Assembly (NCBI RefSeq): GCF_003626535.1
Contig: NZ_RBAL01000013.1
Span: forward strand, 124,001 to 188,000
Reading direction: 5' to 3'
DNA: 64,000 nt
DNA from: Streptomyces hoynatensis
GTDB taxonomy: Bacteria; Actinomycetota; Actinomycetes; Streptomycetales; Streptomycetaceae
A model generated the notes under the pieces. The model ran no database searches. It was given only the letters and a program-made list of their open reading frames with translations, and had not been told where the DNA came from. A program made the translations under genes and the position numbers. Positions 1-64,000 of the stretch are shown piece by piece; within the stretch, counting starts at the first letter, position 1, and every line of letters begins with the position of its first letter.

Positions 1-1
1 G

Positions 2-1249
2 CTGATCAACCGGGTGCCCGGCATCATCGAGGTGGTGCAGGCGGGCGGCGTGCAGATCGCCGCCGCGGCCTGCGTCGGCGGCGGCTCCGTGGTCTACGCG
101 GGCGTCACGGTGGCGCCCACCCGCCGCTACTACGAGGCGCTGTTCCCCGCCGGCATCCCCTACGACGAGATGAACCGCGTCTACTTCCCGCGGGTGCGGC
201 ACATGCTGTCCGCCTCGGCGATGCCCGAGGACATCTACCGGACCGACCCCTTCACCCACTCCCGCGCCTTCGACGAGCAGTGCGCGGCGGCCGGCTTCCC
301 CACCAAGCCCGTGGCCACCACGTTCAACTGGTCCAAGGTCAGGGGCGAGCTGGCCGGCCGGCTGCGCCCCTCCGCGGTCATCGGCGAGTCCTCCTTCGGC
401 AACAGCAACGGCGCCAAGAACGACCTGACGCAGAACTACCTGCCGGCCGCCATGGCCACCGGCAACGTCAGGATCAGCCCCCTCACCGAGGTGACCTCCA
501 TCGAGCGCGGGCCGCACGGCCGCGGCTACGCGGTCCGCGTGCGCCGGCTGGCCGCCGACGGCACCGTGCTCGGCACCAGGGAGCTGGTCTGCGAGATGCT
601 CTTCCTGGCCGCCGGCTCGGTGAACACCACCCGGCTGCTGGTCGCCGCCCGCGACTCCGGTGCCCTTCCCGACCTCAACGAGCACGTCGGGACCTGCTGG
701 GGAAGCAACGGCGACGCCTTCGTCTACCGCACCTTCGCCGGCCCCACGGGCCTCACGCAGGCCGCCCCCTGCGCCTCCACCGCCTTCCTCGAAGAGGGCT
801 TCGGGATGCCGATCCGGGTGGAGAACTGGTACTCCATGGCCTTCAACGGCACCCCCTACATGAACCAGCTGAGCGTCGCCGTCGACATGGACAACCGCGG
901 CACCTGGACCTACGACCGCGCCACCGGCAAGGTGGCGATGCGCGACTGGGGCCCGGAGAAGAACGCCCCCTCCGAGGCGGCGGCCAACGGCTTCGTCCAG
1001 CTGCTGATGGAGAAGGGCCTGGCAGGCCCCTCCCCGGTGCTCTCCCCGATGGGCGGCACCGCCCACCCGCTGGGCGGCTGCCCGATCGGCAAGGCGACCG
1101 ACCTGTACGGGCGCGTCAGCGGATATGACGGCCTGTACGCTGTGGACAGTTCGCTGGTCCCCGGGAACGCCGGTGGCGCCAACCCCTCGCTGCTCATCGC
1201 CGCGCTCGCCGAGCGCGCCATGGACGACATCGTCGCCGCCAAGGGCTGA
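2..1249 (+). CDS. GMC-family oxidoreductase, cholesterol-oxidase-like (5' truncated)
   Basis: The frame is open to the window edge, so the N-terminus with the FAD-binding Rossmann motif lies outside; about 415 residues remain. The visible part starts in a Gly-rich segment (VGGGSVVYAGV) typical of cholesterol-oxidase-like GMC proteins. It ends with the family's C-terminal block: HPLGGCPIGKATD carries the catalytic His region, and YAVDSSLVPGNAGGANPSL is the FAD-contacting tail. GMC enzymes oxidise alcohols with a bound FAD; a sterol-like or other polycyclic alcohol is a guess from the subfamily. An SDR follows 21 bases downstream on the same strand, so the two may form one operon with genes to the left. 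The family assignment is secure; the substrate is unknown. Confidence 0.88.
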   Translation: MINRVPGIIEVVQAGGVQIAAAACVGGGSVVYAGVTVAPTRRYYEALFPAGIPYDEMNRVYFPRVRHMLSASAMPEDIYRTDPFTHSRAFDEQCAAAGFPTKPVATTFNWSKVRGELAGRLRPSAVIGESSFGNSNGAKNDLTQNYLPAAMATGNVRISPLTEVTSIERGPHGRGYAVRVRRLAADGTVLGTRELVCEMLFLAAGSVNTTRLLVAARDSGALPDLNEHVGTCWGSNGDAFVYRTFAGPTGLTQAAPCASTAFLEEGFGMPIRVENWYSMAFNGTPYMNQLSVAVDMDNRGTWTYDRATGKVAMRDWGPEKNAPSEAAANGFVQLLMEKGLAGPSPVLSPMGGTAHPLGGCPIGKATDLYGRVSGYDGLYAVDSSLVPGNAGGANPSLLIAALAERAMDDIVAAKG

Positions 1250-1270
1250 CGGGCCCGGAAGGAGGCCGTG

Positions 1271-2152
1271 ATGGCCGACGCGCACGATCCCGCCGAGCCG
1301 GCCACCGCGAGCGCGGCACCCCCGAAGACGATCGTCCTCACCGGCGGCACCGCCGGCATAGGCCGGCAGGCCGTGCGGCAACTCGCCGCCCTCGGCCACC
1401 GGGTCATCCTGATCGGCCGGGACCGGGAGCGCGGGGAGCGGGTCGAGGCCGACCTGCGCCGCTCCGTCCCCGAGGCCGGTCACGCCCTGGTGCTCGGCGA
1501 CCTCGCCACCGCCAAGGGCATCGAGGAGATCTCCGGGCGCGTGGGCGAGCTGACCGACCGCGTCGACGTGCTGGTCAACTGCGCGGGCATGATGACCCCG
1601 AAGCTCCGGCTCAGCGAGGAGGGGTTCGAGCTCAACGTGGCGGTGAACCATCTCGCTCCCTTCTCGCTGACCAGCCGCCTGCTCCCGCTGTTGCGGAACG
1701 GCGCGGGGCGCGTGGTGAACGTCAACTCCGAGGTACACCGGAACGCGCACGGCATCGACGTGTCGGACCTGCGCGGCGAGGGGGGCTACGAGCCCTTCCG
1801 CGCCTATGGCAAATCTAAGCTGGCCAATCTGCTATTTTCCCTCGAACTGAGCAGCCGGTACCCGGAGCTGACCGTGCTCGCGCTGCACCCCGGCGTGGTC
1901 AGGACCAGCCTGGGCAGGTCGTTCCCCAAGGCCCAGGTGATGCTGTTCATGGCGATCGCCACCTCGGCCACCAAGGGGGCGCGGCCCGTGGTGCGGCTCG
2001 CGGTCGAGGAGGGGCTGCCGAGCGGCGGCTACTGGGACCGCTTCACGCCCTCCCAGCCCTCCGCCGCGGCCAGGGACGCCGCAGCCGCGGCCTGGCTGTG
2101 GCAGGTCACCGAGGAGCTGCGCGGCCCCTTCGAGGGCACCCGCGCCGCCTGA
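1271..2152 (+). CDS. Short-chain dehydrogenase/reductase (SDR)
   Basis: The 293-residue protein is a complete SDR: the nucleotide motif TGGTAGIG lies near residue 25, NCAG near 102, and the catalytic YGKSK near 180, where Tyr and Lys are separated by three residues. A GGAGG at about 1261-1265 sits five bases before ATG 1271. A GTG at 1268 is also in frame but too close to the RBS, so ATG is preferred. SDRs of this layout, similar to retinol or protochlorophyllide reductases, reduce or oxidise carbonyl/alcohol pairs with NAD(P)H. The gene follows the GMC oxidoreductase directly, suggesting they act on the same substrate in sequence. A strong terminator ends it. Confidence 0.9.
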   Translation: MADAHDPAEPATASAAPPKTIVLTGGTAGIGRQAVRQLAALGHRVILIGRDRERGERVEADLRRSVPEAGHALVLGDLATAKGIEEISGRVGELTDRVDVLVNCAGMMTPKLRLSEEGFELNVAVNHLAPFSLTSRLLPLLRNGAGRVVNVNSEVHRNAHGIDVSDLRGEGGYEPFRAYGKSKLANLLFSLELSSRYPELTVLALHPGVVRTSLGRSFPKAQVMLFMAIATSATKGARPVVRLAVEEGLPSGGYWDRFTPSQPSAAARDAAAAAWLWQVTEELRGPFEGTRAA

Positions 2153-2180
2153 CCGCCACGGCGACAACGACAACAACGAC

Positions 2181-2220
2181 GGGGCCCGGCCGGTCACTTC
2201 GACCGGCCGGGCCCCGTTTT
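2181..2220. terminator. Strong hairpin terminator between convergent genes
   Basis: A perfect 15-bp stem (2181-2195 pairing with 2201-2215) closes a 5-nt loop and is followed by GTTTT on the plus strand. It ends the GMC/SDR unit and also lies just beyond the 3' end of the opposing five-gene operon. Confidence 0.85.
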
Positions 2221-2352
2221 GACTGTTGTGGCTGTTGTGGCTGTTCCCGCTGTTCTCGCTGTTCCCGCCGTTCCGTTCCGCCGCGACATCCCCGTCCGCG
2301 GGGCTTCGCCGGGTCACCGCCGGGCGGCCCCCGGCGGTGACTTAACGACGGC

Positions 2353-3177
2353 TCAGTGGATGTTCGTGCCCGCCCGCATCCGCGGCAGGATCACCCACCG
2401 CATCAGCAGGAACGCGAAGCCGTGCGGCAGGTGCCGCCCGGAGAGCGCCTGGACCTTGGCCATGAAGCCCGGGATCGCCACCCGGCTGCCCCGGTCGGCC
2501 TCCCGCAGCGCCACCTCGGCCACCGTCTCCGGCGTCTGCCAGGCGAACCAGCGGCGCTCCTCCAGGTCGGCCGCGCCGCCGACGGTCATGAACTCCGTCT
2601 TCACCGGCCCCGGCGCGAGCAGGGTGCAGGTCACGCCGGTGCCCCGCAGCTCGCCGCTGAGCGCCTCGGCGAAGGTGTTGGCGAAGGCCTTCGTCGCGGA
2701 GTACGTGGCCGCGGTGGGCACCGGCTGGAGCCCGGCCGTGGAGCCCGTGATGACGAGGGAGCCGGCGCGCTTGGCCAGCATCCCGGGCAGCACGGTGAGC
2801 ACCAGCTGGTGCAGGGCCACGGCGTTGAGCTCCACCTCGGCCGCCTCCCGGGCCGGGTCGCACTCCGCGAGCGAACCACAGGTCGTGAACCCGGCGTTGC
2901 TGCACAGCACCGAGACGTCCAGCGTCTCCAGCTCCCGGCACAGCTCCGCGCGTTCCGCCCGGTCCGCGAGGTCGCAGGCGCGCACCGCGACCTCGGTGCC
3001 GTGCTCGGTCCGCAGCCGCTCGGCCAGCTCCTCAAGCCGGTCCTTGCGCCTGGCCACCAGCCACAGCCGGTAGCCGCGCCGCGCCAGGCCGGCGGCCAGC
3101 GCCGCCCCGATTCCCGAGGAGGCGCCGGTCACCACGGCCCAGCCGGGGCCGCCCGTCAGGCGGGAGCGCCGGCTCAT
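2353..3177 (-). CDS. SDR family oxidoreductase, last gene of five-gene operon
   Basis: A 274-residue classical SDR with TGASSGIG near residue 18, a SNAG variant of the NNAG motif, and YSATK as the catalytic Tyr/Lys pair. The length and the conserved stretch around YSATKAF fit the DltE/YqjQ-like group of SDRs with broad carbonyl substrates. Its ATG shares four bases with the stop of the upstream FAD enzyme (ATGA at 3174-3177), so translation is coupled. It is the last gene of the operon that starts at 8104. The cofactor is NAD(P)H by family; the substrate is unknown. Confidence 0.9.
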   Translation of the reverse strand: MSRRSRLTGGPGWAVVTGASSGIGAALAAGLARRGYRLWLVARRKDRLEELAERLRTEHGTEVAVRACDLADRAERAELCRELETLDVSVLCSNAGFTTCGSLAECDPAREAAEVELNAVALHQLVLTVLPGMLAKRAGSLVITGSTAGLQPVPTAATYSATKAFANTFAEALSGELRGTGVTCTLLAPGPVKTEFMTVGGAADLEERRWFAWQTPETVAEVALREADRGSRVAIPGFMAKVQALSGRHLPHGFAFLLMRWVILPRMRAGTNIH

Positions 3178-4535
3178 GCGCGCACCGGGCTGGTGCCCGT
3201 GAGGTAGTGGGACAGCTTGGCGCCTGCCTCGTTGCCGGAGCGGGCGCAGGCCTCAAGCGACACGCCCCACAGGTAGTCGCCGGAGAGCTCAAGGCCGGGC
3301 ACGGAGGCCACGGCCGCCCGCACCTCGGTGAGGAACTCGCTGTGGAAGGGCGAGTAGGCGCAGTACGCGGCGTCCCAGGCGCGGCTGACGGAGTTGACCC
3401 GCTTGGCGCGGCTCGCGCTGAGGTAGCGGGTGAGCCGCTCCTCCGCCTCGCCGACCCACTCCTCCAGCTGCTCCGGCGCGGTGGTCAGCGACTGGCCGTC
3501 CTTGCCGGTGCGGCCGTTGCGGCCGCTGAAGGTGTACCTGACGATGTGCCGGTCCTCCATGCCGTACGAGCCGGCGTTGCTGCACGGGCCGCCGTCGTGC
3601 ATGGCCAGGGCCCGCACCTCGGGCGTGAACACCGGCCGGTCGTACTCCACGACCACGACGCTGGAGGGGAAGTACCTGGCGTCCTTCAGCCGCTTGCCGA
3701 GGCCGGGCAGCTCGGAGGCGACGATCTCGGCGGTGGCGTAGGCCGGGGTGGCGATCACGACGCCGTCGTAGGACTCCTCCTCGGCCGGGCCGCCCTTCTC
3801 GGAGAGCTTGAGGCCGGTGACCCTGCCGCCGCTGATGACCAGCCCCTCCGCCTTGGTGTGCAGGCGGGCGTTGACGCGGTTGGCCATCGCGTCCAGGGCG
3901 GGCTGGATGCTGTGGGTCAGCTGGTCGTAGGTGTCGAGCAGCAGCGCCAGGTTGGTGTTGAAGTTGCCGAGGTAGACCTCGTCGGGCTCGGCGCCGTTCA
4001 TCCGGACCGTCATCGGCCGCAGCAGGGTGTTGGTGAGGGTGCGGCCGAACCAGGCGCTCAGCGGCTGGTGGTCGCGGCGGCTGCCGAGCTTGCTGAAGTA
4101 CGTGGAGCCGAGGAACTTGTTGGACTCCTCAAGCCGGATGTGGGCGACCAGGTTGAGCAGCTTCGCAAGGTCGCGGGGGGCGCCCATGCGGCGGATGTTG
4201 TTGATGGAGCGGTTGCGCTTGGTGCTGTCCAGGGTCAGCACCTCGCCTTCCTTCATCATGGAGGCGTTGATGCCGAAGGGCTGCCACTCGTAGGAGCCGA
4301 GGGCGCCGAGGAAGCCGCGGAAGGCGTCGTACTTGTGGCCGATGTTCTTGCCGCCGAGCATGACCGGCCGGTCGCCCAGGTGGGCCGCGCCCATGCGGCC
4401 ACCGAGCACGTCGCCGCTCTCGATCAGGTCGACCTCGAAGCCGGCGCGCTCCAGGCGCAGAGCCGCGGTGAGGCCGGAGATTCCGCTGCCCACCACCGCG
4501 ACCCGGCGGCCCTCGCTGTCGATGTGTCCTAGCAC
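3174..4535 (-). CDS. FAD-dependent oxidoreductase of the PPO/phytoene desaturase type
   Basis: About 453 residues. The N-terminus has the dinucleotide-binding motif VVGSGISGLTAALRLERAG followed by the GG motif (DVLGGRMG), as in protoporphyrinogen oxidases, phytoene desaturases and amine oxidases. An open frame extends further upstream, but GTG 4535 is the likely start: it lies two bases after the stop of the crotonase gene, with a GGAGGGGG ribosome site at 4541-4550. Members of this superfamily desaturate or oxidise C-C or C-N bonds with FAD. It is not an obvious HemG, because the region lacks other haem genes. It probably acts with the second flavin oxidase encoded two genes upstream. Confidence 0.85.
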   Translation of the reverse strand: MLGHIDSEGRRVAVVGSGISGLTAALRLERAGFEVDLIESGDVLGGRMGAAHLGDRPVMLGGKNIGHKYDAFRGFLGALGSYEWQPFGINASMMKEGEVLTLDSTKRNRSINNIRRMGAPRDLAKLLNLVAHIRLEESNKFLGSTYFSKLGSRRDHQPLSAWFGRTLTNTLLRPMTVRMNGAEPDEVYLGNFNTNLALLLDTYDQLTHSIQPALDAMANRVNARLHTKAEGLVISGGRVTGLKLSEKGGPAEEESYDGVVIATPAYATAEIVASELPGLGKRLKDARYFPSSVVVVEYDRPVFTPEVRALAMHDGGPCSNAGSYGMEDRHIVRYTFSGRNGRTGKDGQSLTTAPEQLEEWVGEAEERLTRYLSASRAKRVNSVSRAWDAAYCAYSPFHSEFLTEVRAAVASVPGLELSGDYLWGVSLEACARSGNEAGAKLSHYLTGTSPVRA

Positions 4536-4537
4536 GG

Positions 4538-5533
4538 TCAGTCCCCCTCCGGGAGTTGCGAAGAACGCGAAGAGCCGATGAAGCCAGTTGAGTTCGCCGC
4601 GTGGCTCCCTTGCCACTCCGGCAGGCGCTTGCTGAGGAATGCGGCCGGATCCAGGCCGCTGCCCGGCTGTTCCTTGAGGAACGCCAGGTAGGCGCGGAGC
4701 GCGTCGAGGGTGGCTCGGCGGCTGGCCAGGCCCATGAACCGGTTGCGCTCCATCGCCAGGCCGCGCCCGGTCCTGCCGAAACCGCCCTGGTAGACGGCCT
4801 GCTTGACGAAGCGGACCGCGCCGGGCGAGCGCCTGGCGAGCCGCGCCGCGGTCTCCAGGGCCTCGGCGACCACGTCGTCCCGCTCGACCAGGCGCTGCGC
4901 GAGGCCGGCCTGGTGGGCCTGCGCCGGGGTGAACAGGCGGCCTTCGAGCAGGGCGGCCACGGTGTCGCCCGCGCCGAGCAGGTGGGTGAGCAGCTGGCTG
5001 CCGCCCCCGCCCGGGATCAGATCGAGGGTGATCTCCAGCAGGCCGACGTAGAAGGGGCCGTCGCCGATGATCCGCACGTCGCAGGCGAGGGCGAGTTCGA
5101 AGCCGCCGCCGTAGGAGTGGCCGTCGATGGCGGCCACGAAGGTGGCGTCGCTGTCGCGCATCCTGCGGACCGCGTCGTGGAAGCGGAGCAGCGCCCGCAG
5201 CCCGGCGGTGGGCCCGCGGTCGAGCAGCCGCCCCATGCCGGGGATGCGGCCGAGGCCGGCCACGGCGCGCAGCGGGATCGCGGCGGCCCGCGGCGAGAGC
5301 TGCACGCCGCCGCGCTCGGCGCCGGCGATCAGCTCCTCGATGTCGAAGTGGTTGATGAAGATCCCCGGCTGGGTGCCGCTGAGCACCACGGCCCGCAGGC
5401 TGCGGTCCGCCTCGACGCGGTCGAGGACGCGGTGGTACTCCACCAGCACCCGGTCGTTGAGGAAGTTGAAGGGCTCGTTGTCGAACCTGACGATGAGGAC
5501 GGCGCCCTGCCGCTCGGTGGAGATGAGGCTCAT
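4538..5533 (-). CDS. Enoyl-CoA hydratase/isomerase (crotonase) family protein
   Basis: A 331-residue crotonase-fold protein starting at ATG 5533, which overlaps the upstream stop by four bases. It shows the oxyanion-hole region GHSYGGGFELALACDVRI and the LEITLDLIPGGGG block, where the Glu matches the first catalytic Glu of enoyl-CoA hydratases. The second catalytic Glu appears to be replaced in the GDTVAALLEG segment, which is common in crotonases doing isomerisation or other chemistry; this is an alignment by eye. The C-terminus is longer than usual and ends in a Ser/Asn-rich tail. Presence of a CoA-thioester enzyme among oxidases suggests an acyl-CoA or ring-cleavage step. Confidence 0.87.
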   Translation of the reverse strand: MSLISTERQGAVLIVRFDNEPFNFLNDRVLVEYHRVLDRVEADRSLRAVVLSGTQPGIFINHFDIEELIAGAERGGVQLSPRAAAIPLRAVAGLGRIPGMGRLLDRGPTAGLRALLRFHDAVRRMRDSDATFVAAIDGHSYGGGFELALACDVRIIGDGPFYVGLLEITLDLIPGGGGSQLLTHLLGAGDTVAALLEGRLFTPAQAHQAGLAQRLVERDDVVAEALETAARLARRSPGAVRFVKQAVYQGGFGRTGRGLAMERNRFMGLASRRATLDALRAYLAFLKEQPGSGLDPAAFLSKRLPEWQGSHAANSTGFIGSSRSSQLPEGD

Positions 5534-7065
5534 CGGCGCGCCTCCCCCGCGGCCTCGGGCTCCCGGGAGCCGTCTGCTTCCTCGGCGTCTTCCTTGGCGT
5601 CCGCGGCCTTTCCGGCGTCTGCCGCCCGCTTGGCCGCGGGTTCCGGGTCGGCGTTGGCCAGGGCGGACAGCACCTCGCCCGCGGCCCGCTCGCCCGAGGC
5701 CACGGCGCCCTCCATGCCGCCGTAGTCCTTCAGCACGGTCTCCGAGCCGGCCCAGTGCACCGGGCCGATCGGGTCGCGCAGGGTGCGCAGCGGGCCGCAC
5801 ACCACGCCGGGCCCCGGCACGGCCATGAACCCGCCGCGGGTCCAGGGGTCCTCGGTCCAGTTCTTCTCGTGGTAGGTCGTGGGCTTGGCCGCCTCGGGGC
5901 CGAAGAGCCGCCCGAGGGTGCCGAGGACGGCCTCGCGGCGCTCCTTCTCCGGGAGCCTGGCCAGCTCGTCGGAGCGCCGCCCCGGGACGAAGGCCACCAG
6001 CATGCCGGGGCCGCCGTTGCCCGGCTGGGAGTTGTCGAAGGTCGCGGTGACCGGCCCCTCGGTCGTCAGGCCCTGGCCGCTGAGCCCGTTCAGGCGCCAG
6101 AACGGCCGCTCGTAGCCGACGGAGATCTTGGTGGCCCGGCCCATCGGCAGGCTCTCCAGGGCGAGTTCGCGTTCCCGCGGCAGGCGGGGGGTGAACTCGA
6201 TCTCGGCCGCAAGCTGCGGCGGGACGGCGATGACGACGCGCCGGGCGCGGACCGTGCCGCCGGCGGTGTGCACCTCCACGCCTGAGGCGTGCCGGGTGAC
6301 GCCGGTGACCGGGCAGTTCAGCACGACCCGCTCGCCCAGCGCCGCGGCGAGCGCGGGGGCGATCCGGCCGGCGCCGCCGACGATGCGGTCCTGGAGCTTG
6401 GTGGTCATCAGGTCGGTGAAGCCGCCGGTGCTGCCGATGTTGAACAGCGCCTGGAGCAGGTTGACCCGTCCCGGGTCGGTGGCCCAGACGCTGTTGACCG
6501 CGAGTTCGAGCAGCGCCCTGGCCTCCTTGGTGCGCAGGGTGCGGCTCATCCAGTCGCCGAAGGTCCGCTGGTCGAGTTCGGCCGCCCGGGGCGCCCGCCA
6601 GGGGGCGTTGACCGGGACGGAACGCACCAGCCGGTCCAGGCGCAGCAGGCCGATGCCCGCGTCCACCATGGCCAGCGGGCGCAGCGGCGGCAGGGTGCCG
6701 CGCTGGTGGCGGATGCTCCCGCCGAGCTCCACCACGCCCTTGCCCTCGGTGTAGGTGCGGAACAGGCCGTCGCCGAGGGTCCTGGCGAGTTCGCCCATCC
6801 GCTCGTTGCCCTTGGCCAGCCACTGCCCGCCGTGCTCGACGACGGCGCCGTCGCCGAGGGGTTCGTTCAGGGTCCGGCCGCCCACCCGGTCGCGGGCCTC
6901 CAGCACCAGCGGCTCGACGCCGCCGCGCAGCAGGTGGGTGGCGGCGGTCAGGCCGGCGAGGCCGGCGCCCACGACGACGACGTCGGCCTCGGCCGGGTGC
7001 GTCGGCGGGGCGGCCTGGTCCGCCGCGGAAGTGTCCTTGGTTGCCTTGGGTTTCCTGGTCGGCAT
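5530..7065 (-). CDS. Flavin monoamine oxidase family protein
   Basis: A 511-residue FAD enzyme. Residues about 28-60 hold VVVVGAGLAGLTAATHLL and the Arg-rich GG motif DRVGGRTLNEP. The C-terminal FAD block is VHWAGSETVLKDYGGMEGA, matching bacterial monoamine/putrescine oxidases. Residues about 480-511 are a charged Ala/Glu/Lys tail. It is the second gene of the operon, starting four bases after the SDR stop, and its stop overlaps the crotonase start. The family oxidises amines or, in related clades, cyclic alkenes and carotenoid-like substrates. The actual substrate cannot be read from the sequence. Confidence 0.88.
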   Translation of the reverse strand: MPTRKPKATKDTSAADQAAPPTHPAEADVVVVGAGLAGLTAATHLLRGGVEPLVLEARDRVGGRTLNEPLGDGAVVEHGGQWLAKGNERMGELARTLGDGLFRTYTEGKGVVELGGSIRHQRGTLPPLRPLAMVDAGIGLLRLDRLVRSVPVNAPWRAPRAAELDQRTFGDWMSRTLRTKEARALLELAVNSVWATDPGRVNLLQALFNIGSTGGFTDLMTTKLQDRIVGGAGRIAPALAAALGERVVLNCPVTGVTRHASGVEVHTAGGTVRARRVVIAVPPQLAAEIEFTPRLPRERELALESLPMGRATKISVGYERPFWRLNGLSGQGLTTEGPVTATFDNSQPGNGGPGMLVAFVPGRRSDELARLPEKERREAVLGTLGRLFGPEAAKPTTYHEKNWTEDPWTRGGFMAVPGPGVVCGPLRTLRDPIGPVHWAGSETVLKDYGGMEGAVASGERAAGEVLSALANADPEPAAKRAADAGKAADAKEDAEEADGSREPEAAGEARR

Positions 7066-7069
7066 GGCA

Positions 7070-8104
7070 TCACGCTCGGTGGGTGTCGTTGGCGAAGGCG
7101 AAACGGACGCCGGTGGCCTCCTCGGAGACCTCCCACAGCCGGGCCGCCAGTTCGGTGTCCTGGGCGCGCTTGGCGGGACGGGCGATGCCGGGCGAGCCGC
7201 GGTAGCCGCCGAGGCTGCGGGGCCCGACGAAGGTGCCGCCCGGCAGCCCGGGCAGGGTGGCGGCGCACAGGATCGACCTGGCCCCCGACCGCACGGGCGC
7301 CGCGAAGAGCAGGTTCGAGCTCCGCATGACGACCCGCATGAGGGGGCCGTAGCCGTTGGGCTGGAGGTTGGTGGAGACCCAGCCCGGGTGGGCGGGGAGG
7401 CTGCGCGCCGGGGAGCCGACGGCGGCGAGGCGGCGGTGCAGCTCGGCGGCGAAGAGCAGGTTGGCCAGCTTCGACTGGGAGTAGGCGCCGTTGCGCGAGT
7501 AGCGCTTCTCGCCGCGCAGGTTGCCGAAGTCGATCGAGCCGAAGGCGTGGAAGGTGCTGGTCACCGTGACGACGCGGGCCTCGGGCGCGGCTTCGAGCAC
7601 CGGCAGCAGCAGGCCGGTGAGCGCGAAGTGGCCGAGGTGGTTGACGCCGAACTGGGTCTCGAAGCCGTCGGCCGTGGTGCCGCGCGGCACCGCCATGATG
7701 CCGGCGTTGTTGACCAGCGTGTCGAGCCGGTCGTGGGCGGCGGCGAACTCGGCGGCGAACTCGCGTACCGCGCTCAGGTCGGCCAGGTCGAGCCGCCGCA
7801 CCTCGAGGTCGGCGCCGGCGGCCCGGGCGCGGATGGAGTCGGCAGCGGCCTCGCCCTTGGCGGTGTCGCGGCAGGCGAGGACCACCCGGGCTCCCGCTCT
7901 GGCGAGTTCGCCTGCGACGACGAGGCCGAGTCCGCTGTTGGCCCCGGTGACCAGGGCGAGACGCCCGGTCTGGTCGGGTATGTCGCCGAATCCCCACGCG
8001 TTCGGAATGGCGGCTTCGGCGGGCGCCGGGGGCGAGGTGGCGTTCCCGGCGCTGTTCCCTGCATCTTTCCCAGCGGCGTTCCCAGCGGTGTTCCCTGCTG
8101 GCAA
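7070..8104 (-). CDS. SDR, retinol/protochlorophyllide reductase-like, first gene of operon
   Basis: A 344-residue SDR with TGANSGLG near residue 57, NNAG near 130 and YSQSKLAN as the active-site Tyr/Lys. The start is a TTG at 8104 supported by GGGAGG six bases upstream. The first 30 residues are an unusual low-complexity run rich in AGN repeats before the catalytic domain. It heads the operon SDR - amine oxidase - crotonase - FAD enzyme - SDR, in which gaps are four bases or less. The pairing of two SDRs and two flavoenzymes in one transcript points to a multi-step oxidation or reduction pathway. Confidence 0.88.
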   Translation of the reverse strand: MPAGNTAGNAAGKDAGNSAGNATSPPAPAEAAIPNAWGFGDIPDQTGRLALVTGANSGLGLVVAGELARAGARVVLACRDTAKGEAAADSIRARAAGADLEVRRLDLADLSAVREFAAEFAAAHDRLDTLVNNAGIMAVPRGTTADGFETQFGVNHLGHFALTGLLLPVLEAAPEARVVTVTSTFHAFGSIDFGNLRGEKRYSRNGAYSQSKLANLLFAAELHRRLAAVGSPARSLPAHPGWVSTNLQPNGYGPLMRVVMRSSNLLFAAPVRSGARSILCAATLPGLPGGTFVGPRSLGGYRGSPGIARPAKRAQDTELAARLWEVSEEATGVRFAFANDTHRA

Positions 8105-8256
8105 GGTGGGCCTCCCGTCCTCCGGCGCCCTGGGGCCGGAGAAGGATCGGAGAAGTGGGCGGACGTGTGACGGAGTCGGGACCAGTGAAACCCGCCGGGC
8201 GCGGGGCGAATCACTAGAAAGTCCGGCTCCGTGACCCGCCCCTTCGGCCCGCCGGG
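8105..8256. promoter_or_regulatory. Gap between PaoABC-like operon and five-gene operon
   Basis: This 152-base gap should hold the promoter of the five-gene operon. An imperfect inverted repeat lies inside it: a GTGACGGAGTCGG-like arm near 8165-8180 and a CCGGCTCCGTGAC arm near 8222-8234, matching at about 11 of 13 positions. I see no clean -35/-10 pair. The palindrome could be an operator or a terminator for the Mo-enzyme operon that ends at 8257. Confidence 0.4.
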
Positions 8257-10488
8257 TCAGAGCAGCTTGTCGACCGTGATGGGCAGGTCGCGCACCCGGA
8301 CGCCGGTCGCGTGGTAGACGGCGTTCGCGATCGCGGCGGCCGAGCCGACGGCGCCGATCTCGCCGATGCCGCGGGCCCCGATCTGGTTGAAGCTGGTGTC
8401 GGGGTGGCGCAGGAAGTGGACGTCGAAGTCCGGCATGTCGGCGTGCACCGGCAGCAGGTAGTCCGCCAGGTTGGCGTTCGCGAAGCGGCCGGTGCCCGCC
8501 TCGGGCCTGGCGTCCTCCAGCAGCGCCTGGCCGAGGCCGAACAGGACGCCGCCGACGATCTGCCCGCGGGCGGTGACCTCGTTGATGATCTGGCCCGCGT
8601 CGATGACGCTGGTCCAGCGGCTGACCCGGGTCTCCCTGGTGAAGCGGTGGACCCGCACCTCGCAGAAGTGCGCGCCGAAGGAGTGGATGGCGTAGCGGAG
8701 CTTCTCGGCGCCGGGCGCGGAGGCGCCGGTGCCGTCGACGCCGGCCGATTCGAGCAGGGTCAGCAGCTCACCGAAGTCGGCCTGGCGGCCGCCCGGGGCG
8801 GAGAGCCTGCCCTCCTGGTACTCGACCGTCTCGGGGTCGAGCCCGTGGAAGGGGGAGCGCTCGTCGGAGACCGCGAGCCGGATCAGCTCGGCGCGCGCCA
8901 CGAACGCGGCCTGGGCGACGGCCGAGGCGGTGCTCGCGGTGCCCATGGAGCCGAACGCCCCGAAGTTCAGCGGCAGTACGGAGTCGCCGAGCAGGGGGGT
9001 GACCCGGTCCAGGGGGATGCCGAGCTCCTGGGCGCAGACCATGGCGAGCACGGTGAGCATGCCGGTGCCCGGGTCGGCGGTGGCGCTGGAGACGGTCGCG
9101 CCGCCGTCGGGCCGCAGCGTGACGACGGCCACGGTGGTGGGCAGCAGGTTGCCCGGGTAGACCGTGCCGGCCATGCCCTGGCCGACCAGCCAGTCGCCGT
9201 CGGCCTGGGTGCCGGGCCGCTCGGCGCGGTCCGCCCAGCCGAAGCGCTCGGCGCCGATCCGGTAGCACTCGTCGAGATGCTTGCTCGACCAGGGCACCTC
9301 GCGGCCGGGCATGGTGTCGGCGTAGTTGCGCATCCGCAGCTCGATCGGGTCGATCCCGAGCTCGACGGCCAGCTCGTCCATCGCGCTCTCCAGCGCGAAG
9401 GAGCCGGGCTGCTCGCCCGGGGCGCGCACCCAGGTGGTGGGCGGCAGGTCCAGCGGCACGATCTTCTGGCCGACGTGGATGTTGGGCGACTTGTACAGCA
9501 CGCGGGAGGTGGTGTGGGCCGCGCTCTCGAAGAGCACGCCCGAGGCGGAGAAGCCCGACCAGGCGTCGTGCTTGACGGCGTTGAGCACGCCCTCGCGGCT
9601 CGCGCCGAGCTCGATGCGCTGGGCCACTCCCGAGCGGTGCCCGGTGACGGTGAAGACCTGCTCCTGGGTGAGGACGGTCTTGATCGGCCGGTTGAGTTCG
9701 CGGGCGGCCACCGCGGTCAGCAGCGGGTGGCCGAAGAGGTACATCTTGCCGCCGAAGGCGCCGCCGACCACGGGGCTGACGACGCGCACCTGGAAGACGT
9801 CGATGCCCAGGGCCTCGGCCGTGGTCATCGCGGAGCCGACGGCGGACTGGGTGCCGACCTGGAGGGTGAGGACGCCGCCCTCCCAGGTGGCGAGCACCGC
9901 GTGCGGCTCGATGGCCGTGGGCGTGTCGACGGGCTGCGAGTAGTCGGCGGCCACCCGCACCTCGCTGGCGGCCAGGGCCTCCTCCACGCTGCCCACGCCG
10001 TCGGCGAGGAGGTTCAGCTCGGGCTCCTCGTAGTTGACCGGGATCGGCGGCGCGACGGCCCTGGGGATGCCGGCCTTGAGGTCGGTCTTCGGGGTGCGCT
10101 CCTCGTAGGTGGCGGTCACCAGCGAGGCGGCGTACCTGGCCTCCTCGTAGCTCTCGGCGACGACCAGGCCGATGATCTGGCCGTAGTGCCGGATCGTGGT
10201 GTCCTGGAGGGGCAGCCAGAACTGGCCGACGAAGCTGAGGTCCGGCGTGGTCTTGATGGACTGCAGCTTCAGCGGGTTGAAGGGGCTGTAGACGGCGAGC
10301 ACGCCGGGGGCGGCCTCGGCCGCGGCGGTGTCCATGGACAGCAGTTCGCCGCCGCCGACGGAGGCGAGGACGAGATAGCCGTGGGCCATCCCGGCCGCGG
10401 TGTGGTCGGCGGTGTACGTGGCCTCCCCGGTGACCTTGAAACGGCCGTCGACGCGGCCGACCCGGGTGCCTATCAGGGGTGCGGTCAT
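8257..10488 (-). CDS. paoC: Molybdopterin-binding subunit of PaoABC-type aldehyde oxidoreductase
   Basis: A 743-residue xanthine-oxidase-family large subunit. The start is ATG 10488, overlapping the stop of the FAD subunit (ATGA); the longer open frame upstream is only a shadow. It carries GGAFGGKMYLFGHP (molybdopterin contacts) and, near the C-terminus, GARGIGEIGAVGS, whose Glu is the catalytic base of the family. By family it hydroxylates aldehydes or N-heterocycles at a Mo-MCD centre. The split three-subunit order (Fe-S, FAD, Mo) is that of E. coli PaoABC. No XdhC/PaoD maturation gene is seen nearby. The substrate is unknown. Confidence 0.88.
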   Translation of the reverse strand: MTAPLIGTRVGRVDGRFKVTGEATYTADHTAAGMAHGYLVLASVGGGELLSMDTAAAEAAPGVLAVYSPFNPLKLQSIKTTPDLSFVGQFWLPLQDTTIRHYGQIIGLVVAESYEEARYAASLVTATYEERTPKTDLKAGIPRAVAPPIPVNYEEPELNLLADGVGSVEEALAASEVRVAADYSQPVDTPTAIEPHAVLATWEGGVLTLQVGTQSAVGSAMTTAEALGIDVFQVRVVSPVVGGAFGGKMYLFGHPLLTAVAARELNRPIKTVLTQEQVFTVTGHRSGVAQRIELGASREGVLNAVKHDAWSGFSASGVLFESAAHTTSRVLYKSPNIHVGQKIVPLDLPPTTWVRAPGEQPGSFALESAMDELAVELGIDPIELRMRNYADTMPGREVPWSSKHLDECYRIGAERFGWADRAERPGTQADGDWLVGQGMAGTVYPGNLLPTTVAVVTLRPDGGATVSSATADPGTGMLTVLAMVCAQELGIPLDRVTPLLGDSVLPLNFGAFGSMGTASTASAVAQAAFVARAELIRLAVSDERSPFHGLDPETVEYQEGRLSAPGGRQADFGELLTLLESAGVDGTGASAPGAEKLRYAIHSFGAHFCEVRVHRFTRETRVSRWTSVIDAGQIINEVTARGQIVGGVLFGLGQALLEDARPEAGTGRFANANLADYLLPVHADMPDFDVHFLRHPDTSFNQIGARGIGEIGAVGSAAAIANAVYHATGVRVRDLPITVDKLL

Positions 10489-11462
10489 GACCGGCCTCCA
10501 AGGCGGAGCAGCACGTGGGTGAGGGTCCGGCGCAGCAGCGGGATCTTGAACGCGTTGTGGGCGAGCGGCCGCGCGCCGTCCGCGGACCTGGCGGCGGCCT
10601 CGTCGGCCGTCTCCTCGGTCAGCTCCCGGCCGCGCAGCGCGTCCTCGACGGCGGTCAGCCGCCAGGGCTTGGTGCCGACGCCGCCGGCGGCCAGCCGCAC
10701 GTCGGCGACGACGCCGTCGCGCAGGTCGAGGGCGGCGGCCACGGACACCACGGCGAACTCGTAGGCGGCGCGGTCGCGCACCTTCACGTAGGCCGAGTTC
10801 CTGGCCCAGGGCAGGTGCGGCACCTCGACGGCGGCGAGCAGCTCGCCCGGGGCGAGGGCGTTCTCCACGTGCGGGGTGTCGCCGGGCAGCCGGTAGAAGT
10901 CGTCGAGCCTGACGGTCCGTTCGCCCTCGGGGCCCGCCAGCTCGACGGAGGCGTCGAGGGCGACGAGGGCGACGCAGGCGTCGCTCGGGTGGGTGGCGAC
11001 ACAGGAGTCGCTGGTGCCGAGGATGGCGTGGCCGCGGTTCTGGCCCTGCTGGGCGGGGCAACCGGAGCCGGGTTCACGCTTGTTGCAGGGCATGGCGGTG
11101 TCGCGGAAGTAGCCGCAGCGGGTGCGCTGCAGCAGGTTGCCGCCGATGCTGGCCATGTTGCGCAGCTGGGGGGAGGCGCTGTGCAGCAGGGCCTCGCGGA
11201 GCACCGGGTACTCGGTGGCGACGGCCGGGTGGGTGGCGACGTCGCTCATCCGCTCCAGGGCGCCCATCCGCAGCCGCTGCCCGTCGAAGCCGACGCCGGT
11301 CAGCGGCAGCGCGTTGATGTCGACCACGCGCTCGGGGCGGACCACGTTCAGCTTCATCAGGTCGACGAGGGTGGTGCCGCCGGCCAGGTAGGCGGCGCCC
11401 TCGCCGGAGCGGGAGAGCGCGTCGGGCACGGTGACCGGCGCCGCGTATTCGAAGGACCGCAT
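10485..11462 (-). CDS. paoB: FAD-binding subunit of PaoABC-type aldehyde oxidoreductase
   Basis: A 325-residue CO-dehydrogenase-flavoprotein-type subunit starting MRSFEYAAP at ATG 11462, one base after the Fe-S subunit stop. FAD contacts are in AGGTTLVDLMK and SIGGNLLQRT. After this comes a Cys-rich insert with CGYFRD, then CNKREPGSGC, then SCVATHPSD. This matches the insert that binds an extra [4Fe-4S] cluster in E. coli PaoB, so the protein is PaoB-like rather than a plain XdhB. It passes electrons from the Fe-S subunit chain to FAD. The Cys pattern is seen; the cluster is inferred. Confidence 0.87.
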   Translation of the reverse strand: MRSFEYAAPVTVPDALSRSGEGAAYLAGGTTLVDLMKLNVVRPERVVDINALPLTGVGFDGQRLRMGALERMSDVATHPAVATEYPVLREALLHSASPQLRNMASIGGNLLQRTRCGYFRDTAMPCNKREPGSGCPAQQGQNRGHAILGTSDSCVATHPSDACVALVALDASVELAGPEGERTVRLDDFYRLPGDTPHVENALAPGELLAAVEVPHLPWARNSAYVKVRDRAAYEFAVVSVAAALDLRDGVVADVRLAAGGVGTKPWRLTAVEDALRGRELTEETADEAAARSADGARPLAHNAFKIPLLRRTLTHVLLRLGGRS

Positions 11463-11463
11463 G

Positions 11464-11997
11464 TCAGACCGCCTCGCTCCGCCGCTCTCGCTCCGCCTCG
11501 ATGGCGCGCAGGATGTTCTCGTAGGCACCGCAGCGGCACAGGTTGCCCGACATCACCTCGCGGATGGCCTCCCGGCCCTCCGCGTCGCTGTGGGTGTCGG
11601 CCTCCTCGACGGCGCACACCGCCGACATGATCTGTCCCGGGGTGCAGAACCCGCACTGGAAGCCGTCGTTGTCCAGGAACGCCTGCTGCATCGGGTGCAG
11701 TTGCTCGCCCTCGGCCAGTCCCTCGATGGTGGTGACGGGGCGGCCGTCGACGCCGGCGGCCAGGGTCAGGCAGGACAGCACGCGGCGGCCCTCGACGTGC
11801 ACGGTGCAGGCGCCGCACTGGCCGCGGTCGCAGCCCTTCTTCGTGCCGGTGAGGCCGAGTTCGTTGCGCAGCGCGTCCAGCAGCGTCGTGCGGACGTCGA
11901 TCTCCCTGGTCTCGGTGGCGCCGTTGACGCACAGGTCGACGGTGATACGGCCGTTCTGTGATGTTCTTTCCTCGCTGGCCCCTGCCGGGTTTGCCAT
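11464..11997 (-). CDS. paoA: [2Fe-2S] subunit of PaoABC-type aldehyde oxidoreductase
   Basis: A 177-residue protein with the two family clusters: a plant-type ferredoxin motif (GCDRGQCGACTVHV plus a later Cys) and the helical-domain motifs CGFCTPGQ and CRCGAY. ATG 11997 is preceded by AGGGGG. The mature-like N-terminus (MANPAGASEERTSQ) lacks the twin-arginine signal that exports E. coli PaoA, so this enzyme should be cytoplasmic. It is the first gene of a three-gene operon and is divergent from a MarR regulator, which is the obvious candidate for its control. Confidence 0.9.
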   Translation of the reverse strand: MANPAGASEERTSQNGRITVDLCVNGATETREIDVRTTLLDALRNELGLTGTKKGCDRGQCGACTVHVEGRRVLSCLTLAAGVDGRPVTTIEGLAEGEQLHPMQQAFLDNDGFQCGFCTPGQIMSAVCAVEEADTHSDAEGREAIREVMSGNLCRCGAYENILRAIEAERERRSEAV

Positions 11998-12001
11998 GAA
12001 A

Positions 12002-12100
12002 TCCCCCTGAAGAGCTGGTCGGCCTCGGGGGAAACGGTCGTACACTCACCAGGCAAAGTCAAGTGCTTTACAACCGCTTTATACTCGCTAGGATGGGGAC
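12002..12100. promoter_or_regulatory. Divergent promoter region, Mo-enzyme operon versus marR
   Basis: The region is clearly AT-richer than its surroundings. On the plus strand, TATACT at 12080-12085 lies seven bases before ATG 12093, so a leaderless marR transcript is possible. On the minus strand, TTGACT near 12055-12060 could be a -35 for the paoABC genes. A small palindrome, AAAG-N7-CTTT, lies at about 12055-12069 between the two and may be the MarR site. All of this is by eye. Confidence 0.45.
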
Positions 12101-12101
12101 C

Positions 12102-12545
12102 ATGGGTGACCAAACGTTCAATCGGGTTATCTGGGCCTCGCGGCGGGCCAACAAGACGCTGAACACCGCCAAGGAGCAGCGTCTTCGCCCCCTCGACCTG
12201 CCGGTGGCGCACTACACCCTGCTCGCCGCGATCTCCTTCCGCCCCGGCGGCACGGGCGCCGAGATGGCCCGCGAGCTGAATGTCTCGCCGCAGAACATCG
12301 TCGGGCTCGCGGCCAGGCTGGAGCTGCGCGGCCTGATCGAGCGCAGGCCGCGGCCGAGCCACCGGCACGTCATCGAACTGTGGATCACCGAGGCGGGCGA
12401 GGAGCTGCTGGCCCGCGCCGACGCGGCCATGATCGAACTGGAGCGGCAGATCGCCGACATCCTCGGCCCCGACAGCGCCCGCCAGCTCGGCGAGTTGCTC
12501 GAAACCCTGTCGGACGGCCTGGAAAAGAGCCCGCTCCCGCGCTGA
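12102..12545 (+). CDS. MarR-family transcriptional regulator
   Basis: A 147-residue winged-helix protein. The core GAEMARELNVSPQNIVGLAARLELRGLIERRPRP is the MarR HTH and wing, and the termini form the expected dimerisation helices. ATG 12102 has GGGGA in front. ATG 12093 and GTG 12063 are in frame alternatives, and 12093 would suit a leaderless message from the TATACT box. It stands divergent to the PaoABC-like operon and may repress it in response to an aldehyde or aromatic acid; this is inference from position. Confidence 0.85.
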   Translation: MGDQTFNRVIWASRRANKTLNTAKEQRLRPLDLPVAHYTLLAAISFRPGGTGAEMARELNVSPQNIVGLAARLELRGLIERRPRPSHRHVIELWITEAGEELLARADAAMIELERQIADILGPDSARQLGELLETLSDGLEKSPLPR

Positions 12546-12807
12546 GCGCGAGCGGACGGGCCCCACGGTGAGCTGCCTGACCCCGCGGCCTGGCGGGCCG
12601 GCCTCCCGGCCGGCCGTGCCGCGCACGCCGCCCGGCGGCGGCCGGCTCCCGGGGACCTTGGGCCCACTCACCCGGCCGGGCGGCCGCCTCCCGCCGTCCG
12701 CACGGCCCGGCGGCGATCGCCGCGGCCTCGGCACTCTCGGCACAGGCGGCGGCCCCGGCGCGCGCGACGGCCGCCGCGCCCTTCCCGAACCCGGCGGGCC
12801 CCGCGGG

Positions 12808-13428
12808 TCATTCGGTGGGCAGCGAGGCGAAGTACGCCCGCATCACGCCCTTCATCTCGGTGACGAGCGTCCGGCGCTCGGCGCCGCGGGCCGCGTAGAT
12901 CAGCGGCACCATCGCCCGCACGATGCCCAGCGCCACCGTCGCCTTCACCTGCCGCACCTCGGCGGGCAGCCCGGGACGGAACGCCGCGAGCAGCGCGTCC
13001 ATCCAGCCGTGCAGGGCCGAGTGGAGCCGCTGGGTGGAGGCGGCCAGATGCGGCGGGGTGGCCGCGCCCGCGAAGATCGCCTTGAAGCCGGGGTTCGCCG
13101 CGGTGAAGGCCACGACGGGCTCGACCGTCCGCTCGACCAGCTCCTCGGCCGGCAGCAGCGCGAGATCCGGGTCGTGCACGAAGGAGTAGACCCGGCTCAG
13201 CTCCTCCAGGTACCGGTCGGCCAGCGCCTGCGCCATGGCCTCCTTGTTGGGGAAGAACTGGTACAGCGTCCCAGGCGAGGCGCCCGCACGCGCCGCGATC
13301 CCATTGGTCGTCGCGGCGTGGTAGCCCACCTCCACGAACTCACGCTCGGCGGCGTCGAGGAGCTGCGCGATCCGCTGCTCTCCCCTGGCCAGTCGGCGAC
13401 GCGTGGCCGATGGTGTCGTGCGCGGCAT
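12808..13428 (-). CDS. TetR-family transcriptional regulator
   Basis: A 206-residue TetR protein. The N-terminal helix-turn-helix reads NGIAARAGASPGTLYQFFPNK (start about residue 45), with the usual YQFF recognition-helix end. The C-terminal ligand domain resembles the TetR_C group with a CC-type hydrophobic pocket and no recognisable ligand signature. The start ATG 13428 has a good GGAGGGG ribosome site. It is divergent from an MFS exporter, with two matching palindromes between them, so it should repress the exporter and release it when a drug-like ligand binds. Confidence 0.9.
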   Translation of the reverse strand: MPRTTPSATRRRLARGEQRIAQLLDAAEREFVEVGYHAATTNGIAARAGASPGTLYQFFPNKEAMAQALADRYLEELSRVYSFVHDPDLALLPAEELVERTVEPVVAFTAANPGFKAIFAGAATPPHLAASTQRLHSALHGWMDALLAAFRPGLPAEVRQVKATVALGIVRAMVPLIYAARGAERRTLVTEMKGVMRAYFASLPTE

Positions 13429-13534
13429 CTACCCCTCCTCGAAGGCTTCGCGGACGGAACCAGCTTTCAGGCTACCCCCGCGGCGCGTTTGTGGAACTGG
13501 TGCGTGAACCTCGGGGGAAACGGGCCGTGACCCA

Positions 13535-13597
13535 TTGACAGAGACGAGTAATCGCTCGTAATGTCGCCGCCAGAATACGAGTTTTTACTTGTAACTC
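13535..13597 (+). promoter_or_regulatory. MFS exporter promoter with two TetR-type operators
   Basis: TTGACA at 13535-13540 and TAATGT at 13559-13564 form a promoter with an 18-base spacer. The palindrome ACGAG-N6-CTCGT (13544-13559) fills the spacer. A second copy, ACGAG-N6-CTTGT (13577-13592), lies 33 bases further on, about three helical turns away. Two sites of equal layout around the start point are typical of TetR repression. Confidence 0.7.
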
Positions 13598-13642
13598 ATG
13601 TCCGGTGCTCCACCACAGCCCCACCTCCGAGGGAGTTCGCAG

Positions 13643-15307
13643 GTGACGACAGCCACACCCTCAGCACCCAGCCAGCGGGAGGTCAACCCCTGGGTGGTCC
13701 TGATCGTGCTCTGCTCGGGCTTCTTCATGATCATGCTCGACAGCACGATCGTGAACGTCGCCCTGCCCGCCATGCTCGACGGTCTGGACGGCTCGCTCGA
13801 CCAGATTCTCTGGGTCATCAACGCCTACCTGCTCGCCTACGCCACCCTGCTGATCACCGGCGGCCGGCTCGGCGACATCTTCGGGCCGCGCAACCTCTTC
13901 ATCACCGGCCTGTCGGTCTTCGTCCTGGCCTCGATCGCCTGTGGCGTCTCGCAGAACACGACCCAGATGATCATCGCCCGCGTGGTGCAGGGCCTTGCGG
14001 GAGCGCTGCTCACCCCGCAGACCCTGACGATCATCACCGCCGTCTTCCCCAAGGAGCGGCGCGGTGCGGCGATGGGCGTGTGGAGCGCCCTCATCGGCAT
14101 GTCCGCCATCGCGGGCCCGATCATCGGCGGCGTCCTCGTCGACGGCGTCAACTGGCGCTGGATCTTCTTCGTCAACGTCCCGATCGGCGCGGTCGGCCTC
14201 TGGGGCGCCTTCCGCTTCGTCCCCGACCTGCGGCCCGGCCGCAGCCACCGCCTCGACCTGCCGGGCGTCCTCCTGGTCAGCGCCTCCCTCTCCCTGATCG
14301 TCTACGGCCTCATCGAGGGCGAGCGCTACGACTGGGGCGAGTGCTGGGGCCCGATCACCATCTGGGAGATCATCGGCGCCGGCGTGGTGCTCCTCATCGC
14401 GTTCGTCGTCTACGAGCGCCGCCCGAGCGAGCCGCTGCTGCCGCTGGCCCTCATCCGCAACCGCAACTTCGCCGTCCTGAACTGGCTCCAGGCCCTCATC
14501 GCCTTCGGCCTGATGGCGCTGTACCTGCCGGTGGTCCTCTTCCTCCAGTCCGTCCTCGACATGAGCGCCATCAGGGCCGGCCTCACGATGGCTCCCTGGG
14601 CCGTGGCCACCATGTTCACCGCGCCCTTCGCCGGCCGCCTGGCCGACAAGTACGGCGCCAAGTGGGTGCTCATGCTCGGCCTCGCCCTCTTCTCCCTGGG
14701 CGTCGGCCTCATGATCGCCGCCGTCGACCTCGACGCGGGCTTCCTCTCCTTCCTGCTCCCCGGCTTCGTCGCCGGCGGCGGCCTCGGCCTCAGCATGGCC
14801 CCGCTGACCGCCGAGGCGCTGCGCGAGGTGCCACCCGTGCAGGTGGGCGCGGCCTCCGGCATGCTGAACGCGGTCCGCCAGGTCGGCAGCGTCATCGGCA
14901 CCGCCGTGGTCGGCGCGGTCCTCCAGGCCCAGCTGTCCTCCTCCTTCGCCAGCCAGGCCCGGGACCGGGTGGCCGGGGTCGACGCCCCCGCCGAGGTCAA
15001 GACCCAGCTCATCGACGCCTTCAGCGAGGCCTCCGACTCCGGCCTCCAGGTGGCCCCAGGACAGAACGGCGGCGTTGCCCTCCCGGACGGCGTCGCCCCC
15101 GATACCGCGAGCACGCTCGAGCAGGTGGCCCACGACGTCTTCGTCAACGGCTTCACCGACGCGGTCAAGCCGACCCTGGCCGTGCCGGTGGTCGTCCTCG
15201 CCGTGGCCGCGCTCAGCTGCCTCGCCATAGCCCGCCGCCGGGCGGCGGCCGAGGTGACCCCCGCACCTGCCGCCGCCCCCGATAAGGCCCCTGCGGCCGC
15301 GGACTGA
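13643..15307 (+). CDS. DHA2-type MFS multidrug exporter (EmrB/QacA family)
   Basis: A transporter of about 554 residues with 14 predicted helices. It opens with the family signature FMIMLDSTIVNVALP and has GGRLGDIFGPRN (motif A) and a motif-C-like segment near GPIIGGVLVDGVNWRW. An ATG at 13598 is in frame, but GTG 13643 has GAGGGAG at the right distance and the 13598 start lies inside the operator region. By family it exports hydrophobic drugs or an endogenous metabolite using the proton gradient. The divergent TetR gene is its likely local repressor. Confidence 0.88.
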   Translation: MTTATPSAPSQREVNPWVVLIVLCSGFFMIMLDSTIVNVALPAMLDGLDGSLDQILWVINAYLLAYATLLITGGRLGDIFGPRNLFITGLSVFVLASIACGVSQNTTQMIIARVVQGLAGALLTPQTLTIITAVFPKERRGAAMGVWSALIGMSAIAGPIIGGVLVDGVNWRWIFFVNVPIGAVGLWGAFRFVPDLRPGRSHRLDLPGVLLVSASLSLIVYGLIEGERYDWGECWGPITIWEIIGAGVVLLIAFVVYERRPSEPLLPLALIRNRNFAVLNWLQALIAFGLMALYLPVVLFLQSVLDMSAIRAGLTMAPWAVATMFTAPFAGRLADKYGAKWVLMLGLALFSLGVGLMIAAVDLDAGFLSFLLPGFVAGGGLGLSMAPLTAEALREVPPVQVGAASGMLNAVRQVGSVIGTAVVGAVLQAQLSSSFASQARDRVAGVDAPAEVKTQLIDAFSEASDSGLQVAPGQNGGVALPDGVAPDTASTLEQVAHDVFVNGFTDAVKPTLAVPVVVLAVAALSCLAIARRRAAAEVTPAPAAAPDKAPAAAD

Positions 15308-15343
15308 GGCCCCCCTCTCAGTTCGCCGCCCAGGCGGCCAGGA

Positions 15344-15405
15344 CCCCGCCCCACCACGACGGTCCGCGGCTCTCCCCCAGCCGCGGCCCCCGGTGGGGCG
15401 GGGTT
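15344..15405 (+). terminator. Terminator-like hairpin after MFS gene
   Basis: Twelve-base arms (15344-15355 and 15392-15403) pair perfectly and enclose a second small CCGCGG hairpin. Only TT follows, so it is a GC-rich Streptomyces-type terminator without a strong T run. Confidence 0.6.
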
Positions 15406-15458
15406 CCCCGGTTCCGCCCCCGCCCCCAAAGGTGAGCGAGCGGCCCCGGTCCCCGTGA

Positions 15459-15464
15459 TAGGCT
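15459..15464 (+). promoter_or_regulatory. -10 box of tRNA-Asp/tRNA-Phe operon
   Basis: TAGGCT, a common -10 sequence for strong Streptomyces promoters, lies about 55 bases before tRNA-Asp. The -35 is not obvious. Confidence 0.45.
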
Positions 15465-15519
15465 GCTTCAGCGACATCAGCCCGGCCGGGTCTCCGGCCA
15501 GAGGGAGTCGCGCAAGCCG

Positions 15520-15594
15520 GGTCCTGTGGAGCAGTTTGGAGTGCTCGCCACCCTGTCAAGGTGGAGGCCGCGGGTTCAAATCCCGTCAGGACCG
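15520..15594 (+). tRNA. tRNA-Asp (GTC)
   Basis: The 75-nt cloverleaf has a 7-bp acceptor stem (GGTCCTG with CAGGACC), anticodon arm CCACC-CTGTCAA-GGTGG giving anticodon GTC, and T-arm GGGTTCAAATCCC. CCA is not encoded. It is identical to the tRNA-Asp at 24920-24994. Confidence 0.95.
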
Positions 15595-15598
15595 CTCC

Positions 15599-15672
15599 GG
15601 CTGGGTAGCTCAGTTGGTACGAGCGTCCGCCTGAAAAGCGGAAGGTCGCCGGTTCGACCCCGGCCCCAGCCA
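15599..15672 (+). tRNA. tRNA-Phe (GAA), probable integration site
   Basis: The 74-nt tRNA has acceptor stem GGCTGGG with CCCAGCC and an anticodon loop CTGAAAA giving anticodon GAA. It starts four bases after tRNA-Asp, so both are probably co-transcribed. Element genes (integrase, excisionase) begin downstream of it, as is common where tRNA 3' ends serve as attachment sites. No second copy of its 3' end was found by eye in the window. Confidence 0.93.
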
Positions 15673-15692
15673 CCTTCTTTGACCAGCAAGAA

Positions 15693-15724
15693 CCCCCTAC
15701 CGGATCACTCCGGCAGGGGGTTTT
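15693..15724 (+). terminator. Terminator of the tRNA-Asp/Phe operon
   Basis: Twelve-base arms with one mismatch (15693-15704 with 15709-15720) close a TCAC loop and are followed by TTTT. Confidence 0.8.
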
Positions 15725-15988
15725 CGTGCGTTCTACGCCAACGGGTACGCCAACGTGATCAGCTTGGGGGCCACGGACCCAGTCGAACCGCCCCTCACCT
15801 CAGCCAGCGGTCCACGGAGGGGGACGCTCACGGACGGCACCTTTGCAGCCGACGAGCCGTTGAGTGCCACCCGGAGGCATCGCGATGACCCACCGCGTAC
15901 GTCTCGGCCGGCCATGATGCAGACGGTGGACGATGGCCCCCGCGGACCGACCTACCTCAAGCCGACTGAACCTCCGACAGGGGACATC
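15725..15988. other. Non-coding stretch at left edge of element remnant
   Basis: No convincing gene is seen. The 10-mer TACGCCAACG occurs twice, at 15734-15743 and 15746-15755, one helical turn apart right beside the tRNA terminator; such short repeats can be integrase arm sites. The G+C content falls towards 15989. An open frame crosses the stretch but has no support. Confidence 0.5.
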
Positions 15989-17140
15989 ATGAGTAGGAAT
16001 GAATGGCTCACCATCGCAGCCACATGGATTTTTATCTTATACGCAACAGTATCCACGTCCACCCTCACCCGACACCTCTTTGGCTATATAAACACAGCAA
16101 AGCCGTGGGAAAAAAGAGCGAGAAAACCTGGAAAAACGCCAGCCCTCACCCGACGCCAGGTGGAAACCTCGACAAGGCGAGCATTGGCCGTCTTCCGATT
16201 TTACACCAGCCAGACCCCCTTCACCTATGCGAGACTGACCCATCTCCACGTCGCAGCGCTGTATGAGATTCGATGGCACGCAAGACCAGTCATAGCGGCC
16301 GTAACATTAGGCATGTCTCCCCTATTGCTCGCATCATTAATCATAGGGGACATTGACCTAAAGCTAGACTTCCGGAACGTGCTGGCAAGCACCATTACGG
16401 TCGGTGCAGTGATATACGGGGGAACGCTATTCACCATTATCCTCCTCGCATCACGTAAGTGGCGAAAACTGGGCGCGAACCTCACGGCCGTATCCACCTG
16501 CCTTCATATCGCCACCACTTGCACTGCTTATGCGCGAGGTAACGTCAGCGCGCTAACTATCGTCAAGCTTGTCGATACGCTGTGCCGTCAGGTCGCCGAC
16601 TTCACCGCCACGCACGAAGCGCTGCTGACGCCGCCCCTAGATGCCGCCGTCGGGCAGCATACAGCCGCTGTGCGGCGCGAACTGATGGAAGCCTCAGCGT
16701 GCCTACTTCGAGAAGGACCAAGCGCCCTACCTCGGCTTGTTTCGTTGATCCACACGATGATTCAACGCATAAACTCTGACCAGTGGCTTGCTCTGCTGGA
16801 TTTGGGCGACTCGTCATCGTTGCCGAACTCTCAGGGTTCTGCGGGAGACGTCGCCGAGAGCAACAAAGATGCGGGGATAGCGATGCTCACTTCCCTCCTT
16901 GCCTCCGCCGCCCTGGCAACCGCAACCACAATGGGCCTACCACTGGCCGCTGGCGTCCCTGCCGCGCTCATTCTACTCATCGGCCCCACTATTTGGTTCG
17001 GTAGCCGTCGACTCAGAAGCACACCGGAGAATCTGTTGGTCGCCGTCCGACAGTCACTTACGGAAGCCTCACAAGAACCTGCTTCCTCACCGAACTCTCA
17101 GCCAGGCGATGCTCAATCACAACTTCCACGCAGCCCTTGA
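15989..17140 (+). CDS. Hypothetical five-TM membrane protein, low G+C, element cargo
   Basis: I do not recognise this 383-residue protein. ATG 15989 has AGGGGA upstream; the frame is open further 5' but unsupported. One hydrophobic helix lies at residues about 5-25, two at about 105-160 (VIAAVTLGMSPLLLASLIIG and a second beginning ASTITVGAVIYGG), then a soluble region of about 140 residues, and two more helices at about 300-345. The C-tail is Ser/Gln/Pro-rich. The codons use many A/T third positions, unlike every neighbour, which indicates recent transfer. It sits between tRNA-Phe and the integrase, convergent with the latter, where mobile elements often carry cargo such as defence or exclusion genes. 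That role is only a positional guess. Confidence 0.75.
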   Translation: MSRNEWLTIAATWIFILYATVSTSTLTRHLFGYINTAKPWEKRARKPGKTPALTRRQVETSTRRALAVFRFYTSQTPFTYARLTHLHVAALYEIRWHARPVIAAVTLGMSPLLLASLIIGDIDLKLDFRNVLASTITVGAVIYGGTLFTIILLASRKWRKLGANLTAVSTCLHIATTCTAYARGNVSALTIVKLVDTLCRQVADFTATHEALLTPPLDAAVGQHTAAVRRELMEASACLLREGPSALPRLVSLIHTMIQRINSDQWLALLDLGDSSSLPNSQGSAGDVAESNKDAGIAMLTSLLASAALATATTMGLPLAAGVPAALILLIGPTIWFGSRRLRSTPENLLVAVRQSLTEASQEPASSPNSQPGDAQSQLPRSP

Positions 17141-17219
17141 AAGATAACTGCTCGCACGGTAACCGAGCGGCGTGGACGCAGAATAAGAGGCGACCCGCTT
17201 CAAGCACAGTCACCCTGAC

Positions 17220-17245
17220 GCCTCGGCAGTAAATACCGCCGAGGC
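17220..17245. terminator. Hairpin between cargo gene and integrase
   Basis: Eight-base arms GCCTCGGC/GCCGAGGC enclose a 10-nt AT-rich loop. It lies between two convergent genes and has no T run, so its terminator role is tentative. Confidence 0.5.
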
Positions 17246-17255
17246 ACCAAGAACT

Positions 17256-18452
17256 TCAACTGAGCCGACTCCCCAGCTTGTCCAGCCCCTTCCGCATCTC
17301 GTCCAGCGATGCATGGGCGTAGACCTTCATGGTCACTTCGATGCCGCTGTGTCCGGCGATCTGCTGGACGACGTGCGGCGGGACGCCGAGATCAAGCAGC
17401 AGCGTCACGCAGGAGTGGCGGAGATCATGGAAGCGGAGTTCGAGCCCCAGCCGCTTCCGGAGCGGGTACCAGCTCCGGCGGAGGTTGTCCGGCTCCAGCG
17501 CGGTGCCCACCCGGGAGGTGAAGACCAGCCCGGTCTCCGTCCACGTGTCGCCGGCCGCCGCCCGTTCCTGCGCCTGCCGCTCCCGGTGCTGCTCCAGCGC
17601 CTTCACCACGACCGGCGGCAGCGGCACGGTCCGGACCGATGACCGCGTCTTGGGTTTGACCAGGGTTAGCGCCCCGTTGACCCGTTGCAGCGCCCTCTCC
17701 ACGATGAGTGAACCACGGTCCAGGTCGATGGAGTCCCAGCCCAGTCCCAGCAGCTCCCCGCGCCGCATCCCCATGACGAGCGCCAGCACATACAGCGCGT
17801 GCAGCCGGTCCTTCTCGGCCTCCTTCAGCAGTAGGCGCGCCTGCCGGAGGCTGAGCCCTTTGCCCGTGTCGTAGGTGGGCGTCGGCACCTGGACGAGCTG
17901 GGCCACGTTGCGCGTGATCAGCTTCTCCCGAACGGCGTTCTGGAGCGCGTTCCGCAGCACGGCGTGAATCGACTGGACCATGCGGCGGGACAGCAGCGTC
18001 CGGCAGCACTCCCCGGCCGCGCAGCACCGCTTGCGGTCGACGTCCAGCCCGTGCTTGCAGCACTGGCACTCCGCGGCCACCTGAGCGAGCCAGGTCCGCA
18101 CCTCGGCGGCGCGAAGCGTGCGGATCTTCTTCCGCCCCAGCCCCGGAACGAGGTGGACCCGGGCAACGCTCTCGTACCCCTGGTAGGTCTTCGGCCGGCG
18201 GTTCACCTTGACCACCCGGGCCAGCCAGTAGGTCAGGTAGTCGTCCAGCTTCATGTTGGTGTCCGGCTGGGGTACGCCCTTGGCCTCCTGCGCTTGCAGC
18301 TCGGTGACCTTCTCGCGGATCTCGTCGCGGGTCTTGCCGTAGACCGAGACCCGCTTGCGGACACCGCTGGTGGTGGTCACGTAGACCCGACCGTGATAGG
18401 TCCCGTCCTTGCGGCGGGTGATGCTGCCCTCTCCGTTGGCGCGCTTGGCCAT
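17256..18452 (-). CDS. int: Tyrosine site-specific integrase
   Basis: A 398-residue phage-type integrase. The N-terminus (MAKRANGEGSITRRKDGTYH) is the AP2-like arm-binding domain, followed by a SAM-like core-binding domain at about 65-200 that contains a Cys-rich insert (CQCCKHG, KRCCAAGECC). The catalytic domain shows the first Arg in MGMRRGELLG, the box HDLRHS with His and Arg, then GHSGIEVTMKVYAH with the second His and the nucleophilic Tyr. All key residues are present, so it may be active. It begins on the last base of the excisionase stop codon, forming a xis-int pair of the actinobacterial integrative-element kind. Confidence 0.93.
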   Translation of the reverse strand: MAKRANGEGSITRRKDGTYHGRVYVTTTSGVRKRVSVYGKTRDEIREKVTELQAQEAKGVPQPDTNMKLDDYLTYWLARVVKVNRRPKTYQGYESVARVHLVPGLGRKKIRTLRAAEVRTWLAQVAAECQCCKHGLDVDRKRCCAAGECCRTLLSRRMVQSIHAVLRNALQNAVREKLITRNVAQLVQVPTPTYDTGKGLSLRQARLLLKEAEKDRLHALYVLALVMGMRRGELLGLGWDSIDLDRGSLIVERALQRVNGALTLVKPKTRSSVRTVPLPPVVVKALEQHRERQAQERAAAGDTWTETGLVFTSRVGTALEPDNLRRSWYPLRKRLGLELRFHDLRHSCVTLLLDLGVPPHVVQQIAGHSGIEVTMKVYAHASLDEMRKGLDKLGSRLS

Positions 18453-18652
18453 CAGGCGGCTTCTCCCATCTGGTTGTCGATGTACTGGCGGAGTGCTTCG
18501 GTGGGGATCCGGCGGGCGCAGCCGGCGGTGAAGCTCTTGAGCTGGTTGGTACGGAGCAGGTCGTAGACCTTGGACCGGCTGAGGCGAAGGGCGGTCATGA
18601 CTTCGGGAACGGTGAGGGCGGCGGGGGGCGGCGGGGGCGTGGCGGTGCGCAC
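18452..18652 (-). CDS. xis: Excisionase-type helix-turn-helix protein
   Basis: A 66-residue protein. After a Pro-rich start it has the excisionase/MerR-like HTH (LTVPEVMTALRLSRSKVYDLL) and the wing RRIPTEALRQYIDNQ. GTG 18652 is preceded by GGAGG at six bases. Its TGA shares a base with the integrase ATG. Such small proteins bind the attachment site and turn integrase towards excision. No gene lies within 170 bases upstream; that gap holds the iteron region. Confidence 0.85.
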   Translation of the reverse strand: MRTATPPPPPAALTVPEVMTALRLSRSKVYDLLRTNQLKSFTAGCARRIPTEALRQYIDNQMGEAA

Positions 18653-18700
18653 GGCGAACCTCCGGGTGTGGCCGGGGGGCTCTGGGCCCTTCTGAGAAGT

Positions 18701-18879
18701 CCGCTACATCCGCTACAGCGCTACATCGCAGGTCAGCGGGCGGATTTTTGTAGCGGAGGGTTCGCGTGTAGCGGCTACGCACGCTGCGGCGGGGCGTGTG
18801 CGTAGCCGCTACACGCCTCGGTGCCGCTACTGATTCAGCGGCCCTGAGCTGGGCGGTAGCGGCGTAGCGGATGTAGCGG
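18701..18879. repeat. GTAGCGG iterons with an 18-bp perfect palindrome
   Basis: The 7-mer GTAGCGG or its complement occurs nine times: 18701, 18710, 18750, 18768, 18806, 18824, 18856, 18864 and 18873. Two copies lie inside a perfect inverted repeat with 18-base arms (18765-18782 and 18798-18815) around a 15-nt loop. The last copies run into the 3' end of the DUF3631 fragment. The array lies upstream of xis-int and could bind Xis, a replication protein or a regulator. Confidence 0.85.
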
Positions 18880-19494
18880 AGTCCTGAGGTGGGGGCGGGC
18901 AGTATCGGGCCCACGCATCGGTCAGGTCGGCAGCGTGGAAGCCTTTGAGGACTCCGCCAGCGGTGCGGATGTTGCGGGAGCGGATCGGCTCGTTGTCAGC
19001 CGTCATGTACTCCCCGAGCAGCCTGGAGAGCTTGCGGTTGTCGAGCGGCCGGCCGTCCAAGTCCGCCCATGGGGCATCGTCCAGGGCATTGAGCCGGTCC
19101 AGGATGGCGATGGTGGGCAACCGGTCGATACCGATCAGGACGTGGTCGCGGAGGTCGGTGAGCAGCCGGACACCGAGGCTGCCTTTGTCGTTGGCCTGTG
19201 AGGCTTTGACCAGGGTCAGGCAGGCTTCCCGGGCGCGCTTGGGCCAGTGGCCCCCGGCGGCGTCCGCGACGGCGAGCAGGGGTTCGCACACGTCGGCCGG
19301 CCGGTCTGCCACCCCTTCGGGCATGTCTGGCCATGCCCCCATGACGAACCCGCGCGCGTGCTCTGCCCACTGCGCGAGCCGGTCACGTAGCTTGTGTCCC
19401 TCCGCCTCGTGGATGCGCGCCCGGAAGCTCTCCACCTTCTCGTTCCGTGCCCGGCGGCGCATGCGGATGATGACGGAGCGGGTCAGGATTGTTG
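18827..19494 (-). pseudogene. 3' fragment of a DUF3631 gene from the integrative element
   Basis: The last 220 or so residues match the C-terminal part of DUF3631 proteins found in actinobacterial plasmids, phages and integrative elements: TRSVIIRMRRRA, then EGHKLRDRLAQWAEH, DRPADVCEPLLAVADAAGG and LDNRKLSRLLGEY. The family normally has a preceding ATPase/primase-like part. Here the matching sequence begins abruptly at about 19494, with unrelated Gly/Pro-coding repeats upstream, so the 5' half is gone. The TAG stop lies within an iteron. The fragment shows that the element is a decayed or deleted copy. DUF3631 recognition is from memory of the family. Confidence 0.75.
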
Positions 19495-19775
19495 AAGAGG
19501 GTTCGGAAGGCGGGGAGGGCACGGATGGCCGGCCGCCGCCCCCAGGAAACGGCCGCGGCACCAGGAAACCTCGGGAAAACCCTGGAAACCCTGGCAAGCC
19601 TGGCAAGCCGCAGGAAAACCCCAGGGAGCCCCAGGGCACCCCAGGAAAGGGGAGAAGAGAAGCAAGGGGGAGGAGATGGGGGCGCGCAGCGCGGGATGCG
19701 CCTCCGCCGGAGCTGCGGCGCGCCTCCGCGGGAGCCGCGGGGCGTCTTCGCCGGAGCCGGGGGCGCGGGCGGCAG
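19495..19775. repeat. G/A-rich repetitive junction sequence
   Basis: From about 19540 to 19670 the plus strand repeats units like CCAGGAAAC, CCTGGCAAG and CCCAGGG many times, giving a low-complexity tract between the truncated DUF3631 gene and the DinB-fold gene. No gene is supported. It marks the right edge of the element remnant. Confidence 0.6.
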
Positions 19776-20393
19776 TCAGGCCGCCGGGGACCAGTCGTGG
19801 GGGCGGCCGAGGAACGCCGCCAGCCGGTCCTGCGCGTCCGCCTCGGCGGGCGCGGTCTGCACCGGGCCGAAGGGCCGGCGGCCGTCCCGTTCCCCGGCCG
19901 GGGCGAACTGGCCGGCCACGGCCTCGGCGAACCGGACCGGACCCGGCTCGGGACGCCGCTGTCCACCGGTGGCCCGGGCCAGGTCCCAGCCGTGGACGAC
20001 CGCCTCGAAGACGGGGATGGCGAGGGTGACGCGGCCGGGGAACTTCGGCCCCCAGGGCAGCTGGAACACCTCGTCGAGCTTGGTGTCGTCCGCCCAGACC
20101 GCGGACAGGTGCGCCCTGGCCGCGGCGAGCGCGGCGCCCCAGCCGTCGTCGGCGATCTGCGCGGCGGACATCATGCCCGATCCGCCCGGGGCGGTGCCCG
20201 TCTCGCCGAGTACGGCGATGCCCTCGGTCGCGGCGACGAGGTGGCTGAGCAGGTCCCGCACGGTCCACCCGGCGCAGGGGGTGGGACCGTCGAGCTGGTC
20301 CGGCCGCACGGCCGCGACCAACGCGCCGAGGTAGTCGGCGGCCTGCTCGTAGACGGGTCTTGGGTCCATGGAGGTGACGCTCGTCTCAGTCAT
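19776..20393 (-). CDS. TIGR03086-type metal-binding protein (DinB/maleylpyruvate isomerase fold)
   Basis: A 205-residue protein starting MTETSVTSMDP at ATG 20393. It has the TIGR03086 pattern: CAGWTVRDLLSHLVA near the N-terminus, where the His is a likely metal ligand, and VFEAVVHGWDLARATG, which supplies further metal ligands (His and Asp). The four-helix DinB/MDMPI fold in actinobacteria often handles mycothiol-linked reactions, but most members have no known role. A promoter TTGTCA-N16-TATATG lies immediately upstream on the minus strand, leaving almost no leader. Confidence 0.85.
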   Translation of the reverse strand: MTETSVTSMDPRPVYEQAADYLGALVAAVRPDQLDGPTPCAGWTVRDLLSHLVAATEGIAVLGETGTAPGGSGMMSAAQIADDGWGAALAAARAHLSAVWADDTKLDEVFQLPWGPKFPGRVTLAIPVFEAVVHGWDLARATGGQRRPEPGPVRFAEAVAGQFAPAGERDGRRPFGPVQTAPAEADAQDRLAAFLGRPHDWSPAA

Positions 20394-20697
20394 GGCGCGG
20401 ACCATATAGCCGCTGGCAAATGGTTGACAAGCAGTTGACAACTGATCGTTTTCCCGGCCGCACGGCCTCTCGCCACCCCCGCCCTCGTGCCCGTTCGGCA
20501 CCGGCCGCCGCCCGCTCCCTGCCCGCTCCCTGCCCGCTCCCCACCGCCCCCTCCCCCCGCCGGTGCCGGCAGACGTGCGCCCGGGGCCGCCGCGCTCCTG
20601 CCCCGCGCCCCTCCCGGCCCCCGCCCGCCGGGCCCGCGCGTCACACGCCCGGTGGAATAACGGCTCGCCGCCCGCCCCGCCGAGGTGAGACGCTTGG
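20394..20697. promoter_or_regulatory. Divergent control region of the DinB-fold gene and hrpA
   Basis: Minus-strand -10 TATATG (20403-20408) and -35 TTGTCA (20425-20430) serve the DinB-fold gene. GTTGACAA is repeated at 20423 and 20434, eleven bases apart, and AGTTGACAACT is a palindrome. The remaining 250 bases towards hrpA are C/G-rich with no gene. AGGTGAG at 20683-20689 is the hrpA ribosome site. Confidence 0.5.
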
Positions 20698-23600
20698 GTG
20701 CGTATGTCTACCCACCCCTCTCCCCCGTCTTCCCGCGCGCCGTCCCCCGGCGGCTCGCCCGCGCCGGCGCCCGGGTCACCCGGCCCCGGGGGCAATTCCG
20801 GTGCCGGCCCAGGTGACGCCACCGGCGGCCCCGCCCAGGCCACGGCACCCGTCACCGCGGCGGAGCTCGCGGCGCGGCTGCCCGCGCTCATGCTGCGGGA
20901 CGAACGGCGGCTCGGGCGGCGGCTCGACGGCGTCCGCCGCATCAGGAAGCCCGCCGCCAGGCAGCAGGCCCTCGACTCGATCGCCGAGGCCGTCGAGGCT
21001 GCCGAGCGGCGCGCCGAGCGGCGGCGCGCCGCCGTGCCGCGGATCTCCTATCCCCCGCAACTGCCGGTCAGCAACAAGAAGGACGAGATCCTGGCGGCGA
21101 TACGCGATCACCAGGTGGTGATCGTGGCGGGCGAGACCGGCTCGGGCAAGACCACCCAGCTCCCCAAGATCTGCCTGGAACTCGGCCGCGGGGTGCGCGG
21201 GCTGATCGGCCACACCCAGCCGCGGCGCCTGGCCGCCCGCACGGTGGCCCAGCGGGTGGCCGAGGAACTGGGCACGCCGCTCGGCCAGGCGGTCGGCTAC
21301 AAGGTGCGTTTCACCGACCAGGCGAGCGAGGACACCCTGGTCAAGCTGATGACCGACGGCATCCTCCTCGCCGAGATCCAGCACGACCGCGAGCTGCGGC
21401 AGTACGACACGATCATCATCGACGAGGCGCACGAGCGCAGCCTCAACATCGACTTCCTGCTCGGCTACCTCGCCCAGCTGCTGCCCCGCCGCCCCGACCT
21501 GAAGGTCGTCATCACCTCGGCGACCATCGACCCCGAGCGCTTCGCCCGGCACTTCCGCGACCGCGAGGGCCGCGACGCCCCGATCGTCGAGGTCTCCGGC
21601 CGCACCTACCCGGTGGAGGTCCGCTACCGGCCGCTGCTCGAAGAGCCGGAGGAGGACGAGGAGGAGGGTCCCGGCGCCGACCGCGACCAGATCACCGCCA
21701 TCTGCGAGGCCGTGGACGAGCTCCAGGCCGAGGGGGACGGCGACATCCTCGTCTTCCTCTCCGGCGAGCGGGAGATCAGGGACACCGCCGACGCCCTGGA
21801 GAAGCGCAGGCTGCGGCACACCGAGGTGCTGCCGCTGTACGCGCGCCTCTCGCACGGCGAGCAGCAGCGCGTGTTCCAGCCGCACCCGGGCCGCCGCGTG
21901 GTCCTCGCCACCAACGTGGCGGAGACCTCGCTGACGGTGCCTGGCATCACGTACGTGATCGATCCCGGCACCGCCCGCATCTCGCGCTACAGCCATCGCA
22001 CCAAGGTGCAGCGGCTGCCGATCGAGCCGATCTCGCAGGCCAGCGCCAACCAGCGCAAGGGCCGCTGCGGCAGGACGAGCGACGGCATCTGCATCCGGCT
22101 GTACTCGGAGGAGGACTTCCGCTCCAGGCCGGAGTTCACCGACGCCGAGATCCTGCGCACGAACCTGGCCTCGGTCATCCTCCAGATGAACGCGGCGGGC
22201 CTCGGCGACATCGAGCGCTTCCCCTTCATCGACGCGCCCGACCACCGCTCGATCAAGGCCGGCGTCCAGCTCCTGGAGGAGCTCGGCGCCCTGGCCGGCG
22301 GCCGGCTGACCGAGACCGGCCGCACGCTCTCGCAGCTGCCCGTGGACCCGCGGCTGGCCCGGATGGTGCTGGAGGCCGACCGCAACGGCTGCGTGCACGA
22401 GGTCATGGTGATCGCGGCCGCCCTCTCCATCCAGGACCCGCGCGAGCGCCCGGCCGACAAGCAGCAGCAGGCCGACGCCAAGCACCAGCGTTTCCGCGAG
22501 GGCCCCGCGGAGGAGTCCGACTTCCTCGCCTTCCTCAACCTGTGGGACCACGTGCGCGAGCGTCAGAAGGCGCTCTCCTCCTCGGCGTTCCGCCGCATGT
22601 GCCGCACCGAGTACCTCAACTACCTGCGGATACGCGAGTGGCAGGACATCCACGCGCAGCTGCGCACGGTGGCCGGCTCGCTCGGCATCGAGACGCGCCG
22701 CGGCGGCGGGGAGCGCGACCCGCAGCGGGTGCACCAGTCGCTGCTTGCCGGGCTGCTGTCCCACATCGGCCTCAAGGACACCGACAAGCACGAGTATCTG
22801 GGCGCGCGCGGCACGAAGTTCGCCGTGTTTCCCGGTTCCGCGCTGTTCCGCAAGCCGCCGCGCTGGGTGATGTCCGCGGAGCTGGTGGAGACCTCCCGGC
22901 TGTGGGCCCGCGTCAACGCCAGGATCGAGCCCGAGTGGATCGAGCCGCTGGCCGGCCACCTGGTGAAGCGTTCCTACAGCGAGCCGCACTGGGAGCAGAA
23001 GCAGGCCGCGGTGCTGGCCTACGAGCGCGTCACGCTGTACGGCGTGCCGATCGTGGCCCAGCGCAAGGTCAACTACGGCCGGATCGACCCGGAGACCTGC
23101 CGCGACCTGTTCATCCGCAACGCGCTGGTCGAGGGCGACTGGCGGACGAACCACCGCTTCTTCCACGACAACCGCAGGCTGCTCGCCGAGGTCGAGGAGC
23201 TGGAACACCGGGCCCGGCGCCGCGACATCCTGGTGGACGACGAGACGCTGTACGACTTCTACGACCGGCGCCTGCCGGAGGACATCGTCTCCGGGGCGCA
23301 CTTCGACGCCTGGTGGAAGAAGAAACGCCAGGAAGAGCCGGACCTGCTCAACTTCGAGAAGTCCATGCTCATCAACGAGCAGGCGGAGCGGGTCACCAAG
23401 GCGGACTACCCGGACCGGTGGCGGCAGGGCCCGCTCTCCCTCAAGGTGACCTACCAGTTCGAGCCGGGCGCCGACGCCGACGGGGTGACCGTGCACGTGC
23501 CGCTCCAGGTGCTGAACCAGGTCACGCCGGACGGCTTCGACTGGCAGATCCCGGGCCTGCGCGAGCAGTTGGCGACCGAACTGATCAGGTCCCTGCCGAA

Positions 23601-24858
23601 GCCGATCAGACGGCACTGCGTTCCCGCCCCCGACTTCGCCCGCCGCTTCCTGGAGGAGACGGCGGAGCCGACGCCGGAGCCGCTGCACGTGGCGCTCGCC
23701 CGCGCCCTCACCCGGATGACGGGGGTGCCGGTGGCGCCCGAGGACTTCGACACCGACCGCATCCCGGGCCACCTGCGGATCACCTTCCGCGTGGTCGACG
23801 AGCGCGGGCGCCGGCTGGCGTCGGGACCGCGGGCCCCCAAGGAGCCCAAGGGCCGGCGCCCCGGCGCCGGCCGCGGCGAACCGGCCGCGGACGCCCGGGA
23901 GTTCGAGAGCAAGGACCTGTCCGCGCTCAAGGAGCGGCTGCGCCCCAGGACGCGGGAGTCCCTGGAGGGCGCCTTCGCCGCCACGGCGAAGGGCCTCACC
24001 TCCTGGACGATCGGCAGCCTGCCGCGGACCTTCGAGACCCGCCGCGGCGGGCAGCCGGTGAAGGCGTACCCGGCGCTGGTCGACGAGGGGGCCACGGTGG
24101 CCGTGCGGCTCTTCGACACCGCGGAGGAGCAGCGGCGCGCGATGGCCCGCGGCACCCGCCGCCTGCTGCTGCTCAACCTCCCTTCCGACCCGGCCAAGTT
24201 CGCCCTGCGGCAGCTGGACAACGCGGGGAAGCTCGCGCTCTCCGCCAACCCGCACGGCAGCGTCGCGGCCCTCTTCGACGACTGCGTCGCCGCGGCGGCC
24301 GACCAGCTGATCGCGGCCCACGGCGGGCCCGCCTGGGACGAGGAGGGCTTCACCAAGCTCTTCGACGCGGTGCGCGCCGACGTCGTCGACCTGACCCTGC
24401 GGATCGTGCGGCAGGTGCGGGAGGTGCTCGCCGCCTGGCAGGCGTGCGAGCGGCGGCTGCGCACGCTCGGCAGCCCGGTGCTGGCCCCGGCGGTGGCCGA
24501 TGTCCGCACGCAGCTGGGCGAGTTGGTGGGCCCGGGATTCGTCTCGGGGCACGGCGCCCGGCGGCTGCCCGACCTGCTGCGCTACCTGATGGCCGCCGAC
24601 CGCAGGCTCCAGCAGCTGCCGCACCAGGCCGAGCGCGACCGGGCGCGGATGGCGAAGATCCACGAGATGCGGGACGAATACGCCTGGCTGCTCGAACAGT
24701 TCCCGCCGGGCAGGCCGGTGCCGCCGCAGGCGGAGGAGATCCGCTGGATGATCGAGGAGCTGCGGGTCAGCTACTTCGCGCACGCCCTGGGCACCGCGTA
24801 TCCGATCTCCGACAAGCGCATCGTGAAGGCGGTGGACGCCCTGGCGCCCGCGCGCTGA
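20698..24858 (+). CDS. hrpA: ATP-dependent RNA helicase HrpA
   Basis: A 1386-residue DEAH-box helicase. Residues about 1-85 are a Pro/Gly-rich tail absent from E. coli HrpA. Walker A GETGSGKTTQ lies near 145, DEAH (IIDEAHERS) near 240, the SAT motif (VVITSATIDPERF) near 272, and motif VI (QRKGRCGRTSDG) near 450, followed by helicase-associated and OB-fold parts and the long C-terminal DUF3418 region. GTG 20698 is favoured by RBS spacing over ATG 20704. HrpA acts on mRNA and stalled ribosomes in the cytoplasm. Gene order hrpA - tRNA-Asp - bldC follows the usual Streptomyces arrangement. Confidence 0.95.
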   Translation: MRMSTHPSPPSSRAPSPGGSPAPAPGSPGPGGNSGAGPGDATGGPAQATAPVTAAELAARLPALMLRDERRLGRRLDGVRRIRKPAARQQALDSIAEAVEAAERRAERRRAAVPRISYPPQLPVSNKKDEILAAIRDHQVVIVAGETGSGKTTQLPKICLELGRGVRGLIGHTQPRRLAARTVAQRVAEELGTPLGQAVGYKVRFTDQASEDTLVKLMTDGILLAEIQHDRELRQYDTIIIDEAHERSLNIDFLLGYLAQLLPRRPDLKVVITSATIDPERFARHFRDREGRDAPIVEVSGRTYPVEVRYRPLLEEPEEDEEEGPGADRDQITAICEAVDELQAEGDGDILVFLSGEREIRDTADALEKRRLRHTEVLPLYARLSHGEQQRVFQPHPGRRVVLATNVAETSLTVPGITYVIDPGTARISRYSHRTKVQRLPIEPISQASANQRKGRCGRTSDGICIRLYSEEDFRSRPEFTDAEILRTNLASVILQMNAAGLGDIERFPFIDAPDHRSIKAGVQLLEELGALAGGRLTETGRTLSQLPVDPRLARMVLEADRNGCVHEVMVIAAALSIQDPRERPADKQQQADAKHQRFREGPAEESDFLAFLNLWDHVRERQKALSSSAFRRMCRTEYLNYLRIREWQDIHAQLRTVAGSLGIETRRGGGERDPQRVHQSLLAGLLSHIGLKDTDKHEYLGARGTKFAVFPGSALFRKPPRWVMSAELVETSRLWARVNARIEPEWIEPLAGHLVKRSYSEPHWEQKQAAVLAYERVTLYGVPIVAQRKVNYGRIDPETCRDLFIRNALVEGDWRTNHRFFHDNRRLLAEVEELEHRARRRDILVDDETLYDFYDRRLPEDIVSGAHFDAWWKKKRQEEPDLLNFEKSMLINEQAERVTKADYPDRWRQGPLSLKVTYQFEPGADADGVTVHVPLQVLNQVTPDGFDWQIPGLREQLATELIRSLPKPIRRHCVPAPDFARRFLEETAEPTPEPLHVALARALTRMTGVPVAPEDFDTDRIPGHLRITFRVVDERGRRLASGPRAPKEPKGRRPGAGRGEPAADAREFESKDLSALKERLRPRTRESLEGAFAATAKGLTSWTIGSLPRTFETRRGGQPVKAYPALVDEGATVAVRLFDTAEEQRRAMARGTRRLLLLNLPSDPAKFALRQLDNAGKLALSANPHGSVAALFDDCVAAAADQLIAAHGGPAWDEEGFTKLFDAVRADVVDLTLRIVRQVREVLAAWQACERRLRTLGSPVLAPAVADVRTQLGELVGPGFVSGHGARRLPDLLRYLMAADRRLQQLPHQAERDRARMAKIHEMRDEYAWLLEQFPPGRPVPPQAEEIRWMIEELRVSYFAHALGTAYPISDKRIVKAVDALAPAR

Positions 24859-24874
24859 CGTGCGCCGGGGGCGA

Positions 24875-24905
24875 TTGGCTACGCGCCCCCGGGCTGGGGT
24901 AGAGT
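24875..24905 (+). promoter_or_regulatory. Promoter of second tRNA-Asp
   Basis: TTGGCT (24875-24880) and TAGAGT (24900-24905) are separated by 19 bases; the tRNA begins 15 bases downstream. The same TAGAGT box precedes tRNA-Gly at 37995. Confidence 0.5.
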
Positions 24906-24919
24906 CACGCTCGCAGCCT

Positions 24920-24994
24920 GGTCCTGTGGAGCAGTTTGGAGTGCTCGCCACCCTGTCAAGGTGGAGGCCGCGGGTTCAAATCCCGTCAGGACCG
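24920..24994 (+). tRNA. tRNA-Asp (GTC), second copy
   Basis: Identical over all 75 bases to the copy at 15520-15594; identity continues for three bases (CTC) downstream. It has its own promoter box and its own terminator, so it is a normal gene copy rather than an attachment-site fragment. Confidence 0.95.
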
Positions 24995-25029
24995 CTCGAT
25001 CCGAGATGCCACGTCAGCAGAGTCGCCGG

Positions 25030-25060
25030 CCCGGACCCCCACACGGGGGTCCGGGTTTCT
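25030..25060 (+). terminator. Terminator of tRNA-Asp
   Basis: A perfect 11-bp stem (25030-25040 with 25045-25055) and a 4-nt loop are followed by TTTCTT. Confidence 0.85.
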
Positions 25061-25417
25061 TGTGTGGGGGCATTCCGGGGAGAAGCCGGGGAAGTCCGGG
25101 AGAGCACAGGGCACGGCGGTAAGACAGGGGGAAGACCGACAGAGGGCGGGGGAAGGCGCGGGAAGGCAGGGGGAGGTGGCGCGGGAGAACGAGGGGGAAG
25201 CCGGGGAGCCACGGGGACCGGGCCCGCACTACCGCAAGATCAACAGGCTCGGCAAGACACGAAGGGTGTGACGGGAGTCACGGAACTCGGTTGCGGGCTG
25301 AGCTCGTTCGACCCCGTAGAGACACGCGTCAATTTAATATGTGCAATTGCACGGCCCTCGGATGTCCCCACGGGACACCACCAAGCCCCCGCGGAAACTC
25401 CGCACGCGACGCAAAAA
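25061..25417. other. Purine-rich spacer with no gene
   Basis: From about 25070 to 25225 the plus strand is strongly purine-rich with many GGGG and GGGGA runs, so G-quadruplex or triplex structures are possible. The rest holds no supported gene. A long open frame crosses it but is a composition effect. Confidence 0.6.
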
Positions 25418-25451
25418 GATCGCGTCGGACTCGGCGGAGTCCGACGCGATC
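25413..25451 (-). terminator. Rho-independent terminator of bldC
   Basis: A perfect 15-bp stem (25418-25432 with 25437-25451) with a GGCG loop is followed on the minus strand by TTTTT (25417-25413). It lies about 55 bases after the bldC stop. Confidence 0.9.
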
Positions 25452-25504
25452 GGGGCCAAGCCGGCCGGGGTGGGGGCCCCGGAGCCTGGGGTGTGCTGTG
25501 TTGC

Positions 25505-25711
25505 TCAGGCCTCGCCACGCTGCTGCGGGATGCCCGCGAGCAGTGCGCGCACCTCCGCCTCGCGGTAGCGGCGGTGCCCACCGAGCGTGCGGATAGACGT
25601 GAGCTTGCCCGCCTTTGCCCAGCGTGTGACCGTTTTCGGGTCGACGCGGAACATGGTGGCAACCTCAGCCGGGGTCAGCAGCGGCTCGGCATCAGGGGTG
25701 CGAGCGGTCAT
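25505..25711 (-). CDS. bldC: Developmental regulator BldC
   Basis: A 68-residue MerR-like DNA-binding protein that I recognise directly: it starts MTARTPDAEPLLTPAEV, has the winged HTH VDPKTVTRWAKAGKLTSI and ends RALLAGIPQQRGEA. BldC controls the switch from vegetative growth to development and antibiotic production in Streptomyces and binds cooperatively to direct repeats. ATG 25711 has GAGGAGG in front. An upstream extension is open but has no ribosome site. The gene has its own strong terminator and a long upstream region with direct repeats at 25941 and 25962. Confidence 0.97.
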   Translation of the reverse strand: MTARTPDAEPLLTPAEVATMFRVDPKTVTRWAKAGKLTSIRTLGGHRRYREAEVRALLAGIPQQRGEA

Positions 25712-26188
25712 GGGCGGCCTCCTCGGGAGAACCGAACCATCACGGTTCTTTCCTCTAAATTCTGCACCTTGACCCACCTTGCCCGAAATGACAGAGGCGG
25801 GTCGAGTCGGTTATAGGACGAACGGCTTGTCCTCGGCACTACAACTACACCATCCGTCCAGCCGGGTCGGCCAAACCGATGGAATTGCCCTCTCAGGTGT
25901 TCAACCTCGACGGAAGCCGAACGGACCGTGTCATAACGGACAGTCACTCGACCGTGACAATCAGTCACTCCGTGATGACTCGCCATCAGCCCCGCCAAGG
26001 AGCGCAATACCGATCTATCCACCCTTCGCCCCATCGACGAGCGGAGAGAAGGAACCCTTCCGAGCTCCTTGTCCTATTTTGACACGAGGAGACTACTTGA
26101 AGGCAAGAGTTCCTTACAGTGCAATCCATCACGCTTGGGGCTTTAGTCCCTTGCGCCATGGACCTTGGTCCCGCCGCCGGTCCCACGG
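25712..26188. promoter_or_regulatory. Long upstream region of bldC
   Basis: No convincing gene lies in these 477 bases, which are AT-richer than the surroundings. Noted signals are AGGAC-N9-GTCCT at 25816-25834, the 9-mer CAGTCACTC at 25941-25949 and again at 25962-25970 (21 bases apart), and a possible minus-strand -10 TATAAC near 25809-25814. The transcription start cannot be fixed by eye. Confidence 0.5.
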
Positions 26189-27031
26189 TCAGTTGGCGAA
26201 CTGCCGCTCGCGCACGGTCATCCAGCGGTCGGTCAGCTCCTCGTAGAGCCGCCCGGCCCGTTCCAGGTCACCGGCGGCGAGCGCGGCAAGCCCCGCGGTC
26301 ACGTCCGCGGCCGAGCGGTCGGCCGCCAACTGGTCCTCGGAGATCGTATAGACCAGTCCGCCGTAGTCCAGTTCGACCAGGGACCGCGGGTGGAACTCCT
26401 CCAGCCAGCGCCCGATGTCGGTGAGCGCCTCCGCCAACGGCCCCTGCACCATCGACTTCCGCACCGTGCGCAGTCCCCGCGCCAGCCGGCGCCGCGCCTG
26501 CACCATCGGCGTCCGGTACGTCAGCGAGGGCGCGGCCGGGTCCCCCTGGTGCTCCCCCGCCTTGCGGAAGACCCGCTCCTCGTCGGCGAACAGCGCGAAC
26601 CACCGCACCGGCACGTGCCACAGGGCCGACCTGATCCACGGCCGCGCGTCCGGGTTCCGCTCCCGCCACCGGTCGTAGTCGGCCGCGGCCCGCCGGCGCA
26701 CCCCGGGCGGCAGGGCCGCGTCGAGCACCGGCTGCGGCATCAGCCAGTGCCCCACCTCGCCCAGCGCCTGCCAGGAGCGCAGCCGGGTCTGCCACGGGCA
26801 CACGCACAGCACGCCGTCCACCGTCGTCACGAACGCGTCCGTGCTCTCGCGCGCCGGCGCCACCCGCGGCGGCCAGGCCGCGAGACCCGCCATCGCGAAG
26901 GCCAGTTCGTCCTGCGCCGTGGGCAGCCGCTCCCGCCTGGCGTACTCGGCCCAGCGCACCCGTTCCGGCTCGGGAAAGGCCGCCAGCGGCTCGTAAACCC
27001 TCAGATACGCCGCGTACGGAACCTTCGGCAC
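26189..27031 (-). CDS. Conserved hypothetical protein between bldC and vdh
   Basis: A 280-residue soluble protein. GTG 27031 ([15 protein letters not shown] follows) is preceded by AGGAGG; the upstream extension is Gly/Arg junk. It is rich in Trp, Arg and Glu and shows no catalytic motif that I know. It contains [17 protein letters not shown] and a C-terminal helical part ([21 protein letters not shown]) resembling a tetratricopeptide-like helix pair. Streptomyces genomes carry such a gene at this place, so it is probably a conserved core protein of unknown role. It is divergent from vdh. Confidence 0.75.
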
Positions 27032-27250
27032 GCCGCCACCCTCCTGTTCTGTTCGCCCGTCATGCTCGCGCTTCGCGTCTCGCCCGCGGGCGCGCGCTCC
27101 GCCCCCGCGACCGTCTCCCTCCACCCCACGATCGTGTCAGTCTGGGGAAACCACGGCACCCCGCGGCCTAAGGTCGCCGTAGGCTCATCTCATCAACGCC
27201 CCCCCGACCCGAAGGGAGGGCATCCGCTCCGACATGCAGGAGTCACCACC

Positions 27251-28381
27251 GTGACCGACGTACGTCCCGCCGTCACCGTCGACGGCCCCGCGGAAGCCGG
27301 CGTCCTGGACACGCTCTTCCACTCCGACCTGGGGGGCCACGAGCAGGTCGTGCTGTGCCAGGACCGGCCCACCGGCCTCAAGGCCGTGATCGCCATCCAC
27401 TCCACCGCCCTCGGCCCCGCCCTGGGCGGCACCCGATTCCACGCCTACGCGGACGCGGCCGACCCGGCGGAGGCCGCGCTGCGCGACGCGCTCAACCTCG
27501 CCCGGGGCATGAGCTACAAGAACGCGCTCGCCGGCCTGCCGCACGGCGGCGGCAAGGCCGTGATCATCGGGGACCCCGAGCGCCTGAAGACCGAGGAGCT
27601 GCTGCTCGCCTACGGCCGCTGCGTCGCCGCGCTCGGCGGCCGCTACATCACCGCCTGTGACGTCGGCACCTACGTCCGGGACATGGACGTGGTCGCGAGG
27701 ACCTGCCAGTGGACCACCGGCAGGTCGCCCGAGCAGGGCGGCGCCGGCGACTCCTCCGTGCTCACCGCCTTCGGCGTCTTCCAGGGCATGCGCGCCTGCG
27801 CCGAGCACCTGTGGGGCTCGCCCGCCCTGGACGGCCGCACGGTCGGGGTGGCCGGGGTCGGCAAGGTCGGGCACCTGCTGGTCGGGCACCTGGTCGAGGC
27901 GGGGGCCCGGGTGGTGATCACGGATGTCAGGGAGCAGGCGGTGCGCGAGGTGCTGGACGCGCACCCGGGCGCGCCGGTGCGCGCGGTGGCGGACACCGAT
28001 GCGCTGCTCGCCACCGAGGGCCTCGACATCTACTCGCCCTGCGCGCTCGGCGGGGCCCTGGACGACGCCACGGTCTCCCGCCTCACCGCCCGCGTGGTCT
28101 GCGGCGCCGCCAACAACCAGCTCGCCCACCCGGGGGTGGAGAAGGACCTGGCCGACCGGGGGGTGCTGTACGCCCCCGACTACCTGGTGAACTCGGGCGG
28201 GGTGGTCCAGGTGGCCGACGAGCTGAACGGTTTCGACTTCGCTCGCGCAAAGGCAAAGGTGGAGAAGATCTTCGACACGACGCTGGAGATCTTCGACCGG
28301 GCCCAGACGGAGGGCGTACCCCCGGCCGTTGCCGCGGACCGGGTGGCCGAGCACCGGATGGCGCAGGCCGCGGGCCGCTGA
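27251..28381 (+). CDS. vdh: Valine dehydrogenase (Glu/Leu/Phe/Val dehydrogenase family)
   Basis: A 376-residue NAD-dependent amino acid dehydrogenase. The catalytic region is [19 protein letters not shown], with the substrate-binding Gly and Lys residues, and the Rossmann motif is [15 protein letters not shown] near residue 200. GTG 27251 has AGGAG eight bases upstream. The enzyme converts branched-chain amino acids, mainly valine, to keto acids; in Streptomyces these feed fatty-acid and polyketide starter units. Length and neighbours (bldC, DUF3073) match streptomycete vdh. Confidence 0.93.
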
Positions 28382-28643
28382 TCGGCCATTTGCGTAAGAC
28401 ATGTCACCCCCTCGGCCGTGTTGCGCCGAGAAAGAAGGTAAAATCGCCGCTGACCAGCAAAGAGAAGGTCATCGGTCGTCGCACCCGCGACCCCGGTCCT
28501 GCGGACGGCGTACCGTAGGCCCGCGGAAGCAGGTACGGTTGAAGGCCGATGGACCGGGCGCTCGTCCGAGGGCCCGCTCTCAATCATGAACGGATGTCAA
28601 CACTCCGGGGCCGTTGCGCCCCGTCGTTGAGGGGGTCGAGCCA

Positions 28644-28907
28644 ATGGGGCGCGGCCGGGCCAAGGCCAAGCAGACGAAGGTCGCCCGCCAGCTGAAGTAC
28701 AACAGCGGCCGGACGGACCTCTCCCGTCTGGCCGAAGAGCTGGGTGCATCAACCACGCCGGACCGGGCGTCGAGCGACCGGTTCGAGGACGACGAAGAGC
28801 TGGACGACGACCTGTACACGCGGTACGCGGAGATGTACAGCGACGAGGAAGAGGACGACGAGGACGAGGCGTCGCCCGATGCCTCCGCGAAACGTCGCCG
28901 TGCCTGA
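28644..28907 (+). CDS. DUF3073 family protein
   Basis: An 87-residue actinobacterial protein. The basic N-terminus MGRGRAKAKQTKVARQLKY is the conserved DUF3073 hallmark, followed by a strongly acidic C-terminus (FEDDEELDDDL, SDEEEDDEDE) ending KRRRA. The bipolar charge suggests nucleic-acid or protein binding, but the role is unknown. ATG 28644 has GAGGGGG upstream. It lies between vdh and purM, as in other streptomycetes. Confidence 0.92.
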   Translation: MGRGRAKAKQTKVARQLKYNSGRTDLSRLAEELGASTTPDRASSDRFEDDEELDDDLYTRYAEMYSDEEEDDEDEASPDASAKRRRA

Positions 28908-28947
28908 CACGCGTCTCTGACCACCACCGACAACGCGCATACCTGTT

Positions 28948-28975
28948 CCCGGTCCGGCCCGCCGGACCGGGTTCA
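28948..28975. terminator. Hairpin between DUF3073 gene and purM
   Basis: A perfect 10-bp stem (28948-28957 with 28962-28971) with a CCCG loop lies between two convergent genes. It has no T run. Confidence 0.6.
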
Positions 28976-29087
28976 GTGTTGTCTTCGGCGGCCCGGCCGC
29001 CGTGGCGCCCCGCGGCTGCCGTGATCCCCGGCACCCGCTCCGGCCTCGCCCGCACTCGCCCGTCCCTCGCCCCGTGCCGCGGCTGCC

Positions 29088-30164
29088 TCACCCGGCGTAG
29101 TCGCCGGTCAGCGTCGCCGCGGGCCCTTCGTCCGAAGCGGTGATCTCTCCCACGACCCAGGCCGGGACGCCGCGCTCCGCCAGCGTGGCCAGGGCCGTGT
29201 CCACCGCGCCCGGCGGGACGACGGCCACCATCCCGACGCCCATGTTGAGCGTGCGTTCGAGCTCGTCCCGCGCCACCTGCCCCGCCTCCGCGACCAGGCC
29301 GAAGATCGGGGCGGGGCGCCAGGTCCCGCGGTCGAGCCTGGCGCCGAGCCCGGCCGGGACGACCCGGGCGAGATTGGCGGCCAGCCCGCCCCCGGTGACG
29401 TGCGCGAAGGCGTGGACCTCGGTGGCCCTGGCGAGCGCGAGGCAGTCCAGGGAGTAGATCCTGGTCGGCTCCAGCAGCTCCTCGCCGAGCGTCCGGCCGA
29501 GCTCGGCGACGTGCCGCTCGGTCGACCAGCCGGCCAGGTCGAAGAAGACGTGCCTGACCAGCGAGTACCCGTTGGAGTGCAGTCCTGAGGAGGCGAGCGC
29601 GAGCACCGCGTCGCCCGCGCGGACCCGCTCCGCGCCCAGCACCTCGTCCGCCTCCACCACGCCGGTGCCGGCGCCGGCCACGTCGTACTCCTCGGGACCG
29701 AGCAGCCCGGGGTGCTCCGCGGTCTCGCCGCCGACCAGCGCGCAGCCGGCCAGCACGCAGCCCTCGGCGATGCCCTTGACGAGGGAGGCGACCCGCTCCG
29801 GGTGCACCTTGCCCACGCAGATGTAGTCGGTCATGAAGAGGGGCTCGGCCCCGCAGACCACCAGGTCGTCCACGACCATGGCGACCAGGTCCCGGCCGAT
29901 GGTGTCGTGCCGGTCCATCCGCTGGGCGATGGCCACCTTGGTGCCGACGCCGTCGGTGGCCGAGGCGAGCAGCGGACGCCGGTAGCGGGTGAGGGCGGTG
30001 GCGTCGAACAGGCCGGCGAAGCCGCCCAGGCCGCCGACGCTCTCCGGCCGCTGGGCCTTGGCCACCCATTTCCGCATCAGCTCGACGGCCGTCTCGCCGG
30101 CCTCGATGTCGACGCCGGCCGCGGCGTAGCTCACGCCGGACGGACCGGAGGCGTTCTCGGTCAT
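29088..30164 (-). CDS. purM: Phosphoribosylformylglycinamidine cyclo-ligase (AIRS)
   Basis: A 358-residue PurM. It shows SYAAAGVDIEAGETAVELM at the N-terminus, the ATP-binding DGVGTKVAIA, and the later motifs GGETAEHPG and HVTGGGLAANL. It closes the imidazole ring (FGAM to AIR) in de novo purine synthesis. ATG 30164 has GAAGGAA upstream. It follows purF by about 100 bases in the same direction and is probably co-transcribed with it. Confidence 0.97.
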   Translation of the reverse strand: MTENASGPSGVSYAAAGVDIEAGETAVELMRKWVAKAQRPESVGGLGGFAGLFDATALTRYRRPLLASATDGVGTKVAIAQRMDRHDTIGRDLVAMVVDDLVVCGAEPLFMTDYICVGKVHPERVASLVKGIAEGCVLAGCALVGGETAEHPGLLGPEEYDVAGAGTGVVEADEVLGAERVRAGDAVLALASSGLHSNGYSLVRHVFFDLAGWSTERHVAELGRTLGEELLEPTRIYSLDCLALARATEVHAFAHVTGGGLAANLARVVPAGLGARLDRGTWRPAPIFGLVAEAGQVARDELERTLNMGVGMVAVVPPGAVDTALATLAERGVPAWVVGEITASDEGPAATLTGDYAG

Positions 30165-30267
30165 CGGTTCCTTCTCGCTCGTGGTCGGGGCCTGGCATCC
30201 CCTGGGATGTCCCGTTGTGCGCCGTGCGCCCCGGCGCGCCCCCTTGGGCCGCGCCGGGCGGGCGCGC

Positions 30268-31803
30268 TCAGGGGCGCCGCAGCGCGTCGGCCGCGCCGGG
30301 CCCCGTCAGCAGGGGCAGGGGGTGGCCGTCGCGCTGTTCGAGGACGTCCTTGCCCAGGAGTGCCGGGTCGGGCAGCTCGATCGGGTAGTCGCCGTCGAAG
30401 CACGCGCGGCACAGGTTGGCCTTGGGGATGGTGGTCGCCTCGATCATGCCGTCGAGGGAGATGTAGGCGAGGGAGTCGGCCCCGAGCGAGGTGCCGATCT
30501 CCTCGACGGAGAGGCCGTTGGCGATCAGCTCGGCGCGGGTGGCGAAGTCGATGCCGAGGAAGCAGGGCCACTTGATCGGCGGGGAGCTGATCCGCACGTG
30601 GACCTCGGCCGCGCCGGCCTCGCGGAGCATGCGGACCAGGGCGCGCTGGGTGTTGCCCCGGACGATGGAGTCGTCGACGACCACCAGGCGCTTGCCGCGG
30701 ATCACCTCCTTCAGGGGGTTCAGCTTGAGGCGGATGCCCAGCTGCCTGATGGTCTGGCTCGGCTGGATGAAGGTCCTGCCCACGTAGGAGTTCTTCACCA
30801 GGCCCGAGCCGTAGGGGATGCCGCTTGCCTCGGCGTAGCCCACGGCCGCCGGGGTGCCCGACTCCGGGGTGGCTATGACGAGGTCGGCCTCTGCGGGGGC
30901 CTCGGCGGCGAGCCTGCGGCCCATCTCGACGCGGGAGAGGTAGACGTTGCGGCCCGCGATGTCCGTGTCGGGACGGGCCAGGTAGACGTACTCGAAGGCG
31001 CAGCCGCGGGGCTTCGCTTCCGCGAATCTGGTGGACCTGAGGCCGCCCTCGTCCACGGCGATCAGCTCGCCCGGCTCGACCTCGCGGACCACGGAGGCGC
31101 CGACGATGTCGAGGGCGGAGGTCTCCGAGGCCACCACCCAGCCGCGCTCCAGGCGGCCGAGGACGAGGGGCCTGATGCCGTGCGGGTCGCGGGCCGCGTA
31201 GAGGGTGTTTTCGTCCATGAAGACGAAGGTGTAGGCGCCCTTGATCTGCGGGAGGACCCGCGGGGCCGCCTCCTCGACGGTCAGCGGCCTGCCCGTCTCC
31301 GCGTCGGTCTGCCCGGCGAGCAGGACGGTGACCAGGTCGGTGTCGTTGGTGGCGGCGACCCGGTGCCTGGGGCCGCGGCCGGCGGGGAGGGCGGCGGCGA
31401 GCTCGGCGAGCTCGGCGGTGTTCACCAGGTTGCCGTTGTGCCCCAGGGCGAGCGAGCCGTGCCCGGTGGCGCGGAAGACGGGCTGGGCGTTCTCCCAGGT
31501 GGAGGCGCCGGTCGTCGAGTAGCGGGTGTGACCGACGGCGATGTGCCCGGTCAGCGCGCCGAGGGAGGATTCGTCGAAGACCTGGGAGACCAGGCCCATG
31601 TCCTTGAAGACCAGGATCTTGGAACCGTCGCTCACCGCGATGCCCGCGGATTCCTGACCCCGGTGTTGCAGCGCGTACAGGCCGAAGAAGGTGAGTTTGG
31701 CGACCTCTTCGCCCGGGGCCCAGACGCCGAAGACGCCACACGCGTCCTTCGGGCCCTGGTCTCGGGGGTCCAGGTCGTGGCTGAGTCGTCCGTCACCACG
31801 CAC
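30268..31803 (-). CDS. purF: Amidophosphoribosyltransferase
   Basis: A 511-residue PurF. A 21-residue propeptide precedes the nucleophile Cys22 (DACGVFGVW). The glutaminase domain has HTRYSTTG, and the PRPP loop is VVVDDSIVRGNT. The four Cys of the B. subtilis-type [4Fe-4S] cluster are present (PRGCAFEY, KWPCFLG, LCRAC). It makes phosphoribosylamine, the committed purine step. GTG 31803 lies seven bases after a TAGACT -10 box, with no ribosome site, so the message is probably leaderless; a longer open frame upstream belongs to no gene. Confidence 0.96.
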   Translation of the reverse strand: MRGDGRLSHDLDPRDQGPKDACGVFGVWAPGEEVAKLTFFGLYALQHRGQESAGIAVSDGSKILVFKDMGLVSQVFDESSLGALTGHIAVGHTRYSTTGASTWENAQPVFRATGHGSLALGHNGNLVNTAELAELAAALPAGRGPRHRVAATNDTDLVTVLLAGQTDAETGRPLTVEEAAPRVLPQIKGAYTFVFMDENTLYAARDPHGIRPLVLGRLERGWVVASETSALDIVGASVVREVEPGELIAVDEGGLRSTRFAEAKPRGCAFEYVYLARPDTDIAGRNVYLSRVEMGRRLAAEAPAEADLVIATPESGTPAAVGYAEASGIPYGSGLVKNSYVGRTFIQPSQTIRQLGIRLKLNPLKEVIRGKRLVVVDDSIVRGNTQRALVRMLREAGAAEVHVRISSPPIKWPCFLGIDFATRAELIANGLSVEEIGTSLGADSLAYISLDGMIEATTIPKANLCRACFDGDYPIELPDPALLGKDVLEQRDGHPLPLLTGPGAADALRRP

Positions 31804-31810
31804 GTCATTG

Positions 31811-31816
31811 AGTCTA
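31811..31816 (-). promoter_or_regulatory. -10 box of leaderless purF promoter
   Basis: TAGACT on the minus strand ends seven bases before the purF GTG, placing the transcription start on or next to the start codon. No convincing -35 is visible. Confidence 0.6.
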
Positions 31817-31906
31817 GGCCAGGTGCCCTGGGCCCCGAGAACCCCTGGAAGGTGAGAGATGCCCCATACGGGACCCGGGAGCGGCCCGTGCGGTGCCCGG
31901 CCGCGG

Positions 31907-32713
31907 TCAGGCGAGCACGGGGAGTTCCGCGGCGAGGGCCCCGGCCCGCTCCCCGCCGGCCCGCAGCCGCCCGGAGGCGGTGGCGGCCTGCCAGTCGAGG
32001 CGTCCGGTGGCCAGGCGCAGCCAGGTGACCGGGTCGGTCTCCACGACGTTGGGCGGGGTGCCGCGGGTGTGCCGGGGGCCGGCGAGGCACTGGACGGCGG
32101 CGAAGGGCGGCACCCGGACCTCGGTCGAGGCGCCGGGCGCCTTCGCGGCGAGCGCGTCGGCGAGCGCCCGGACGGTGATCGCGAGGGCGCCGCGGTCGAT
32201 GCGGACCGCGCTCCCGGTCGCCCGGGCCAGGTCGTCGCTGTGGACGGTGAGTTCGACGACGCGGCTGACCGTGAAGTCCAGGGCGCGCATCGCGCCGGTG
32301 GGGTGCGGCACCAGCAGGTCCTCGCGGACGCCGGTCTCCAGCACGGCGTCGAGTTCCTCGGCCGCGGCGTCGATGGCGGCCGCGTGGTCGGCCCCGGCGC
32401 CGGGACCCGCGGCGGCCTGGGCCGTCTCGGCGGAGTGGGCGGCGGAGGAGAGCACCCAGCGGGTGAGGTCGGACGCGGGGCGGGTGACCGGGGGCGCGGG
32501 TTCCGCGAGGCAGCGGGGCAGGGCGTCGATCTGGGCGGCGAGGTGGGCGAGCAGCGCGCCGACGTCCCGGCCCGGCAGCCCCGAGGGCCGCGCCAGCTGC
32601 TCCGGAGTGAGCTCGTGCGCGCCAAGCCGTACGAATTCCACCTGCGCGAGGAGCGCGGCGCGGACCCGATCGGGATGGTAGGCGCGGGGCTTGCGCCGGA
32701 CGGCACCAGACAT
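31907..32713 (-). CDS. Sterol carrier family / maleylpyruvate isomerase-like protein
   Basis: A 268-residue protein starting MSGAVRRKPRAYHPDRVR at ATG 32713. Residues about 15-170 look like the four-helix maleylpyruvate-isomerase N-terminal fold (LLAHLAAQIDALPRC and VVELTVHSDDLARATG, the latter a metal-site-like segment). The C-terminal 90 residues look like the bacterial sterol-carrier-protein ortholog domain, ending VVETDPVTWLRLATGRLDW. Streptomycetes carry such a gene next to purF. It probably binds a hydrophobic ligand or mycothiol; the function is unknown. Confidence 0.78.
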   Translation of the reverse strand: MSGAVRRKPRAYHPDRVRAALLAQVEFVRLGAHELTPEQLARPSGLPGRDVGALLAHLAAQIDALPRCLAEPAPPVTRPASDLTRWVLSSAAHSAETAQAAAGPGAGADHAAAIDAAAEELDAVLETGVREDLLVPHPTGAMRALDFTVSRVVELTVHSDDLARATGSAVRIDRGALAITVRALADALAAKAPGASTEVRVPPFAAVQCLAGPRHTRGTPPNVVETDPVTWLRLATGRLDWQAATASGRLRAGGERAGALAAELPVLA

Positions 32714-32903
32714 ACGACGGAGCTTACGACGATCTCCGGCGCCCGGTAGCCGCCCGGAGGCACGCGGGAACACCCGGAGGCGCACGGGGGTGCGGCGGCG
32801 CGGGCCCGCGGCCGGATGCGCCGGGAGGAACCCACGGAAGAAATCGCCGCAATCGGCACACAACGGCTCGAATGTCCCCGCGCGGGGCGGGTACCCCGCC
32901 GGT

Positions 32904-33356
32904 ATGGCTGCTATGGAACTACAGAGCACCGCGTTCGCGGACCAGGCCCCGATCCCGCATCGGTTCGCCAGGGAGGGCGAGAACATCTCGCCGCCCCTGA
33001 CCTGGTCCGACCCGCCCGCGGGGACCCGTGAGCTGGTCCTGATGTGCGAGGACCCGGACGCGCCCTCCGGGACCTTCCTGCACTGGCTGGTCACCGGGAT
33101 CGACCCGGCGAGCCGCGGCGTGGCGGCCGGGGACACCCCGCCCGGCGGCACGGCCCACCGCAACGGCTTCGGCGACCGGAGCTGGGACGGACCGAGCCCG
33201 CCGCCCGGCGACCCGGCGCACCGGTACCGCTTCGTGCTGTACGCGCTGCCCGAGCCCTCCGAGCTGCCGGACCGCGTCTCCGCGGCCCAGGCGCACGAGG
33301 CGCTGGACGGCCACCGGCTCGCCGGAGCCGCGCTGACGGGCTACCACCGGCGTTGA
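32904..33356 (+). CDS. YbhB/YbcL-type PEBP family protein
   Basis: A 150-residue phosphatidylethanolamine-binding-protein fold. It contains the ligand-pocket motifs DPDAPSGTFLHWLVTGI and GPSPPPGDPAHRYRF, ending YHR as usual. Bacterial members are soluble and poorly understood; some inhibit proteases or bind phosphate groups. ATG 32904 has no clear ribosome site, and ATG 32913 is an alternative. The next gene starts 13 bases downstream, so the two form an operon. Confidence 0.9.
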   Translation: MAAMELQSTAFADQAPIPHRFAREGENISPPLTWSDPPAGTRELVLMCEDPDAPSGTFLHWLVTGIDPASRGVAAGDTPPGGTAHRNGFGDRSWDGPSPPPGDPAHRYRFVLYALPEPSELPDRVSAAQAHEALDGHRLAGAALTGYHRR

Positions 33357-33369
33357 GGAGGTGCACGAC

Positions 33370-33873
33370 ATGGTCCGCAAGAAGGTCGAGGGCAACGAGG
33401 AACAGCGGCGCGCGGCGGCCCGCGAGGCCGAGCAGGCCGGCGAACTGCCGAGCGCCAGGCGCACGACCACCGGCGCGTCCAAGCAGCGCGCGCATGTGAC
33501 GCGCGGCTCGCAGGGACCGGAGCCGCCGCCCTACCCGGGCAAGCAGCGCGAGCAGGCGGTGGAGGCGACGGCGGAACGCGCCGAGCAACCGGAGATGCCC
33601 CCGCCGGGGCCCGGGCGCATGTACCAGGACCGCGGCCCCACCGCGTACGGCCCGGAGCACGCGCGCGTCTTCGAGGCGATCGGCGTGGCGGAGCGGCGGC
33701 ACGGCGGCGAGGCGGTGTTCGCCTCCGAGATCGCGCGGACCGCCGAGCTGCCGGTGGACCGGACCATCCCGATCCTGCACGACCTGGTGAGCGAGCACCG
33801 CCTGGTGACCGAGCTCAGGGGCGCCGACACCCCCGACCAGGGCCCGCGCTACGAGATCAGGCCCGGCCGCTGA
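33370..33873 (+). CDS. Hypothetical protein with basic tail and winged-helix-like C-terminus
   Basis: A 167-residue protein. Residues 1-85 are charged and disordered (MVRKKVEGNEEQRRAAAREA, then Pro-rich). Residues about 95-160 (HARVFEAIGVAERRHGG to LVSEHRLVTELRG) could form a small winged helix. ATG 33370 is chosen because AGGAGG lies directly before it and the earlier GTG at 33361 lies inside that site. It is co-transcribed with the PEBP gene. No family is recognised with certainty. Confidence 0.72.
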   Translation: MVRKKVEGNEEQRRAAAREAEQAGELPSARRTTTGASKQRAHVTRGSQGPEPPPYPGKQREQAVEATAERAEQPEMPPPGPGRMYQDRGPTAYGPEHARVFEAIGVAERRHGGEAVFASEIARTAELPVDRTIPILHDLVSEHRLVTELRGADTPDQGPRYEIRPGR

Positions 33874-34031
33874 GCCGGCGCGCCCCGCCCCGGCTCCGGC
33901 GGCCGGCCGTGACCGCCGGGGCCCGGCGGCCGCGGGCCCCCGCCACGGGCGCGCACCCCCGGGCGCGGCGCCCGGCGCACCCCCGGGGCACGGCGCCGGG
34001 GCGTGGGCCCGGGCGCCGCGCTCCGGCGCGC

Positions 34032-36299
34032 TCAGCCGAAGAGGGCCGGGAGCGTACGCTCGTGGGTCTCCCTGAGCTCCGCGAGCGGAATCGTGAAGTG
34101 CCCCTGGAGTTCGAGCGCGTCCCCGTCGACGACGCCGATGCGCGCCGCGGGCTGGTTCCGCGCCGCGCACATGTCGGTGAACCGCAGCTCCTCGCTGCGC
34201 GGCACCGCCACCACGGCCCGCGCCGTGGACTCGGAGAAGAGGAACGTGAACGGGTCGAGCCCGTCCGGCGGCACCAGCCGCGCCCCGCGCCCGCCGCGCA
34301 CGCAGGACTCGGCCACGGCCTGCACCAGGCCGCCGTCGGACAGGTCGTGCGCGGCGTCGATCATGCCGTCGCGGGAGGCCGCGACGAGGATCTCGGCCAG
34401 CAGCCGCTCCCGCTCCAGATCCACCCGCGGCGGCAGCCCGCCCAGGTGCCCGTGCACCACGTCGGCCCAGGCCGAGCCGCCGAACTCCGCGCGGGTCTCC
34501 CCCAGCAGGTACAGCAGCAGCCCCTCCTCGCGGAAGGCCATCGGGGTGCGGCGCGCCACGTCGTCGAGCACCCCGAGGACGCCCACCACGGGCGTGGGGT
34601 GGATGGCCGCCTCGCCGGTCTGGTTGTAGAGCGACACGTTGCCGCCGGTGACCGGGGTGCCGAGCACCCGGCAGGCGTCCGCGAGGCCCCGGGTGGCCTC
34701 GGCGAACTGCCACATCACGGCGGGGTCCTCGGGCGAGCCGAAGTTGAGGCAGTCGGTGACGGCGAGCGGGCGCGCCCCGGTGGCCGCCACGTTGCGGTAC
34801 GCCTCGACGAGGGCCAGCTGCGCGCCCGCGTACGGGTCGAGCTTCGCGTAGCGGCCGTTGCCGTCGGTCGCCAGGGCGATGCCGAGGCCGGTCTCCTCGT
34901 CGATCCGCAGCACCGCGCCGTCCTCGGGCTGCGCGAGCACCGTGTTGCCCAGGACGTAGCGGTCGTACTGGTCGGTGATCCAGCTCTTGGCCGCCTGGTT
35001 GGGGGAGCCGGCCAGCCGCAGCACCTGGGCGCGCAGCTCGGCGCCGCCGGACGGCCTGGCCAGCCGCGCGGGGTCGTCGGCCTGCAGCTCGTCCTGCCAG
35101 CCGGGGCGGGCGAAGGGGCGCTCGTAGACCGGGCCGTCGTGGGCCACGGTGCGCGGCGGCACGTCCACGATCTGCTCGCCGTGCCAGAAGATCTCCAGCC
35201 GCTCGCCGTCGGTGACCTCGCCGATCACGGTGGCGATGACGTCCCACTTGGCGCAGATCTCCAGGAAGCGCTCCACCTTGCCCGGCTCGACGACCGCGCA
35301 CATCCGCTCCTGCGACTCGCTCATGAGGATCTCCTCGGGGGAGAGCGAGGGGTCGCGCAGCGGCACGCGGTCCAGGTCCACGCGCATGCCGCCCGAGCCG
35401 GCCGAGGCCAGCTCGGAGGTGGCGCAGGACAGGCCCGCCGCGCCGAGGTCCTGGATGCCGACGACCAGCCCCTCGGCGAAGACCTCCAGGGTGCACTCGA
35501 TGAGCAGCTTCTCCTGGAACGGGTCGCCGACCTGCACCGCGGGCCGCTTGGAGGGCTTGGCCGCGTCGAAGGTCTCCGAGGCCAGGATCGAGGCGCCGCC
35601 GATGCCGTCCCCGCCGGTGCGGGCGCCGTAGAGGATCACCTTGTTCCCGACGCCTGAGGCCTTGGCGAGGTGGATGTCCTCGTGCCGCATCACGCCCACG
35701 CACAGCGCGTTGACCAGCGGGTTCCCCTGGTAGCAGGGGTCGAAGACGACCTCGCCTCCGATGGTGGGCAGGCCCAGGCAGTTGCCGTAGCCGCCGATGC
35801 CGGCCACGACGCCGGGCAGGACCCGCCGGGTGTCGGGGTGGTCGGCGGCGCCGAAGCGCAGCGGGTCGAGGACGGCGATCGGGCGGGCGCCCATGGCGAT
35901 GATGTCCCGGACGATGCCGCCGACCCCGGTGGCCGCCCCCTGGTAGGGCTCGACGTACGAGGGGTGGTTGTGCGACTCGATCTTGAAGGTGACCGCGTAG
36001 CCCTGGCCCACGTCCACGACCCCGGCCTGCTCGCCGATGCCCACCAGGAGCGCGTCGCTGTGCGGGGCCTTGTCGCCGAACTGCCGCAGGTGCACCTTGC
36101 TCGACTTGTAGCTGCAGTGCTCGGACCACATGACCGAGTACATCGCCAGCTCGGCCCCGGTCGGGCGGCGGCCGAGCACCTCCCTGATCCGATCGTACTC
36201 CTCGCGCTTCAGGCCGAGTTCCGCCCACGGCTGGGCGGCGTCGGGGCTGCCTGCCGCGTGCTTGACGGTGTCGAGGTGGCGGGTGGGTGACGTGGACAT
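34032..36299 (-). CDS. purL: FGAM synthase subunit II (small-type PurL)
   Basis: A 755-residue smPurL that needs PurQ and PurS as separate subunits. Conserved parts include [15 protein letters not shown], the [20 protein letters not shown] block and [10 protein letters not shown]. It converts FGAR to FGAM with ATP, using ammonia from PurQ. The start is GTG 36302 or ATG 36299, overlapping the purQ stop. The order purS-purQ-purL in one operon is as in other Gram-positives. Confidence 0.97.
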
Positions 36300-36973
36300 C
36301 ACGAGACCAGCTTCTTCAGGACCGACGTGAAGAACCCCAGGCCGTCGGTGCTCGGCCCGGTGAGCTCCTCGACGGCGTGCTCGGGGTGGGGCATGAGGCC
36401 GACGACGTTGCCGGCCGCGTTGGTGACGCCCGCGATGTCGCGGCGGGAGCCGTTCGGATTGACCTCCAGGTAGCGGAAGACGACCCGGCCCTCGGCCTCC
36501 AGCTCGTCGAGCGTGCGCGCGTCGGCGACGTAGCCGCCCTCGCCGTTCTTCAGCGGGATGGTGATCTCCTGGCCGGCGGCGTAGGCGCTCGTCCAGGCGG
36601 TCGCCGCGTTCTCCACCCGCAGCCGCTGGTCGCGGCAGACGAAGTGGAGGTGGTCGTTGCGGGTGAGGGCGCCGGGCAGCAGGTGGGATTCGCAGAGCAC
36701 CTGGAAGCCATTGCAGATGCCGAGAACGGGCAAACCAGACCGGGCCTGCTCGATGATCGTTTCCATGACCGGGGAGAAACGGGCGATCGCCCCGGCGCGG
36801 AGATAGTCGCCGTAGGAGAATCCGCCGGGCAGGATCACGGCATCGACCTGACGCAGGTCTTTATCCCCGTGCCAGAGCGCCACCGGCTCCGCGCCGGCCA
36901 GTTTTACCGCGCGTTGCGCGTCCCTGTCGTCGAGGGAACCCGGAAATGTGACGACTCCTACACGAGTTGTCAC
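36299..36973 (-). CDS. purQ: FGAM synthase subunit I, glutaminase
   Basis: A 224-residue class-I glutamine amidotransferase. It starts [17 protein letters not shown], carries the nucleophile Cys in [11 protein letters not shown] and the His/Glu pair in [11 protein letters not shown]. It supplies ammonia to PurL. GTG 36973 overlaps the purS stop by four bases. Confidence 0.97.
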
Positions 36974-37227
36974 CGGATCGCCTCTTCTTCGACGTGGACG
37001 TGGAAGTCCTCGATGACGGTGTTGGCGAGAAAGGTCTCGGCCATCTCGCGGACGCGGGCGAGCACCGACTCGTCGACCGGGCCCGCCACCTCCAGCTCGA
37101 AGCGCTTGCCCTGACGGACGTCGGTCACGCCCTCGAAACCAAGCCGGGGCAGGGCGCGCTGCACCGCCTGGCCCTGCGGGTCGAGGATCTCCGGCTTGAG
37201 CATGACGTCGACTACGACGCGAGCCAC
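36970..37227 (-). CDS. purS: FGAM synthase subunit PurS
   Basis: An 85-residue PurS that bridges PurL and PurQ. It reads [19 protein letters not shown] at the start and [12 protein letters not shown] near the end, both family hallmarks. GTG 37227 has GGGAG upstream and is the first gene of the purSQL operon. Confidence 0.96.
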
Positions 37228-37578
37228 TGGTACTCCCGGGTGGTCGTGCGATGGGTTGTGCTTGACGCACCGCTCAGCCTACCGGGCCCCCGGATCTACT
37301 CGGGTAGATACGGTCGACTCCGAACTTCGGTCACGTTAAGGTATCGAGGGCGGAAACCCCTGCAGGAAACGGGAAACTAAAAGTAGGGTCCGGGTATGGC
37401 TCGCGAAGCGGCGCGGAGCGCGGTAATTCGCCATCCGTGCATTACCCGGCCGCGCACGGGCACAAATAAAAGAACCATACTGGTGATCTAGGGGAGCACA
37501 GCACCGCAGCGCAGAAACCGCGGTGACGGCCGGGCACCGCCCCGCGCGGTAGCGACCCTCCCGAAAGGACCGATATCC
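37228..37578. promoter_or_regulatory. Divergent region between purS and lsr2
   Basis: The 351 bases contain no gene. An AT-richer patch at about 37330-37500 probably holds both promoters, with ACATACT-like and CATACT boxes near 37479-37484 for lsr2. AAAGGA at about 37564-37569 is the lsr2 ribosome site. I cannot assign exact promoter elements. Confidence 0.45.
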
Positions 37579-37908
37579 GTGGCACAGCGTGTAGTGGTCA
37601 CCCTCGCCGACGACATCGACGGCGGTGAAGCGTCGGAAACGGTTGCCTTCGGCCTCGACGGGAAGACCTACGAGATCGACCTCAGCCCGCACAACGCGGA
37701 GAAGCTGCGGACCGCGCTCGCCCCCTACGTGGAGGCGGGCCGCAAGCGGGCCAGGTCCGGGCGGACCTTCCACCACACCGCCGTCGCCCCCGACCCGAAG
37801 GCGGTGCGCGCCTGGGCGGAGTCCAACGGCTTCGGCGTGCCGACCCGCGGGCGCATCCCCAAGAAGGTCTACGACGCGTTCAACGAGGCCCACGCGCCCG
37901 CTCATTGA
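37579..37908 (+). CDS. lsr2: Lsr2-type nucleoid-associated protein
   Basis: A 109-residue Lsr2. The N-terminal oligomerisation part begins MAQRVVVTLADDIDGGEA and contains FGLDGKTYEIDLS. The C-terminal DNA-binding part has AWAESNGFGVPTRGRIPKKV, with the RGR hook that enters the minor groove of AT-rich DNA. Lsr2 silences foreign, AT-rich genes in actinobacteria; the low-GC cargo gene at 15989 would be a plausible target. GTG 37579 is used. Confidence 0.95.
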   Translation: MAQRVVVTLADDIDGGEASETVAFGLDGKTYEIDLSPHNAEKLRTALAPYVEAGRKRARSGRTFHHTAVAPDPKAVRAWAESNGFGVPTRGRIPKKVYDAFNEAHAPAH

Positions 37909-37939
37909 GTCGACTTGCCATGAACCCCGGGTGATCGGC

Positions 37940-37945
37940 TAGAGT
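37940..37945 (+). promoter_or_regulatory. -10 box of tRNA-Gly promoter
   Basis: TAGAGT, with TTGCCA at 37915-37920 as a possible -35 at 19-base spacing. The layout matches the promoter of the second tRNA-Asp. Confidence 0.5.
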
Positions 37946-37994
37946 CTGGAGCGCGCCGCGGGGCAGGGCCGAAAGGCCGAAGCCCTCGGGTCGC

Positions 37995-38066
37995 GCGGGT
38001 GTAGTTCAGTAGCAGAACACCCTCTTTCCAAGAGGGAGGCGCAGTGTGCGATTCCTGTCACCCGCT
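37995..38066 (+). tRNA. tRNA-Gly (TCC)
   Basis: The 72-nt tRNA has acceptor stem GCGGGTG with CACCCGC and anticodon arm CCCTC-TTTCCAA-GAGGG, giving anticodon TCC. The next three bases (38067-38069) are CCA, so here the 3' CCA is encoded, unlike in the other tRNAs of the window. Confidence 0.93.
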
Positions 38067-38096
38067 CCAGCCGCTGGACCGATCCCCAGGATCGGG

Positions 38097-38102
38097 TACA
38101 GT
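38097..38102 (+). promoter_or_regulatory. -10 box of second tRNA-Gly
   Basis: TACAGT lies nine bases before the mature 5' end of the tRNA, a position suited to its own promoter. Confidence 0.45.
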
Positions 38103-38111
38103 AGGCGCCAC

Positions 38112-38184
38112 GCGGACGTGGCTCAGTTGGTAGAGCATCACCTTGCCAAGGTGAGGGTCGCGAGTTCGAATCTCGTCGTCCGCT
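38112..38184 (+). tRNA. tRNA-Gly (GCC)
   Basis: The 73-nt tRNA has acceptor stem GCGGACG with CGTCCGC and anticodon arm TCACC-TTGCCAA-GGTGA, giving anticodon GCC. CCA is not encoded. Confidence 0.94.
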
Positions 38185-38189
38185 CGGCA

Positions 38190-38225
38190 CGAAGGGGCCG
38201 ATCCCCCAGGGGATCGGCCCCTTCG
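38190..38225 (+). terminator. Long hairpin after tRNA-Gly genes
   Basis: A perfect 16-bp stem (38190-38205 with 38210-38225) has a 4-nt CCAG loop and no T run. Confidence 0.75.
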
Positions 38226-38549
38226 CCGTGTGCGCCGTGCCCGCGCCCCGCCGCTCCCCCGCCCCCGCCCCCGGCCGCCGTCCGGCTGCCGCGGCCTTCG
38301 GGCGCCGCCCCGGCCTCGGGCGCGCCCGGCCTCCCGCCCCGGGGGCCCTCGGGGGTTCCGGGCCGCCGGGGCGCGTCGCCCGGCGGCCGTGCGCCGGCAA
38401 GCCGGCCCCCGCGCCGGCCGGTTCGCGGGCCGGGGCCCGCCGTCGTTTCCCGCCCGCCGCGGTAAAGCTTCACAAAAAATTCCCCGGCCCAGGCTCGCGG
38501 AGGAGTGGGCCGGGGCGGGGCAGAAATACCCCTTCGGGTGACGGGCGCC
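38226..38549. other. GC-rich spacer before purC terminator
   Basis: About 240 bases of C/G-rich sequence contain no supported gene. The end (38476-38515) holds the purC terminator described separately. Confidence 0.6.
38474..38515 (-). terminator. Terminator of purC
   Basis: Ten-base arms CCCCGGCCCA (38482-38491) and TGGGCCGGGG (38506-38515) are followed on the minus strand by AATTTTTTG. Confidence 0.8.
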
Positions 38550-39461
38550 TCAGTCCCAGGCGCTGCCGGTCAGGAGCCGGTACGCCTCGGTGTACCGCTC
38601 CCTGGTCCGCGCCACGATCTCCTCGGGCAGCGGCGGGGGCGGCGCGTCGCCCGTGCGGTCCCAGCCGGAGGCCGGCGAGGTCAGCCAGTCGCGGACGTAC
38701 TGCTTGTCGTACGACTTCTGGGGGCGGCCCGGCTGCCACTCGTCCCGGCGCCAGAACCGCGAGGAGTCGGGCGTGAGCACCTCGTCGGCCAGGACCAGCG
38801 GGGCCGGCCCCTCCTGCCTGGGGCGGCCGAACTCGAACTTCGTGTCCGCCAGCACGATGCCGCGGGAGCGGGCGATGTCCCTGGCCCGGCCGTAGATCGC
38901 GAGGGTGGCCTGCCGCAGCTCGGCGGCGGTGTCCGCGCCGACCTGGCGGGCGACCTCCTCGTAGCTCACGTTCTCGTCGTGGTCGCCGACCGCCGCCTTG
39001 GTGGCCGGGGTGAAGATCGGCGCCGGCAGCTCCGAGCCGTCCACGAGGCCGGGCGGCAGGGCGAGGCCGCAGACGGTCTGGTCGCGCTCGTACTCCAGCA
39101 GTCCCGAGCCGGTCAGGTAGCCGCGGGCGACGGCCTCCACCGGGATCATCTCCAGGGAGCGGCACACGGTGACCCGGCCCGCCCAGTCGGCGGGCGCCCC
39201 CGCGGGCACCTCGGTGGAGATCACGTGGTGGGGCACCAGGTCGGCGAGCTGGTCGAACCACCACAGCGAAAGCCTCGTCAGAATCCTGCCTTTGTCCGGA
39301 ATCTCGGTGGGGAGCACCCAGTCGTACGTGGAGATCCGGTCGCTGGCCACCATGACCAGCTCTCCCGCCTCGTTCTGGTAGAGGTCGCGCACCTTGCCGG
39401 TGTGCAGATGAACAAGCCCCGGCACCTGCACGGGCTCTGGCTTCTCGACGAATCCTGGCAC
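38550..39461 (-). CDS. purC: SAICAR synthetase
   Basis: A 303-residue eukaryotic-like-length PurC. Motifs are HTGKVRDLYQN near the start, VASDRISTYDW, and the later ARGYLTGSG and DTKFEFG. It joins aspartate to CAIR in purine synthesis. GTG 39461 is preceded by AGGAGG. It lies downstream of the dimethylformamidase-like gene but is separated by a hairpin, so it has its own promoter. Confidence 0.96.
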   Translation of the reverse strand: MPGFVEKPEPVQVPGLVHLHTGKVRDLYQNEAGELVMVASDRISTYDWVLPTEIPDKGRILTRLSLWWFDQLADLVPHHVISTEVPAGAPADWAGRVTVCRSLEMIPVEAVARGYLTGSGLLEYERDQTVCGLALPPGLVDGSELPAPIFTPATKAAVGDHDENVSYEEVARQVGADTAAELRQATLAIYGRARDIARSRGIVLADTKFEFGRPRQEGPAPLVLADEVLTPDSSRFWRRDEWQPGRPQKSYDKQYVRDWLTSPASGWDRTGDAPPPPLPEEIVARTRERYTEAYRLLTGSAWD

Positions 39462-39511
39462 AGGTCCTCCTGGCAGCGACTGCGGACTGTGTGACCGCGC
39501 ACTCTCATTCT

Positions 39512-39547
39512 CCCGCAGCCCCGGAGGCGGCCTCCGGGGGGTGCGGG
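39512..39547 (-). terminator. Hairpin after dimethylformamidase-like gene
   Basis: CCCGCA-CCCCGGAGG pairs with CCTCCGGGG-TGCGGG across a 3-nt loop, with a small bulge. It lies just beyond the stop at 39579. Confidence 0.65.
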
Positions 39548-39578
39548 CGGGCAGGCAGGAGCGGCGCGGGGCGCGGCC

Positions 39579-41057
39579 TCAGTCCCGTTTGCAGATGCGG
39601 TCCAGCAGGTTTGCGGTGGCGCGCTGAATCCTGACGTCGGTGTGGCCAGGGCGGCCGAGGGCGGGGGTCCAGGCGAAGGTTCCCGAGGCGAAGACCCAAG
39701 CGCCGCTCGGCGCCCGGTACAGGGAGGTCTCCTGGTGGCGGCGCACCCCCGACTCGTCGCGGTAGGGGGAGTGGGCGAGCAGGACCCGGTCGGCCGACTC
39801 GGGCAGCGGCGTGCGCGGGTGGTAGCGGTCGGCCTCCCCGGCGACCAGTCCCGGCAGTTCCTCGCCCTCGCGGGCGCCGGTCGCCTCCCACAGCCAGTGG
39901 TGCGCGTTGCGGACGACGAGCGGGTGGGGGCGGGGGACGCGGCCCACGTACTGGATGCCGAGCAGCAGCTGTTCCGGGCGGCCCTGGTCGCGCCAGAGCA
40001 GGGAACGGCCCGGGCCCTGGCGCTTGCGGCAGTGGAGCAGGCGGTCGGGGTCGCCGGAGGGCAGGGGGCCGAGCGAGACCTGCCAGTACATGGTGTTGGC
40101 CGAGAGGAACACCAGGGAGGTGCCCTCGTCGCGGGCCTGCTCCACCGCGGCCCGCATGGGCAGGGACCAGTACTCGTCGTGGCCGGAGAAGACGATTCCG
40201 CGGTAGCGGCCCGGGCGCACCCGGCCCGCGTGCAGGTCCCGCGCGGTGGCGTAGGACAGGTCGTAGCCGTAGCGCTCGGCCCAGCGGATGAAGTCGTAGG
40301 CGTGCCCGGCGTGCAGGGGCAGGCCCGCGTTCGCGTAGGGGCGGTCGAAGCAGACGGTGACCGCTGCCCCGGACTCGCCGAGCAGCCGGCCGCCGGTGTC
40401 CCAGGCGTGGTACAGGCTGGCCCCCTGCCTGCCGTCCTCGGGGAAGAGGTTGTACGCCTGCCAGGTCAGGTCGGGCAGGACGAGCAGCAGGTCGGCCGGG
40501 CGGTCGTCCCTGATCGTGAACGGGATGTGGGAGCGGAAGCCGCCGTCGGCCGTGGTCAGCACCGCCACGTGGGCCCCCGGGCGCCAGTCGGGGGGCACCT
40601 GCCAGCGCCAGGAGAGCCACCAGTGGTGGCAGGAGACGGTGCGGCCGGCGACCATGGGGGGCGGCTGCCTGATGCCCATGAGTTTCGGGCTGCTCTGGAG
40701 CAACTGTGCGCCGTCGCCCGCGAAGTGGCCGATGCGGTAGATGTCGATGGTGAACTCCTGCGGCGGGTTCACCGTGACCCTGAAGTCGAGGGGCCGGCCC
40801 GGGGCCACCGCGGACTCGGTGACGAAGCCCTTGATCTGGCAGCCGATGTCGTCGGCCATGCGCGGCCCGGACGGGTGCCAGGGCACCGCGTGATCGCTGC
40901 GGCAGAAGCTGCCCTCGTCCCCCCGCAGCCAGGGCAGCGGGCCCTGGCCGAACGGGTCGGACACCGCGTGCGTGAGGGTGCCCGACTCCCAGCGGCGGAT
41001 GCGTTCCGTGCCGTCCCGTGTCGCCGGACGGGCCGGCTGTCGCGCCGTCGTCTTCAC
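39579..41057 (-). CDS. N,N-dimethylformamidase large-subunit-like protein
   Basis: A protein of about 492 residues. It shows DIYRIGHFAGDGAQLL, the family's early block, and LTWQAYNLFPEDG and IVFSGHDEYWSLPMRAAVE, which resemble the N,N-dimethylformamidase beta-subunit domain with its glutamine-amidotransferase-like core. GTG 41057 is preferred because GGGAGGGG precedes it; the ORF start fifteen bases upstream lies directly on another GGAGG. Streptomycetes carry this gene next to purC, and no amide substrate is known for those copies. No signal peptide is seen. Confidence 0.82.
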   Translation of the reverse strand: MKTTARQPARPATRDGTERIRRWESGTLTHAVSDPFGQGPLPWLRGDEGSFCRSDHAVPWHPSGPRMADDIGCQIKGFVTESAVAPGRPLDFRVTVNPPQEFTIDIYRIGHFAGDGAQLLQSSPKLMGIRQPPPMVAGRTVSCHHWWLSWRWQVPPDWRPGAHVAVLTTADGGFRSHIPFTIRDDRPADLLLVLPDLTWQAYNLFPEDGRQGASLYHAWDTGGRLLGESGAAVTVCFDRPYANAGLPLHAGHAYDFIRWAERYGYDLSYATARDLHAGRVRPGRYRGIVFSGHDEYWSLPMRAAVEQARDEGTSLVFLSANTMYWQVSLGPLPSGDPDRLLHCRKRQGPGRSLLWRDQGRPEQLLLGIQYVGRVPRPHPLVVRNAHHWLWEATGAREGEELPGLVAGEADRYHPRTPLPESADRVLLAHSPYRDESGVRRHQETSLYRAPSGAWVFASGTFAWTPALGRPGHTDVRIQRATANLLDRICKRD

Positions 41058-41232
41058 TTCCCCTCCCTGCACCTCCGTGCGGCCGTGCCGCGCCCCAGCA
41101 CATCACATCCGGCGAGCGGCCGGTCACCGCTCGTCGCGGGATTGACCGGAGGTGGTTGCCTGATATTGACGCCGGAGGCGGGGGGTGTCGAGACCTCTCA
41201 CAAGGACATCGGTACGGACATGTCCGGCGGGG

Positions 41233-42921
41233 TCACACGAGGCGCACGGGCTTGTCGGGACGGACTCCGGCGGCGGCGAGCCAGTCCCGCAGCGGCCCGG
41301 GGTCGCCCTCGTCCACCAGGCGGTGCACCGGTCCCGTCAGGTCGCGGCGGCGCACGCCGTCCGCGAGGAGGACCGGGCCGTCCAGCCAGTCGAGGCCGGG
41401 AACGGCGCCCGTGGTGTCGGCGGCGGCGCAGCAGACCGCGGCCGCGACGTGCTCGGCCAGCGACTCCCGCTCCCCGCGCGAAGGGCGCGCGGGCAGCGGC
41501 TGAAGCGCCGGCGGGAACGCCGGGGGCATCGTGCCGGGCGGGCTCTCCTGCCGCACGCCCTGCGCCGCCTCCGCGCGGGCGGCCTCGGCGTCGACGCGCG
41601 CGGCGAGCTCGTCCGTGCCCGCGGCCCCCGCGGCCTCGGCGAGCCGGTCGAGGGCGCAGGCCAGGGTCGGCGTCTCCAGGGCGTCGAGGGCGGCGAACAG
41701 CCGGGCGGCCCGGTCCCGCCAGATGCGGTCGACGACCTCGTCGGCGTAGGCACCCCAGTCGACCGGGGCCCAGTCGGCGCCGCGGCCCTGGGGTATGCCG
41801 TGGAAGAGCCTGGCGGCGAGCAGCGAGATCTCCTCGTCCACGGCGCCCGGCTCCTCCAGCAGGTCGCAGGCGGGCCGCTCGCCGAGGCGGGCCGCGAAGC
41901 CCTCGGCCAGCCGGTCGCGGCGGGAGAGCTCGGTGAGCGCCGCCACCACGCCGGCGTCCAGGCGGCGCGGCCAGCGGCCTATGCGCCAGGCGGGCAGCGC
42001 GACCCGGGTCAGCAGCCGGTCCCAGCCCGCGTAGGCGAGGCCGACCTGCTCCTGGGCCGCGGCTCTGAGGCCCTGGTCGACGCCCTGGGCGCGGGCGGAG
42101 GCGGCGCGGGCGACGCCGCGCTCCATGTCTCCCGCCCGCTGTGCGGCGGCCCGCAGCAGGCGGCGGGACAGCAGGCCGGAGAAGGCGAGGAGGGGATGGC
42201 GCACCCGGGAGGCGCCGGCGGCGAGTGCGGCGGTGGCGTCCCAGGCGCGCAGGCAGCGGCGGGCGGCGGCGATGTCGGGGTGGGCGGAGGGGCCGGTGCC
42301 GGCGACGACGGGCGCGAGCAGCGCGCGCAGCTCTCCCACGCGCATCCACCACAGGAAGGGGGAGCCGATGACGAGCACCGGGGCCGGCGGGGGCTGTCCG
42401 CGGGCGCCACGGGGGCGGCCCGGGATCTCCTCCAGCCAGCTGTCGCAGTCGGGGGTGAGCGCGATGCCGCCGGGGACCGGGACGTCCAGCCGCTCGGCGA
42501 GCTCGCGTATCAGCCCGTGCAGGGCGGGCGCGGCGCGTTCCGGCACTTCGATCACGGGGGTGAGGGCGGGGCGGGAGCGGGCCATCAGCAGGGCGCTCGC
42601 GGCGGCCAGGGCCAGGCAGGCGGCGGCGCACCCGGCCACCGGCAGGCACAGCGCCGGGTCCGCGCCCGCGCTCCACAGCACGATGGCGACGGCGGCCGGC
42701 AGCAGGGCGAGCGCCAGCGCGCCGTCGCGCACGCGGAGCACGGCGAGCGCGTCCTGGCGTGCGGAGCGCCCGGCTTCGCCGGTCCCGCGCGCTTCACGCT
42801 GCAGCATGCCCCTGCCCTCCGCTCCCGGCGCGGGCGCGCCGGACGACGACCGTGACGGTCTCCCGACCGGACTCGCGCCGGGCGCCGCACTGTCTCCCAC
42901 TGTCGCACCGGCCACTGACAT
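41233..42921 (-). CDS. Membrane protein resembling an inactive M48 peptidase
   Basis: A 562-residue protein. Two TM helices lie at about 66-86 and 88-113. Residues 117-220 follow the M48 (HtpX/Ste24-like) layout: VPGGIALTPDCDSWLEE, then LVIGSPFLWWMRVGELRALLA. Where the zinc motif HExxH should follow ELRALLA, this protein reads PVVAG (204-208), and the later Glu ligand motif is not visible either. It is therefore probably a pseudo-peptidase. The C-terminal 350 residues are Ala/Arg-rich helices of unknown use. The start is ATG 42921; ATG at residue 39 is possible. Confidence 0.65.
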   Translation of the reverse strand: MSVAGATVGDSAAPGASPVGRPSRSSSGAPAPGAEGRGMLQREARGTGEAGRSARQDALAVLRVRDGALALALLPAAVAIVLWSAGADPALCLPVAGCAAACLALAAASALLMARSRPALTPVIEVPERAAPALHGLIRELAERLDVPVPGGIALTPDCDSWLEEIPGRPRGARGQPPPAPVLVIGSPFLWWMRVGELRALLAPVVAGTGPSAHPDIAAARRCLRAWDATAALAAGASRVRHPLLAFSGLLSRRLLRAAAQRAGDMERGVARAASARAQGVDQGLRAAAQEQVGLAYAGWDRLLTRVALPAWRIGRWPRRLDAGVVAALTELSRRDRLAEGFAARLGERPACDLLEEPGAVDEEISLLAARLFHGIPQGRGADWAPVDWGAYADEVVDRIWRDRAARLFAALDALETPTLACALDRLAEAAGAAGTDELAARVDAEAARAEAAQGVRQESPPGTMPPAFPPALQPLPARPSRGERESLAEHVAAAVCCAAADTTGAVPGLDWLDGPVLLADGVRRRDLTGPVHRLVDEGDPGPLRDWLAAAGVRPDKPVRLV

Positions 42922-43032
42922 CGCAATCCGCGATGGACCGATCGCGCCGCGTGGGGACGGGCGGCGCGGCGAAAGCCCCTGCGCCGCACGATAGTTGGGC
43001 GAGACGGAGGCGTCAGCCGCTCAGCTCACCGG

Positions 43033-44379
43033 TCACTCGATGGTGGGGCTTTGGGCAGAGGAGGCCCCGCCCGGCGCGCCGGGACCCGCGGCAGGGTCCG
43101 GCGCGGGACCTGCCGCGGCACCCGCGGCGGCGGCCGCGATGTCGGTGCGGTGGTGCGAGCCGGCCAGGCCGATCCGGCCGACGGCGCGGTAGGCCCGCGA
43201 CCTGGCCTCGGCCAGGTCGGCCCCGGTGGCGGTGACCGAGAGCACGCGCCCCCCGGCGCTCACCACGCGGCCCTCCTCGTCCAGGCGCGTGCCGGCGTGC
43301 AGGACGTAGGCGCCCGGGCCCTCGGCCGGCCCGGCCGGCCCGGCCAACTCGTCGAGCCCCTCGATCGGATCGCCGGTGCGCGGGGAGCGCGGATACCCCT
43401 CGGCGGCGATCACCACGGTGACCGCGGCCTCCTCACTCCAGCGCAGCGGGGGCAGGTCGGCCAGCGTGCCGGTGGCGGCGGCGTGCAGCACGCCGCCCAG
43501 CGGGGTGCGCAGCCTGGCCAGCACGACCTGGGTCTCCGGGTCGCCGAACCTGGCGTTGAACTCCACGACGCGCACCCCGCGGGAGGTGAGGGCGAGCCCG
43601 GCGTACAGCAGCCCGGAGAAGGGGGTGCCGCGCCTGCGCATCTCGGCGATCGTCGGCCGCAGCACGGTGTCGAGGACCTCGTCGGCCAGCTTCGGGTCGG
43701 CCCAGGGCAGCGGCGAGTAGGCGCCCATGCCACCGGTGTTGGGGCCCCGGTCGCCGTCGAGGGCCCGCTTGAAGTCCTGGGCGGGCTGGAGCGGCAGGAC
43801 CGTCTCCCCGTCGGTGACCGCGAACAGCGAGACCTCGGGGCCGTCGAGGTACTCCTCGATCACGACCCGGCCGCAGGCGCGCGCGTGCGCGCGGGCCTCG
43901 GCGAGGTCCTCGGTCACCACCACGCCCTTGCCCGCGGCGAGGCCGTCGTCCTTCACCACGTAGGGCGGGCTGAAGGCGTCGAGCGCGGCGTCGGCCTCCT
44001 CGGGGGTGGCGCAGAGATAGGAGCGGGCGGTGGGCACGCCGGCGGCCGCCATCACCTCCTTGGCGAAGCCCTTGCTGCCCTCGAGGCGGGCCGCCGCGGC
44101 CGAGGGCCCGAAGACCGGAATCCCGGCCTCGCGCACGGCGTCGGCGACCCCGGCGACCAGCGGCGCCTCGGGGCCGACGACGACCAGGCCGGCGCCGAGC
44201 CGGGTGGCGAGGCCGGCCACGGCCGCGCCGTCGAGCTGGTCCACCTCGTGGCGGGTCGCGAGCGCGGCGATCCCGGCGTTGCCCGGCGCGCAGTGCAGCT
44301 CGGTGACGGCCGGGTCGCGGGACAGGGCGTGGCACAGGGCGTGTTCGCGGGCGCCGCCGCCGATGACAAGGAACCTCAC
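43033..44379 (-). CDS. purD: Phosphoribosylamine-glycine ligase
   Basis: A 448-residue ATP-grasp enzyme. It starts [18 protein letters not shown] and has the motifs [25 protein letters not shown] and RFGDPETQV. It makes GAR from phosphoribosylamine and glycine. The last 30 residues are an Ala/Gly/Pro tail beyond the usual end. The GTG 44379 start follows a TAGGCT -10 box by six bases, so the transcript is likely leaderless. Confidence 0.96.
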
Positions 44380-44385
44380 AGGGGC

Positions 44386-44391
44386 AGCCTA
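44386..44391 (-). promoter_or_regulatory. -10 box of leaderless purD promoter
   Basis: TAGGCT on the minus strand lies six bases before the purD GTG, which places the start point at the first codon. Confidence 0.55.
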
Positions 44392-44583
44392 ACGGCGGCA
44401 TTCCGCCCCCCACTCTTTCGGGTGAGGCCGGTGGGTGCCGGAGAGCTGACGGGCCGGAGTTTCCGGCTGGTTTGCCGTAAAAGCGATGATCTGCCCGGTG
44501 TTGTCTCCCCGTCGCGGCCGTTACAAAGGGTAGTCAGCTTCCGCCCGTTCGCCGGGCGGGCGAGTTTCGTGGGGAGCGCGAGG

Positions 44584-45276
44584 GTGAGCAGCCAGCCGGA
44601 GAAGCAGATGGCGGACGGGACGCACCTGCCGCCAGGGGCCTGGGCGGAGCCGGGCGACCGGCTCGGCGAGCTGTACGCCAGGGCGGAGGCCGAGGCGCTG
44701 CGCAGCGTGGCCTGGTACCTCTCCGTCCGGCGGCGCAAGCGGCGCGCGGCGCGGGCGCTGCGGCTGGGCACGGTGCTCGGCGCGGCGCTCGGGGTGGCGC
44801 TGCCGCTGTTCGGCCTCGGCAGGCCGGGCCACCTGGCGCTGCTCGGCGCCGCCGCCTGCCTCGGCTGCGACCGCTACCTCGGGGTCACCTCGGGCTGGCT
44901 GCGCTCGGTCGACACCGCCCAGGCGATTCGGCGGCGGCTCGAACGGCTGCGCTACGAGTGGGCGGCGGAACTGCTCGGGCCCTGCGACGGCCTGGTGGGC
45001 GAGGCGGCCGAGCGGCGGCTCGGGGTGCTGCGCCGGTTCTCCGAGGACGTCACCGAGCTGGTGCGGGCCGAGACCGCCACGTGGATGCGGGAGTTCGGGG
45101 CGCCGGTGGGCGCGGCGCCGCCGCTCGCGGCGGCCGGGCAGGCGGCGCCGGGCGCCCGCCCCGAGCCGCAGGCCCAAGAGCCGCCCGCCCGCTTCCGCTT
45201 CCCGGGCGACCCGCACCTGCGCCCCAGCATGCCGCGGCAGCGCCCGCCCGAGTCCGGCCCGGGCGGGCAGACCTGA
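44584..45276 (+). CDS. SLATT-like two-TM protein
   Basis: A 230-residue protein. A basic helix (LYARAEAEALRSVAWYLSVRR) precedes two TM segments at about 58-100 (LGTVLGAALGVALPLFGLG and HLALLGAAACLGCDRYLG), then a conserved amphipathic helix (GWLRSVDTAQAIRRRLERL) and a Pro-rich tail. This arrangement fits the SLATT (SMODS/SLOG-associating 2TM effector) group, which in other settings forms membrane effectors of nucleotide-signal defence systems. There is no SMODS or SLOG gene beside it, and streptomycetes have it next to purD. GTG 44584 has GGGGAG upstream. Confidence 0.68.
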   Translation: MSSQPEKQMADGTHLPPGAWAEPGDRLGELYARAEAEALRSVAWYLSVRRRKRRAARALRLGTVLGAALGVALPLFGLGRPGHLALLGAAACLGCDRYLGVTSGWLRSVDTAQAIRRRLERLRYEWAAELLGPCDGLVGEAAERRLGVLRRFSEDVTELVRAETATWMREFGAPVGAAPPLAAAGQAAPGARPEPQAQEPPARFRFPGDPHLRPSMPRQRPPESGPGGQT

Positions 45277-45334
45277 GGACGGGCCACGGCCTCGGCGGCC
45301 GTGGGCGGAGCGCCTGGGCTTCCCGGGGCCGCGA

Positions 45335-45340
45335 TTAGAG
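45335..45340 (+). promoter_or_regulatory. -10 box of leaderless DUF1330 gene
   Basis: TAGAGT ends eight bases before ATG 45349 and no ribosome site is present. Confidence 0.5.
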
Positions 45341-45348
45341 TCCTGCCC

Positions 45349-45639
45349 ATGACCGCTTATCTGATCGCGAACGTGCGGCTGACGGGCGACGCCGGGGAAC
45401 TGGCCGAGTACCGGTCGAAGGTGGCCGCGACTCTCGAACCGTACGGCGGCAGGTACCTCGCCCGCAGCAGCGAGGCCGAGGTCGTGGAGGGCGACTGGGA
45501 ACCCGGGCAGGTGGTGCTGGTGGAGTTCCCCGACGCCGCCGCCGCGAAGGCCTGGAACGAGTCGGCGGAGTACCGGGCCATCGCCCCGCTGCGCGCCCGG
45601 AACACGGAGAGCACGCGGCTCATCGTCCCCGGCCTGTGA
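45349..45639 (+). CDS. DUF1330 family protein
   Basis: A 96-residue ferredoxin-like (dimeric alpha-beta barrel) protein. It starts MTAYLIANVRLTGDAGELAEY, contains YGGRYLARSSEAEVVEGDW and ends with the typical ARNTESTRLIVPGL. The family resembles small monooxygenase-like dimers but has no established reaction. It lacks a Shine-Dalgarno site and follows a TAGAGT -10 box, so it is probably translated leaderless. Confidence 0.92.
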   Translation: MTAYLIANVRLTGDAGELAEYRSKVAATLEPYGGRYLARSSEAEVVEGDWEPGQVVLVEFPDAAAAKAWNESAEYRAIAPLRARNTESTRLIVPGL

Positions 45640-45708
45640 GCCGGGGGCGCCCACGCGGCGGGCCCGGGCGGCGGCGGGAGGCGCCCGCCGCCGGGCCGTG
45701 GCGGGCGC

Positions 45709-46359
45709 TCAGCTGAAGACGATCATCGAGCCCTGGGCGAGGCTGCGGGTGGCCGCGGCGTGCAGCCCGAGCCAGACGTGCCGCTCCCGGGCGAACGGGC
45801 CGTCCTCGGCGCGCGGCCCCGCGGCCGGCTCCTCCAGCCGGGTCGGCCGCTCGGGAGGGGCGGGCGCGGGCGGCGGGTTGAACGGGTCGATGCCCAGGAC
45901 GGGCGCCACCGCCTCCAGTTCCCGCAGCAGGCCCTGGCTCGAACCCAGCGGGCCGCCGCCGGCCAGCAGCGCGTCGTTGACCAGCGGGTGCGGGAAGTCC
46001 ACCGGCACATACGCCCCCGCGTGGTCGAAGTGCCAGACGAGATGGGCCTGCTGGGCCGCGGTCTCGAACATCTCCAGCAGCTGCTGGTAGTCGCCGTCGA
46101 GCCGCTCGGCCGGGGTGACGGGCAGCCCGCTGAGCTGCAGCAGGTAGGCGCGGCGCAGCAGGTGCAGGGCCGCGTAGTCGAAGCCGGCGACGGGGGCGAC
46201 CGTCCCCGACATGCCCGCCACGTAGCCGAACACCGGCACGGGCGGCAGCCCGGCCTCGGCCAGGGCCCGGTCGTACTCGGCGAGTTCCTCCGCGAAGGGG
46301 TTGTCGGGGCTGTGGCACAGCACGTCGACGAGGGGGACCAGCCACAGGTCACAGGCCAC
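45709..46359 (-). CDS. Conserved hypothetical protein
   Basis: A 216-residue soluble protein that I do not recognise. It begins ACDLWLVPLVDVLCHSPDN after GTG 46359 and contains FGYVAGMSGTVAPVAGFDYAAL and LVWHFDHAGAYVPVDFPHPL. The pattern of His and Asp residues near VWHFDHAG could bind a metal, but no family motif is clear. The C-terminus is helical with a Pro-rich linker. A GC-rich imperfect hairpin at about 45655-45700 probably terminates it and the convergent DUF1330 gene. It lies downstream of a GntR regulator on the same strand. Confidence 0.7.
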   Translation of the reverse strand: MACDLWLVPLVDVLCHSPDNPFAEELAEYDRALAEAGLPPVPVFGYVAGMSGTVAPVAGFDYAALHLLRRAYLLQLSGLPVTPAERLDGDYQQLLEMFETAAQQAHLVWHFDHAGAYVPVDFPHPLVNDALLAGGGPLGSSQGLLRELEAVAPVLGIDPFNPPPAPAPPERPTRLEEPAAGPRAEDGPFARERHVWLGLHAAATRSLAQGSMIVFS

Positions 46360-46475
46360 GGAGGGGCTCACTCTCGAAATCCGGCGGGCGCGGGACGGGC
46401 GCGGCGCGGGCCGCGCCAGCTCAGGGTACGGGGCGCGCGGGCAACGGCCCTGCAGGCGGTGGCGAGTTCGGCCGC

Positions 46476-47135
46476 TCAGGCGGTGGCGAGTTCGGCCGCC
46501 ATGGCGAGGGCGTGCTCGCGGTGGTCGCGCAGCAGGCGCCTGGTCTCGGCGCAGTCCACCCGCTCGACGGCGTCGCTGAGTTCGAGGTGGGCCGCCCAGA
46601 GGCGGCCGGCGAGGCGCCGCTCGCGGCGCAGGTAGGGAACGGTGAAGGCCCAGCAGCGCACGCGGAGTCTGTCGAGGAACTCCCCGATGTGCGGGTTGCC
46701 GAGCAGGGCGTCCAGCTCGCGCCAGAAGCGCAGGTCGTAGGCGATGAAGATGTCGAGGTCGCCGGCGAGCGCGGCCTGCCGCGCGGCCACGGCGCGGCGG
46801 CGAATGGAGGTGAACGCCTCCGGGCCGCCCTCGCGGGGGCTTAACGCCGGTCTGTGGGCGAGTATCCCGTCGCTGACCAGGGTCTGCGCCTCGATCATGT
46901 GCTGGAAGTCGGCGAGCGAGAAGCGCTTGATGCGAAAGCCCCGGTGCTGCTCCACCTCCAGCAGCCCCTGCGCGGACAGGTCGACGAGCGCCTCGCGCAC
47001 CGGGGTGGCGGAGACGCCGTACTGCTCGGCTATCTCCCGGACGGTGAACTCCCCGCCGGGGCCGAGCCTTCCGGCCAGGATCTCCTCCCGCAAGGCGTCG
47101 GCGAGCTGCTCTCGCAGCGTGCTGCGTCGAATCAC
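46476..47135 (-). CDS. GntR-family transcriptional regulator (FadR-type)
   Basis: A 219-residue regulator. The N-terminal winged helix reads FTVREIAEQYGVSATPVREALVDLSAQ, and the rest is an all-helical FCD-like ligand domain with candidate metal ligands (DLRFWRELDALLGNPHI). GTG 47135 follows a TAGTCT -10 box by eight bases with no ribosome site, pointing to leaderless translation. It is divergent from a MarR gene and lies upstream of the hypothetical gene at 45709-46359, its possible target. Confidence 0.87.
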   Translation of the reverse strand: MIRRSTLREQLADALREEILAGRLGPGGEFTVREIAEQYGVSATPVREALVDLSAQGLLEVEQHRGFRIKRFSLADFQHMIEAQTLVSDGILAHRPALSPREGGPEAFTSIRRRAVAARQAALAGDLDIFIAYDLRFWRELDALLGNPHIGEFLDRLRVRCWAFTVPYLRRERRLAGRLWAAHLELSDAVERVDCAETRRLLRDHREHALAMAAELATA

Positions 47136-47143
47136 GGCAGTCC

Positions 47144-47182
47144 AGACTACAGACGCCCCGGGCATATGACAGGATGTTGTCA
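47144..47182. promoter_or_regulatory. GntR leaderless -10 box and adjacent palindrome
   Basis: Minus-strand TAGTCT is at 47144-47149. The palindrome TGACA-N6-TGTCA lies at 47167-47182 upstream of it and overlaps the first codons of the divergent MarR gene; it is a candidate operator. Confidence 0.5.
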
Positions 47183-47876
47183 ACGGGCGAGGGTGGCGCG
47201 CCTCCCGGACCCGAGGGCCCGTGCGGCGGACACGGGCGCGAGGCACGCGAGGAGCGCGGAACAGGTGGGAGGCGCGGCGGGCGCGGGGCGCGCGGCGGGA
47301 AGCGCGGGCGCGGGCGGCAACACAGGCGCGGGCGGAAGCGCGGGCGCGGGCGGGGAGGCCGGCGCGGGCGCGGGCGCGGCCGGGAGCGCGGAGGCACGGC
47401 AGTTGCTCGCCGCCTACGCGCGCGCCGTGCGGCGGCTGGACGGCCGGTTCCAGGCCGCCGCCGAGCGGCTGGCCCGGCCGGCCGGGCTCACCGCCGCCTG
47501 GTGGCAGGTGCTCGACGCGGTGCGCGACCGGCCGCGTCCGGTGGCGGAGATCGCCCGCGCCACCGGGGTCACCCGGCAGAGCGTGCAGCGCGTCGCCGAC
47601 CTGCTGGCCGCCCGCGGGCTCGCCGACTTCAGGACCAATCCGGCGCACCGGCGCGCGAAGCTGCTGGCGCCCACCGCCGAGGGCCGGGCCGCCCTGGCCG
47701 CCGCCGAGCCGGAACGGGCCGCGTTCGCCGCCGCGTTCGCCGCGGAACTCGCCACGGCGCTGGGCGGGGAGCGCGAGCCGGCCGCCACGCTGCGTGCGCT
47801 CGCCCGGCTCGCGCATGCGCTGGACCGGCTCGGGGAGGCCGGCGCGGGCACCCCGCGGAAGGACACCGGATCGTGA
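47166..47876 (+). CDS. MarR-like winged-helix regulator with Gly/Ala-rich N-terminal tail
   Basis: The last 155 residues form a MarR domain: AWWQVLDAVRDRPRPVAEIARATG, then VTRQSVQRVADLLAARGLADF, then the wing and a dimerisation helix. Before it lies a low-complexity stretch of about 75 residues with repeats of GAGGSAGAGG. The start is uncertain: ATG 47166, GTG 47193, or a later codon that would leave out the repeats. No ribosome site settles it. The target is unknown; the divergent GntR gene is one option. Confidence 0.7.
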   Translation: MTGCCQRARVARLPDPRARAADTGARHARSAEQVGGAAGAGRAAGSAGAGGNTGAGGSAGAGGEAGAGAGAAGSAEARQLLAAYARAVRRLDGRFQAAAERLARPAGLTAAWWQVLDAVRDRPRPVAEIARATGVTRQSVQRVADLLAARGLADFRTNPAHRRAKLLAPTAEGRAALAAAEPERAAFAAAFAAELATALGGEREPAATLRALARLAHALDRLGEAGAGTPRKDTGS

Positions 47877-48241
47877 CCGCGAGGCCGCCGGGAAACTGAT
47901 CGTTCCCCGCCCCCGGCCGGGCCGTTGGGCTTATCCTCGTGCCGGGCGGCCGGGCCGCGCCGGGGCCACATCCGGAGATTCCCGGGAGAAAGCCGTGGAA
48001 AGGCTTGGGGAAGAGGGCGCCGACGCAGCGCGGAAGGCCTCCCCGGCCCGTGGAAGGGGGCGTGCGAGGCGGAGGGCCGGGCCGCGGCTCACGCCGGCCG
48101 GTTGCCCGCGCAAGCCCGCAGGCCCCGGGCCGCGGGGAGCCCGACGTCACGCACCGTATCGAACCCACAGGGCCGCCGAGGGGGCCGCGCAACTATCCTC
48201 GGTGACGCAACCAACGTACGTATCGGGGGAGTCTGCTCCAC
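47877..48241. other. Spacer before the kinase array
   Basis: No gene is supported in these 365 bases. It ends with GGGGGAG as ribosome site for the first kinase, preceded by the small palindrome AACGTACGTA at about 48213-48222. Open frames on the minus strand through here are antisense shadows of the kinases. Confidence 0.55.
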
Positions 48242-50269
48242 ATGGATCGGCTGACGCCACAGGACCCGCACCGAATCGGCCGCTACCGGCTTCTCGGGAG
48301 GCTGGGCGAGGGCGGAATGGGCCAGGTCTACCTGGCGCGCTCCGAACGTGGCCGCATGGTTGCCGTCAAGACCATCAGGTCGGCGCTGGCCCAGGAGCCC
48401 GACTTCCGGGAGCGTTTCGCCCTGGAGATCACCGCGGCCCAGCGCGTCGGCGGCCAGTGGACCGCCCCCGTGCTCGACGCGGACACCGAGGCCGCCACCC
48501 CCTGGGTGGCCACCGGCTACATCGCCGGGCCCTCGCTGCACCAGGTGGTCAGCCAGCAGTTCGGGCCGCTGCCCGAGCGGAGCGTCAGCCTGCTGGCGAA
48601 CGGGCTCGGCCACGCGCTGCGCGACATCCACGGCGCGGGGCTCGTCCACCGCGACCTCAAGCCGTCCAACGTCCTGCTGACCATCGACGGCCCGCGCGTC
48701 ATCGACTTCGGCATCGCCCGCGCCCTCGACGTCACCACCGGCGGCCTCACCCGCACCGGCGCCACCGTCGGCTCCCCCGGCTTCATGTCGCCCGAGCAGG
48801 TGCGCGGCCGGCGGCTGACGCCCGCGAGCGACATCTTCTGCCTCGGCTCGCTCCTCGCCTACGCGGCCACCGGCAGGACCCCCTTCGGCTCGCTCCAGTC
48901 CGGGGTGCACATCCTGCTGTTCCGCATAGTCGAGGAGAGCCCCGACCTCTCCGAGATACCGGAGCAGCTGCGGCACCTGATCTCCGGCTGCCTGGCCAAG
49001 GAGCCCGACCAGCGGTTCTCCCTCGACGACATCCTGAGCCTCACGGCCCCCGACGGCTCGCGCGAGCCCTGGCTGCCCGGGCCGCTGGTCGCCCAGCTGG
49101 GCCGGCACGCCGTGGAACTCCTCGACTCCGAGGACCCGCAGAGCCGCACCGACGGCCGGGCCCTCGGCGCCCCGACCCGGCTCGCCACACCCCAGGTGCC
49201 GCAGGGGCACACCGGCGCCCCGCCCACGGCCTCGGCGCAGCCCGCGACCTCGCCGCAGCCCGCCCAGCCGGCGCACCCCTCCCCGCCGCAGCCCTGGCCC
49301 GCGGCGGCGCCCACCCCGCACCCCGTGCCGGTGCCCTCCCCCTACTCGCAGCCGAACCTGTCCTACACCCCGCACTCGATGCCCTCCGTCGGCTCGATGC
49401 CGAACACCGGGGGGTTCGGCGCGCCCTACGCGACCGGGCCGCAGCCGGCGAGGCGGCGCCGGCCGCCGCTGGGCGTGGTCGCCGCCATCGGCGTGCTCGC
49501 GCTGGTCGCGGTGCTCGGGGTGGTCGTGGCGAACCAGCTCGCCGGGGGCGACGATTCCACGATCGACGAGGCGTACCTCGGCGCCTGGCAGGGGGACTAC
49601 GAGGACGGCAGCGGCGTGCTGCACAAGCTGCGTTTCGAGATCGTCCAGGGCGGCGAGGGGGACGTCGTCGGCACCGCGATGACCCTCGCCCCGCGCGAGC
49701 TGTGCCGCTTCGACATGGTGATGACCTCCTTCAGCGGGGACGACGGCCTGGAGTTCACCGAGCGGTCCGACTGGAGCGTGCCCGAGGACGCGGTGACCAG
49801 CGGCGGCTGTGGCGACGACGACCGGCCGCAGCGCCTCAAGCTGGGCGAGGACGGCCTGGACTGGAGCTACCGCGAGGAGACGTCGACCCTGCACGAGGCG
49901 CCGTCGGACGGCAACGCCGTCGTGCCCGACACCCTGATCGGCGACTGGGGCGGCGCCTGGGAGACCGACGACCACACCCAGGGCAGGAGCGACATCACCA
50001 TCTCGCAGGGCTCCTTCGGCGACTCCGTCCTGCGGTACACCGAGACCACCGACGAGACGACCTGCACCTGGGAGAACCGCCTGGTCCAGGTCAACGGGCG
50101 GGAGATCGTCCTGGGCCCGGACACCCTGGTGGAGTCCGGCGAGGGCGACGAGTGCGACGTCTACGCCGCCTTCCGTTTGTGGACGGAAGAGGACGACGAC
50201 AGCAAGATCAAGATCGTGTGGCTGAACGATCTCGACCGCGATCCGGTCGAGTTTGCCCGGAATGGCTAG
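48242..50269 (+). CDS. Transmembrane Ser/Thr protein kinase 1 of tandem array
   Basis: A 675-residue PknB-type kinase. G-loop RLGEGGMGQVYLARS, VAVK lysine at about 43, HRDLKPSN at about 136, DFG at about 155 and GSPGFMSPEQ are all intact. A Pro/Gln-rich linker (about 300-400) leads to one TM helix at about 404-430 and an outer domain of about 235 residues. That domain starts YLGAWQGDYEDG, has four ordered cysteines (ELC, GGC, TTC, DEC) and a second repeat-like half (IGDWGGAWETDD). It probably senses an extracellular cue and phosphorylates cytoplasmic targets. It is the most divergent of the four copies. Confidence 0.93.
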   Translation: MDRLTPQDPHRIGRYRLLGRLGEGGMGQVYLARSERGRMVAVKTIRSALAQEPDFRERFALEITAAQRVGGQWTAPVLDADTEAATPWVATGYIAGPSLHQVVSQQFGPLPERSVSLLANGLGHALRDIHGAGLVHRDLKPSNVLLTIDGPRVIDFGIARALDVTTGGLTRTGATVGSPGFMSPEQVRGRRLTPASDIFCLGSLLAYAATGRTPFGSLQSGVHILLFRIVEESPDLSEIPEQLRHLISGCLAKEPDQRFSLDDILSLTAPDGSREPWLPGPLVAQLGRHAVELLDSEDPQSRTDGRALGAPTRLATPQVPQGHTGAPPTASAQPATSPQPAQPAHPSPPQPWPAAAPTPHPVPVPSPYSQPNLSYTPHSMPSVGSMPNTGGFGAPYATGPQPARRRRPPLGVVAAIGVLALVAVLGVVVANQLAGGDDSTIDEAYLGAWQGDYEDGSGVLHKLRFEIVQGGEGDVVGTAMTLAPRELCRFDMVMTSFSGDDGLEFTERSDWSVPEDAVTSGGCGDDDRPQRLKLGEDGLDWSYREETSTLHEAPSDGNAVVPDTLIGDWGGAWETDDHTQGRSDITISQGSFGDSVLRYTETTDETTCTWENRLVQVNGREIVLGPDTLVESGEGDECDVYAAFRLWTEEDDDSKIKIVWLNDLDRDPVEFARNG

Positions 50270-50317
50270 CCTTCCGCGGATCACGATCGCGCACACCCGC
50301 CGAACGCGGCACAGGAC

Positions 50318-50516
50318 CGGGAACCGTTCGCCGTTCCGCTTCTGTCCTTCCTGAGCGTGCAGGGAAACGGCCCGGGAAGTCGCGTGGTCCCCGCGTCCGC
50401 CCGGAGCCCGGTCCCCGGCCGAGCGGGCGGGGGCGCGGCGAGCGGCGCGGGCCGGGAACGACGGGGGGACGACGGGGTGTGAACCACGGGGTGGATCACG
50501 GGGGAACCACGGGGTG
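50318..50516 (+). promoter_or_regulatory. Upstream region of kinase 2 with duplicated segment and short repeats
   Basis: The stretch at about 50319-50364 (GGGAACCGTTCGCC, then CTTCTGTCC and TGCAGGG) closely resembles the sequence before kinase 4 at 55102-55148. From 50456 to 50514 the unit G-A/G-A/T-C-G/C-ACGGGG recurs five times (50456, 50467, 50481, 50493, 50504), directly ahead of the GAAAGGAAG ribosome site. Confidence 0.65.
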
Positions 50517-50533
50517 AAAGGAAGTAGTTCACA

Positions 50534-52684
50534 ATGAAACCGCTCGGGCCGACAGATCCCCAGCAGGTGGGCCACTACCGGCTGCTGGGGAAATTGGGCG
50601 CCGGCGGAATGGGCAGCGTCTACCTCGCCCGCTCCGACCGCGGACGCACGGTCGCCGTCAAGCTCGTCCAGCCGGAACTTGCCGCCCAACCGGAGTTCCG
50701 CCAGCGCTTCCAGCACGAGGTCGACGCGGCGCGCCGGGTCGGCGGGGACTGGACGGCGCCGGTGCTGGACGCCGACACCGAGGCGGCCACCCCCTGGGTG
50801 GCCACCGGCTACGTGGCCGGGCCCTCGCTGCACGACGCCGTCACCGGCATGCACGGGCCGCTGCCGGAGCGCACCCTCTTCCCCCTGGGCAACGGCCTGG
50901 TGAAGGCGCTGCGCGACATCCACGCGGCCGGCCTCGTCCACCGCGACCTCAAGCCGTCCAACGTGATGATCACCATCGACGGCCCCCGCGTCATCGACTT
51001 CGGCATCGCCCGCGCCCTCGACGTCACCACCGGCGGCCTCACCCGCACCGGCGCGGCGGTCGGCTCCCCCGGCTTCATGTCCCCCGAGCAGTGCCGCGGC
51101 CAGACGCTGACCACCGCGAGCGACATCTTCTGCCTCGGCTCCGTCCTCACCTTCGCCGCCACCGGACGCACCCCCTTCGGCGACCCGCACACCGCGATGA
51201 CGACGCTGATGCTGCGCATCGTCCAGGGCGAGTACGACCTCGACGGCGTGCCGGAGAACATCCGCGGCGTCATCGAGGACTGCCTGCGGCAGGAGCCGGG
51301 CGAGCGGCCGACGCTCGACGAACTGGCGCGGCGGACCGACGTTCCCGATCCGAGCGGCGACCCCTGGCTGCCCAGCGCCCTGGTGGCCCACCTCGGCCGG
51401 CACGCGGTGGAACTCCTCGACTCCGAGGACCCGCTCACCACCTACCAGCCCGCCCACCCGGCGCAGCCCACCCAGGGGACGCCGTCCCCGCCGCCCCAGA
51501 CCCCGGGGACGAACGGCATGGCGACGATGGCCTCCGCCACCCCGCCGCCCTCGCCGCCCCCCGGCTACGCCACCCCGCCGCCCTCGCCGCCCCCCGGCGG
51601 GGCCTACGGCTACCCGCAGCCGACGGCGGGCGCCCCCGCCTACGGCTACCCCCAGCAGGGGGTGGGCCCGGCCACCGGCCCGGTCGCCGCGAACCCGTAC
51701 GGGACCGGCTACCCGGGCGGCCCCGCCGGCCCCGCCGGCCCCGGCGCGAGCGGGCCGCGGCGCAACAACGTGCTCCTCATCGGCATCGCCGCCGTGGTGG
51801 TCTTCGCGATCGCCGTGGTCATCGGCGTGGTGGCGCTCGGCGGCGGCTCGGACGACGAGGCGGACGACGGCGGCCCGACCGGCGGGCAGACCAGCCCGTC
51901 GGGCAACTCCTCGACCGGGCCCTCGGAGGACCCCTCGGACGACCCCTCGGACGACGGCTCCGACGACTCCTCGAACAACGTCGACGCCGATCCGAACGCC
52001 ACGGTCGGCCCCCAGTACGTCGGCGCCTGGGAGGGGGAGGTCTACGAGAACGACGAGGACAAGCACTGGTACCAGCGCATCGAGATCACCGAGGGCGACG
52101 GCGGCGACACGGTCGCCACCCAGTGGACGCTGCTCAACGGGCTGCTGTGCACCGAGCAGGCCGCCCTCGTCTCCTCAGGAGAGGACGGCCTCGGCATCCA
52201 GGGCACCGGGGCCACCGCCGCCTCACCCGCCGGCGAACTCGACAACTGCGGCCCCTACTCCAACCAGACGCTGACGCTCCAGGACGACGGCACGCTGCTG
52301 TGGGCCAATGGCAACCTCCACGCGACCATGGCCCCCTCCGCCCTGTCGCCCGGCGGGGACGGCGTCTCGATCGACATCTACAACAGCACCTACCGGGCAC
52401 CCGACTTCGAGATCACCACCGCGCACGACGGCAACGCCGGCGACCTCGCCCTCACCTACGACAACGGCTCCTGCCAGTGGGAGGCAGTGGTCTTCTCGGG
52501 CAACCAGGACGACACGACCCTGATCGTGGGTCCGGGCGACCCGGTCTCGGGTGGCTGCGACCGCCTGCCGCCGTACAAGCTGACCTGGGACGACGTCGGT
52601 TTCCTCGAAACGGCACCGACGATCACCTTCACGCCGTTCTTCGGCTCGGACGACGAGGGCTTCACCGCGCAGTTGCAGGAATGA
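50534..52684 (+). CDS. Transmembrane Ser/Thr protein kinase 2 of tandem array
   Basis: A 716-residue kinase beginning MKPLGPTDPQQVGHYRLLG. G-loop LGAGGMGSVYLA at 21-32, Lys43, HRDLKPSN at 136-143, DFG 155-157 and FMSPEQ at 181-186 are intact. The linker at about 300-405 repeats YGYPQ and PPSPPPG units. One TM helix lies at about 408-432, then an Asp/Ser-rich spacer and the outer domain from about residue 493 (YVGAWEGEVYEN) with cysteines in LLC, DNC, GSC and GGC. DNA of the catalytic part is almost identical to kinases 3 and 4. Confidence 0.95.
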   Translation: MKPLGPTDPQQVGHYRLLGKLGAGGMGSVYLARSDRGRTVAVKLVQPELAAQPEFRQRFQHEVDAARRVGGDWTAPVLDADTEAATPWVATGYVAGPSLHDAVTGMHGPLPERTLFPLGNGLVKALRDIHAAGLVHRDLKPSNVMITIDGPRVIDFGIARALDVTTGGLTRTGAAVGSPGFMSPEQCRGQTLTTASDIFCLGSVLTFAATGRTPFGDPHTAMTTLMLRIVQGEYDLDGVPENIRGVIEDCLRQEPGERPTLDELARRTDVPDPSGDPWLPSALVAHLGRHAVELLDSEDPLTTYQPAHPAQPTQGTPSPPPQTPGTNGMATMASATPPPSPPPGYATPPPSPPPGGAYGYPQPTAGAPAYGYPQQGVGPATGPVAANPYGTGYPGGPAGPAGPGASGPRRNNVLLIGIAAVVVFAIAVVIGVVALGGGSDDEADDGGPTGGQTSPSGNSSTGPSEDPSDDPSDDGSDDSSNNVDADPNATVGPQYVGAWEGEVYENDEDKHWYQRIEITEGDGGDTVATQWTLLNGLLCTEQAALVSSGEDGLGIQGTGATAASPAGELDNCGPYSNQTLTLQDDGTLLWANGNLHATMAPSALSPGGDGVSIDIYNSTYRAPDFEITTAHDGNAGDLALTYDNGSCQWEAVVFSGNQDDTTLIVGPGDPVSGGCDRLPPYKLTWDDVGFLETAPTITFTPFFGSDDEGFTAQLQE

Positions 52685-52752
52685 GATCCCCCGGGCACGC
52701 CCGCGCCGGGGCGGGATTCTCCGCCCCGGTGAGCCGGAAATCGAGTCGCCCG

Positions 52753-52758
52753 TATGCT
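52753..52758 (+). promoter_or_regulatory. Putative -10 box of kinase 3
   Basis: TATGCT lies in CGCCCGTATGCTC, which matches CGCCCGTATTCTC before kinase 4 in all but one base. It is about 75 bases before the ATG. Confidence 0.5.
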
Positions 52759-52831
52759 CGTGGGACGGACTCGTGGGACGGAAGAGGGCGAAGCGCGGGT
52801 CGAACCCGGAAGGCTGAGGGAGTAGCCACAC

Positions 52832-54928
52832 ATGAAACCGCTCGGGCCGACAGACCCCCAACGGGTGGGGCACTACCGGCTGTTGGGGAAATTGGGCGCC
52901 GGCGGAATGGGCAGCGTCTATCTCGCCCGCTCCGACCGCGGACGCACGGTCGCCGTCAAGCTCGTCCAGCCGGAACTCGCCGCACAACCGGAATTCAGGC
53001 GGCGCTTCCAGCACGAGGTGGAGGCCGCGCGCCGGGTCGGGGGCGACTGGACGGCGCCGGTGCTGGACGCCGACACCGAGGCGGCCACCCCCTGGGTGGC
53101 CACCGGCTACGTGGCCGGGCCCTCGTTGCACGAGGTGGTGGCGGACACCTACGGGCCGCTGCCGGAACGCTCCTTGTTCCTGCTGGCCAACGGCCTGGTG
53201 AAGGCGCTGCGCGACATCCACGCGGCCGGCCTCGTCCACCGCGACCTCAAGCCGTCCAACGTGATGATCACCATCGACGGCCCCCGCGTCATCGACTTCG
53301 GCATCGCCCGCGCCCTGGAGTCCGAGGGCCCCGGCCTCACCCGCACCGGCGCGGCGGTCGGCTCCCCCGGCTTCATGTCCCCCGAGCAGTGCCGCGGCCA
53401 GACGCTGACCACCGCGAGCGACATCTTCTGCCTCGGCTCCGTCCTCACCTTCGCCGCCACCGGACGCACCCCCTTCGGCGACCCGCACAGCGCCATGACC
53501 GCGCTGATGCTGCGCATCGTCCAGGGCGAGCACGACCTGGAGGGCGTGCCCGCGAGCGTGCGGCCCATGATCGAGGCCTGCCTGAACCTGGACCCGGCGC
53601 AGCGGCCCACCCTCGAACAGCTGGTCCAGCACACGGAGATACCCGACGACGGGGAGCCCTGGCTGCCGGGGGCGCTGGTGGCCCGCCTGGGCCGGCACGC
53701 GGTCGAACTCCTCGACTCCGAGGACCCCCTGCAGACGGCGACCCAGTTCGCCGCAGGGCCCCCGCCGCAGGGCGGCCCCCCGGCGACGCCGCCACCGAGC
53801 CCGCCCCCGCCGTCCGGCACCGGCGTCAACGCCATGCCGACGATGGCCTCCGCGACCCCGCCCCCCGGCTACGGGACGCCGCCGCCCGGCGCCTCCTACG
53901 GCTACCCGCAGCAGGCCCCGCCGCCGGGCTACCCGCAGCCGACCCCGCTGCCCGGCCAGAACCCGTACGGCGCGGGCTATCCCGGCGGGCCCGCGGGCCC
54001 CGGAGGCCCGCAGCCGCCCGGCGGGCCGAAGCCGGGCGGGCGCAACAACGCGCTGCTCATCGGCATCGCGGTGGGCGTCGTCATCGTGCTCGCCGTCGTC
54101 ATCGCCGTGGTCGCCTCCGGCGGCGGCGACGACGATCCCGACCCGAACCCGACCGCGACCGGCGAGAACACCGAGGGGCCCACCGGCGGCCCCACGGACG
54201 GCGGATCGAGCCAGGAGCCGGGCACCGGCAGCGTGCCGGACAACATGATCGGCGCCTGGGAGGGCCGGCTCCAGGGCGACGACACAGCCTACTTCGAGCG
54301 GATCGAGATCGTCGCCGGCGAGGCCGGCGCCACCGTGGCCACCCAGTGGACGGTCGGCCCCACCGCCATGTGCGTGGAGTCCTCCACGCTCTCCTCCTCC
54401 GACGGCACGACCGTGACCCTCCAGGGCTCCGGGATCACCTCGCAGACGCCGAGCGACGCGGGCTGCCAGCCGTACGGGAACCAGACCCTCCAGCTCCAGG
54501 GGAGCACCCTGCACTGGGAGGACGACGCGGGCTACTCGGGCGACCTGACCCTCTCCTCGATGACCGACTACGACACGTACGACGAATCCAGCGGCGACGA
54601 CACCTACGACGGCATGCCGTACTCGGTCTTCGACCAGACCTTCGCGGGTGCGGGCTACACGGTCGCCCCCGAGGTCAGGGCCCCGGCCGGGGAGATGGCG
54701 TTCACCCTCACCCAGGGCAACTGCACCTGGACCGACGCCATGATCAGCGGGGGGCTCCAGGCGACATCGCTCGTCCTGGGCCCGGGCACCGTGACCGCGG
54801 GCAGCGGCTGCGACCCGCTGCCGAGCTTCTCGGTGCAGGTGAACGTCGCCGAGGACGGGGACGCGAGTTCCCTCGTCTTCACCCCCTTCGGTGCGGACAG
54901 CGGGGGCTTCACGGTGAACAGGGAGTAG
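52832..54928 (+). CDS. Transmembrane Ser/Thr protein kinase 3 of tandem array
   Basis: A 698-residue kinase with the same start (MKPLGPTDPQRVGHYRLLG) and intact Lys, HRD, DFG and SPEQ motifs. The activation loop begins ALESEGPGLTRTG instead of ALDVTTGGLTRTG. The linker has GYPQ repeats and the TM helix lies at about 405-432. The outer domain starts MIGAWEGRLQGDD and has cysteines in AMC, AGC, GNC and SGC. It carries an insert (DYDTYDESSGDDTYDG) absent from its paralogs. Its ribosome site is GAGGGAG. Confidence 0.95.
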   Translation: MKPLGPTDPQRVGHYRLLGKLGAGGMGSVYLARSDRGRTVAVKLVQPELAAQPEFRRRFQHEVEAARRVGGDWTAPVLDADTEAATPWVATGYVAGPSLHEVVADTYGPLPERSLFLLANGLVKALRDIHAAGLVHRDLKPSNVMITIDGPRVIDFGIARALESEGPGLTRTGAAVGSPGFMSPEQCRGQTLTTASDIFCLGSVLTFAATGRTPFGDPHSAMTALMLRIVQGEHDLEGVPASVRPMIEACLNLDPAQRPTLEQLVQHTEIPDDGEPWLPGALVARLGRHAVELLDSEDPLQTATQFAAGPPPQGGPPATPPPSPPPPSGTGVNAMPTMASATPPPGYGTPPPGASYGYPQQAPPPGYPQPTPLPGQNPYGAGYPGGPAGPGGPQPPGGPKPGGRNNALLIGIAVGVVIVLAVVIAVVASGGGDDDPDPNPTATGENTEGPTGGPTDGGSSQEPGTGSVPDNMIGAWEGRLQGDDTAYFERIEIVAGEAGATVATQWTVGPTAMCVESSTLSSSDGTTVTLQGSGITSQTPSDAGCQPYGNQTLQLQGSTLHWEDDAGYSGDLTLSSMTDYDTYDESSGDDTYDGMPYSVFDQTFAGAGYTVAPEVRAPAGEMAFTLTQGNCTWTDAMISGGLQATSLVLGPGTVTAGSGCDPLPSFSVQVNVAEDGDASSLVFTPFGADSGGFTVNRE

Positions 54929-55101
54929 TTACCGACCCGTTGGGCGCCGAAGTTTCGCCAGGGCCAACTACAGTGTCCGCACGGGCCTTCGGCGCCCGAC
55001 GGGGGCGGCAGCGGTGCTGTCGGCCGTCGGCTCCGCGGCATGCAACGACTCGGTCTGATTCCGGTCACGAATAGGCACAGACTTCAATCCCCCTGCCGGT
55101 G

Positions 55102-55160
55102 CGGGAACCGATTACGGTTCGGCTTCTGTCCTCCTTCGTGTGTGCAGGCGCCCGTATTCT
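55102..55160 (+). promoter_or_regulatory. Kinase 4 promoter region
   Basis: The segment 55102-55148 repeats the sequence before kinase 2, and TATTCT at 55155-55160 lies in the same context as the box before kinase 3. GAGGAG at about 55182-55187 is the ribosome site. Confidence 0.5.
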
Positions 55161-55196
55161 CATGAGGCTTACCGCAGCGAAGAGGAGTAGCGCAGG

Positions 55197-57353
55197 ATGA
55201 AACCGCTCGGGCCGTCAGATCCTCAACGGGTGGGGCACTACCGGCTGCTGGGGAAATTGGGCGCCGGCGGAATGGGCAGCGTCTACCTCGCCCGCTCCGA
55301 CCGCGGACGCACGGTCGCCGTCAAGCTCGTCCAGCCGGAACTTGCCGCCCAACCGGAGTTCCGCCAGCGCTTCCAGCATGAGGTCGACGCGGCGCGCCGG
55401 GTCGGCGGGGAGTGGACCGCCCCCGTGCTCGACTGTGACACGGAGGCCGAGACGCCCTGGGTGGCGACCGGCTACGTGGCCGGGCCCTCGCTGCACGAGG
55501 TGGTGGCGGACAGCTACGGCCCGCTGCCGGAGCGCACCCTGTTCGTCCTGGCCAACGGCCTGGTGAAGGCGCTGCGCGACATCCACGCGGCCGGCCTCGT
55601 CCACCGCGACCTCAAGCCGTCCAACGTGATGATCACGATCGACGGCCCCCGCGTCATCGACTTCGGCATCGCCCGCGCCCTGGAGTCGGGCGAGGGGCTG
55701 ACCAGGACGGGCGCCGCGGTCGGCTCCCCCGGCTTCATGTCCCCCGAGCAGTGCCGCGGCGAGACCCTGACCGCGGCGAGCGACATCTTCTGCCTCGGCT
55801 CCGTCCTCACCTTCGCCGCCACCGGACGCACCCCCTTCGGCGACGCCAACAGCGCCATGACCGCGCTGATGCTGCGCATCGTCCAGGGCGAGCAGGACCT
55901 GGAGGGCGTGCCCGAGGCGGTGAAGCCGCTGATCGAGAGCTGCCTCACCCAGGACCCCACGCAGCGGCCGAGCCTGGACCAGCTGCTCCAGTACACCGAC
56001 ATACCCGACGCGGGCGACGAGCCGTGGCTGCCCGGCGCCCTGGTGGCCCGGCTCGGCCGGCACGCGGTCGAGCTCCTCGACTCCGAGGACCCGCTGCAGG
56101 CGCCGCCGCTGCCGCAGAACGCGCCGCCGCCCGCCATGCCGCAGCAGCCCCCGGTCACCCCGCTGCCGCCCGGCGCCTCCCCGGTGCCGCCGGCGCCCCC
56201 GACCCCGACGCAGCTGAGCGTTCCGGCCACGCCGCCGCCCCCGCAGGGGCCGGGCACGGGCGTCAACGCGATGGCGACCATGACCTCGGCCGTGCCGCCG
56301 CCCGGCTACGGCACCCCGCCCCCGCCGGGACAGGGCGGCTACGGCTTCCCGCAGCAGGCCCCCGGCACCCCCGCCTACGGGTATCCGCAGGACCCGAACG
56401 CCCAGGGCGCGTACGGCCCCGGCTACCCGGGCGGGCCCACGGTCGTCGGCCCCCCGGCGGGCCCGGGCGGCCCGCGGCGCAACAACAACACGGCCTGGAT
56501 CATCGTCGCGGCGGTGGCCGTGCTGGCGCTGGTCGTCGGCGTGGCGGTGTTCGCGCTCGGCGGCGACTCCGACGACGAGGCCGACGACCCGCCGACCAGC
56601 CCCTCCTCCTCCGCGAGCCCCGACCCCTCGGGCAGCGCCTCGCCCTCGCAGGAGCAGAGCCAGTCGGCGCCGCCGCAGGACCCGTCGGCGACCGTGCCCT
56701 ACGAGTTCGTCGGCGCCTGGGAGGGCGAGGTCAGCGGCGGCGCCGAGGGCGCCAACTTCCAGCGCATCGAGATCAGCGAGGGCGGCGCGGGCGCGACCGT
56801 CGCCACCCAGTACACGGTCCTGACCCAGCTGATGTGCACCGAGCAGGCGGTGCTGACCTCCGCCACGGGCAGCTCGATCAGCATCTCGGGCACCGGCGTC
56901 ACCGGCACCTCCCCCTCCGGGGCGACCTGCCAGCCGTACGGCGAGCAGACCATCCAGTACCAGACGGACGGCTCGCTGCTGTGGAGCGACGGGACCAGGA
57001 CCGCGACGCTCCAGCCGGCCGCGCTCTACGTGGACTCGGACGGGATGCCGCTCGGCATCTACGACCACACCTTCGCCGCCCCCGACTTCCAGTTCACCGC
57101 CGAGTACTCGGCCAACGCCGGCGACCTGGCCCTCACCTACACCAACGGCTCCTGCACCTGGCAGTCGGTGCTCATCGCCGGCGGCGTCAGCGAGACCTCG
57201 GTGCTGGTCGGTCCCGGCGAGGTCACCTCGGGCAGCTGCGACCCGCTGCCGCCTTACCGGATCGAGTGGACGGACCCGAGCACCACGAACGACGTGGTGC
57301 AGATGACGCCCTTCGGCGAGAGCAGCGGCTTCCAGGCCACGCTCAGCCAGTAG
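55197..57353 (+). CDS. Transmembrane Ser/Thr protein kinase 4 of tandem array
   Basis: A 718-residue kinase starting MKPLGPSDPQRVGHYRLLG with intact catalytic motifs (G-loop, VAVK, HRDLKPSN, DFG, GSPGFMSPEQ). The activation loop reads ALESGEGLTRTG. The long linker (about 300-425) is rich in PP and YGYPQ repeats, and the TM helix lies at about 437-460. The outer domain starts FVGAWEGEVSGG and has cysteines in LMC, ATC, GSC and GSC, ending DPLPPYRIEW. It is last in the array; a strong shared terminator separates it from convergent purA. Confidence 0.95.
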   Translation: MKPLGPSDPQRVGHYRLLGKLGAGGMGSVYLARSDRGRTVAVKLVQPELAAQPEFRQRFQHEVDAARRVGGEWTAPVLDCDTEAETPWVATGYVAGPSLHEVVADSYGPLPERTLFVLANGLVKALRDIHAAGLVHRDLKPSNVMITIDGPRVIDFGIARALESGEGLTRTGAAVGSPGFMSPEQCRGETLTAASDIFCLGSVLTFAATGRTPFGDANSAMTALMLRIVQGEQDLEGVPEAVKPLIESCLTQDPTQRPSLDQLLQYTDIPDAGDEPWLPGALVARLGRHAVELLDSEDPLQAPPLPQNAPPPAMPQQPPVTPLPPGASPVPPAPPTPTQLSVPATPPPPQGPGTGVNAMATMTSAVPPPGYGTPPPPGQGGYGFPQQAPGTPAYGYPQDPNAQGAYGPGYPGGPTVVGPPAGPGGPRRNNNTAWIIVAAVAVLALVVGVAVFALGGDSDDEADDPPTSPSSSASPDPSGSASPSQEQSQSAPPQDPSATVPYEFVGAWEGEVSGGAEGANFQRIEISEGGAGATVATQYTVLTQLMCTEQAVLTSATGSSISISGTGVTGTSPSGATCQPYGEQTIQYQTDGSLLWSDGTRTATLQPAALYVDSDGMPLGIYDHTFAAPDFQFTAEYSANAGDLALTYTNGSCTWQSVLIAGGVSETSVLVGPGEVTSGSCDPLPPYRIEWTDPSTTNDVVQMTPFGESSGFQATLSQ

Positions 57354-57371
57354 TCCCGAGGCGGGCGAGGA

Positions 57372-57412
57372 ACGGGCCCGGCGCGCGATCGGCTCGCGCG
57401 CCGGGCCCGTTT
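57372..57412. terminator. Shared terminator between kinase 4 and purA
   Basis: A perfect 17-bp stem (57372-57388 with 57394-57410) with a 5-nt loop is followed by TT. Confidence 0.85.
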
Positions 57413-57414
57413 CC

Positions 57415-57444
57415 CGTGCGCCGCCGGGAGGGCGGCGGCGCACG
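57415..57444 (-). terminator. Second hairpin after purA
   Basis: Perfect 11-bp arms (57415-57425 with 57434-57444) and an 8-nt loop lie four bases beyond the purA stop; no T run. Confidence 0.65.
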
Positions 57445-57448
57445 GTCC

Positions 57449-59616
<2,168 letters not shown>

Positions 59617-60255
59617 TCAGCCCGCCACGGCACGCGGCCCGGCCGCCGCGCCTGACTCCCGGCCCACCCCGGACTCGCCGGTCGCGGCGGTAGCGCCGTT
59701 CACGGCCGGCTCGCCGGACACGCGCTCGCGCCAGCGGGCGAGGATGCCGTCGAGCTCGGTCTGGAGGAACTCCATGAACTCGGCCGTCTCCGAGAGCCTG
59801 GCCGCGGCCGGGGTGCCCGCGCCCACCGCGTCGATGCCGGCCCGCAGGCTCGCCGACCAGCGCGAGAGCAGCGGCTCCCGGCTGAGCATGGTCTCGTACC
59901 AGGCGTTGTGCAGCAGCCGGTAGCGCTCGCGGCGGGAGCCTGGCTCGCGCTCGCGGCGCAGCATGCTGAGGCGGGAGAGGTAGCGGACCGCGCCGGAGAC
60001 GGCGGCGGGCGAGATCTGCAGCCGCGTGGCGAGCTCCGCCGAGGTCAGGCCGTTCTCCTGGGAGGCGAGCAGGCAGGAGAAGACCCGCGCGGGCATCCGC
60101 TGCATCCCCGCCTCGGTGAGGTCGGCCGCGAACCGTTCCACGAAGGCCGCCATCTCCTCGGTGTACGCGTGGCGCGGCTCGGCGGGCCGACGCGGCACCC
60201 CGGGCGGCCCGGTCCGCTCATCGGTTCTTCGTGTCGTGATGTCGCGTTCGATCAC
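59617..60255 (-). CDS. GbsR/MarR-type transcriptional regulator
   Basis: A 212-residue regulator. The winged helix reads LTSAELATRLQISPAAVSGAVRYLSRL with a basic wing (RREREPGSRRERYRL). The C-terminal part is helical (EFMEFLQTELDGILARWRERV) and then a low-complexity Ala/Gly tail. GTG 60255 has GGGAGG eight bases upstream. It is divergent from a two-gene ABC exporter, with a palindrome over the exporter promoter, so it most likely represses that exporter. Confidence 0.87.
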   Translation of the reverse strand: MIERDITTRRTDERTGPPGVPRRPAEPRHAYTEEMAAFVERFAADLTEAGMQRMPARVFSCLLASQENGLTSAELATRLQISPAAVSGAVRYLSRLSMLRREREPGSRRERYRLLHNAWYETMLSREPLLSRWSASLRAGIDAVGAGTPAAARLSETAEFMEFLQTELDGILARWRERVSGEPAVNGATAATGESGVGRESGAAAGPRAVAG

Positions 60256-60311
60256 CGTGCCATCCTCCCACCCCTCCCGCGAGGTCTTAACGCTTCATTG
60301 ACTTCAGGAAA

Positions 60312-60341
60312 CTTCACAAATTTTTGAAGACACACTAGGTT
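60312..60341 (+). promoter_or_regulatory. ABC exporter promoter with overlapping palindromic operator
   Basis: TTCACA (60313-60318), a 17-base spacer and TAGGTT (60336-60341) form the promoter, seven bases before ATG 60349, so the transcript is leaderless. An 18-base palindrome with one mismatch (CTTCACAAATTT and its mate, 60312-60329) covers the -35 and spacer. Confidence 0.7.
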
Positions 60342-60348
60342 GCTCGGC

Positions 60349-61407
60349 ATGACCAAGGCAAGCAATGCCGGCACCTCCCCGGGCCCCGGAAGCCCCGAGA
60401 GCCCGGGAAACGCCGGGGAGACCGGCGACCCAGGGGACGCCATCTCCGTCTCCGGGCTGGTGAAGACCTTCGGGCGGACCCGCGCCCTCGACGGCCTCGA
60501 CCTCAGGGTGGCCCGGGGCGAGGTCCACGGCTTCCTCGGGCCGAACGGCGCCGGGAAGTCCACCACCCTCCGCGTCCTGCTCGGCCTGCTGCGCGCCGAC
60601 TCCGGCACGGCCAGGGTGCTGGGCGGCGACCCCTGGCACGACGCGGTGGAGCTGCACCGGCGCCTGGCCTACGTCCCGGGCGACGTCGAGCTGTGGCCCA
60701 ACCTCACCGGCGGCGAGGCCGTCGACCTGCTCGGGCGGCTGCGCGGCGGGCTCGACGGGAGCCGCAGGGCCGACCTCGTCGAGCGCTTCGGGCTCGACCC
60801 GACGAAGAAGGGCCGCACCTACTCCAAGGGCAACCGGCAGAAGGTGGCGATCGTCGCCGCCCTCGCCTCGCACGCCGAGCTGCTGCTGCTCGACGAGCCC
60901 ACCTCGGGCCTCGACCCGCTCATGGAGGTCGTCTTCCAGGACGTGATCGACGAGGCCAAGGCCGAGGGCAGGACGGTGCTGCTCTCCAGCCACATCCTGG
61001 CCCAGGTCGAGAAGCTCTGCGACCGGGTCAGCATCGTCCGGCTCGGCCGGGTCGTGCAGTCGGGCACGCTGAGCGAGATGCGCCACCTCACCAGGACGAC
61101 GATCGAGGCGGAGACCAGCCGCCCCGCCGGCACCCTGGCCGGCCTCCCCGGCGTGCACGACCTGCGCGCCGAGGGGAGCCACGTGCACCTGACGGTCGAC
61201 GGCGGCAGCCTCGACGAGGCGATCCGCGCCCTGTCCGCGCTGGGCCTGCGCAGCCTGGTCAGCCACCCGCCGACGCTGGAGGAGCTGATGCTGCGGCACT
61301 ACGGCGACGAGCTCGGCGAGGAGCGCGGAAACCACCAGGCCCACGCGTCCCCCACCACCCCGGGGAACCGCGGCGGACGGGCGCCCCGGAGCGAGGCGGC
61401 GCGATGA
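60349..61407 (+). CDS. ABC exporter ATP-binding protein
   Basis: A 352-residue ATPase. After a Gly/Pro/Ser tail (1-32) come Walker [10 protein letters not shown] at about 67, a signature-region variant [15 protein letters not shown], and Walker [14 protein letters not shown]. The C-terminal 90 residues form the extra domain of drug-exporter ATPases of the DrrA type. It overlaps the permease start by four bases (ATGA), so the two are translated together. By family it powers export of an antibiotic-like or lipid substrate. Confidence 0.92.
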
Positions 61408-63065
61408 GCATCGCCACCGCCCGGCGCCCGGCCCCACCCGCCGGCCCCGCGGCCACCGGCCGCGGGCACCCGCTCGCGGGCACCGGCACCCTCCTCAGGT
61501 TCAGCCTGCGGCGCGACCGGGTCCGCCTGCCGGTGTGGATCGCCGCGCTCTACCTCACCACCGTCTCCACGGTCTCGGGCTTCTCCGGCCAGTACGGCAC
61601 CGCCGAGGACCGCGCCGAACTCGCCGACACCCTCTCGGGCCCCGCGGGACTGGCCATGTCCGGCCCGGAGCACTACCTGGACGGCGGCTACGACTACGGC
61701 GCGATGACCGGCCACCAGCTCATCGGCTTCATGGGCGTCGCCGTCGGCCTGATGAGCGTGCTCACCGTGGTGCGGCACAGCAGGACCGAGGAGGAGACCG
61801 GCCGCGCCGAGCTGCTGCGGGCCTCCGTCGTGGGACGGCACGCCCACCTGGCCGCGGCCCTCGCGGTCGCCGCGCTGGCCAACCTGGCGCTCGGCCTGCT
61901 CCTGGCCGGGACGCTCGCCGGCCTGGGCATGGCGGGCGTCACCGGCGCCGGCTCCCTGCTCTACGGCGCCACCAGCCTCGGCATCGGCCTGTCCTTCGCC
62001 GCGATCGCCGCCGTCACCGTGCAGATCACCCCCTTCTCCCGCGGCGCCTCCGGCCTCGCCCTCACCGCGGTCGGCACCGCGTACGCGCTGCGCGCCGTCG
62101 GGGACGTCGGCCCGGACGCGCTCTCCTGGCTCTCCCCCATCGGCTGGGCGCAGCGCTGTTACGTCTACGTCGACGACCGCTGGTGGCCGCTCGGCCTGCA
62201 CCTGCTGCTCGTCCTCGGCTGCTGCGCCGCCGCCCTCGCGCTCAGCGCCAGGCGGGACGTCGGCGCCGGGCTGCGCCCGCCGCGCCCGGGCCGCCCGGCC
62301 GCGTCCACGGCGCTGTCCCGGCCGGCCGGCTTCGCGTTCCGGCTCCAGCGCGGCGTCCTGGCCGGCTTCGCCGCGGGCGCCCTGCTGTTCAGCCTCATGT
62401 ACGGCTCGATCCTCGGCGAGGCCGAGGACCTGCTCCAGGACAACGAGGAGCTGCGCCGGCTGGTGGAGGAGCTGGGCGGCGACCTCGTGGAGTCCTTCGC
62501 CTCCGTGGCGATGAGCGTGCTGGCCATCCTCGTCGCCTGCCACGTGGTGATGGCCACGCTGCGGCCGCGGGCCGAGGAGTCCGCGGGCCGCGCCGAGCCG
62601 GTGCTGGCCACCGGCCTGTCCCGCACCCGGTGGCTGGGCAGCCACCTGGCGGTCGCGCTGGCCGGCGGCACCGCGCTGATGCTGCTCGCCGGCTTCGGCT
62701 TCGGCGCCTCGGGCGCGGCCTCTGCCGACGACGGCGCGCTGCTGTGGAAGCTGCCCCTGTCCTCGCTCGCCTACGCGCCCGCGCTGTGGGTGACCGCCGG
62801 GGTGGCGGTCGCGCTGTACGGCTGGTTCCCGCGCGCGACGGCGGCGGCCTGGGTCGTGCCGGCGTACGCGTTCTTCACCGTCTACCTCGGCGAGTTGATC
62901 GCCCTCCCGGACTGGCTGAGCGACCTCTCCCCGGTGGGCCACGTGCCCCAGGTGCCGGCCGCCGACCTGGCCTGGACCCCGCTGCTGGTGATGACGGCCC
63001 TGGCCGCCGCGCTGATCTGGCTCGGCCTTGCGGGCTTCCGGCGCCGCGACCTGGAGTCGAAGTAG
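61404..63065 (+). CDS. ABC exporter permease, antibiotic-exporter type
   Basis: A 553-residue integral membrane protein with about twelve TM helices in two repeated halves. The first half contains [19 protein letters not shown] and [14 protein letters not shown], the second [20 protein letters not shown] and [20 protein letters not shown]. This duplicated layout with the GRAELLR/GRAEPVL motif is that of actinobacterial exporters of polyketide antibiotics (COG3559-like). The partner ATPase is immediately upstream. The substrate is unknown. Confidence 0.88.
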
Positions 63066-63072
63066 CCCCTTC

Positions 63073-63108
63073 CCCGTGGGGCGGCCGGGCACCCGGCCGC
63101 CCCACGGG
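63073..63108 (+). terminator. Terminator after ABC exporter operon
   Basis: A perfect 17-bp stem (63073-63089 with 63092-63108) with a 2-base gap between the arms. Confidence 0.75.
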
Positions 63109-63209
63109 CACGCCGGCCCGCCGGGGGCGCGGGCGCCGCCGGGAGCGCGGGCGGCACCGGCCCGAACGGCGCAACCCGGCACCCGCAGGGAGGCGCTCCG
63201 GATGCGGCG

Positions 63210-63250
63210 GGCGTGACGCACTGTTCGCATAGGTGACATCCCGTCACGCC
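63210..63250. promoter_or_regulatory. Inverted repeat before exported protein gene
   Basis: GGCGTGACG (63210-63218) and CGTCACGCC (63242-63250) are perfect 9-base arms around 23 bases that contain CATAGGT, a possible -10. The gene starts 36 bases further on. Confidence 0.5.
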
Positions 63251-63285
63251 GCTGCGTGCCGCAGACGACCCGGAGGTCACCTTTC

Positions 63286-63861
63286 ATGAAGCCCCTGCAC
63301 CCAAGAGGCAGCCGCCGCCTGGCCGTTACGGCCGCCACGCTGCTCACCCTCGGCCTCGCCACCCCGGCCCTCGCCGCGGAGGGCGCCGGCACGACGGCCG
63401 CCGAGGCCGCCGCCCCGGCCCTGCCCGGCTGGAGCAACTCCTCGCCCCTGACCATCAGCCCGAGCTCGGGCGGCGCGGGCACGCGGGTCACCGTGCGGGC
63501 CACCTGCCGCCCCAGCGGCCCGGCCACCTCGCAGGCCTTCCAGCAGAGCATCACCCTGCGGCAGACCAGCAACCACCAGTGGACGGGCACCGGCACCATC
63601 AAGACCAGCGGTCTCGTGGTCGGCCAGCGCTACCCGGTGACCGTGCCCTGCGACGACGGCACCACCCTGACCACCAACTTCACCTTCACGGCCACCCCGA
63701 CCGGCGGCGCGGCGGCCGGCTTCGGCGGCGCCGCCCGGGGCGGTGACGAGGGCGGCAGCCAGACGACGGCGCTGGCCGTCGGCGGCGGCATCGCCCTCGC
63801 CGGTGCCGCGGGCTACGTGTTCCTGGCCCGCCGCCGCCGCTCCACCGGCGACCACTACTGA
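63286..63861 (+). CDS. Small exported, C-terminally membrane-anchored protein
   Basis: A 191-residue protein. The signal peptide (MKPLHPRGSRRLAVTAATLL, cleavage after LATPALA near residue 30) is followed by an Ala/Ser/Thr-rich outer domain with two cysteines (ATCRPS and VPCDDG) that may pair. A Gly-rich stretch leads to one C-terminal TM helix (LAVGGGIALAGAAGYVFLA) and a basic end (RRRRSTGDHY). No LPXTG sortase motif is seen. ATG 63286 has GGAGG upstream. The function is unknown; by layout it displays a small domain on the cell surface. Confidence 0.83.
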   Translation: MKPLHPRGSRRLAVTAATLLTLGLATPALAAEGAGTTAAEAAAPALPGWSNSSPLTISPSSGGAGTRVTVRATCRPSGPATSQAFQQSITLRQTSNHQWTGTGTIKTSGLVVGQRYPVTVPCDDGTTLTTNFTFTATPTGGAAAGFGGAARGGDEGGSQTTALAVGGGIALAGAAGYVFLARRRRSTGDHY

Positions 63862-64000
63862 GGGGGAGCGGGCGTGCTTCGACACCCGCGGCTGCCCGGC
63901 AGCCCCAGGAGGCGACGGCGGCCCCGGCCGGGAGGCGAGGCGCGGGCGGCCCGCGAGCCGCGCCACCGCCCGCAGCCCGGCCGGGGCGGCGCGCCGCGGG

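Follow-up and report, generated by a model that had tools for sequence, protein, structure and literature searches.

The question raised by this locus is how four complete receptor kinases came to stand head to tail beside purA, and whether they act, as a sequence-only reading had proposed, as several sensors of related signals feeding one kinase output. In the window, i.e. the whole 64,000-nucleotide stretch of a Streptomyces-like chromosome that was analysed, the Hanks-type receptor kinases K1–K4 occupy positions 48242–57353 and adjoin purA (Table 1). The open reading frames bear out the description of four complete tandem genes; they are separated by 264, 147 and 268 nt (K1-K2, K2-K3 and K3-K4), and no ORF of at least 90 aa lies wholly within any of these gaps. 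Likewise, no FHA or phosphatase partner is found in the array, in agreement with the same reading, nor was one detected by Pfam in 18 further ORF frames at 36–64 kb, a hand-picked subset of the possible genes of that interval. Searches for Rfam matches in 45000–60000 and for sigma-70 or terminator-like sites at 47850–57500 gave no hits. Kinase DNA identity amounts to 75–89% over all six pairs, which together with the gene order kept in relatives means that chance is not a concern. An assembly artefact was ruled out: the kinase DNA of K2, K3 and K4 is 87–89% identical and their sensors are far less so, and the array lies on one contig with conserved flanks.

Table 1. Features of the kinase array and its flanks, with positions in the window.
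Feature	Position	Strand	Description
GntR/FCD regulator	46476..47150	-	other locus anchor
Conserved K1 upstream block CTATCCTCGGTGACGCAACC	48193..48212	+	
K1	48242..50269	+	675 aa; Hanks-type receptor kinase, old paralog slot
K1 copy of tract identical to K2	48695..48762	+	68 nt; DFG into activation loop
K1 predicted transmembrane helix	49475..49531	+	hydropathy
K1 sensor	49556..50266	+	two tandem calycin-like barrels, by alignment to K4
Conserved KX upstream element before K2	50319..50347	+	imperfect palindrome GAACCG-N4-CCGTTC
K2	50534..52684	+	716 aa; KX-clade receptor kinase
K2 copy of tract identical to K4	50573..50715	+	143 nt
K2 copy of tract identical to K1	50987..51054	+	68 nt; encodes ALDVTTGG
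K2 copy of tract identical to K3	51034..51191	+	158 nt
K2 predicted transmembrane helix	51776..51832	+	hydropathy
K2 sensor	51998..52681	+	two tandem calycin-like barrels, by alignment to K4
Possible remnant of second KX block, CCCGTATGCTC, before K3	52749..52759	+	
K3	52832..54928	+	698 aa; KX-clade receptor kinase
K3 copy of tract identical to K2	53332..53489	+	158 nt
K3 predicted transmembrane helix	54056..54112	+	hydropathy
K3 sensor	54227..54925	+	two tandem calycin-like barrels, by alignment to K4
Conserved KX upstream element before K4	55103..55131	+	perfect palindrome GAACCG-N4-CGGTTC
Second conserved KX upstream block CCCGTATTCTCATGAGGC before K4	55151..55168	+	
K4	55197..57353	+	718 aa; KX-clade receptor kinase
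K4 copy of tract identical to K2	55236..55378	+	143 nt
K4 predicted transmembrane helix	56499..56555	+	hydropathy
K4 sensor	56688..57350	+	two tandem calycin-like barrels, modelled directly; invariant Cys50, 81, 156, 184
purA	57449..58768	-	adenylosuccinate synthase; 3' of K4; locus anchor

The Pfam family Pkinase (PF00069) scores above its cut-off in all four proteins (E 5e-39, 5e-35, 1e-38 and 2e-39 for K1–K4), and VAVK with the catalytic lysine (K43), HRDLKPSN (136), DFG (155) and SPEQ (182/183) are kept in each of them, as had been noted from the letters alone. The same holds for a transmembrane helix and an outer domain in every kinase, which are predicted from a single strong hydrophobic segment per protein (from residue 412, 415, 409 and 435; mean Kyte-Doolittle 3.0–3.4) and the 245–283 residues that follow it. 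As judged from domain, motifs and the single predicted transmembrane segment, K1–K4 are Hanks-type (eukaryotic-like) receptor Ser/Thr kinases, and the array is on this basis a purA-linked set of AfsK/PknB-like transmembrane Ser/Thr kinases. AfsK of Streptomyces (NF053615) is the top curated NCBIfam model for all four; however, the 288–304 bits reached come from the kinase half only, against a cut-off of 1300 bits, which places K1–K4 outside this class. AfsK carries C-terminal PQQ repeats, described as forming a β-propeller-like structure (PMC1262709), whereas K1–K4 gave no Pfam match to these repeats and are predicted to carry tandem calycin-like barrels instead. With the PASTA kinases PknB/PrkC/Stk1 (NF033483) they share a Hanks-type kinase, one transmembrane helix and a C-terminal sensor, and PknB chains are their nearest solved structures (6i2p, E 3e-37), but they score 174–187 bits against a cut-off of 450 and gave no PASTA match.

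Comparison with relatives shows which part of the array is expanded. At the 12 other loci with both GntR and purA on the contig, two (5/12) or three (7/12) kinases lie between these anchors, as compared to four here, and KX alone is multiplied: exactly one KX kinase is located between K1 and purA in all 11 readable KX-clade loci (L001–L008, L011–L013). The kinase protein tree, from which loci L022 and L025–L029 and frames below 300 aa were left out, resolves clades K0, K1 and KX with support of 100/98, 99/92 and 100/99, respectively. On these comparisons, K1 and KX represent two old slots of the locus, the first of which houses a long-standing paralog retained across the clade. Taken by itself, purA gave too little resolution for a placement of the window genome. 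Since K1 belongs to a separate old clade and each readable relative locus holds one KX, the expansion is three-fold and concerns KX only (K2, K3, K4). The sequence-only reading thus holds for an intact tandem expansion of whole kinases, but not for four alike paralogs, and a recent four-fold duplication is ruled out by the K1/KX split; four ancient clades, named there as an argument against recent expansion, are matched by K1, whereas K2–K4 are all KX. Within KX the grouping of the copies varies, as the kinase DNA tree unites K2–K4 weakly (45/30) and the protein tree joins L001 and L009 with K2 and K3 to the exclusion of K4 (98/83). At L009 and L010 (coordinates those of genomes G136 and G286) the contigs stop right behind the KX kinase; a profile search gave one further strong sensor in each of these genomes, on another contig, and collapsed extra copies may be present.

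Plain recent tandem triplication, with young copies whose kinases are under purifying selection and whose sensors evolve fast, is the simplest account of K2–K4; kinase protein identity is at ortholog level, and the sensors are also fast in other species. However, triplication predicts equal silent divergence in both halves of the genes, and this is not observed. Four-fold sites of the kinases match at 0.79 (K3/K4), 0.83 (K2/K4) and 0.87 (K2/K3), as compared to 0.64, 0.60 and 0.52 for the respective sensors (Fisher 0.034, 0.0004 and 8e-7). Between species (13 KX genes, L009–L011 left out, for the four-fold and dS comparisons alike), the KX kinases have a median match of 0.62, with 1/75 pairs as high as those of the array, the pairs from 13 genes not being independent. 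The kinase-minus-sensor difference has a median of 0.03 over these 75 pairs, and the values of K3/K4, K2/K4 and K2/K3 are reached by 4/75, 1/75 and 0/75 of them; correspondingly, the kinase/sensor dS ratio is 0.37–0.55 for the K2–K4 pairs, against a between-species median of 0.97 and minimum of 0.59. The sensors of K2–K4 (52–64% four-fold agreement) are consequently at the between-species level, and the kinases are not. A single clade for the K2–K4 sensors is moreover rejected, with p-AU 0.0018 for 20 rows (14 KX and 6 K1 sensors chosen) and 0.025 for 11 rows (KX sensors, L005, L006 and L013 left out); from a further tree, 10 named rows and proteins below 500 aa were left out.

Kinase identity is also patchy in two of the three pairs. 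Mismatches are clustered in K2/K4 (p 0.004) and K3/K4 (p 0.009), with p > 0.05 in 9/9 control pairs, and the clustering of four-fold mismatches in K2/K3 is not significant (p 0.14, 11 mismatches). The longest-run test on all variable sites gave uncorrected p-values of 0.0005 for K1/K2, K2/K3 and K2/K4 and of 0.006 for K3/K4; for silent-only columns, p was 0.10 for K2/K3 and K1/K2. In view of the unequal silent divergence, the rejected sensor clade and this patchiness, plain triplication appears improbable. The K2–K4 kinase proteins are no more similar than KX orthologs, and conversion is therefore not required for their protein conservation.

Exchange within the array is further suggested by the identical tracts. 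The 68-nt tract beside DFG is, within the array, common to K1 and K2 alone, and the encoded ALDVTTGG is absent from all 13 other-species KX kinases; its nearest counterparts among 12 other K1 proteins are LDATHGG and VDVTSAG. Identical K1–KX runs extend to at most 68 nt in this array vs 23–53 nt at 12 other loci, but in 10 of those 12 the longest one falls near the same catalytic/DFG stretch, so that the K1/K2 match is partly a matter of constraint. Recombination (gene conversion) within the array would be the likeliest cause of both the silent-site sharing of the kinases and the K1/K2 tract. Such homogenisation does not appear to be a habit of the locus. At L018, two kinases outside the KX clade lie between K1 and purA and are 70% identical to each other, which shows that paired genes without homogenisation exist elsewhere. 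General concerted evolution at the locus is unsupported, since the L014/L015 orthologs group before paralogs and adjacent kinases elsewhere (L014, L018 and L129–L133) are only 58–78% identical (L018 and L092 being one locus).

Alternatively, homologous recombination with breakpoints inside the proline-rich linker could have joined divergent sensor segments from unsampled relatives to a resident KX kinase. Identity between copies does drop from the kinase into linker and sensor, the K2, K3 and K4 sensors form no single clade, and the finding of one KX in 11/11 readable KX-clade loci would imply many losses if the three-copy state were old. However, no donor is seen (top sensor identity outside the genome 46–52%), a plasmid search with the K3 sensor gave no match, and the kinase domains are themselves mosaic, which importing sensors alone leaves unexplained; sensor import is accordingly regarded as rather unlikely. 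Overall, we consider it fairly probable that the array is a purA-linked set in which KX is present in three copies, whose kinases are homogenised by conversion and whose diverged sensors report to one output.

The K4 sensor is predicted to consist of two small calycin-like β-barrels in tandem (pLDDT 96.4, pTM 0.91, 32-row alignment; this supersedes a prediction from 4 sequences only, pLDDT 79). Barrel 1 has 8 strands in the model and matches a designed 8-strand barrel (Z 11.9), and as modelled it falls under the 8-strand calycin/lipocalin fold. Among natural calycins it shows similarity to the VtrA/VtrC complex, a bile-salt receptor (chain B, Z 8.1), as well as CRABP-II, nitrobindin and retinol-binding protein, at middling values of Z 7–8; however, sequence kinship with these proteins is without support, and here two barrels stand in tandem on a Ser/Thr kinase. 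Barrel 2 is all-β in the model and barely covered by the structure matches, and profile comparison of barrel 1 with barrel 2 gave a probability of 97.7%. Foldseek with the K4 sensor model returned no match at E ≤ 0.001, and Pfam gave no match for the outer domain, lipocalin families included. G9 and W11 are nearly invariant, in a pattern reminiscent of the lipocalin GxW motif, and four cysteines are conserved in all four array kinases. The sensors align at just 43–49% identity, which makes sensor trees and dS noisy. Positive selection on the sensors is unsupported (dN/dS ~0.5–0.7 in the orthologous pairs L004/L008 and L003/L007), and KX sensors of different species are equally divergent. Thus, alike kinases with unlike sensors fit the proposal of several sensors feeding one output, but selection for new signals is not proven by sensor divergence alone.

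A further possibility is that the copies are redundant in dosage or decaying, with sensing undivided. They have no known function, and neither K2 nor K3 is preceded by the full set of upstream elements: K4 has both conserved KX blocks, K2 has one and K3 a possible remnant. Conversely, all four genes retain intact reading frames, the catalytic motifs and the four sensor cysteines, and the K2 and K3 sensors differ from that of K4 at over half of their residues, which renders redundancy or decay highly improbable. The conserved upstream blocks suggest that K1 and the KX copies have their own promoters. At up to 3 mismatches, the palindrome element occurs in its own genome only before K2 and K4, once in four of five other genomes and not at all in G136; no regulon was found in these six genomes, and the element was rejected as a regulon operator.

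Under the preferred reading, gene conversion would keep the kinase halves alike, with one output, while the sensors diverge. The barrels, probably placed outside the membrane and with one disulfide each, may bind small, probably apolar molecules, and ligand binding could draw the kinase domains together. Within homo- or heterodimers these would phosphorylate one another, their substrates would be shared, and the diverged sensors would report different ligands via one output. A parallel is offered by the mammalian tandem pair TLR1/TLR6, in which the signalling part is described as homogenised by gene conversion and the N-terminal ligand-discriminating part as grouping by ortholog (PMC2077338). 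Both cases combine adjacent receptor paralogs with a homogenised signalling part and a differing ligand part, but the proteins are unrelated, and conversion there occurs in several lineages and includes the membrane segment, as compared to one genome here. It is conceivable, though we hold it only tentatively, that the array follows a bacterial TLR1/TLR6-like pattern, in which conversion would keep the kinase modules interchangeable for heterodimers or cross-phosphorylation and a Pfam-less double-calycin sensor would diversify to several small-molecule surface signals. The Arabidopsis OAK cluster is likewise a tandem set of receptor kinases in which the outer domain diverges and the kinase is conserved, with indications of gene conversion (PMC3136440); however, its identical 2.7-kb fragment spans the outer part and ends just inside the kinase, and the receptor is a plant protein with malectin-like and LRR domains (PMC3136440).

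The stimuli of bacterial Ser/Thr receptor kinases are named as an outstanding question (PMC6069109), and the open-access literature yielded no paper on the K1–K4 array or on calycin-type sensors of such kinases. K2–K4 constitute natural domain swaps: within a single genome, three near-equal kinases are combined with three sensors that have one fold but are otherwise very different. It can thus be asked directly whether the signal is determined by the sensor and whether such kinases have outputs in common. With seven candidates scored per genome, the sensor profile gave at least four matches in the window genome only and at least three in 12 further genomes. Although the domain has no Pfam entry, whole or partial matches were obtained in 296 of 392 same-genus genomes, so that identifying a ligand for this array could be informative about a widespread family of receptors.

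The array comprises four complete receptor kinases lying head-to-tail, numbered K1–K4 in the 5' to 3' direction with K4 nearest purA, each of which carries a Pfam kinase domain with its catalytic motifs and a proline-rich linker, plus a single strongly hydrophobic segment with 245–283 residues after it. The top curated NCBIfam model for all four is AfsK, the fit being limited to the kinase half. As 36 of the 40 Pkinase stretches listed for the own genome exceed the Pfam cut-off, K1–K4 represent a small share of the kinase set, among those listed.

Positions of the array, its neighbours and its upstream elements
Feature	Position	Strand	Remark
purD	43033–44379	-	neighbour of array
GntR/FCD regulator	about 46476–47150	-	neighbour of array
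K1 upstream block, CTATCCTCGGTGAGGCAACC-like	48193–48212		common to K1 genes of relatives; differs from KX blocks
K1–K4	48242–57353	+	receptor kinase array
KX upstream stretch, palindrome + CCCGTATTCTCATGAGGC block	55103–55168		before K4; also L002–L008, L010–L013
purA	57449–58768	-	neighbour of array
DAGK-like gene	58723–59616	+	neighbour of array

Searching the genome collection with K4 as query returned 29 loci, 26 of them from named Streptomyces, and the recurrent gene order in relatives is GntR – [K0] – K1 – KX – purA – DAGK, where K0, K1 and KX denote kinase slots. The corresponding clades were recovered in a 50-row kinase tree (K0, 100/98; K1, 99/92; KX, 100/99, 16 rows), with K2, K3 and K4 all placed within KX. 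At the 12 non-window loci showing both GntR and purA, two kinases were found in five and three in seven; the window locus holds four, without K0. Every KX-clade locus readable between K1 and purA (11/11) has exactly one KX kinase, and the three-copy state was seen in one genome only, for which a close relative was not found. Two loci are exceptions: the three kinases of L014 do not separate into K1 and KX, and the K1-to-purA interval of L018 holds two kinases outside the KX clade. The latter reads as a differently composed array at the same locus; between its GntR and purA genes (L018:7765–14404) stand three kinases with double-barrel-type sensors, the last two not of the KX clade.

Some loci showed further peculiarities. 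Reading frames are broken, by sequencing error or decay, in K1 and KX at L011:10001–14157 and in KX at L015:5167–6515, and at L003:13082–16408 about 3.3 kb of additional DNA, absent from the other loci read, separates KX from purA. In three more distant genomes of the same genus (L085, L086, L087) a purA-linked kinase has a weakly similar outer domain (32–33%), so that the linkage of sensor and purA may be old.

At four-fold sites of aligned codons, the three K2–K4 pairs match at 0.79, 0.83 and 0.87 in the kinases and at 0.64, 0.60 and 0.52, respectively, in the sensors (the outer C-terminal domains past the membrane helix), which align at <50% identity. For 75 non-independent between-species KX pairs the median match is 0.62 in the kinase and 0.60 in the sensor; kinase values as high as those of the K2–K4 pairs occur in 1/75, and kinase-minus-sensor differences as large as those of the three pairs in 4/75, 1/75 and 0/75, respectively. 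The dS ratio gives the same picture, with kinases closer than sensors among K2–K4. On this sequence comparison, the kinase and sensor halves of K2–K4 have differing histories.

Identity inside the K2–K4 kinases is blockwise (143 identical bases in K2/K4, 158 in K2/K3), and the identical blocks adjoin others diverged to the between-species level. Clustering was significant for K2/K4 and K3/K4, and not for K2/K3 or any of nine control pairs; homogenisation was not seen in the other neighbouring kinases examined. A 68-base tract that reaches from DFG into the activation loop is identical in K1 and K2, and its ALDVTTGG occurs in 0/13 other KX kinases, with close variants in 2/12 other K1 proteins. 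Since the longest identical K1–KX runs at 12 other loci (23–53 bases) lie near the same conserved stretch in 10, the K1/K2 tract is remarkable for its variable part more than for its length. The sensor sequences reject a single K2–K4 clade (p 0.0018; p 0.025 in a smaller set). As an alternative to homogenisation of the kinases, the sensors were possibly imported from unsampled relatives. The kinase DNA tree joins K2–K4 weakly (45/30), and the kinase protein tree groups L001 and L009 with K2 and K3 (98/83).

A Pfam search of the four outer domains found no family above cut-off. In an alignment of the window sensors with 28 relatives, all sequences share four cysteines, and G9, W11, G13 and R26 are almost invariant. 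The AlphaFold2 model of the K4 sensor obtained on this alignment is all-β and very confident (pLDDT 96.4, pTM 0.91), with two predicted tandem calycin-like barrels. Profile comparison of the two halves points to internal duplication (probability 97.7%), with the cysteines in register. Foldseek gave no matches to the model at E ≤ 0.001. By structure alignment barrel 1 reaches Z up to 11.9 against designed eight-strand barrels, and Z 7–8, middling by the tool's own scale, against VtrA/VtrC chain B, CRABP-II, nitrobindin and retinol-binding protein. These matches make the modelled fold a good reading for barrel 1, and the putative assignment of barrel 2 follows from its resemblance to barrel 1. 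With seven candidates scored per genome, sensor-profile matches were found in 296 of 392 genomes of the genus, the window genome alone having four. Many of the matches listed cover the second barrel alone, which suggests that sensors with one barrel are frequent in this genus.

We infer small-molecule ligands for the barrels. Most likely, such molecules would be bound by the outer barrels, the receptors would then pair, and the kinase domains would phosphorylate one another and common substrates, the near-identical kinase cores permitting mixed K2–K4 pairs. The array parallels TLR1/TLR6 in pattern, not in kinship (PMC2077338), and long-lasting concerted evolution is reported to be rare in prokaryotes (PMC6053082). 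A search of the open-access literature found no paper on the K1–K4 array.

Many KX genes are preceded by a long conserved stretch with two blocks: the palindrome GAACCG-N4-CGGTTC first, then CCCGTATTCTCATGAGGC. Among 15 KX elements compared, the palindrome is perfect in nine and keeps 5/6 pairs in four, four pairs at L001 and three at L009. Both blocks lie upstream of K4 and the first upstream of K2, while K3 is without the palindrome element and has a possible remnant of the second block; across the own genome the palindrome element was found before K2 and K4 only. The K1 and KX upstream blocks look like separate promoters, and the array is therefore probably not one operon.
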